A DNA stretch of 32,219 bases from an uncultured Bacilli bacterium. Lineage in GTDB: Bacteria > Bacillota_I > Bacilli_A > RF39 > UBA660. The position numbers were made by a program, and so were the translations under genes. The notes below the pieces were generated by a model. That model saw only the letters and a program-made list of their open reading frames with translations. It did not search any database and was not told where the DNA came from. This document shows, one piece after another, positions 1 to 32,219 of the stretch. The stretch spans positions 1-32,219 of the forward strand of contig CANQEJ010000008.1 of assembly GCA_947594925.1 (NCBI GenBank). The letters are read 5' to 3'. The first letter of the stretch is position 1. Every line of letters begins with the position of its first letter.

Positions 1-43
1 CCCCCCCCGGTTTATTGTAAAGCAGAAAGTTTTTGGTTGACAT
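1..43 (-). repeat. 43-bp promoter-side repeat, copy 1 (cut by the window edge)
   Basis: Eight C, then GG and a 33-base tail. It matches 32143-32185 with one difference (A at 14, G at 32156). Read on the - strand it supplies a TTTACA -35 hexamer followed by a G8 tract; in copy 2 the tract runs straight into TATAAT, which here would lie left of base 1. It starts 10 bp beyond the rpoC terminator, so it probably drives an unseen leftward gene. The repeat is seen directly; the promoter role is inferred from copy 2. Confidence 0.75.
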
Positions 44-52
44 TTTTGCATG

Positions 53-77
53 AAAAAAACACTAATTAATTTAGTGT
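53..77 (-). terminator. rpoC terminator
   Basis: A 7-bp stem (ACACTAA 59-65 with TTAGTGT 71-77) and a 5-base loop, followed on the - strand by seven T. It lies 11 bp after the rpoC stop codon and ends the rpoB-rpoC unit before the 43-bp promoter repeat. Confidence 0.8.
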
Positions 78-88
78 CCATTTCTTAT

Positions 89-3000
89 TTATTCAGCAAT
101 TTCATCTTCATTATCATCAATAAATTGTTCTTCTAACATTTCGCTTGGTTCATCACTCATAAACTCTTTTTCAAGTTCAATTTGAATATCACTATATTGT
201 TTAGAACCAGTTCCAGCTGGGATTAATTTACCAATAATAACGTTTTCTTTTAATCCTCTTAACATATCTGTCTTACCTTTAATAGCAGCATCTGTTAAAA
301 CACGAGTAGTTTCTTGGAAAGAGGCAGCAGATAAGAAAGAATCTGTTTCAAGTGATGATTTAGTAATACCTAACATTATAGGACGACCAGTAGCAGGAAC
401 TCCACCTCTTAAGATTACCGGTTTATTTCCTTCGGTAAATTCTCTTAGAGATACTGTTAAACCTGCAACGAAGTCTGTATCACCTTCATCAATAATACGC
501 ATTTTATTAATCATACGGCGCGCAATAATTTCAACGTGTTTATCAGAAATATCAACACCTTGAGATTTATAAACTTTTTGGATTTCTTTTAAGATGTATT
601 GTTGAGCTGTAATAGGGTCAGTAACAGCAAGTAATTCTTTTGGAGAAATAGCTCCTTCTGTTAACTTATCCCCTGCTTCTACTGTATCATTTAAACTAAC
701 ACGAAGTTTGGCTCCATAATTAGTTACGTGTTCACGAGCTTCCACATCATTTTCAACAACAATCTTATATTTACCATTTGTTTCTTCAATTAAAGATACT
801 TTACCATTAATTTCCGCAATAGTGGATTTAGCTTTTGGATTACGCGCTTCGAATAGTTCTTCAACTCTTGGAAGACCTTGAGTAATATCGGCATCTCCAC
901 CATGAGCAACACCGCCTGAGTGGAAAGTACGCATTGTAAGCTGAGTACCTGGTTCACCAATTGATTGAGCAGCCATAATACCAACAGCTTCCCCAGTTTC
1001 GACTAAATTACCAGTAGCTAGGTTACGACCGTAACAATGTTGACAAACACCGTTTTCGGTTTTACAAGTTAGAATACTTCTAATTTCAACCGTTTTAATA
1101 CCGGCTTTTTCAATTTTAGCTACATCATTTTCCGTAATCATAACATCTTTATCAACAATTACTTCTTTAGTTTCGGGATTTATAACTTTCTTCGCTGTAA
1201 ATCTACCTAAAATACGTTCAGCAAGAGGTTCAATAATTGTGTTATTTTTAGAATCAACAAAATCACTAACTTCAACACCAGTTAAGCAACCACAATCTTC
1301 TTCACGTACTATGATATCTTGAGCAACATCAACAAGACGTCTTGTTAAGTAACCAGAATCGGCAGTACGTAAAGCTGTATCGGCAGAACCTTTACGAGCA
1401 CCATGGGTTGATAAGAAGAATTCTGATACAGAAAGTCCTTCCATGAAGCATGACTTAATTGGAATTTCTACTGGTTCACCATTTGGTTTAGCCATACATC
1501 CACGCATACCAGCAAGTTGGGTAAAGTTTCCAGCATTACCACGAGCTCCAGAATTCATCATCATAAATATTGGATTTTTATGGTTACCTTCACTAATCTT
1601 TTTAAGTTCAGCTTCAACTTTATCTTTAGTATTATTCCAAATTTGAATTACATTATTATAACGTTCTTCTTCCGTAATTAAACCTCTTTGGAATTGTTTA
1701 TTTACTTTATCAACTGTAGCTTGCGCTTCATTAATAATTTCTTCTTTTTCATTACTAGTTACAACGTCACTCATGGAAACAGTGATACCAGCAATAGTTG
1801 AATATTTAAATCCTAAATCTTTTAATTTATCAAGCATTATAGAAGTTTCTGTTGTTTTATAACGTTTAAATACCTGCGCAATAATTTTTTCTAGGGTTTT
1901 CTTAACAAATGGATTTACTAAAGGCATTTCTTTAATCGCTGCTTTAATATCAGTACCCATTTCTAAGAAATATTTATTAGGAGTAATACCTTCAATATTT
2001 GCATCTGTTCCTTCGTTAATATATGGGAAAGAATCAGGTAATATTTCATTAAAGATTAATTTACCAGCTGTTGTAACAAGATATTTTTGTCTTTGTTCAT
2101 CGGTAAATAATTTATGTTTAAATGATGAAGTTGGAACAGCTATTCTTGTATGTAAAGATATTTCTTTTCTTTCATAAGCCATTAAAGCTTCATTAGCATT
2201 TTTATAAACTTTACCTTCATTTGGTAAATCGGCATCTTCAATAGTTATATAATAGTTTCCTAATACCATATCCTGAGATGGTGTAACAATTGGTTTTCCA
2301 TCTTTTGGACTTAAAATGTTATTAGCACCTAACATTAAGATACGCGCTTCGGCTTTTGCTTCTTCAGATAAAGGAACGTGAACAGCCATTTGGTCTCCAT
2401 CGAAGTCAGCGTTGAAAGCCGTACAAACTAATGGGTGTAAACGAATTGCTTTACCACCTACTAAAACTGGTTCGAAAGCTTGAATACCAAGTCTATGTAG
2501 AGTTGGGGCACGGTTTAACATTACGGGATGTTCAGTTATAACATCTTCAACAATATCCCATACACACTCATCACGATTATCAATTAACTTTTTAGCACCC
2601 TTAATATTATGAGCTAAGTCACGTTCAACAAGACCATGAATAACATGCGGTTTAAATAATTCAAGAGCCATTTCTTTAGGAATACCACATTGATACATCT
2701 TTAAAGATGGACCAACAACGATAACAGAACGACCAGAATAGTCAACACGTTTACCAAGTAAGTTTTGACGGAAACGTCCTTGTTTACCTTTTAACATACT
2801 AGATAATGATTTTAAAGCTCTATTACCAGCAGCTGTTACACTTCTTCCTCTTCGACCATTATCAAATAATGAATCTACAGCTTCTTGAAGCATACGTTTT
2901 TCATTTTGAACAATAATAGTAGGAGCTCCTAATTCTAATAGTTTCTTTAAACGATTATTACGGTTAATGATACGACGATATAAATCATTTAAATCACTTG

Positions 3001-3751
3001 TGGCAAAACGTCCACCATCAAGTTGAATCATTGGACGAAGCTCAGGAGGGATTACTGGTAAAACATCTAATACCATCCACTCTGGTTTATTATTACTTTC
3101 TTGGAAAGCTACTAAGCAATCAAGACGTTTAACAAGACGAATTCTTTTTTGACCTTGGGTATTTTCTAATTCTTTTCTTAAATCAGCTACTTCTTTATCA
3201 ATATCGACATCAGCAAGTAGTTTCTTAATAGCCTCAGCTCCCATACCTACTGTAAAGCCATTACCATATTTTTCATAATAACTACGATATTCTTTATCAG
3301 ATAAAATTTGTTTTTTCTCTAAAGGAGCATTTCCTGGGTCAATTACGACATAACTAACAAAGTATAATACTTCCTCTAAATCTCTTGGCGACATGTCTAA
3401 AACTAAACCCATTTTAGAAGGAACACCTTTAAAAAACCAAATATGTGAGCAAGGAGAAGCAAGCTCAATATGGCCCATACGTTCACGACGGACTTTAGAA
3501 CGAGTTACTTCTACTCCACAACGGTCACAAACAACGTTTTTATAACGTAATCTTTTATATTTTCCACAAGAACACTCATAATCTTTTGTAGGTCCAAAGA
3601 TTTTTTCACAGAAAAGTCCATCTCTTTCTGGTTTTAATGTACGATAGTTAATAGTTTCTGGTTTTTTTACTTCTCCATAAGACCAACTACGAATTTTTTC
3701 TGGAGAGGCTATACCAATTTTAATTCCTTTAAATCTATTTACTTCTATCAT
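89..3751 (-). CDS. rpoC: DNA-directed RNA polymerase subunit beta'
   Basis: Beta' subunit of RNA polymerase, 1220 aa, close to the usual length in low-GC Gram-positives. The N-terminal zinc site is visible (Cys60, Cys62, Cys75, Cys78). The catalytic magnesium loop NADFDGDQ has its three Asp at 449, 451 and 453. A second Cys cluster follows in the C-terminal half (CGCLTG and later CQHCYGR). The C-terminus is a short acidic tail. The start codon overlaps the rpoB stop by one base (TAATG), so translation is probably coupled to rpoB. It is cotranscribed with rpoB from the promoter at 7446-7474 and ends at the terminator at 53-77. Nothing looks damaged. Confidence 0.99.
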
Positions 3752-6700
3752 TACATTTCACCTTCTTCCTTTTCTTCCTCTTCCCCAGGGAATTCTAAAT
3801 CATCTAAATCAGGTTCAAAATCATCTTCTTCATCTTCAAAAGGTTCTTCATCTAATTGTTCTTCTGGTTCTGGCTCCTCTTCTTGTTTGATATTTTCAAT
3901 TTCATCTACGCGAATAGTTTCTTCACTTTCTTCTTCGTTTTCAATAGTTTTTAAATCTAGAAGATTATCATCGGTATCAAGAATTTGAATATCAAGTCCT
4001 AAAGCTTGGAATTCTTTAATTAATACTCTAAAGCTTTCAGGAACCCCGGCTTGACTTACTGGCTTACCTTTAACTAAAGCTTCATAAACTTTAACACGAC
4101 CAACAACATCATCAGATTTGATAGTTAAGATTTCTTGTAAGACATGAGCAGCACCATAAGCATATAAGGCCCAAACTTCCATTTCTCCAAATCTTTGACC
4201 ACCAAATTGGGCTTTACCACCTAAAGGTTGTTGCGTAACTAAAGAATATGGTCCAGTAGCACGCGCATGTAATTTATCATCAACCATGTGGTGTAATTTA
4301 ATCATGTACATAACACCAACAGATACACGGTTTTCAAAAGGTTCTCCGGTACGACCATTATATAAGATTGTTTTGCCATCGTCATCCATACCGGCTTCTT
4401 TCATTTGTTCTTTAATATCATCGATACTAGCACCATCAAATACTGGCGTAGCATAATGGGTACCAATCTTTTTACCAGCCATACCTAAATGTAACTCTAA
4501 GATTTGCCCAATGTTCATACGAGATGGAACACCTAATGGATTTAAGATAACATCAACTGGAGTACCATCTGGTAAGTATGGCATATCTTCTTCTGGTAAA
4601 ACTAGAGAGATAACACCTTTATTACCATGACGTCCTGACATCTTATCGCCGACTTGAATTTTACGTTTTTGGACGATATAAACACGAATAACTTTAGAAA
4701 CTCCTGGAGGTAGTTCATCACTATTTTCTTTAGTATAAACTTTAATATCATGAACAATACCATCTTCTCCATGTTTTACACGTAAAGATGTATCACGAAC
4801 TTCACGAGTTTTTTCACCAAAGATTGCATGTAATAATTTTTCTTCACTAGTAAGTTCTTGTACTCCTTTAGGAGTTACTTTACCAACTAGGATATCGCCT
4901 TCATGAACTTCGGTACCAATACGAACAATACCACTTTCATCAAGATTTTTACGTGCTTCTTCAGAAACATTTGGAATATCACGAGTGATTTCCTCTGGTC
5001 CTAATTTAGTATCACGGCAGTCAATATCCGTTTGTTCAATATGAATTGAAGTATAAACATCATCTTTAACTAATCTTTCATTTAAAATAACAGCATCTTC
5101 ATAGTTATAACCATTAAATGTCATGAAAGCAACAGTCATGTTCTTACCTAAAGCAAGTTCACCTTTTTCTGTTGATGGACCATCAGCAATAACTTCGCCA
5201 CGATGAATAGCATCACCCTTTTTAACAATTGGACGATGATTAACACAAGTAGAAGCATTACTACGTTCAAAATTAGCTAAATAATATGTATCTTTACCTT
5301 TGGCATTTTTAACAACAATCTTTTTACTATCAGCATATTCTACTACACCATCAGCTTTTGCTACAACAGTTGAACCTGAATCACGAGCAGCGATATATTC
5401 AACACCTGTTGCTACAATTGGTGCTTCAGTTTTTAAAAGAGGAACTGCTTGACGTTGCATGTTGGCACCCATTAGAGCACGAGTGGCGTCATCGTGGTCT
5501 AAGAAAGGAATACAACTAGTTGTAATAGAGACAACTTGAGAAGGAGCAACATCGATATAATTTACTTTATTACTTTTAACCATAACTGTATCGCCGTTTA
5601 AACGAGCAATAACTTGGTCATCAACAATATTATTATCATCATCAATATTTAAAGTAGCTTGAGAAATATAGTAATCATTTTCTTCATCAGCTGTAAGATA
5701 AGCAACTTCATCGGTAACATGACCATTTTCAACTTTACGATATGGCGTCATAATGAAACCATATTCATTAATCTTGGCATATGATGATAAAGATGTAATA
5801 AGTCCGATATTTTGACCTTCTGGAGATTCAATTGGACATAAACGACCATAGTGAGATGCATTAACATCTCTAACTTCCATACCAGCACGGTCACGAGATA
5901 ATCCACCTGGTCCTAAAGAAGATAAACGTCTTTTATCAGTAAGTTCAGCAATTGGGTTGATTTGGTCCATGAACTTAGAAAGTTGAGATGACCCAAAGAA
6001 TTCTTTTAAAGCTGCTGTAACAGGACGAATATTAATTAAAGTCTTTGGTGTCACAGTCTCAATTTCTTGCGTTGTCATACGTTCACGAATAACTCTTTCC
6101 ATACGGCTCATACCAACACGGAATTGATTTTGAATTAATTCACCAACTTGACGAACACGACGATTACCTAAATGGTCAATTTCATCGATATTACCAATAC
6201 CATGTAATAAATTTATATAATAAGATATAGAAGCATAAACATCAGAAATAGTTAAACGTTTTTCTAAAATACTTTGATCATTACCAATAATTTTAACAAT
6301 CTTTTCTTTATCAGCTTTATCGTAAACAAGCATTTCTTGAATTTTATTATATTCATCTAATTCTTCATTAATAATTGTTTCTTTTAAATTAAAGCCAGCT
6401 TCAAAAATTGGACGAACTTGTTCCAATATTTCTTTAGTAATAACTGTTCCTTTAGTAGCAACAACTTTTTTACCATCTTTAATATCTTCAGCAATTGTAC
6501 AACCTAAAAGACGGTCAAGAATATTTAATTTTTTATTAAATTTATAACGACCTACTTTAGCTAAATCATATCTAAATTTATCAAAAAATCTCGTAATAAG
6601 TTGGTTTTTTGCACTATCTAAAGTAGCAGGTTCACCTGGTCTTAATTTTTCATATATTTCAATTAAAGCTTCATCAGTATTTTTAGTACTATCTTTTTCT

Positions 6701-7362
6701 AGAGTATTTTTAATATATTGGTCATCACCAAAAACAGAGATTATATCTTCATCATTAGATAGACCTAAAGCACGTAAGAAAGTAGTAATTGTTACCTTAC
6801 GCGTTCTATCAATACGAACATATAAAACATCTCTTGCATCAAGTTCATATTCTAACCAAGTACCTTTATTAGGAATAACTTCGCCAGAAATAACTGGACG
6901 ACCATTTTTATCTATTTCTCTTTTGAAATAAATAGATGGACTACGAACAAGTTGTGATGTAATAACACGTTCTGCTCCATTAATAATGAAAGTTCCCGCA
7001 TCAGTCATCATAGGTAAATCTCCTAAGAAGATTTCTTGTTCTTTAACTTCGCCTGTTTCATGGATAAATAAACGGGCTTGTACCTTTAAAGGTGCAGCAT
7101 AGTTTACCATTCTTTCTTTGGCCTCTTTAATAGAATATCTTGGCTCATCAAAAGAATAATCTCCAAATTCTAATGAGATATTACCGGTAAAACTTTCAAC
7201 TGGAAATAAGTCATCAAATATCTCTCTTATTCCCTCTTCTAAAAACCAATTAAATGATTTTTTTTGAATTTCTAGTAAGTCAGTTAATTCTAAGGTGTTT
7301 TTTGTTCTAGAGAAAGTTCTTCTTTCTCTATGGTCTCCAAATTTTGCTAATTTAAATGCCAC
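3751..7362 (-). CDS. rpoB: DNA-directed RNA polymerase subunit beta
   Basis: Beta subunit of RNA polymerase. I place the start at a GTG (7362; protein begins [10 protein letters not shown], 1203 aa), because an AGGGGTG ribosome site lies just upstream and the B. subtilis protein starts at the matching place. The frame stays open to 7428, giving a 1225-aa alternative. Family motifs include [23 protein letters not shown] and the C-terminal [15 protein letters not shown] long acidic tail ends the protein, longer than in B. subtilis. In the rifampicin pocket ([17 protein letters not shown] then [13 protein letters not shown]) Lys and Asp stand where E. coli has Gln513 and His526, both classic resistance positions. 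Confidence 0.98.
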
Positions 7363-7445
7363 TGTTTCACCCCTATTGCCTATAAATTTTTTAATTTTTA
7401 AAAGTGTTAATTGTCCTAGAAAAAACAATACGTCACCAATTTAAA

Positions 7446-7474
7446 ATTCTACCAACATTATCCAGTAATGTCAA
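7446..7474 (-). promoter_or_regulatory. rpoBC promoter
   Basis: A perfect TTGACA (7469-7474), 17-bp spacer and TAGAAT (7446-7451) on the - strand. It lies about 85 bp before the rpoB start, and the predicted start of transcription is near 7439. rpoBC therefore has its own strong vegetative promoter and does not depend on ribosomal protein genes upstream, which are absent here. Confidence 0.75.
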
Positions 7475-7546
7475 TAAGTTTTAGAAATTCTGACATAAAA
7501 AAACAAACTTTTTAAAAATCTATTTAAAAAATTGACATCAATTTGA

Positions 7547-7571
7547 CAAAAAAAGAAATTACTATGTAATT
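7547..7571 (-). terminator. Terminator after the dcw-obg-ybxB operon
   Basis: AATTAC (7557-7562) pairs with GTAATT (7566-7571) over a 3-base loop. On the - strand it is followed by TC and a run of T (7547-7554). It lies just after the methyltransferase gene and before the rpoBC promoter. Confidence 0.6.
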
Positions 7572-7609
7572 CCTATCATTAATATTAATGCACTAGTCTA
7601 AAAACGTCA

Positions 7610-8200
7610 TCAATTTGTGACCTTGATAATATAAAAGCCTTTGCTTTTAGCTACTACTGCACATGTATATTTTTCAGCTAAGATTTTCATAACACTTTTA
7701 GCACCCTGGTCTTTTCTAATAACAAACCAAAGCTCCCCTTTATCTTTTAAGTGACTAACACTATCAAGAAGTAATCTTAATAAAATATCTTTACCAACTC
7801 TAATAGGAGGATTAGTGATAATAACATCAAAGTTATCAGTAATATTAGTAAAGCCATCACTTAAATAAACTGTTGCGACAAGATTATTACTTTTTAAATT
7901 CATTTTAGTTAAATGAATAGCTCTTTTATTAACATCAACCATAGTCATATTAACATCTAACATCTTTTTTAAAGTAAGACCAATAAATCCATAGCCGCAA
8001 CCTAAATCCAGAAAATCTCCTTTTTTAATTAAAGATGTTTTTAAAAATGTTTCTATTAAAAACTTACTACCATAATCAATTTTATCTTTAGCAAAAACAC
8101 CATTATCACTTGCTAAAGTTAAGCTAGTATCACCATAATTATATTTAATATATCTAATTTCACTTTTTAAATCTTCGTTATTGGTAAAATAATGTTCCAT
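7610..8200 (-). CDS. ybxB: Class I SAM methyltransferase, YbxB/RsmC type
   Basis: Probable rRNA guanine-N2 methyltransferase, about 196 aa. The AdoMet motif I is FLDLGCGYGFIGL and the catalytic motif IV is IITNPPIRVG, as in RsmC-like enzymes. The N-terminal YFTNNEDLKSE and ASDNGVFAKDKID segments are typical of YbxB. YbxB lies directly before rpoB in B. subtilis, and the same order holds here. I chose the second Met (8200) because GGAG stands six bases before it; an ATG at 8212 directly abuts the obg stop. It is the last gene of the mraZ-to-ybxB run. The family is clear, the exact rRNA target is not shown. Confidence 0.85.
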   Translation of the reverse strand: MEHYFTNNEDLKSEIRYIKYNYGDTSLTLASDNGVFAKDKIDYGSKFLIETFLKTSLIKKGDFLDLGCGYGFIGLTLKKMLDVNMTMVDVNKRAIHLTKMNLKSNNLVATVYLSDGFTNITDNFDVIITNPPIRVGKDILLRLLLDSVSHLKDKGELWFVIRKDQGAKSVMKILAEKYTCAVVAKSKGFYIIKVTN

Positions 8201-8212
8201 GTTTTTCTCCAT

Positions 8213-9484
8213 TTACTCTTTAAATTCAAAGATATAATCTAAGATTTGAACTTCATCGCCACGTTTTGCTCCAGCTTTTTCTAGTTCTTCTTCTACTCCC
8301 ATACCACGTAACTTACGCGCAAAACGTAAAACAGCTTCATCTTCGGTAAACTTAGTCATTTTAAAAAGTCTTTCAATCTCAGCACCTTTTAAAACCCAGA
8401 CACCATTATCATTAGTAATTGTATAAGGTTTTTCATTTTGGAATTTATAAACTATATAACTTTCATAATCTTTTTCATCATATAAAGAACTATCTTTAAT
8501 ACTTTCTACTTTTTCTAATAGTTTAGTAATTAAATTGTCTAAACCTTCTCCTAAAGCTGCACTTATTTCAATTATAGTTTTATGAGGATATTTTTTTTGA
8601 AAGCGTTCTAAGTTAGCAGAAGCATTTTCTAAATCCATTTTATTAGCAATTATAACTTCTTCTTTTTGAGCTAGTTTAGGACTGTAATTTTCGATTTCTT
8701 TACGAATAATTTCGTAATCATTAAGAGGGTCACGTCCTTCAAAAGCTCCCATATCGATTACATGGGCTAGAAGTTTTGTACGCATGGCATGACGTAAAAA
8801 GTCTTTTCCTAATCCCGCACCTTTACTAGCATTTTCAATAAGTCCGGGTAAGTCTGCTAGAACAAATGATTTATCATACATTTTAACTACCCCTAAATTA
8901 GGTGCTAAAGTAGTAAAGTGATACGCTGCTATTTTAGGACTAGCTGCACTAACACGGGCAAGAATTGAACTTTTTCCGACACTGGGAAGACCGATTAAAC
9001 CAACATCAGCTAAAACTTTTAATTCACATTTTAAAATTCTTTCTTCTCCTGGTTCACCATATTCAGAAAACTTAGGAGCAGGTTCACTTTGGGTCGCAAA
9101 AGCTTTATTTCCTCTTCCTCCTCGGCCGCCATGAGCCACAATAAACTCTTGTGCATCTTCGACTAAATCGACTAAAACAAGGCCCGTATCAGCATCAGTT
9201 ATTGTTGTTCCTTGCGGTACTTTGATGGTAACATCTTCGGCATTGGCTCCATGCTTATTACTACCTTTACCATTGACCCCTTTTTGACCTTTAATTAATT
9301 TATTATATCTTAAATCTACTAATGTTTTTAAACCTTTATCAACTTTGAAAATAATGTCACTACCCTTGCCGCCATTACCACCATCAGGTCCTCCTAAAGG
9401 AATACATTTTTCCCGACGAAAAGAGGTGCAACCATCGCCACCTTTTCCAGCTATTACTTTTATTTCAATGTTATCGACAAACAT
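8213..9484 (-). CDS. obg: GTPase Obg/CgtA
   Basis: Essential ribosome-associated GTPase involved in 50S maturation and stress responses. Domains in order: the glycine-rich OBG fold (first ~155 residues, e.g. KGGDGCTSFRREK, GGPDGGNGGKGSD), the G domain with P-loop GLPSVGKSS, G3 DLPGLIENA and G4 NKMD, and a C-terminal OCT domain of about 80 residues. About 423 aa, normal length. I chose ATG at 9484, which has AGGTGA five bases upstream; the frame also has a GTG at 9493. It follows the penicillin-binding protein gene by about 40 bp without a terminator, so it looks joined to the division cluster. Confidence 0.97.
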   Translation of the reverse strand: MFVDNIEIKVIAGKGGDGCTSFRREKCIPLGGPDGGNGGKGSDIIFKVDKGLKTLVDLRYNKLIKGQKGVNGKGSNKHGANAEDVTIKVPQGTTITDADTGLVLVDLVEDAQEFIVAHGGRGGRGNKAFATQSEPAPKFSEYGEPGEERILKCELKVLADVGLIGLPSVGKSSILARVSAASPKIAAYHFTTLAPNLGVVKMYDKSFVLADLPGLIENASKGAGLGKDFLRHAMRTKLLAHVIDMGAFEGRDPLNDYEIIRKEIENYSPKLAQKEEVIIANKMDLENASANLERFQKKYPHKTIIEISAALGEGLDNLITKLLEKVESIKDSSLYDEKDYESYIVYKFQNEKPYTITNDNGVWVLKGAEIERLFKMTKFTEDEAVLRFARKLRGMGVEEELEKAGAKRGDEVQILDYIFEFKE

Positions 9485-9523
9485 AAAAATCACCTGCGCT
9501 TTATCTTATCATAATTTCTATTT

Positions 9524-11635
9524 TTAGCCAAGATTAACTACTAAAGGAACATTTAAATCAATTGGAGAAGCTGGAGGTAAAGAAGTAGATACTACTTTTC
9601 CATAACCATTTACTTCAAAAGGAAGTCCAATCATTTTACATAAATTAACTATATCATTACGTGACCAATTAGTAACATCAGGCATAGTATAAGTATTTTC
9701 ATTAGTTAAAATAAATACTTTATTTCCAGAAACTAGTACTGTATTTTTTAAAGGATATTGATTAACTACTTTATCTCCATTACCTAAAACAATTGGTACT
9801 AATCCTAAATTATTTAATTCATCTACAGTACTACTTACATCTTTACTTATATAATTCGTTAAATTAATAATTTTACTACTATCTAAAGCACTTTCAGTTT
9901 CAGTTATATTTTTATATTTAGCTACTTCTTCAACTACACTTTTAACAAGACCAGCTACTTGAGAAATTGGTCCAACAAATTTTTTCGTTGCTATATATAA
10001 AATATATTGGGGATTATCTTTAGGGAAAATTCCGGAAAAAGAACGGATATAATCATACTCACCCGTTAAGTAGCCTCCAGTAGGAGAAGCTATTTGGGCA
10101 GTTCCGGTTTTACCAATTAAAGTAATATTATTAGCTTGGTAATATTTGGCATCAGTAAGACCACTATAAACAACATCATACATTAAATCTTTTAATTTAT
10201 TAGTTGTTTCTTTACTAGCTACCGTAGCAACTTCCGTCTTTTTATGGCTTTCAATTACTTTTCCTGTTTTAGAATCAACAATTTTATCAACTATATAAGG
10301 TTTTAACATAACACCATCATTAGCAACACTCGTTAATCCCTGAATCATTTGAATTGGCGTAACTAGAATACCTTGACCAAAGGCCGCATTAGCTAGTTCA
10401 ATATCGTATTTAAAATTAATTTGGCCAGAAGCTTCTTTGGGTAAAGTAAGACCAGTTGGTTCACCAAAACCTAAACGGGTATAAAACTCTTTTAATTTTT
10501 CTCTTCCTAATTTAAAAGCTAAATTAGTAGCAGCTGTATTTGAAGAATAAGCAAATCCTAAATCAAAACTTATTCTTCCCCAACCTACACCGCCATTAAA
10601 GTCTACAACTTTATCATCACCAACATTTATGGTTCCAGACATATAGGTATCACTACCATTATAGACACCATTTTCCATAGCAGCCATAAAAGAAAAGACT
10701 TTCATGGTACTTCCGGGTTCATAAGTATAGGAAACTAAAGGACTTATATAACTTTGAATATTTTCTAAAGTATTTAAATTAAAAGTTGGACTAGAAGCTG
10801 TAGCGACGATAGCTCCCGTTTTGGCATCAGCTACTGTTAAGGTTAACCACTCAGCTTGGTAATTTTTCATTAATTCATTAATGGAATTTTCCAGTAAGAT
10901 TTGAATATTGTTATCGATGGTTAAATAAATATCTTTACCAGAAACTGGTTCTTCAATAATAGGTTTAGTATTAGGCATTTGGTACCCATTAATATCTTTT
11001 TGATATTCGGTATAGCCATCTTCCCCTTTTAAAATATCATTATAATATTCTTCAATACCCATTTCCCCTTTTATTTCACCATCTTCATCAGCTTTAGCAT
11101 AACCAATGATATAAGGAGCAAATGCACCCATTTTATAATAACGTTTAGTTGAAGAAATAAAACTTATTCCTGGTAATTCTAAATCTTCAATTTGGCTTTT
11201 TAATAGTTCGGTTATACCTCTACCACCAGGACCTAATTCTACTTGATACGCATCTTTATTTAATAACTCTAAAATTTGTTCTTTACTCATATTAATTAAT
11301 GGTGCTAAAGCTTCTGCAGTTTTATCTTTATCTACTACGTGTTGAGGATTATCAGGATTGGTTGTTCTTTTTTCAGATAAGTAAGCAATAACGGTATAAG
11401 AATTAACACTCTGGGCTAAAATTTCCCCATTAATATCATAAATTGTTCCTCTATTAGCATATAAAGTTTCTTTCGCCGTATTACGATTATTAGCAAAAGT
11501 TGTTAAATTTATTCCATCGACATTTTTACTTGTTGCCACATATACAATTCGGTAAATTATTAAAATAAATAAAAGAACAATACCTAAAATAAAAAACTTA
11601 TTTATTTTAATTGTATTGTTCTTTTTTCGTTTCAT
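9524..11635 (-). CDS. ftsI: Class B penicillin-binding protein (division transpeptidase) with PASTA domains
   Basis: Peptidoglycan transpeptidase of the division machinery, 703 aa. One N-terminal membrane anchor (about 14-35), then the PBP dimerisation domain with its RGTIYDINGE motif, then the penicillin-binding domain. The three catalytic motifs are present: STMK at 309-312 with active Ser309, SSN at 364-366, and KTG at 509-511. Two PASTA domains fill the C-terminus (from about 583). This is the layout of B. subtilis PBP2B and SpoVD. Its place after rsmH and ftsL supports the vegetative division role, but a SpoVD-like spore role cannot be excluded by sequence alone. Confidence 0.93.
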   Translation of the reverse strand: MKRKKNNTIKINKFFILGIVLLFILIIYRIVYVATSKNVDGINLTTFANNRNTAKETLYANRGTIYDINGEILAQSVNSYTVIAYLSEKRTTNPDNPQHVVDKDKTAEALAPLINMSKEQILELLNKDAYQVELGPGGRGITELLKSQIEDLELPGISFISSTKRYYKMGAFAPYIIGYAKADEDGEIKGEMGIEEYYNDILKGEDGYTEYQKDINGYQMPNTKPIIEEPVSGKDIYLTIDNNIQILLENSINELMKNYQAEWLTLTVADAKTGAIVATASSPTFNLNTLENIQSYISPLVSYTYEPGSTMKVFSFMAAMENGVYNGSDTYMSGTINVGDDKVVDFNGGVGWGRISFDLGFAYSSNTAATNLAFKLGREKLKEFYTRLGFGEPTGLTLPKEASGQINFKYDIELANAAFGQGILVTPIQMIQGLTSVANDGVMLKPYIVDKIVDSKTGKVIESHKKTEVATVASKETTNKLKDLMYDVVYSGLTDAKYYQANNITLIGKTGTAQIASPTGGYLTGEYDYIRSFSGIFPKDNPQYILYIATKKFVGPISQVAGLVKSVVEEVAKYKNITETESALDSSKIINLTNYISKDVSSTVDELNNLGLVPIVLGNGDKVVNQYPLKNTVLVSGNKVFILTNENTYTMPDVTNWSRNDIVNLCKMIGLPFEVNGYGKVVSTSLPPASPIDLNVPLVVNLG

Positions 11636-11653
11636 AATGTTCTCCTTTGCAAG

Positions 11654-11950
11654 CTATTCAGTAATCACTTTAATATTATCATTATTATATGACAAACCTT
11701 GCTCAGTTGCAACTTGTTGTAATTTATCTAAGGAAGCTAGTTCATTGATTTTCATATTTAAACTTTCATTAATTCCAGATTGAGTTTCAATCTTTTCTTT
11801 AACTTGTTCCAGCTCAATATTAGTTTGAGAAAGCATTGCTTTGGTAAAAACACTAATTAAAGGCGTAGCAATAAGTAAAACAGCAAAAAGAAAATATATT
11901 AGCTTTTCCCCTTTAAATAATTTTATCTTTTTTCCTTTTTGTTTGCTCAT
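11654..11950 (-). CDS. ftsL: Cell division protein FtsL-like
   Basis: Small bitopic division protein, 98 aa. A basic N-terminus (KQKGKKIKLFKGEK), one membrane helix (about residues 17-40), then an extracytoplasmic coiled coil (IELEQVKEKIETQ and onwards). FtsL pairs with DivIC/FtsB and helps recruit the class B transpeptidase. The family diverges quickly, so the call rests mainly on topology, size and position between rsmH (3 bp) and the PBP gene (18 bp). Confidence 0.85.
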   Translation of the reverse strand: MSKQKGKKIKLFKGEKLIYFLFAVLLIATPLISVFTKAMLSQTNIELEQVKEKIETQSGINESLNMKINELASLDKLQQVATEQGLSYNNDNIKVITE

Positions 11951-11953
11951 AAT

Positions 11954-12877
11954 CTACATCCTTTCAATTACTCTTAATTTAGCACTTTTACTACGTGAAT
12001 TTTCTTCTAACTCTTCCTTACTTGGTAATATTGGCTTTTTATTGACTATTTTAATTAGAGGCTTATATTCATCGGGTATTTCCGGTAAACCTTTAACTAT
12101 ATCATTAACCTCACTATATTCTTTAAAAATATTTTTAACTATTCGGTCTTCTAAGGAGTGAAAAGTAATAACTGCTATTCTTCCTCCTTTTTTTAGAAGT
12201 TTTATCGCATCGGGTAGCACTTTTTCTAAAGCCTCAAGTTCCCCATTAACTTCAATTCTAATGGCTTGAAAGATTTTTCTTTCGGGATGGTTTTTAAAAA
12301 AGTAATTTGCTCCCACTGCTTTTTTAATAATTTCGACTAATTCTAAAGTTGTTTTAATACTTTGCTTTTTTCTTTCTTCTTCTATTTTTAAAGCAATAAC
12401 TTTAGATAGCTTTTCTTCCCCATAAGTAAAAAATATACGGGCCAGGTCCTCTTTAGAATATTCATTAACAACTTCATAAGCACTAAATGGTTTATCTTTA
12501 TCCATACGCATATCTAAAGGTGCATCATGCATAAAACTAAAACCACGCTCTTCGTTATCAATTTGCGGACTAGAAAAGCCTAAATCAAATAATATTCCAT
12601 CAACCAATTCTATATTTTCTTTAGCTAAAACTGTTTGCATATCTTTAAAGTTAGCATGAAAGATTTTATAGTTCCCCCCAATTTCTGATAAAACTTTATC
12701 AGAATACTTAATTGCTTCGCTATCAGCATCAAAGGCGAATAAGAAGCCCCTTTTTAATTTTTTTAATATTTCTTTACTATGTCCTGCATATCCCATTGTG
12801 GCATCAATATACAAGCCATCTTCTTTGATATTTAAATTACTAATTGCCTCTTTTAATAATACGCTATAGTGTAACAT
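11954..12877 (-). CDS. rsmH: 16S rRNA (cytosine-1402 N4) methyltransferase
   Basis: RsmH (MraW) methylates C1402 of 16S rRNA, 307 aa. Family motifs: ATMGYAGHSKEIL (AdoMet site), FAFDADSEAI, LFDLGFSSPQID, and near the end VITFHSLEDRIVK. The start codon overlaps the mraZ stop by one base (TAATG), as at rpoB-rpoC, suggesting coupled translation. Second gene of the division cluster, under the mraZ promoter and its GTGG boxes. Confidence 0.98.
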   Translation of the reverse strand: MLHYSVLLKEAISNLNIKEDGLYIDATMGYAGHSKEILKKLKRGFLFAFDADSEAIKYSDKVLSEIGGNYKIFHANFKDMQTVLAKENIELVDGILFDLGFSSPQIDNEERGFSFMHDAPLDMRMDKDKPFSAYEVVNEYSKEDLARIFFTYGEEKLSKVIALKIEEERKKQSIKTTLELVEIIKKAVGANYFFKNHPERKIFQAIRIEVNGELEALEKVLPDAIKLLKKGGRIAVITFHSLEDRIVKNIFKEYSEVNDIVKGLPEIPDEYKPLIKIVNKKPILPSKEELEENSRSKSAKLRVIERM

Positions 12878-13311
12878 TAAAAATCAACTTCCATAAAAAG
12901 ATTTTCGGCAATATCTTCGAGTTTCTCGGCATTGTCATTTAAGAAAGCATCCCAAGAAGCTTTATCCCAAACTTCAATTCTATCGTTGGCGCCGATTATA
13001 ACACACTCTTTTGTTAAACCGGCATGACCAACGAGTGGGGAGGCAATATTTATACGACCTTGACGATCGACTTCAATTAAAGCAGCACCAGAAAAGAAGG
13101 ACCTTACAAAGATACGAGCATCTTTTTTTGTAAATGGTAAAGTGTTTAATTTCTTAACTATTTTTTCCCAATCTGCTTGGGAATAAATATATAAACACTT
13201 CTCTATTCCACGGGTAATAATGAATTTATCTCCTAAAGTCTCGCGAAACTTAGCAGGAATTATCAAACGACCTTTTTCATCAAGGTTATGATGATATTCA
13301 CCCATGAACAT
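12877..13311 (-). CDS. mraZ: Transcriptional regulator MraZ
   Basis: DNA-binding AbrB-fold protein that controls the division cluster, 144 aa, normal length. It begins [16 protein letters not shown], nearly the family consensus. Two SpoVT/AbrB-like halves are visible, the second around [14 protein letters not shown]. MraZ usually represses or tunes its own operon by binding direct repeats in its leader; three such repeats lie at 13321-13344. The start is the first Met, as in B. subtilis, and the GGGGG just upstream is both ribosome site and part of the third box. Confidence 0.97.
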
Positions 13312-13320
13312 TTAAATCCC

Positions 13321-13344
13321 CCACTTTCTTCCACAATGTACCAC
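13321..13344 (-). promoter_or_regulatory. MraZ operator: three GTGG boxes
   Basis: On the - strand GTGG occurs three times at exactly 10-bp steps (13341-13344, 13331-13334, 13321-13324), between the mraZ promoter and start codon. MraZ proteins are known to bind short G-rich repeats with one-helical-turn spacing in this leader. The third box overlaps the ribosome site. The repeats are seen; binding is inferred. Confidence 0.65.
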
Positions 13345-13355
13345 TGCTTAATTAA

Positions 13356-13384
13356 ATAATACCCTAAACTATATTTTTTGTAAA
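13356..13384 (-). promoter_or_regulatory. mraZ operon promoter
   Basis: TTTACA (13379-13384), 17-bp spacer, TATTAT (13356-13361) on the - strand. Transcription would begin about 10 bp before the first GTGG box, placing all boxes in the leader. Confidence 0.6.
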
Positions 13385-13437
13385 TATTCTTTAACTTTTT
13401 TTTCAAAATTTCTCAATATTTGACATTATTTTGTCAA

Positions 13438-13467
13438 ATAAAAAACTTAAGCTTTTTTGCCTAAGTT
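13438..13467 (-). terminator. Terminator after the 80-aa gene
   Basis: Nine-base arms (13444-13452 and 13459-13467, one G-T pair) with a 6-base loop, followed on the - strand by T-rich sequence. The stem overlaps the stop codon of the upstream gene. It separates that gene from the mraZ promoter. Confidence 0.75.
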
Positions 13468-13708
13468 AATTAATCATTAAAAGACGGGAATTTTTATTTT
13501 TCTTACGATATAATGCTGCAACAGTTTGTTTTATATCACTTTGATATTTTTTTATTAAAAGTTTTAAGTAACTAACATCTTCTTTTTTAAGATAATATAA
13601 ATTTTTACCTACGTAGTTACTTGCTTTTACAAGCTTTATATCACTTTCCTTAGTTATGTAAGTTACGATATCATCAGCAAGGAACAGTTTAACATATTCT
13701 TTAGGCAT
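13466..13708 (-). CDS. Hypothetical protein, 80 aa
   Basis: I do not recognise this protein. It is 80 aa, soluble, with no signal peptide or membrane helix. It starts MPKEYVKLFLADD and ends in a basic stretch (LYRKKNKNSRLL). A clear ribosome site (AAGGAGG) precedes the start. It lies 11 bp after the 328-aa unknown gene and ends at its own terminator, so the two form a small operon from the promoter at 14734-14762. Codon use matches its neighbours. Confidence 0.7.
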   Translation of the reverse strand: MPKEYVKLFLADDIVTYITKESDIKLVKASNYVGKNLYYLKKEDVSYLKLLIKKYQSDIKQTVAALYRKKNKNSRLLMIN

Positions 13709-13719
13709 CTTTTTCCTCC

Positions 13720-14706
13720 TTAAGATTTATTTTGATAAGTTAAACAAATAGCTTTTTCTAATTGGGTATCATTAATATTAGTTCGTTTAGAGACAGCCAT
13801 AAAGTTTTGTTCATATTTTTGTTTTAAGTTAGCAAGAACTTCTTCTTCCCTAGCAACGTATTGACTTTCTAAATATTTTTTCTGTTCTAAAAATAAAGCT
13901 TTGCTTTCCTCTAAAAGTTCATATTCTTTTCTTAATGCATCTATTTGTTTTTGAATTTTAGCAAAATATTGATAAGGTATCTGCGGTTTTTCAGCCATTT
14001 TTAAAAACTCTTTTTCATTTTTAGGAACATAGCCTTTTATAAAGTCTAAATCACTTATGATAACATTTCTTTTATCAATTAAACCTTCTCCATAAGATTC
14101 ATATTCAATAACAATATTAGCTGAAGTTAGATTATAAGCATAAATACTTTGTTCAAAACCATATTTAAATTGCATATTACCATCGGTAATAATTCCGGAT
14201 TTTCGATTTGGTTCTAATATGAAACAACCTTCTCTATTTAAATTTTCTTGGGGTTTTAAATTAAAATGAGGAAATGTTTTTAAAAGATAAGCTAAATTAT
14301 CTAGGTATTTATCTATAACATTTATATTATCTTTAATATAATCTAAAAAGCTCATAATATCTTCTAACTCTTTTTCGCTCATATCTAAAACAATACTTTT
14401 TAATATATTATATTGATCTAATAATTCAAGTAAATCTAAATTTCTTATTTGCATTAAAATATCCATATGGACATCATTAATTAAAGATAATTTCTTTTTA
14501 TGAATTAAATCTTGCCATCTAGTTCCTATATTAAGAGATTTAGCTTGTAAGTATTTATAAAACCACATAGGAGCAAAAGCATCATTAAAAGCTCTTTTCT
14601 TCATATGATTTATTGTTTCTAAAAGATTATGTAAATCAAAAGTATTAATTTCTTCTTCTTTAATCATATTTATTAAATTACTAGCTATTTTTGTCTTTAT
14701 TAGCAT
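13720..14706 (-). CDS. Hypothetical protein with C-terminal coiled coil, 328 aa
   Basis: Not recognised. It is a cytoplasmic protein of 328 aa, largely helical, without signal peptide. The N-terminal ~170 residues are Leu/Ile/Asn-rich and look alpha-helical. The middle (about 170-235) looks like beta structure. The last ~90 residues form a charged coiled coil (EYELLEESKALFLEQKKYLE). AGAAGGTG precedes the start. It is the first gene of a two-gene unit between recO and mraZ, a spot where B. subtilis has no equivalent pair. Confidence 0.8.
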   Translation of the reverse strand: MLIKTKIASNLINMIKEEEINTFDLHNLLETINHMKKRAFNDAFAPMWFYKYLQAKSLNIGTRWQDLIHKKKLSLINDVHMDILMQIRNLDLLELLDQYNILKSIVLDMSEKELEDIMSFLDYIKDNINVIDKYLDNLAYLLKTFPHFNLKPQENLNREGCFILEPNRKSGIITDGNMQFKYGFEQSIYAYNLTSANIVIEYESYGEGLIDKRNVIISDLDFIKGYVPKNEKEFLKMAEKPQIPYQYFAKIQKQIDALRKEYELLEESKALFLEQKKYLESQYVAREEEVLANLKQKYEQNFMAVSKRTNINDTQLEKAICLTYQNKS

Positions 14707-14733
14707 AATTACACCTTCTTACTAATTGGTACT

Positions 14734-14762
14734 ATTTTATAGCATAAAAGAAATTTTGGCAA
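14734..14762 (-). promoter_or_regulatory. Promoter of the two unknown genes
   Basis: TTGCCA (14757-14762), 17-bp spacer, TAAAAT (14734-14739) on the - strand, 28 bp before the start of the 328-aa gene and abutting the recO terminator. Confidence 0.55.
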
Positions 14763-14763
14763 T

Positions 14764-14784
14764 AAAAAAACTAGTTATCTAGTT
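14764..14784 (-). terminator. recO terminator
   Basis: AACTAG (14769-14774) and CTAGTT (14779-14784) form a 6-bp stem, followed on the - strand by seven T (14764-14770). It overlaps the last codons of recO and closes the era-yqzL-recO unit. Confidence 0.7.
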
Positions 14785-15508
14785 CTTTTATCTTATTTAA
14801 AAAATCTTTGCTTTTTAAATAAAGACCAGTATATCTTTCATAATAGCGATTTAAAAAAGTGTTAATCTCTCTTTTAGTTTCTTCTTTTATTTTTAAATCA
14901 CTAATACTTTTAATATCGACATAATAATACATGCGTAACATTTTTATTGTATTAGGTTTAACAATAAATTGATTAGTTAAACAATTTTTACAAACATAAC
15001 CACCAATATCTCCATCAATAGTTACAATATCTTTAGTACTGCCACATTTATTACAAGAATCTAAATTTAAAGATACACCTAGGTAATCTAACATTTTTAT
15101 TTCTAGTATATTAGTTAAAATCGCGGGGTCTAAACCTTGGTTGAGTTTTAAAATGGTGTTGATAAAAATGTTATAGACAGTTGAGTCTAGACTTTGCTTT
15201 ACTACTTGCATAACCAGTTCCGTAATATAAGTAGTATAACTTATTAAAGTTAAATCAGTTTTAATATTACTTAAATCATTAATAATATCAATACTTAAAA
15301 TTGTAGATAATTTATTTTCTTTATAGTTAATATTAAAACGTCCATAAGTAAATTTTGTAGTTAAAGCTCGTAAAGGATTTTTGATGTTTTTAGCACCCTT
15401 GGCAATCATCCCGATTATACCATATTCTTTTGTATAAACATTGATAATTTTACTTGTTTCTTTATAGGGAATTTCTTTAACAATAAAACCCTCAACCATC
15501 TTCTGCAT
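14771..15508 (-). CDS. recO: DNA repair protein RecO
   Basis: Recombination mediator that helps load RecA with RecF/RecR, 245 aa. An N-terminal OB fold (VEGFIVKEIPYKETSKI, MIAKGAKN), a helical middle, and a Cys4 zinc site (CNKCGS and VCKNCL, about 155-175). The start is M1 or M4 (MQKMVEG); the ribosome site favours neither strongly. Third gene of era-yqzL-recO, as in B. subtilis. Confidence 0.93.
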   Translation of the reverse strand: MQKMVEGFIVKEIPYKETSKIINVYTKEYGIIGMIAKGAKNIKNPLRALTTKFTYGRFNINYKENKLSTILSIDIINDLSNIKTDLTLISYTTYITELVMQVVKQSLDSTVYNIFINTILKLNQGLDPAILTNILEIKMLDYLGVSLNLDSCNKCGSTKDIVTIDGDIGGYVCKNCLTNQFIVKPNTIKMLRMYYYVDIKSISDLKIKEETKREINTFLNRYYERYTGLYLKSKDFLNKIKELDN

Positions 15509-15526
15509 ATATTCACTACTTTTCTT

Positions 15527-15604
15527 TTATTTTCTTTTATATTCTAAATAATATTCAATTTTGCCTGTTTTTTTAAACATTTCCCAAGCTTCTTTTTTCT
15601 CCAT
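15527..15604 (-). CDS. yqzL: YqzL-family small protein, 25 aa
   Basis: A tiny gene encoding MEKKEAWEMFKKTGKIEYYL plus five residues. The pattern W-x2-F-x2-TG-x-I-x2-YL is that of YqzL, a short protein of unknown function between era and recO in B. subtilis. The same place and strand hold here, and codon use fits. It is shorter than the B. subtilis protein. No function can be assigned. Confidence 0.75.
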   Translation of the reverse strand: MEKKEAWEMFKKTGKIEYYLEYKRK

Positions 15605-15657
15605 TATTAAACAATCCTTTCTTTTTCTATTTTTATCATGGATTGTTTTGGAAATTT

Positions 15658-16542
15658 TTATTCAAAATCTTTAAAACCTAATTCTTTTATATATCTTTCT
15701 TTATCTTTCCAATTAGGAATTACTTTAACAAATAGTTCTAAATAAACTTGTTTACCTAAAAGTTTTTCAATATCCTTGCGCGCCTCGATACCTATTGTTT
15801 TAAGCATACTACCATTTTTACCTATAATAATCTTTTTCAAAGATTCTCTATCGACAATAATATCAACAGCGATTTTAGCTAATTTAGAGTTTTCTTTAAA
15901 TTCCGTAGTAAGACAAGTAACACTATGCGGGACTTCTTCTTCTGTTAACATTAATATCTTTTCTCTAACATATTCACTAACCATAAAACTAACAGAATTA
16001 CTAGTTAAATAATCATCTTCAAAATATTTAGTATTATCTTTTAAATATTTTAAAATTATTTTAATTAAACGGTCCGTATTATCTTTTTTTAAGGCCGAGA
16101 TAGGTATTATTTCAGCGAAAGGATATTCGTCTTTATATTCATTTATTTTATACATGATTTGTTCATCAGATATTTTATCAATTTTATTTAAAACTAAGAT
16201 TACCGGAATATCGTTTTGTTTTAAAGTACTCATAACGTATTTGTCGCCTTTACCTAAATATTCACTAGCATCAACTAAAAATAAAATAACATCGACATCT
16301 TTAACTAGAGATAAAGCTTGTTTATTTAAAATCTTGCCTAATTTATTGATGGGTTTATGAATACCGGGAGTATCCACAAAAACAATTTGGGTATTAGGAG
16401 CATTATAAACTCCTTCAATAATGTTACGAGTTGTTTGAGGTTTACTAGATGTTATGGCAAGTTTGGCATTTATCAAAGAATTTAAAAGCGTACTCTTGCC
16501 GACATTAGGTCGACCAATTAAACTAACGAACCCACTTTTCAT
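15658..16542 (-). CDS. era: GTPase Era
   Basis: Ribosome-assembly GTPase that binds 16S rRNA near its 3' end, 294 aa from the chosen start. P-loop GRPNVGKS at 10-17, G3 DTPGIHKP, G4 NKID, then a C-terminal KH domain (IIIGKNGSMLKTIGIEAR) and the closing LELFVKVIPNWKD. I start at the Met of MKSGFVSLIGRPN (16542) because GAGGGTG lies upstream; the frame also allows 16578. First gene of era-yqzL-recO. Confidence 0.97.
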   Translation of the reverse strand: MKSGFVSLIGRPNVGKSTLLNSLINAKLAITSSKPQTTRNIIEGVYNAPNTQIVFVDTPGIHKPINKLGKILNKQALSLVKDVDVILFLVDASEYLGKGDKYVMSTLKQNDIPVILVLNKIDKISDEQIMYKINEYKDEYPFAEIIPISALKKDNTDRLIKIILKYLKDNTKYFEDDYLTSNSVSFMVSEYVREKILMLTEEEVPHSVTCLTTEFKENSKLAKIAVDIIVDRESLKKIIIGKNGSMLKTIGIEARKDIEKLLGKQVYLELFVKVIPNWKDKERYIKELGFKDFE

Positions 16543-16568
16543 AACTTTCACCCTCACTTCTTTAAATA

Positions 16569-16597
16569 ATTTTAACATAGATTAGCATTTTTGAAAA
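16569..16597 (-). promoter_or_regulatory. Possible era promoter
   Basis: TTTTCA (16592-16597), 17-bp spacer, TAAAAT (16569-16574) on the - strand, directly after the dgkA terminator. The -35 is weak, but a promoter is needed here. Confidence 0.4.
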
Positions 16598-16599
16598 TT

Positions 16600-16619
16600 A
16601 AAAAAAGACTTAAAGTCTT
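16600..16619 (-). terminator. dgkA terminator
   Basis: AAGACT (16605-16610) and AGTCTT (16614-16619) with a 3-base loop, then a T run on the - strand. It overlaps the dgkA stop codon and ends the yqfC-yqfD-vanZ-ybeY-dgkA operon. Confidence 0.7.
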
Positions 16620-17022
16620 AGATTAAATGAAACATACTCATAATTTTAGGAATAAAAATAATTATGCCAATAACAGCAGCAATCATCGAAAAGACAAAGG
16701 TTGCTGCCGAACCACAGTCTTTAGCAATCTTAGCTAAAGGATTTATTTCTAAGGTAATTAAATCGACAGTAGCTTCAATAGCCGTATTAATTAGTTCAGA
16801 AGCTAAAACAACTCCTAAAGCAATACAAAGAACTGCCCACTCCATATGACTAATTTTAAATATAATACCTAAAATTATCGCTAGAACTGTTGCAATAAAA
16901 TGAATTAATAAACTTTGTTCATTTTTATAAGCATATTTTAAACCTTCAATGGAATATTTAAAACTTTTTAAAAATCTTTTAAATCCTTTTTTCTTGATAT
17001 CACTTCGGGATATTTGCGTCAT
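16618..17022 (-). CDS. dgkA: Diacylglycerol/undecaprenol kinase (DgkA family)
   Basis: Small integral membrane kinase, 134 aa, of the Gram-positive DgkA type that phosphorylates undecaprenol. A basic N-terminus (FKRFLKSFKYSIEGLKYAYKNEQS), then three membrane helices. The family signature ASELINTAIEATVD (active-site Glu) and the AKDCGSAATF segment are both present. It overlaps ybeY by 23 bases. The dgkA-era neighbourhood is conserved in Firmicutes. Confidence 0.94.
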   Translation of the reverse strand: MTQISRSDIKKKGFKRFLKSFKYSIEGLKYAYKNEQSLLIHFIATVLAIILGIIFKISHMEWAVLCIALGVVLASELINTAIEATVDLITLEINPLAKIAKDCGSAATFVFSMIAAVIGIIIFIPKIMSMFHLI

Positions 17023-17449
17023 TTAAAATCAACTCCTGTAAATTAAACATAACCTCTTCATCTTCTTTTTGTATATGGTCATATCCTAAAAGATGAAGCA
17101 TACCATGCACAGCTAAAAAAGATAATTCTCTTTTTTCACTATGGCCATAAGCCTTAGCTTGTTCTTGCATTTTTGGTATAGATATATAAATTTCCCCCAG
17201 TAATCGTATTTTATTATACATTATTTTTCCATTATCTTCAAATGCAAAGGAAATTACATCGGTAACTCTATCAATATGGCGATATTCCCTATTAATTTTT
17301 TGAATAAAATCATTATCACAAAAAGTAATTTCAAATGTTGCATTATCAATATTTAATCTTTTAAGGCCTAATTTTAAAACATCAATTAAATAATCATAAT
17401 CTTTATATTTATATTCTTCATTAATTGTAATATCAATCAAAATAACCAC
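17000..17449 (-). CDS. ybeY: Endoribonuclease YbeY
   Basis: Metal-dependent endoribonuclease of rRNA maturation and quality control, 149 aa. The zinc motif HGMLHLLGYDH is intact, and the substrate segment INREYRHIDRVTDVISF is typical. It overlaps vanZ and dgkA at its two ends, so translation is tightly linked. In most Firmicutes phoH lies just upstream; here a VanZ-like gene takes that place. Confidence 0.96.
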   Translation of the reverse strand: MVILIDITINEEYKYKDYDYLIDVLKLGLKRLNIDNATFEITFCDNDFIQKINREYRHIDRVTDVISFAFEDNGKIMYNKIRLLGEIYISIPKMQEQAKAYGHSEKRELSFLAVHGMLHLLGYDHIQKEDEEVMFNLQELILNDANIPK

Positions 17450-18054
17450 CCTAATCCTTTATACTTAAATGTAAAATAAGCTATAGCTATAATAATTAAA
17501 CCACATATAATATTATATAAAATATCTTTTTGGAAAATAGCTGGTAAATGTTTTTTTATCGCATTTAAACCAATATATAAAAGGAAACCACAAATTCCTC
17601 CCACGATATTTAAAAGAACATCATCAATATCAAAAGCTCTACCAATTTGGAGTTGAACTAATTCAATAGTTAAAGAAGCAATTGCTGTTAGAACAAAAAT
17701 ATGACTAACTTTCTTCGCTTTAATATAATGCGAAACAAAATAACCAAAAGGTAAAAACATGACTAAATTACCAATAACATTATATTTAAATAATTCACTT
17801 TTAAAATCATAGCGTAAGATTTCTTTAAGAGGAATTAAATTAATACCACTACCTCCTAAATCTCGATTGGTAACAAGTTCAAATAGCATTAAACCATATA
17901 TTATAAATAGTAGAGCTAAAAATTCTTTATAAAATACAAACTTTTCTTTATTAATAAAAAGATAAGCAATGCGCACAGAAACAAGAATAACTAAGAATAT
18001 TGTTAGCATCGGCCAGATACTATTCAAAGTTTTTATAACTGTATTTTCAATCAT
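17437..18054 (-). CDS. VanZ-like membrane protein
   Basis: Integral membrane protein, about 205 aa, with around six hydrophobic helices. The VanZ signature segments are present: NLIPLKEILRY, NVIGNLVMFLPFGYF, and the ELVQLQIGRAFDIDDVLLN stretch. VanZ proteins of this type have been linked to low-level glycopeptide tolerance, but most have no known role. I choose the Met at 18054, with GAGGGAG upstream; an earlier Met is at 18066. It lies between yqfD and ybeY, where phoH and a 7TM-HD phosphohydrolase gene are common. Confidence 0.85.
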   Translation of the reverse strand: MIENTVIKTLNSIWPMLTIFLVILVSVRIAYLFINKEKFVFYKEFLALLFIIYGLMLFELVTNRDLGGSGINLIPLKEILRYDFKSELFKYNVIGNLVMFLPFGYFVSHYIKAKKVSHIFVLTAIASLTIELVQLQIGRAFDIDDVLLNIVGGICGFLLYIGLNAIKKHLPAIFQKDILYNIICGLIIIAIAYFTFKYKGLGWLF

Positions 18055-18084
18055 TTTCTCCCTCATTTCTAAGACGACCCTTGT

Positions 18085-19242
18085 TTATACCTTATACTCT
18101 ACCTGCTTTCCAATACTTTCTTCTACTGAAACAAAAATCTCCACTTTCATTTTACTATTTTTTACGCTTTTATTCAAAACTTTTTGGGTAATTATACGTT
18201 CCTTGTCATGTAATTTTAATTTAACCTTACTTTTCGCTTGTTTAAGAGCTTCTTCTAAAGCTTCATTAAGAGTATATTTTTCCTTTGTTACTTTTAATTC
18301 TAATTCAGTTTGTTTATAAAAAGAATAACCTAAAATACTAAATAACTTGGTATTTTTGACTTCATAATTTTTAAAACGACTTTTAAAAATAGTTTGCTTT
18401 TCTTTACCATTATCATACATTAAATTCCATCTTTTTCGCCCTGTTTGAAGCTTTTTTTCATAATTTAGAGGGATACTTACATTAACAGTATACCAAACTT
18501 CACCATAGACTTCTCCCTTAGCACATAAACTATTTTTAACCTCTTCATTAGCTTTAATATCACCAGATATGATAATATCGCCCTTACTAACATAATCTCC
18601 TTTATCTTTAAGTTTTTCCCCTTTTTCGCTAATTATCTTTGTAATTATTCCATCTTTTAAAGCGATGATATGACAAAAGTTATTATCTTCTGAAAACTTC
18701 GTAATAATTCTTTCTTCAATACGTACTTTATAAGTCATACCAACATTTTCTATTTCTATCCACTCTAGTTTATCTGGATATTTAGCTAATATCTTATTTT
18801 TAATCTTTTGTAATTCTTGATAACTTTTTTTAAAAGTTAATCTTTTAATATTATTTTCTTCTAATTCTTCTGTCACTAATTCTCTAATTTTTTTATCAGA
18901 GTGAATAACATCGACCCTAACAATTATATTTTGACAAAAACTAAAAATAATAATTCCCAAAAGTAAACATATTAAGAAAATTTTATTATGTTTTAACCAA
19001 GGAATAAAACGATAAATTCCTTTATTATTTATAATTTTAATTTGATAATCGGTAAAAGTATCTTGAATTATTAAAACATTTTCATAGTCAGTTGTAAAAG
19101 TTATAGTTTCGGCATTTTGATATTTTAGATTACTAATAGCAATATGTTGGCGATAAAGATTAAGAATAAAATGATTTAAAAAAGGACCAGTAACAGCTAC
19201 TTCTACTTGATGAGTTTTTATTTTATTTATGGTATTTAACAT
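18085..19242 (-). CDS. yqfD: Sporulation protein YqfD
   Basis: Mother-cell sporulation membrane protein of the YqfD family, 385 aa. The cytoplasmic N-terminal part (~80 residues) is followed by one membrane helix (about 86-106). The remainder lies outside, with the family stretch VDVIHSDKKIRELVTEELEE and the conserved WIEIENVGMTYKVRIEERI. YqfD is made under sigma-E and is needed for normal spore formation in B. subtilis. It overlaps yqfC by seven bases. Confidence 0.92.
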   Translation of the reverse strand: MLNTINKIKTHQVEVAVTGPFLNHFILNLYRQHIAISNLKYQNAETITFTTDYENVLIIQDTFTDYQIKIINNKGIYRFIPWLKHNKIFLICLLLGIIIFSFCQNIIVRVDVIHSDKKIRELVTEELEENNIKRLTFKKSYQELQKIKNKILAKYPDKLEWIEIENVGMTYKVRIEERIITKFSEDNNFCHIIALKDGIITKIISEKGEKLKDKGDYVSKGDIIISGDIKANEEVKNSLCAKGEVYGEVWYTVNVSIPLNYEKKLQTGRKRWNLMYDNGKEKQTIFKSRFKNYEVKNTKLFSILGYSFYKQTELELKVTKEKYTLNEALEEALKQAKSKVKLKLHDKERIITQKVLNKSVKNSKMKVEIFVSVEESIGKQVEYKV

Positions 19243-19478
19243 ATCTTTAAAACTTGTTCAATATTACCTTCTATTAATATTTCCTTTTCCATCATTTTAA
19301 CTATACTTAAATTTTGCCCAATAATTGCTACTTTAAAAGTTTCTACTTGTAAATTAATCTCTTTTTGAGAAAAATGTAATAAATCAACATAATTAAAAAC
19401 ATAAACATAATTATCAAAAAGACTAATAAAATAATCTTTATCGTAAAGAAATGATTTTATATTTTCCCATAGTTTCAT
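19236..19478 (-). CDS. yqfC: Sporulation protein YqfC (YabP/YqfC family)
   Basis: Short protein of 80 aa, a YabP/YqfC-type beta-rich domain. Recognisable family pieces are VYVFNYVDLLHFSQKEINLQ and IIGQNLSIVKMMEKEILIEG. In B. subtilis yqfC is cotranscribed with yqfD under sigma-E; the same order and a sigma-E-like promoter are found here. The exact function is not known. Confidence 0.82.
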   Translation of the reverse strand: MKLWENIKSFLYDKDYFISLFDNYVYVFNYVDLLHFSQKEINLQVETFKVAIIGQNLSIVKMMEKEILIEGNIEQVLKIC

Positions 19479-19497
19479 ATATAAATCACCCTAGAAA

Positions 19498-19528
19498 ATT
19501 GTATGAAAAAAAGATACTTTTCAGTATC
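19498..19528 (-). promoter_or_regulatory. Sigma-E-like promoter of yqfC-yqfD
   Basis: On the - strand CATACAAT (19498-19505) matches the sigma-E -10 consensus. Fifteen bases upstream lies GATACTGA (19521-19528), a loose -35. It stands 20 bp before the yqfC start and overlaps the yqeY terminator. No sigma-A promoter is obvious. The operon also carries ybeY and dgkA, so another promoter for vegetative growth is likely. Confidence 0.45.
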
Positions 19529-19529
19529 T
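19505..19529 (-). terminator. yqeY terminator
   Basis: AGATACT (19512-19518) and AGTATCT (19523-19529) with a 4-base loop, then seven T on the - strand. It overlaps the yqeY stop codon and ends rpsU-yqeY. Confidence 0.8.
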
Positions 19530-19968
19530 ATTTAGTTAACATTTCTTTAATTTTTTTACTTACTTCACTCATATCTGCTCGAACACCTACTAAAGCACTT
19601 ACCTTTTTCATAACTACACCCATATCTTTAAGACTAGTTGGTTTAACTTCTTCAAAGACATTAGCTATAATGTTATTTATTTCTTCTTCACTTAATTCTT
19701 CAGGTAGATAAGAGTTTAAAACTTCAATCTCAGCATTTAAATTAGCTACTAAATCATCTCTTTTATAAGAGGCATATTCATCTCGTGAAGCTTTTCTTAC
19801 TTTAACTTGTTTTTTAATAACAGCAATTATTTCTTCTTCAGTAAGTTCACCCTTTTTATTAATTTGTTCACTTTGAATACTTGATTTTAACATCCTTAAG
19901 ACTGATAATTTAAACTTATCACCATTTTTTAAGGCTTCTTTTAAATCATTATTTATTTGTTCAAGCAT
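19528..19968 (-). CDS. yqeY: GatB/YqeY domain protein
   Basis: YqeY-like protein, 146 aa, related to the tail domain of amidotransferase subunit GatB. Typical parts are LKEALKNGDKFKLSVLRMLK, SAIQS-like SSIQSEQ, LPEELSEEEI, and the end MKKVSALVGVRADMSEVSK. Its role is unproven; the related GatB domain binds tRNA. It follows rpsU by nine bases, the conserved order. Confidence 0.94.
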   Translation of the reverse strand: MLEQINNDLKEALKNGDKFKLSVLRMLKSSIQSEQINKKGELTEEEIIAVIKKQVKVRKASRDEYASYKRDDLVANLNAEIEVLNSYLPEELSEEEINNIIANVFEEVKPTSLKDMGVVMKKVSALVGVRADMSEVSKKIKEMLTK

Positions 19969-19977
19969 ATTTTCACC

Positions 19978-20169
19978 TTAATCTCTTCTTTTATTTTTTT
20001 TACGTGAATTTTTAATATTTTCTTTTAATTCTTCTCTTTTTACAATGCCTGGTTTTTTATAGAATTTTCTTTTCTTTATTTCTGAAGGGACACCACTTCT
20101 TGCAACTTTAGCTTTAAACTTTTTTAAAGCACCATCAATATTACCATCTTTAACGCTAACTTTTGTCAT
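19978..20169 (-). CDS. rpsU: 30S ribosomal protein S21
   Basis: Ribosomal protein bS21, 63 aa, starting MTKVSVKDGNIDGALKKFK and ending in a basic tail. The frame is open further upstream (to 20250), but the S21 start at 20169 has a strong GGGAGG ribosome site and lies downstream of the promoter. Cotranscribed with yqeY. Confidence 0.97.
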   Translation of the reverse strand: MTKVSVKDGNIDGALKKFKAKVARSGVPSEIKKRKFYKKPGIVKREELKENIKNSRKKNKRRD

Positions 20170-20197
20170 ATCTTTCCCTCCCTTCATTACTACTTGT

Positions 20198-20226
20198 ATT
20201 ATAACACTCTTAATAAGCTTAGGCAA
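20198..20226 (-). promoter_or_regulatory. rpsU promoter
   Basis: TTGCCT (20221-20226), 17-bp spacer, TATAAT (20198-20203) on the - strand, 28 bp before the S21 start. Confidence 0.75.
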
Positions 20227-20256
20227 GAAACAAGTATCTATTTTTCGCAAAAACTA

Positions 20257-21177
20257 TTAACTATCAATAATATAAGGGTCACTACTAGTACCACTACCAG
20301 AAATTATTTTGACATTTTGAATTAAATTAATTACAGGTCTTATTGCATTGGTAGCAGTAAGACTACTTTCTTCTAAACGATTATTAGTAGAAACAACGAA
20401 AACTTTAACGGTTCCATCATTAGAGCTTGGGGTCATAGTCCAATAAGAACTAGAAAAAGAAAGATAGTTATTACTTGCTGACCCTTCTAAGGCTAAACCT
20501 GCAAAATTAGCTTCTTCAGCATTAAGCAAACCTATTTTACTAGCAAAAGGAGATGAACACGCTAAAGATGGAACACCCATACTAATATTTTCATAGCCAG
20601 CAAAATTACCTGTAAGAGAATTCAAATTCATATTATTACAAAAATTTCCATTACTCTTAATAATTCTATTAAATGAACCTAAATTATTATTATACCAATT
20701 ATCAAGAATTTCTTTAATGGTACTGCTATCATAGGCAGCCATAATTTCTCCACCTTCGTTATGATTATAACTACCTGAACTAATACTAGAATTTAAAATA
20801 AGTCTTATGGTATTATCTTCATTAATACGCACAATGCGCCATACAAAACTAGAAGTATCAGATAATTTCACATAGTTATTTTCAACATTACCTCTAAAAT
20901 AATAACTTGTTTTATCATCAACACTTGTTTCATATAAACCACTAGTATTATTTCCAGCTGGTAAAGTAAAATCATTAATGGCATCCCCTGGCAAATTTTC
21001 TTTAATTTTAGTCAATAATCGATTATCTTGTTCAAAAACTAAAGGTAAATTAGTTTTTCTTAAAATTAAACGGGCATGAGAATAATTAGCTAAAAGACCC
21101 ATCATCAATAAAACAAAGCATAGAAAAAAGGAATAAATAACAGAAATAGCAATAAAACCATTTTTCTTTTTCATCAT
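20257..21177 (-). CDS. Surface-type protein with pilin-like N-terminus, paralogue of the 564-aa DGR target
   Basis: A 306-aa protein starting MMKKKNGFIAISVIYSFFLC: a short basic head, Gly-Phe, then a long hydrophobic helix, resembling a type IV pilin N-terminus but without the usual Glu5. The body shares segments with the 564-aa protein: SYYFRGNVENNYVKL, WRIVRINEDNTIRL, a W-containing YWTMTPSS, and the close RPVINL then SGSGTSSDPYII. These suggest the same C-type-lectin-like domain. The stretch matching the target's variable region is unlike the template repeat, so it is probably not diversified. Function unknown; likely exported. Confidence 0.8.
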   Translation of the reverse strand: MMKKKNGFIAISVIYSFFLCFVLLMMGLLANYSHARLILRKTNLPLVFEQDNRLLTKIKENLPGDAINDFTLPAGNNTSGLYETSVDDKTSYYFRGNVENNYVKLSDTSSFVWRIVRINEDNTIRLILNSSISSGSYNHNEGGEIMAAYDSSTIKEILDNWYNNNLGSFNRIIKSNGNFCNNMNLNSLTGNFAGYENISMGVPSLACSSPFASKIGLLNAEEANFAGLALEGSASNNYLSFSSSYWTMTPSSNDGTVKVFVVSTNNRLEESSLTATNAIRPVINLIQNVKIISGSGTSSDPYIIDS

Positions 21178-21200
21178 CTATTCCTCCTTATTCTCTTTTA

Positions 21201-21229
21201 ATTATAAACCAGAATAAAAAGAGACACAA
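21201..21229 (-). promoter_or_regulatory. Promoter of the 306-aa surface protein gene
   Basis: TTGTGT (21224-21229), 17-bp spacer, TATAAT (21201-21206) on the - strand, overlapping the T-tail of the bacteriocin-operon terminator. AAGGAGG follows near the start codon. Confidence 0.55.
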
Positions 21230-21252
21230 GAAAAAGAAGATTGCTCTTCTTT
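21227..21252 (-). terminator. Bacteriocin operon terminator
   Basis: Eight-base perfect arms, AAAGAAGA (21233-21240) and TCTTCTTT (21245-21252), loop of four, then a T-rich tail on the - strand. It lies four bases after the last small gene. Confidence 0.75.
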
Positions 21253-21255
21253 AAC

Positions 21256-21408
21256 TTAATAGTTAATATTATGGATAAAAGTTCCTACTATTCTGCCAGC
21301 TTTTAATAAAAAAGTTAAAAGCTCACTAAAGCCAAAGCACAATAAAGGAATTAAAACAATAAATAGACCAATTTGAACCAATTTATTATTTTTTAAAAAC
21401 TTTAACAT
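21256..21408 (-). CDS. Small membrane protein, possible bacteriocin immunity
   Basis: A 50-aa protein, MLKFLKNNKLVQIGLFIVLI then a second hydrophobic stretch (FSELLTFLLKAGRIVG). It has a basic N-terminus and one or two membrane helices. It has no double-glycine leader. The start overlaps the end of the preceding peptide gene by seven bases. Small membrane proteins in this position often give self-protection, but that is inference; it could also be a leaderless peptide. Confidence 0.6.
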   Translation of the reverse strand: MLKFLKNNKLVQIGLFIVLIPLLCFGFSELLTFLLKAGRIVGTFIHNINY

Positions 21409-21560
21409 ATATTATTACTATAAATTCTTCTTATAGCAGTTCCTAAACTCCTTCCTACATCCATAATACTATCAATAACGTGCACAATGGCATTAAGCAT
21501 TGTGGCCGATATTCCATCGCCTCCTACTACCTTAATTAATTCTTCTTTTTCTAACTTCAT
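21402..21560 (-). CDS. Double-glycine bacteriocin precursor 2
   Basis: A 52-aa peptide. The leader is MKLEKEELIKVVGG, a textbook GG-type leader (hydrophobic residues at -4, -7 and -12, Gly-Gly before the cut). The 38-aa core starts DGISATMLNAIVHVIDSIMD, is helical and amphipathic, and ends in a basic stretch and Cys. AAAGGAGG precedes the ATG. The C39 peptidase of the exporter upstream would remove the leader during export. Confidence 0.8.
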   Translation of the reverse strand: MKLEKEELIKVVGGDGISATMLNAIVHVIDSIMDVGRSLGTAIRRIYSNNIC

Positions 21561-21570
21561 ATTTCCTCCT

Positions 21571-21717
21571 TTAACTATTACAACTTAATGGTCTTACTAT
21601 ACCATCAATAACCCCTATTAAAAAAACTACCCCTGCCCCAATTAGAGCACATGCTCCAACTGATAAAGAACCACCATTAATATCCATTAATTCATTTGCA
21701 TCTAATTGTTTAATAAT
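21571..21717 (-). CDS. Double-glycine bacteriocin precursor 1 (possible ATT start)
   Basis: The frame reads KQLDANELMDINGG as a GG leader, then a 32-aa core, SLSVGACALIGAGVVFLIGV and so on, ending PLSCNS. The core is hydrophobic and Gly-rich with two Cys (core positions 7 and 30) that could form a disulfide, as in class II bacteriocins. AAAGGAG stands five bases before an ATT codon (21717); no ATG, GTG or TTG is in frame at the proper place. The next in-frame ATG lies inside the leader. So the start is either a rare ATT or a lost ATG. Confidence 0.65.
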   Translation of the reverse strand: MIKQLDANELMDINGGSLSVGACALIGAGVVFLIGVIDGIVRPLSCNS

Positions 21718-21727
21718 ATCAACTCCT

Positions 21728-22168
21728 TTAAAATAATAATTTCCAGATTTTACGAATTAATTTCTCTTCTTTTATTTTGATTTTTACAGGTAGATATAAG
21801 TTGTTTATTTGATACTTTTTCGGCAAATTGATATTAAGTTTTAATAATTGATAATTGCTTTGATAAACTTCATCATATTCTAAAGCTCCAATACTTTCTA
21901 TAGCTACAGGATAACTACTTTTCTCTATAATAATTTTTTTAATTTTTTGCATTTGTTTTATATCATTTAAAGAGCTATAAAGGTAATAGGAACATTTCTC
22001 TTCACATGTAATTATTAAATTACTATCTTGATAGTCGGTTATTTTATAAAGACAACTAAAAATTATAAAACCTATAAACATTAACCCAATAATAAGAGTA
22101 ATACTAAAATAATTTTGGGGTTTTAAGCTTAATAAATAACCTTGGTTATTTTGGTAATAATCAACCAT
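21728..22168 (-). CDS. Bacteriocin export accessory protein (putative)
   Basis: 146 aa with one membrane helix (about 23-43) and an external domain of ~100 residues. The N-terminus is cytoplasmic. The layout recalls a very short HlyD/LcnD-like accessory protein, but no clear lipoyl or coiled-coil region is present, so this rests on position. It overlaps the exporter gene by eight bases and lies 10 bp before peptide 1. Confidence 0.6.
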   Translation of the reverse strand: MVDYYQNNQGYLLSLKPQNYFSITLIIGLMFIGFIIFSCLYKITDYQDSNLIITCEEKCSYYLYSSLNDIKQMQKIKKIIIEKSSYPVAIESIGALEYDEVYQSNYQLLKLNINLPKKYQINNLYLPVKIKIKEEKLIRKIWKLLF

Positions 22169-24224
22169 TTAAAAGCCTTTCAAAATCAATAACTTGGTCA
22201 AATAACTTTTCATGATTACGATGGCTCACATAGATAATAGTTTTATCTTTATACTTTGTACAAATATCTTTTATTATTGTCTTTTCTAAATCTGTTTGTA
22301 CTTCACTTAAAGCTTCGTCTAAAATTAAAATCGCTGATTTGCGTATTAAAGCCCGCGCCAGTAAAATTCTTTGTCTTTCTCCTCCAGAAATATTATTTGT
22401 ATGTTCACTAATCATTGTTTCATACCTTAAAGGTTTCTTGCTAACAACCTCCTCTAAATGACATATATCACAAATCGTTTTAAACCGCTCGGTACTAACT
22501 TTTTGGTCAAGAACAATATTATTATAAATAGTATCAGAAAATAATTTTTCTTTTTGAGAAAGATAAGTAATATTACTTCGTATTGTATTAAGTCCATAAT
22601 CTAAAATATTAATATTATTAATTTTAATTGCTCCTTTCTGAATATCATAAAGACGAAACAACAACTTACAAGCTGTACTTTTACCACAACCAGATTTTCC
22701 TTTAAACATAACTTTTGTATTCTTTTTTATCTTTAAATTAAAATCCTGAAATACGTAATCATATTGGTTATAACTATAGCTTAAATTTTCAAAAACAATA
22801 TCCCCCGGTATAAATTTTTCATTTAAAGTTTTTAAATTTTCCTCTTTTATATTAATAAATTCACTAATTTTATTAAATGATGCCTTTAAATAATTTATCT
22901 TTGGTAATAAATCAATGATATTTTTTAAAGGGTCTAACATATATATTAATAAGGAATTAAAAGTTATTAAATCGATGAGAGTAAGGTGTGATTTTAAAAT
23001 AAAATAACAGCCAAAAGAGGTAACCAAACAAATGCCAATTTCTTTAATGAAATTTTTAGCAAAATTATGATAAGTAATAAACTTATTAAACTTAAAAGTA
23101 TCTTTTAAAAATAAACAATATTTATATTCTAACTGTTTTAAAATCATATCGGGTCGATTAAGATTTTTTAAAGTAGGAAAACTATCAATCTTTTCAATAA
23201 CTTCATTATTAAAATCTGCTTCATACTCGATATTGCGCATTACTTTCTTATATATAAGAGGACTAAATAATAAGCCAGCTATAATATAAAAAGCTATAAT
23301 TATTAAAAGAAGTAAAAATAATTTGCTGTTTATATTATAAAGAAAGAAACTTGCAGCAATGCTTAATAATAAATCTAGGAAGATTGTCACAAAGACTTTA
23401 GAAAATAAATCTTTAATCGCATTAATCTCTCGAACTCTACTAACAATCTCACCCGTAGTTCTATTATTAATAACATTTAAAGGGAGTAAAAAAAGGTGAT
23501 TTAAAAATGGTATCATAACTTGTAAATCAATATTTTTATTTAAATAGTTTTCATAGTATTCTTTTAAATAATTTAATATTACTTTAAAGATAGCTAAAAT
23601 TAAAAAGAACGTAATTAATATTTTTAAAGCGCTAAGATTAGTGTTAGTTATTTCATTTAAAGCTATTTTAAAATGAAAACTACTAATAATACTAACTATG
23701 GTAAACATTACACTCGTAAGAAGTAACTTAGAAATAAGATGCTTTTCCTTTGGGACTAGTTTCAAAAGATAATGGATTATACTTTTAGATTTTTCTAGTT
23801 TGGGCAGTTTAGAGTTGGGGGTTAATTTAATAATAACATTAGTCCAAAGAAGACAAAAAGCATCAAAATTCATAGTTACTAATCCTTTAGCTGGGTCCAT
23901 AACTAATAAATTATTTTTTTCTTTATTGAAGTTATAAATAACCACAAAGTGACTATATTGATTTTCCATTTGCCAATGAGCAATAACTGGAAAAGAGATA
24001 TCTTTAAGATTTTCTTTTTCTACTTTCAAACCCATTGCATCAAAACCATATTTCTTGGCAGTTTCAATAAGATGAAAAGCCGTTGTGCCTAATCTTGTTG
24101 TATAAGTATCCATTAAAATTGTTTCTAAAGGAACATATCCATCATAATATTTTAAAATAGAAAGTAGACAACAGGCACCACAGTCTTTCAAATCTCTTTG
24201 TTTAACAATAACATTTTTAGCCAT
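22161..24224 (-). CDS. Peptidase-containing ABC transporter for double-glycine peptides
   Basis: 687-aa bacteriocin exporter that both cleaves and exports GG-leader peptides. N-terminal C39 peptidase: KQRDLKDCGACCLLS with catalytic Cys15, His92 (QYSHFVVIY) and Asp110 (VMDPAKG). Membrane domain about 160-440 with several helices. ATPase domain: Walker A KGKSGCGKST (508-517), signature ISGGERQR (612-619), Walker B ILILDEA (632-638), switch His in VSHRNH. All catalytic residues are present, so it should be active. First gene of an operon with the accessory protein, two GG peptides and the small membrane protein. Confidence 0.93.
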   Translation of the reverse strand: MAKNVIVKQRDLKDCGACCLLSILKYYDGYVPLETILMDTYTTRLGTTAFHLIETAKKYGFDAMGLKVEKENLKDISFPVIAHWQMENQYSHFVVIYNFNKEKNNLLVMDPAKGLVTMNFDAFCLLWTNVIIKLTPNSKLPKLEKSKSIIHYLLKLVPKEKHLISKLLLTSVMFTIVSIISSFHFKIALNEITNTNLSALKILITFFLILAIFKVILNYLKEYYENYLNKNIDLQVMIPFLNHLFLLPLNVINNRTTGEIVSRVREINAIKDLFSKVFVTIFLDLLLSIAASFFLYNINSKLFLLLLIIIAFYIIAGLLFSPLIYKKVMRNIEYEADFNNEVIEKIDSFPTLKNLNRPDMILKQLEYKYCLFLKDTFKFNKFITYHNFAKNFIKEIGICLVTSFGCYFILKSHLTLIDLITFNSLLIYMLDPLKNIIDLLPKINYLKASFNKISEFINIKEENLKTLNEKFIPGDIVFENLSYSYNQYDYVFQDFNLKIKKNTKVMFKGKSGCGKSTACKLLFRLYDIQKGAIKINNINILDYGLNTIRSNITYLSQKEKLFSDTIYNNIVLDQKVSTERFKTICDICHLEEVVSKKPLRYETMISEHTNNISGGERQRILLARALIRKSAILILDEALSEVQTDLEKTIIKDICTKYKDKTIIYVSHRNHEKLFDQVIDFERLLNG

Positions 24225-24238
24225 TTTTTCCTCCCTTC

Positions 24239-24266
24239 ATTATATATATTATAGATAACTTTTCAA
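24239..24266 (-). promoter_or_regulatory. Bacteriocin operon promoter
   Basis: TTGAAA (24261-24266), 16-bp spacer, TATAAT (24239-24244) on the - strand. It leaves a very short leader before the AGGGAGG ribosome site. No regulator gene or paired repeats are seen nearby. Confidence 0.5.
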
Positions 24267-24357
24267 TTTCCTTTTTTTTCTTGCAAATTTTTTTAAAAAA
24301 GTAATATTTTTTTTAAATTAGCATAATAATTACTATAATACATTGGAGGTGTTAACA

Positions 24358-24849
24358 TTGATTAACAAACAAAATTTATGGTTTTTAACCCTATTTAGTT
24401 TAATTTTAGTTTTAAGTATTTATTACTTAACAATGCCCGATGAAGTTTTACAAACTATTAAAACTGAAAATAAAGAAACCAAAGAAACCGTCGAAATCAA
24501 AGATAGTGATGTTTTAGCAGCTTTAAGAGTAGAAGCCGATGAAGAAACTTTAAATGAAATGAATACCCTACAAGAAGTTTTATTAAATGAAAGTGCTACT
24601 GTAGAAGAAAAAAATGATGCCTATGAAGCTTTAAAAGAATTAAATCAAAATAAAGGAAAAGAAGAAGAAATAGAAAAAAGTATTTTAGAAAATCATAAAT
24701 TAAAAAGTTTTGTTAAAATTAAAGGTGACCAAGTTCAAGTTGTCATTTCAAATAAAAAACATGATGAAGTCTTAGCAAATAGTATTATTAGAACTGTCCA
24801 AAAAGGTTTTGAAACCCGAATGTATATTACAGTAAAATTTCAAAGTTAA
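24358..24849 (+). CDS. spoIIIAH: SpoIIIAH-like protein
   Basis: 163-aa protein with one N-terminal membrane helix and an external domain. The C-terminal region (VLLNESATVEEKNDAYEALK, then KIKGDQVQVVISN and TRMYITVKF) fits the ring-building fold of SpoIIIAH, which pairs with SpoIIQ between mother cell and forespore. I start at a TTG (24358) because GGAGGTG precedes it; the frame also runs from 24343 across that ribosome site. The rest of the spoIIIA operon is not next to it: gerE and gerM follow instead. Divergent from the bacteriocin operon. Confidence 0.75.
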   Translation: MINKQNLWFLTLFSLILVLSIYYLTMPDEVLQTIKTENKETKETVEIKDSDVLAALRVEADEETLNEMNTLQEVLLNESATVEEKNDAYEALKELNQNKGKEEEIEKSILENHKLKSFVKIKGDQVQVVISNKKHDEVLANSIIRTVQKGFETRMYITVKFQS

Positions 24850-24938
24850 CCCTTTTTAGGTTTTTAACTCTCACTTATATATTCTATTATTCATAAAATA
24901 AAATGGATATGGTAATAAATTGAAAGTGAGGTTAAGTC

Positions 24939-25145
24939 ATGAAAAAAAATATTCTAACTGTAAGAGAACAAGAAGTATTTGAACTTCTAGTTTTAAATAA
25001 ATCTACTAAAGAAATTGCTAATTTTCTTGGTATAAGTGAAAAAACAGTCAGAAATCATATATCAAACGCCATGCAAAAACTTGGTGTCAAAGGCCGCGCT
25101 CAAGCTGTTGTTGAGCTCATAAAATTAGGGGAATTATCTATTTAA
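24939..25145 (+). CDS. gerE: Spore regulator GerE
   Basis: 68-aa LuxR-type DNA-binding protein, consisting of the helix-turn-helix alone. REQEVFELLVLNKSTKEIA and SEKTVRNHISNAMQKLGVKG are almost identical to B. subtilis GerE, which tunes sigma-K-dependent coat genes late in the mother cell. GTGAGG precedes the start. A stretch GGATATGGTA about 30 bp upstream loosely recalls a sigma-K -10, but I do not rely on it. gerM follows, as near gerE in B. subtilis. Confidence 0.93.
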   Translation: MKKNILTVREQEVFELLVLNKSTKEIANFLGISEKTVRNHISNAMQKLGVKGRAQAVVELIKLGELSI

Positions 25146-25168
25146 AAGTCTTCATGACTTTTTTATTT
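25144..25168 (+). terminator. gerE terminator
   Basis: AAAAGTC (25144-25150) and GACTTTT (25156-25162) with a 5-base loop, running into a T-rich tail. It overlaps the gerE stop codon. Confidence 0.75.
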
Positions 25169-25214
25169 TGGTATATTTAAAATACTCATTAATATAATTT
25201 ATTAGGTGATTTAA

Positions 25215-26162
25215 ATGCTAAAACGCGCTTCTTTAAGAAAATTAACTATTGCCACTTGTGCCCTATTAATTTTAGGAATTTTATATATATTTCCTACTAA
25301 AAATGACCAAAGATATGAAACTACTAAGAAATATATTAGTGTGGATGAAAAAAAGAATAATATTTTTTTAATTGACGAAAATAATTATGTAGCTATGACT
25401 GATATTGCTATTAATAATAATGATACTATCAAAAAAGCCAAAGAAATATTAGAAACTTTAGTAATTAATAGTAAAAAAAGTGAATATATTCCCAATGGTT
25501 TTAAAGCTATTATTCCTAAAAATACGAAAATAAATAATATTGAATTTAAAGATAGTTTATTAAAAGTTGATTTTTCTAAGGAAATTTTAAATGTTTCTTT
25601 AGATAATGAAGAGAAAATGCTTGAATCTATTATTTATTCTCTTACTAGTATTAAAGAAGTTAAAAAAGTAATGTTATTTGTCGATGGAAATATCTTAAAT
25701 GAACTTCCTAATTCTAAAAAGAAGTTACCTGAAACCCTAGACCGTAGTTATGGAATTAATAAAGTTTATGATTTAAATAATTATAAGGACACTACTAAAA
25801 CAACTATTTATTATATTAGTAAATTTGCTGATAATTACTACTATGTGCCTATAACTAAAATAAATAATGATAGTAGAGACAAAGTGGAAGTAATTATTAG
25901 TGAACTTAAAAGTAACCCTATTTATCAAACTAATCTTATGAGTTACTTAAAAGCCAACGCGGAGTTACAAGATTATGAAATTAAAGAAAATAGTATTAAT
26001 TTATCTTTTAATGAAAACTTATTTAGTGATTTAGAAAAAAATAAAATTAAAGAAGAAGTTAAATATACTATATCTTTATCTATTAAGGATAATTTAGATA
26101 TTGATGAGATTGTATTTTTAGTCAATGACAAAGAAATTGATAAATGCTCGATAAATGCTTGA
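25215..26162 (+). CDS. gerM: GerM-like sporulation/germination protein
   Basis: 315 aa. The N-terminus has a signal-anchor helix (about 9-27) without a clear lipobox. Two GerMN-type domains follow: the first around 70-165 (IPNGFKAIIPKNTKINNIEF, LLKVDFSKEIL), the second around 195-305 (YYYVPITKI, INLSFNENLFSD). GerM of B. subtilis is a mother-cell protein needed for full spore formation and germination. AGGTGA lies upstream of the start. Its stop overlaps the tRNA promoter. Confidence 0.85.
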   Translation: MLKRASLRKLTIATCALLILGILYIFPTKNDQRYETTKKYISVDEKKNNIFLIDENNYVAMTDIAINNNDTIKKAKEILETLVINSKKSEYIPNGFKAIIPKNTKINNIEFKDSLLKVDFSKEILNVSLDNEEKMLESIIYSLTSIKEVKKVMLFVDGNILNELPNSKKKLPETLDRSYGINKVYDLNNYKDTTKTTIYYISKFADNYYYVPITKINNDSRDKVEVIISELKSNPIYQTNLMSYLKANAELQDYEIKENSINLSFNENLFSDLEKNKIKEEVKYTISLSIKDNLDIDEIVFLVNDKEIDKCSINA

Positions 26163-26187
26163 AAATCTAACTAAAATGGTTTATAAT
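26159..26187 (+). promoter_or_regulatory. tRNA-Arg promoter
   Basis: TTGAAA (26159-26164), 17-bp spacer, TATAAT (26182-26187), 19 bp before the tRNA. The -35 overlaps the gerM stop codon. Confidence 0.75.
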
Positions 26188-26206
26188 CATTTTACGAAAG
26201 CTTGCT

Positions 26207-26283
26207 GTCCTGATAGCTCAGCTGGATAGAGCATACGCCTTCTAAGCGTACGGTCGAGGGTTCGAATCCCCCTCAGGACACCA
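26207..26283 (+). tRNA. tRNA-Arg (TCT anticodon), CCA encoded
   Basis: The acceptor stem GTCCTGA pairs with TCAGGAC, followed by A and an encoded CCA. D-arm GCTCAGCTGGATAGAGC, anticodon loop CTTCTAA (anticodon TCT), T-loop TTCGAAT. The T-stem has one A-C mismatch. It reads AGA codons, the main Arg codons in this AT-rich sequence. Confidence 0.97.
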
Positions 26284-26296
26284 TATTTGTTAAATT

Positions 26297-26320
26297 ATTT
26301 GCTTTAATAGCAAATTTTTT
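26297..26320 (+). terminator. tRNA-Arg terminator
   Basis: ATTTGCT (26297-26303) and AGCAAAT (26309-26315), loop of five, then a run of T. Confidence 0.8.
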
Positions 26321-26342
26321 ATTTTAAAAAAAGTATATTTGT

Positions 26343-26371
26343 TCGACAATTTTCGATTTGTGTATTATAAT
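26343..26371 (+). promoter_or_regulatory. Promoter of the type I toxin mRNA
   Basis: TCGACA (26343-26348), 17-bp spacer, TATAAT (26366-26371). Transcription would start near 26378, at the first arm of the long-range inverted repeat. Confidence 0.65.
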
Positions 26372-26435
26372 TATTTATAGAGATATAATTTTATAGGTGT
26401 GCCTCCACGACTTTATATGTTGAGGGGGTGATAAG

Positions 26436-26483
26436 ATGCTAGCATATAATTTTAATTCGACATTAATGGTATGGAATTTATAA
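26436..26483 (+). CDS. 15-aa leader ORF overlapping the toxin start
   Basis: GAGGGGGTG lies just before this ATG, the best ribosome site in the locus. It encodes MLAYNFNSTLMVWNL and stops 10 bases inside the toxin frame. A translated leader overlapping a toxin start in another frame recalls mok/hok, where toxin translation depends on the leader. The peptide itself may be unimportant. Confidence 0.45.
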   Translation: MLAYNFNSTLMVWNL

Positions 26484-26554
26484 TTGCTTTTGCAATTATA
26501 CTTGCTTTAATTTTCTTTATCATCATAGCATTAGCTATCATTTTAAAAAAATAA
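26471..26554 (+). CDS. Hydrophobic 27-aa peptide, probable type I toxin
   Basis: The peptide is one membrane helix of Ile, Leu, Ala and Phe (MEFIIAFAIILALIFFII onwards) ending in Lys-Lys. Size and composition fit type I toxins and holin-like toxins of Gram-positives. It has no ribosome site of its own and overlaps the leader ORF. The mRNA has 5'-3' pairing and a converging antisense RNA gene. No sequence match to a named toxin family is claimed. Confidence 0.6.
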   Translation: MEFIIAFAIILALIFFIIIALAIILKK

Positions 26555-26668
26555 AAACACCTATTTGATTAGGTGATAACCATAGTGGAGATACATCTAC
26601 GCCAAAAGATTATATCTCTTTTTCATGTTTTATAAAATTATGAGGATAGAATAAATAATATCCTTCCT
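26546..26668 (-). ncRNA. Putative antisense antitoxin RNA
   Basis: The - strand promoter is TTGCAT (26699-26704), an 18-bp spacer and TATAAT (26675-26680), giving a start near 26668. The terminator is the hairpin CACCTA/TAGGTG (26558-26563, 26570-26575) followed by a long T run. The RNA of about 120 bases is complementary to the 3' part of the toxin mRNA, including the last toxin codons and the 3' pairing arm, as in txpA/RatA pairs. Confidence 0.55.
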
Positions 26669-26674
26669 ACTAAT

Positions 26675-26704
26675 ATTATATATCAATTTAATATTAAAAT
26701 GCAA
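26675..26704 (-). promoter_or_regulatory. Antitoxin RNA promoter
   Basis: TTGCAT, 18-bp spacer, TATAAT on the - strand, pointing at the toxin gene. Confidence 0.5.
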
Positions 26705-26776
26705 TCAAATAATATCAACTGAATATCAATTAGTACCCCTATTATACACTATTTAATTATTATGTCAAATAATCAG

Positions 26777-26807
26777 TTGTAAAAGACTTAAACTTTTCTA
26801 GTATAAT
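26777..26807 (+). promoter_or_regulatory. Promoter of the 185-aa unknown gene
   Basis: A clear TATAAT (26802-26807) with TTGTAA (26777-26782) at 19-bp spacing, longer than ideal. GTAAAA gives 17 bp but matches poorly. Confidence 0.45.
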
Positions 26808-26858
26808 TAAATTTATTTCAATTTAAAAATTCCAATAACAAACATGGGAGGAAAAAAT

Positions 26859-27416
26859 ATGATAATTAAAAATAAATTACAAAGTATTAAAGCAATTAAT
26901 GATTTAGGACTAAACAAATTTCCAGAACAATTATTTAATAATGATGAAAAATCTAAAGTGGAAGAATTTTTAAAACACTATCCTGCTAAATATTATGCTA
27001 TTAGAGATAAATCTAAAGCTGGCGGCATATTTAAATTAAAAGTTGATTTTGACAAAGTTTCAGAAGAAATAAATGATTATAATTTATTTACTATAAATGT
27101 AAGTTCTATAAATTACGTAGACAACCAGTTATTAGTGGGAGAAATAGAATTCTTAAGCAATAATGAAGTTTATGCAACATTAACTACAAGTCCACAAGCA
27201 TCAGTCAGAGATGCCTTAGAACAACCAGAATTTAATATTAAAACAGATATCTTTAATAATGCTTTATTAAATAAAATTCCTCATTTTAATTTTATTTATA
27301 ATTATATTATATCTCATAATTTAAAAGATGTAATTGTTGAGTTTGCCCTTTTTAATAAAGAGGTAGGTCTTAAAAAAGAAAAAATTATTATTTATGAATT
27401 AAGAACGCATTATTAA
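26859..27416 (+). CDS. Hypothetical protein, 185 aa
   Basis: Not recognised. The start chosen is ATG 26859, preceded by GGGAGG; the frame also opens at 26844 across that site. A soluble alpha/beta protein without signal peptide. Notable pieces are HYPAKYYAIRDKSKAGG, NYVDNQLLVGEIEFLSNNE and a predicted turn TTSPQASVRDALEQP. The gene has its own promoter and shares a bidirectional terminator with the converging ThyX-like gene. It lies next to the toxin locus, but no link is shown. Confidence 0.8.
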   Translation: MIIKNKLQSIKAINDLGLNKFPEQLFNNDEKSKVEEFLKHYPAKYYAIRDKSKAGGIFKLKVDFDKVSEEINDYNLFTINVSSINYVDNQLLVGEIEFLSNNEVYATLTTSPQASVRDALEQPEFNIKTDIFNNALLNKIPHFNFIYNYIISHNLKDVIVEFALFNKEVGLKKEKIIIYELRTHY

Positions 27417-27452
27417 AAAACTACTTTTTGAAAAAAGTAGCTTTTACTTTTA
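27415..27452. terminator. Bidirectional terminator between convergent genes
   Basis: CTACTTTT (27421-27428) and AAAAGTAG (27433-27440). On the + strand it is followed by CTTTTACTTTT, on the - strand by six T. It serves both the 185-aa gene and the ThyX-like gene. Confidence 0.75.
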
Positions 27453-28742
27453 AAACAATCTTCTAGTTCTTGGTTTACCACATGGACTTGGACAATTGTA
27501 ATCAGAATATTGACAACGACATTTATCTAAATAATCATTTACTAAAATATTATAAAAATCTTGATATTCTTCTTTATCTTTTAAACCTAAAGCAATATCT
27601 TTTAACATTTGATTAATATAAATGTCTGATATCTCTCTTTGTGCTTTAGTGCATGCTCTTTCTTTACCTATATAATTAATTAAGTTATTTAAAGGTAAAT
27701 TAATATTAACTTTTAAATTTTGCCCTTGCGGATATTTGCCTTTAACTTTATACATATCATTTATATATTCTTGTTCATATTCACTACCCTTAATAATTTC
27801 TGGAATTACAAAGGTATACTCATTAGGAACAAGACACTCATCATAAGAAGTACGATGACGCATTTTTTGAGCAAATGCCGAAATAGACATCAAAGTATTA
27901 TAGTTAATACTTGCTCCATATTCATTAGGTTTATTAATACCACTAAATTTATTATCTTCAGCAAACATGCTTAGTTTAATTTGTTTATTATTTTTATAAA
28001 ATAATTCTCGATTATCGGTAATTTTATTAGCTAATTTTGGATTTAAATTAATAACATCTTCACACTTAACTAAAACTTTTAAATCTTTTAATTGTTGGAC
28101 AAATTCTTTTGCCGCCGGAACCGCAATTTGTTTTAACTCTGTATTAGGATTTTTAATCATTTCTTCTAAAAATACCCCTATTTTTTGCCATTGATAGAAA
28201 GGTGCTGTATAAGCTAAAGTAGTTTGAACCCCTACTCCGACGAAGTTACGAGCATTTTCTTGAGCAATCTTTCCCATTGCCTTTAAAGCCTTTTTTTCAT
28301 TATTAGCATTTGTAGCCATAAAATAATCTAAGTATTTATCTTTAAAAATTTTAACAAAAATATTATACCATTTAGTATATAAAGCATATTCAATTTCCGA
28401 AATACTATCACATGGTTCAATCTTAGTATAACGTAAAGACCTTTCACAAGCTGTATATTGGTGTTGGTCATTTAAAATCATATTCAATATTTTAGGAGTA
28501 TTAATTAACTCTAAAGATATTTCATAATGTTCACTTGGAGTACCATGGTCATCAGCAAAAGTAGATGTTCCAATTCTAATTAACTTTTCATCAGAATATC
28601 CTCGTATAATATCTGGCGTTACATCACCATCTTCATAACACCAGGCACCTTTAATACCACTATATCTAAATACTTGTTTTAAATCTACTTGTTTCTTATC
28701 AGGTGTTAAAAATCTGTTTTCTTCATCTAAACTAACTTTCAT
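27450..28742 (-). CDS. ThyX-like (FAD-dependent thymidylate synthase family) protein, double length
   Basis: 430 aa, nearly twice the usual ThyX length. Two halves each carry ThyX-like pieces: the first has QYTACERSLRYTKIEP, which resembles the part of the ThyX motif ending S-x-R-Y. The second has ISAFAQKMRHRTSYDEC and the C-terminal LPLNNLINYIGKERACTKAQ then REI, as in ThyX C-termini. The canonical RHR-x7-S motif is not intact in either half, so catalysis is uncertain. The last 20 residues are Cys-rich (CRCQYSDYNCPSPCGKP), possibly metal-binding. It might be a diverged or RNA-methylating relative. Confidence 0.55.
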   Translation of the reverse strand: MKVSLDEENRFLTPDKKQVDLKQVFRYSGIKGAWCYEDGDVTPDIIRGYSDEKLIRIGTSTFADDHGTPSEHYEISLELINTPKILNMILNDQHQYTACERSLRYTKIEPCDSISEIEYALYTKWYNIFVKIFKDKYLDYFMATNANNEKKALKAMGKIAQENARNFVGVGVQTTLAYTAPFYQWQKIGVFLEEMIKNPNTELKQIAVPAAKEFVQQLKDLKVLVKCEDVINLNPKLANKITDNRELFYKNNKQIKLSMFAEDNKFSGINKPNEYGASINYNTLMSISAFAQKMRHRTSYDECLVPNEYTFVIPEIIKGSEYEQEYINDMYKVKGKYPQGQNLKVNINLPLNNLINYIGKERACTKAQREISDIYINQMLKDIALGLKDKEEYQDFYNILVNDYLDKCRCQYSDYNCPSPCGKPRTRRLF

Positions 28743-28780
28743 ATAAAAACCTTTCTACAACACCCTTTTATCCTAAATAA

Positions 28781-28809
28781 ATTATAACATCACCGCCAGC
28801 TTTTTTAAA
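28781..28809 (-). promoter_or_regulatory. Promoter of the ThyX-like gene
   Basis: TTTAAA (28804-28809), 17-bp spacer, TATAAT (28781-28786) on the - strand, about 40 bp before the start codon. Confidence 0.5.
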
Positions 28810-28897
28810 GCCTTACCGTAAAAGTATTATCTTCTTTTCTTTATTTTTTTACGGCCACTTTTTTACTTTCGTTTTTTATTTTGTTTTTTATTCTCTT

Positions 28898-29464
28898 TTA
28901 TTCTGCTTCTGATGATGGTTCAGTTGTTGTTCCAGATGTATTTGAAGCATTATAATATGTTGTTCCTGTTCCTGTTATAACATTTAACTTAGCACTAAAT
29001 GATTTTCCTTGATTACTATCTTGGTTACTATAGGTTTCTTTAAATGCTACTGAGAAAGTATACGTATGTGTTTCTCCAGGAGTTATTGTTCCATTTCCCA
29101 AATTTTTTGTACCACTAGTTTCTGTGATTGTTCCATCAGTAACTTTTGCAACTGTAGTTCCAGATGCAGATGTAGTACCAGAAATAACACCACTCAAGCT
29201 ATATGTCAATTCTTCATTAGTAATATTATTACTTATTTCTACTAATTGAATTGTATATGGTGCACTTGTAAATCCACTTCCACCTTCTGATTTAATAGTA
29301 AATGTTTTATCTGCACTTTTTGCCCCAGGTAATGCATCTTTCAAAGAAATATCATTGCCGTCATTATAAGTTATTGTTCCTATCGTTGCTGTATTTACTA
29401 TGATTGAACTTGCACTATCTGTTCCTGTTACACTTGCTGTGAAATACGCAAATGTGGCAATTAA
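28898..29464 (-). pseudogene. TasA/camelysin-like surface protein, 5' end lost
   Basis: The frame is open from 29479 with no usable start. It reads LIATFAYFTASVTGTDSASS, the end of a SipW-type signal peptide and the start of a mature TasA/camelysin-like protein, then Ser/Thr/Gly-rich beta structure (ISLKDALPGAKSADKTFTIK) to a Ser/Glu tail. A TAA stop at 29480-29482 precedes the hydrophobic part. An internal ATG at 29344 would skip the export signal. The 5' half lies inside the 309-bp duplication. A +1 shift would join a short hydrophobic ORF upstream, so a frameshifted signal peptide is possible. Confidence 0.7.
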
Positions 29465-29529
29465 ATATATATAATTATTTTAAGACACAATAAAAGATAA
29501 AGAGATAGGAATACTTATACATAACGAAG
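29221..29529 (-). repeat. 309-bp tandem duplication, unit 1
   Basis: Appears identical base for base to 29530-29838. The unit holds the 5' part of the TasA-like frame plus about 65 bp of AT-rich upstream sequence. The join shows only a 2-base (AG) microhomology. 309 is divisible by three, but stops within the unit prevent an in-frame protein repeat. Confidence 0.95.
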
Positions 29530-29838
29530 TAATATTATTACTTATTTCTACTAATTGAATTGTATATGGTGCACTTGTAAATCCACTTCCACCTTCTGAT
29601 TTAATAGTAAATGTTTTATCTGCACTTTTTGCCCCAGGTAATGCATCTTTCAAAGAAATATCATTGCCGTCATTATAAGTTATTGTTCCTATCGTTGCTG
29701 TATTTACTATGATTGAACTTGCACTATCTGTTCCTGTTACACTTGCTGTGAAATACGCAAATGTGGCAATTAAATATATATAATTATTTTAAGACACAAT
29801 AAAAGATAAAGAGATAGGAATACTTATACATAACGAAG
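29530..29838 (-). repeat. 309-bp tandem duplication, unit 2 (gene fragment)
   Basis: Second copy of 29221-29529. It encodes the same TasA-like N-terminal fragment, then reads into unit 1 and stops after about 15 foreign codons. Identity suggests a very recent event or an assembly duplication. Confidence 0.95.
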
Positions 29839-30189
29839 ATTATTAGTTTTTTTTAATTCTCTTTATCTTTTCACTTCTATATATAAACGTTTACACGTTT
29901 ATACCACTTTTAAGATACAGCAATAGTTATATTCTCCTTCCTACATTTAAAGGAAGACGAAACAACGTCTGTATCATGTCTTTTGAGTTATTCTATTCGC
30001 CATTAATAGGGTTTAATAATAACCCAAGGACCAAATCTTGTTTCCAATCTAAATTATTATAGATTTCCAAAGTCTTTTTATTATTTACTTCTTCTTACTT
30101 TGGCTACTTCCTCTCTTTATTAGATACTATCCAATAAATCTCGGTATAGTGATATAAATTTTTTATATCAAAATAATTCTAGTAGGAAT
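29839..30189 (-). other. Non-coding stretch after the template repeat, rich in hairpins
   Basis: No gene is visible in either strand. It contains a series of inverted repeats: 29882-29903 (9-bp arms, loop TTAC), 29937-29956, 29955-29970, 30009-30025 (GGGTT/AACCC) and 30151-30169 (8-bp arms). In DGRs the sequence after the template repeat forms a structured part of the template RNA, and the reverse transcriptase gene usually follows; here none does. The hairpins are seen; the RNA role is inference. Confidence 0.4.
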
Positions 30190-30291
30190 CTGGCAGAACG
30201 CCGTTTGTATTGTTCACGTTGTTGTTGTTGATGTTGCCATTATTGCCATTGAACTCATTGGCGTTAGACGAGTTGGAATTATTAGGCGACA
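30190..30291 (-). other. DGR template repeat (TR)
   Basis: 102 bp whose - strand in frame reads SPNNSNSSNANEFNGNNG and on, with 16 Asn codons (AAC/AAT) in about 34. It aligns with the variable region of the 564-aa gene (30481-30588), apart from two 3-base gaps. By hand, 26 positions differ and 19 of those are A in this copy; 19 of its 37 A have changed against 7 of its 65 other bases. Fourteen of the 16 Asn codons encode another residue in the target. AAY codons at the variable sites and A-specific change are the hallmark of DGRs. It is non-coding in context and on the same strand as the target. Confidence 0.85.
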
Positions 30292-30364
30292 GGCAAACTT
30301 GAACTCAATATTTCAGATTTGACCCTATATAAACAAACTACGTTTATACCTTATTTTAATTTGC

Positions 30365-30392
30365 CCAAGACTTTGACGGAGCAAAGTCTTGG
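30365..30392. repeat. 11-bp perfect hairpin between target gene and TR
   Basis: CCAAGACTTTG (30365-30375) and CAAAGTCTTGG (30382-30392) with a 6-base loop, 14 bp after the target stop codon. Neither strand has a T run after it, so it is not a normal terminator. DGR targets often carry a hairpin just past the variable region that aids retrohoming; this one lies about 90 bp past the VR, further than usual. Confidence 0.7.
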
Positions 30393-30406
30393 CATTATTC
30401 GCTATT

Positions 30407-32101
30407 TTATCCTACGATAAATGGATTATTTTGAGACCCGTCACCAGAGGTGATTAGTGTATCAGCATTTAGATTGATAACTGGACGAACGACATGGTCA
30501 GTATCGTAAACGCGGTAGTCGTTGATGCCCCCGCCAGTACCGCCATAGAACTCAATGGCGTTAGATGAAAGGGCACTATAAGGCGACATTGACCACATCC
30601 ACCAATAATACTTATCGTTGTTTTTTAAATATTTTAATAGATAATTATCTCTTGTGGCTCCATTATAAGACATACCAGCCATATTCATTTCATCTGCTGT
30701 TAACAACCCTACTTTAAGCTTATATACTCCACCATAGTTTCTTTTTTCGCTTCCGCTTTGTTTTGTTGGGTCTGGACATTGTAGCGATGGTTTTTTATCT
30801 GTATTTAATCTTTTATATGGACCATAATATAACGTACTGCTTTCACTTCCAGAACCATATGATGTATCGTTGCAAAAACTTGTTAAGGCTATTTTATCAT
30901 TGAAATCTTTTAAAGTCGTATTATACCAATCCTCTAAGTAACCTTTTATAGTGGAATTAGTTCCCATGTTTTCTGAGTTAGTCCAACTATTTCCGCTATA
31001 ATCGCTTGAACATGGTTTATCATGCGTACAAGGTTCACTATTTTCATACGTATATCCTACATACTGATATCCATTATATGTTTCATTAAACGCTGACCCA
31101 CCAACGGGGTTATCTGTTACAAGTCTTATTGTTCCATCTCCATTTATTCGAACAATACGCCACATTATTGGTTGATTTGATGTTTGCATAGGCTCAGACT
31201 GAATATCTTCAATACACTCTTGAGCAGAACCATATTCATAATCTATTTCATAATTATTATTACAATCATTTTCGGCAGCGTCATATGAACCATATACTGT
31301 AGCCATAGATTGGTCATGACCTACCATATATAGGTATGCGTTTTCCTTATTTGTGCCTAGTTGAACATAATTATTTTCTACATTTCCTCTAAAGTAATAA
31401 CTTGGTCCTTCATCATCAAATGATAAATATAGTCCACTCTTATCACTTCCTGATGATGAATTTGGATAACCTTTACTAAAGTCTGGTTCTTCTGTTATTA
31501 CAGCATATTCTTTTCCAAATATTTTTGTTTTTAAATCGCCTACTCCAGCTCCTGTTTCGATTGTTATTTTAAATGTAAAGCTTTTATTCTCACCCTCTGT
31601 TTCTGATGTATCTTTATCCATCCAACTTCTGATTTTTACTATCTTAGTTTGTTTTGGACCTACTACTCCTGTTCCTATTATATATGATGCTTCATTACTA
31701 AATCCTGATATTTCTCTTTTTGTGGTTGGTGTAGCTTGTGATAGTAACTTATAATCGTTATCTACTGCAACCTTTAAGTGTTCATCTTTTAAAGTCGAAC
31801 CTTGTTCTTTATTTAGTATTACATTATATGTTGACACTGTATCACACTTATTTGTAATTTGTACTTCATATGGTTCATTTTTTAAGCCATCTTCATCTTT
31901 TTGAGGATATCCATTTTGTATTGATATTCCATTTCCATTAGTCTCTGCGTAACTTATTTCAAAACAAGCATATGTATTTTTATTTACTCCTGTTTGAATA
32001 TGTGTTCTACTCCATATAGCATAGGTAAATGTTGTTATTGCGAGTATCAACATTACTCCTATTACAGTTATTATTGTTATTTTACGTTTTCTTTCCTTCA
32101 T
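30407..32101 (-). CDS. Secreted surface protein, DGR target with C-terminal variable region
   Basis: 564 aa. N-terminal basic head and hydrophobic helix ending TFTYAIWSRT, a SipW/camelysin-type signal region, then a beta-rich domain (about 40-200). A second part shares SYYFRGNVENNYVQL and WRIVRINGDGTIRLV with the 306-aa protein. The C-terminal region (YYWWMWSMSPYSALSSNA) resembles the C-type-lectin-like fold used by DGR targets. Residues 505-541 are the variable region, followed by the constant RPVINL and SGDGSQNNPFIVG end. AGGAAGG and an ATG-TAA mini-ORF precede the start. Expressed from the G8-spacer promoter. Probably a diversified binding protein; the ligand is unknown. Confidence 0.85.
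   Translation of the reverse strand: MKERKRKITIITVIGVMLILAITTFTYAIWSRTHIQTGVNKNTYACFEISYAETNGNGISIQNGYPQKDEDGLKNEPYEVQITNKCDTVSTYNVILNKEQGSTLKDEHLKVAVDNDYKLLSQATPTTKREISGFSNEASYIIGTGVVGPKQTKIVKIRSWMDKDTSETEGENKSFTFKITIETGAGVGDLKTKIFGKEYAVITEEPDFSKGYPNSSSGSDKSGLYLSFDDEGPSYYFRGNVENNYVQLGTNKENAYLYMVGHDQSMATVYGSYDAAENDCNNNYEIDYEYGSAQECIEDIQSEPMQTSNQPIMWRIVRINGDGTIRLVTDNPVGGSAFNETYNGYQYVGYTYENSEPCTHDKPCSSDYSGNSWTNSENMGTNSTIKGYLEDWYNTTLKDFNDKIALTSFCNDTSYGSGSESSTLYYGPYKRLNTDKKPSLQCPDPTKQSGSEKRNYGGVYKLKVGLLTADEMNMAGMSYNGATRDNYLLKYLKNNDKYYWWMWSMSPYSALSSNAIEFYGGTGGGINDYRVYDTDHVVRPVINLNADTLITSGDGSQNNPFIVG
30441..30453. repeat. Small hairpin just past the variable region
   Basis: TCACC, loop AGA, GGTGA, inside the codons for Ser-Gly-Asp, 27 bp beyond the VR end. 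A candidate for the DGR target hairpin, though amino-acid conservation alone could explain it. Confidence 0.35.
30481..30588 (-). other. DGR variable repeat (VR) in the 564-aa gene
   Basis: 108 bp encoding residues 505-541 (MSPYSALSSNAIEFYGG onwards to VVRP). The template's Asn positions read Tyr, Ser, Leu, Asn, Ile, Tyr, Gly, Thr, Gly, Asn, Asp, Tyr, Arg, Tyr, Asp and Asp. Invariant residues between them match the template. Seven changes at non-A template bases and two extra codons show that this VR was not copied recently from exactly this TR. Confidence 0.8.
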
Positions 32102-32106
32102 TACAT
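32099..32106 (-). promoter_or_regulatory. ATG-TAA mini-ORF overlapping the target start
   Basis: ATG at 32104-32106 is followed at once by TAA, whose last A is the A of the true ATG (32099-32101). AGGAAGG lies five bases before the first ATG, the better spacing. Ribosomes may start, stop and restart here. Confidence 0.5.
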
Positions 32107-32136
32107 TTATTCCTTCCTATCTTTACATCTAAGTCC

Positions 32137-32163
32137 ATTATACCCCCCCCGGTTTGTTGTAAA
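32137..32163 (-). promoter_or_regulatory. Promoter of the DGR target with G8 spacer
   Basis: TTTACA (32158-32163) and TATAAT (32137-32142) on the - strand, separated by 15 bp that end in eight G. Two more G would give the ideal 17-bp spacing. Runs of G in promoter spacers are a known cause of phase-variable transcription in bacterial surface genes. Confidence 0.7.
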
Positions 32164-32185
32164 GCAGAAAGTTTTTGGTTGACAT
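32143..32185 (-). repeat. 43-bp promoter-side repeat, copy 2
   Basis: Direct copy of 1-43 with one difference. It carries the -35 element, the G8 tract and about 22 bp upstream of the -35. It abuts a terminator on its far side, as copy 1 nearly does. Confidence 0.85.
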
Positions 32186-32213
32186 GAAAAAACTTCTCGT
32201 AATTTGAGAAGTT
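32186..32213 (-). terminator. Terminator of an unseen gene right of the window
   Basis: AACTTCTC (32191-32198) and GAGAAGTT (32206-32213), followed on the - strand by a run of T. The gene it ends lies beyond the right edge. Confidence 0.75.
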
Positions 32214-32219
32214 TAAAAT

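Follow-up and report, generated by a model that had tools for sequence, protein, structure and literature searches.

The window, which is the 32,219-nucleotide contig C8 of a draft genome from an uncultured Bacilli bacterium, carries a template repeat (TR) located downstream of a gene with a related variable repeat (VR). It is part of what appears to be a split, multi-template diversity-generating retroelement (DGR), where the reverse transcriptase (RT) and Avd are encoded at one locus and the templates are found in three cassettes, each behind a gene for a lectin-domain protein. We put the probability of this reading at about 0.8. The genome is a 1.04-Mb draft of 58 contigs and is approximately 89% complete. 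The original prediction was of a DGR in the window. The gene that precedes the TR does encode a membrane-anchored protein whose C-terminal domain is lectin-like, and the genome has a DGR-type RT and an Avd-like open reading frame, however the window has no RT and the only RT of the genome is on contig C16 at positions 12091–13209. Not foreseen were a structured RNA, the three copies of the cassette and a family of about 38 genes to which the target belongs.

Between the stop codon of the 564 aa gene and the TR, which is on the same (minus) strand, there are 115 bp. It is intergenic and the VR is at the C-terminal end of the target open reading frame, as in a DGR. Alignment of 30291–30190 (TR) with 30588–30481 (VR), both on the minus strand, spans 102 template bases and displays 26 mismatches: 19 at A, four at G, two at T and one at C. 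As A represents 37 of the 102 template bases, the mismatches are concentrated at A (hypergeometric p ~2e-5). The VR also carries two 3-nt insertions relative to the TR, and in the translations, compared by eye, 14 of the 16 template Asn codons are changed. The coordinates, these A and Asn counts and the 115 bp spacing agree exactly with those first proposed, and scoring by template base bears out the predicted preference for A.

The window pair is not a clean one. There are seven non-A mismatches and two indels, and the VR 3′ end reads CGTCCAG where the template has CTGCCAG. Judged from the alignment, the window VR is related to the adjacent TR but is no recent copy of it, given the non-A changes and the two indels. 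The A bias of this pair is also partly ancestral, since VRs of distant paralogues differ from the window TR mostly at the variable Asn codons as well. Loss of the 3′-end match may in addition block homing. The predicted order of target followed by template is correct in that a TR follows a gene of the target family, but the window VR does not derive cleanly from the adjacent TR and fits none of the three TRs of the genome cleanly; the window gene is thus a candidate or future target at most. The clean pair is on contig C11. Features of the window are listed in Table 1.

Table 1. Positions of the target gene, the repeats and the surrounding elements in the window
Feature	Position	Strand	Remarks
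Target-family gene, 564 aa	30407..32101	minus	N-terminal membrane anchor, middle region, C-terminal DUF6273/C-type-lectin-like domain; VR at residues ~506–539
VR of the 564 aa gene	30481..30588	minus	TR-related, not a clean copy; 19/26 mismatches at template A plus two 3-nt insertions
Perfect hairpin CCAAGACTTTGC..GTCAAAGTCTTGG after stop codon	30365..30392	minus	Among the paralogues of the genome, limited to the three genes with a TR
Palindromic element TATAAACG..GTTTATATA just before TR RNA	30326..30348	minus	Second copy behind the cassette
5′ arm (AGGGTCAAATCT) of long-range stem enclosing TR	30315..30326	minus	Covariation, helix 1 of alignment A3
TR	30190..30291	minus	16 Asn codons in frame; single G/C difference from C11 TR
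Structured 3′ part of TR RNA	30025..30193	minus	In the place of the BPP-1 spacer (Sp); RNA model R1 match, 149 bits
3′ arm (AGATTTGGTCCT) of stem enclosing TR	30027..30038	minus	Covariation
Second palindromic element	29880..29903	minus	Directly after the stop in most paralogues; cassette thus between stop and element
Long imperfect hairpin (AAAAGATAAAGAGA / TCTCTTTATCTTTT)	29801..29871	minus	Terminator-like; end of block common to C11
Block common to C11	29796..30490	minus	Gene tail after VR, TR cassette and hairpin; mostly 92–100% identity, flanking gene sequence 37–87%

Exactly three TR RNAs are present in the genome, on C8 (the window), C11 and C17, and none is on the RT contig. The cassette is about 500 bp and is located between the stop codon and the 3′ element of its gene. 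The C11 copy of the window TR is 97% identical over 151 bp and the C17 copy 89% identical, each behind a paralogous gene; the window pair is thus not a chance match. At C11 all 14 mismatches between VR and TR over 102 bp are at A (8 to T and 6 to G). Compared with the C8 TR, the C11 VR has one extra non-A mismatch, which shows that it follows its own neighbour. The C17 pair has 19 of 23 mismatches at A. The C40 VR best fits the C17 TR (19 of 22 mismatches at A, three non-A and a gap), and no TR was found beside C40; from this one best fit, C40 may have been diversified in trans. The demonstrable TR/VR pairs are that of C11, followed by those of C17 and C40. By sequence comparison, the A-only relation of VR to TR that is characteristic of a DGR is found at C11 and in relatives: the TR/VR pairs of eight relatives, most of which have TR, avd and RT side by side, show 141 of 149 mismatches at A.

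In the genome, the paralogous target family counts 38 full matches, with two more fragments at contig ends. The view that all of the approximately 38 paralogues are active targets was rejected, as most of the VRs fit no TR. The window has another paralogue at 20257–21177, which is shorter (306 aa), shares the C-terminal domain family and has no TR match. Expansion of the family is confined to the genus, with 6–33 matches in congeners and 0–3 in the other sampled genera of the bacterial family. Contigs C51 and C53 begin inside VR genes and many other contig ends of this genome (G000) are near VR genes, a pattern that hypervariable or repeated target genes would produce by breaking the assembly.

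A conserved RNA structure with covariation surrounds the TR. The alignment of nine cassettes, taken from six species, shows a stem of 12 bp around the TR, with additional helices downstream of the TR. The whole TR RNA has 51 pairs, of which 98% are formed and 11 display two-sided changes; 0 of 500 shuffles reach the observed covariation and slid partners give 0–2 two-sided pairs. The single-sequence fold has z = -3.8. All three cassettes of the genome keep the full structure. No Rfam family matches the TR RNA. In BPP-1 the spacer folds, recruits RT-Avd and primes cDNA synthesis (PMC12875486).

The C16 RT belongs to the DGR clade. It displays the motifs PIGNLSSQ, which conforms to [I/L]GxxxSQ, and YMDD. 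In a tree that left out retron and DRT-type or defence RTs, it is separated from group II introns with 100/100 support and placed together with the RTs of BPP-1, ANMV-1 and a plasmid on which the RT is linked to avd. Similarity to the plasmid DGR RT is at 4e-34, compared with 2e-10 for the best annotated group II match. The best solved relative (3.4e-25, the next match being 3e-12) is 8ub7, annotated simply as a reverse transcriptase, which we take to be the BPP-1 DGR RT. A 117 aa open reading frame overlaps the RT start and has Avd matches in PHROG (1e-9), NCBIfam (9.3e-6) and Pfam bAvd (2.6e-5), the latter two below the curated cut-offs. The RT family is found in 24 of 37 sampled genomes of the bacterial family, this one included, and in 0 of 23 outside it. 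Among named relatives, the nearest are uncultured Bacilli genomes from metagenomes, two of which carry the label "Lapin". Viral contigs gave no RT relative, and the single viral-contig relative of the target (L189) has no TR RNA. In the original statement no annotated counterpart had been seen in this kind of organism, but DGRs have been reported in Firmicutes and are enriched there (PMC8144416); in the open-access literature no paper was found on DGRs in RF39-like or Mollicutes-like bacteria.

A TR close to the RT is the classical layout, which is usual and not defining. Here the three TRs are on other contigs, and neither DNA nor RNA model searches of C16 found a TR beside the RT. In a draft of this kind an RT-adjacent TR could have been lost in assembly, and the system would then be an ordinary cis DGR with the three cassettes as extra or dead copies. 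The same-genus loci L105, L106 and L110, which have the same RNA family and target domain (the RTs of L105 and L106 are 68–70% identical to the present one), display the classical order target-TR-avd-RT, unlike this genome. The cassette is directly before avd-RT in six loci of five congeners (G001, G002 with two loci, G004, G006 and G007), and this adjacency favors the cis reading, as does the repeated nature of the TR, since repeats break assemblies. About 70 bp before avd are also common to G000 and the sister genome G005, where the contig breaks 104 bp before avd. Against this, C16 continues without a break from avd to another gene and has no TR there, and similarity to TR remnants before avd is not above that of shuffles. 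In addition, the full RNA structure is kept in all three cassettes and C11 has its own A-only TR/VR pair. A split is also seen in G114, a member of another genus, where the RT is at 35.6 kb and the TR RNA at 219 kb of one 234-kb contig, 183 kb apart; there RT-avd is right after a ribosomal-protein gene or operon and the TR RNA is behind a target gene. The split is thus not unique to the present assembly, and the cis reading is considered unlikely.

The components may instead be remnants of a DGR that once worked and now diversifies nothing in the species. Most of the approximately 38 paralogues match no TR, the window VR is not a clean copy, and several congeners have interrupted RTs: those of G002 (C27), G004 (C13) and G007 (C45) are broken by in-frame stops or frame breaks. 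However the RT and Avd-like open reading frames are intact in C16, and absence of any non-A change over 102 bp at C11 is as expected of a recent event. A dead system in this species is given a low probability. In G002 and G007, the TR/VR pairs adjoining the broken RTs are still A-specific, as would fit an enzyme lost only recently. Genome G072 shows another arrangement, in that it has five TR RNAs and its search gave no RT. At its locus L172 (3289–4162 and 8884–10092), short VR open reading frames (50–99 aa) that lack the N-terminal region alternate with TR RNAs, and two TR blocks of 300 bp are identical to each other; these could be silent variable cassettes for recombination.

That the TR is merely the pseudogene end of a neighbouring paralogue, with an A bias from codon use in a variable loop, is very improbable: many unrelated paralogue VRs do differ at A-rich positions as well, but the RNA structure is conserved in three cassettes, both C11 and relatives have pairs with A-only mismatches, and the RT is genuinely of the DGR clade.

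The target protein of the window shows a C-terminal region of DUF6273 type, with weak Pfam matches in 8 of 27 family members. A model of this domain, with a mean pLDDT of 56, is similar in fold to the IgA peptidase of T. ramosa at its N-terminal domain (Foldseek 8.4e-6; Z 8.5; rmsd of 3.8 over 175 residues), itself a DUF6273 domain with a C-type lectin-like core (PMC12402451, PMC12237041). A C-type lectin fold of the target domain thus has moderate support, given the weak model. No other chain of lectin fold was listed when the domain model was searched, which is not evidence against the fold, and searching the PDB with a profile of the target family gave no match. The full-length AlphaFold model (mean pLDDT 46.7) was left out of the fold search. 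The L105 and L106 targets display a camelysin/TasA-type N-terminus above the Pfam cut-off, to which the window protein is linked by homology only. The target protein is likely to act as a surface fibre or adhesin whose tip is variable.

The window gene tail and cassette were probably acquired by recombination, as suggested by comparison of C8 with C11. Within the common block (Table 1) the exceptions to high identity are one 60-bp bin of 68%, in a variable loop, and one of 85%, whereas the gene bodies are 37–87% identical in 60-bp bins. In most paralogues a palindromic element, TATAAACG..CGTTTATATA, is directly after the stop codon; in the three TR genes the cassette intervenes, and a related palindrome also precedes the TR. 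The paralogue layout and the C8/C11 identity profile suggest that the cassette spread through homologous recombination, either between gene tails or between palindromes. An extension of this, to which we give slightly less than an even chance, is a modular DGR, where the TR-RNA cassette is portable and self-folding, moves through about 40 surface-lectin paralogues by recombination and places the recipients under mutagenic control of the single RT-Avd in trans. Behind the TR cassette, window positions 29219–29518 and 29528–29827 form an exact 300-bp tandem duplication (period 309) which covers part of the downstream open reading frame at 28898–29344 and is either an assembly artefact or a very recent duplication.

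A split DGR of this type would work as follows. RT and Avd would be made from the single C16 locus, and template RNA from the three self-contained cassettes just behind the lectin-domain genes of C8, C11 and C17. The RNA would fold such that the long-range stem encloses the TR, with the structured 3′ part after it. By analogy with BPP-1, RT-Avd would bind the structured part and start cDNA at the 3′ end of the TR, with misincorporation opposite template A during synthesis. The cDNA would then take the place of the VR in any paralogue where both ends match the TR, presumably by homing in trans. C11 and C17 would be targets of their adjacent cassettes. The window gene would have received its cassette and gene tail by recombination, and its VR would be either unrewritten so far or blocked by the 3′-end mismatch.

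If correct, DGR template and enzyme are separable in nature, as they are in engineered systems, and the covarying RNA model provides a means of finding orphan templates. The genome would be an example of a small gut genome with about 38 lectin-domain paralogues, of which a few are wired to a mutator. A global DGR survey asked for one repeat no more than 1 kb from the RT (PMC8144416) and would for that reason have missed split DGRs. Remote targets and partial trans action of DGRs are already known (PMC4891356, PMC7517822, PMC10907252); no report of a genome with every TR away from the RT was found in the open-access literature.

The DGR of Bordetella phage BPP-1 (mtd-avd-TR-brt) is similar in having a DGR-clade RT, Avd (an Avd-like open reading frame here), an A-specific TR/VR pair, a structured RNA 3′ of the TR (PMC12875486) and a variable C-terminal lectin-like domain. 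It differs in that all parts are at one locus, with one target and the TR between avd and brt, whereas here the TR cassettes are behind target genes and RT-avd is elsewhere. In Treponema denticola one RT also serves several remote targets (up to seven; PMC4891356), but there a single TR is in the core module with the RT, and here there are three TRs with none beside the RT. Thiohalocapsa PB-PSB1 has a DGR set of 9 loci and 15 targets, where loci without RT or TR are diversified, probably in trans, and within-genome duplications are found (PMC10907252). That set however has several RTs, a complete locus for each class and targets tied to conflict systems, whereas the present genome of about 1 Mb has one RT and no complete locus.
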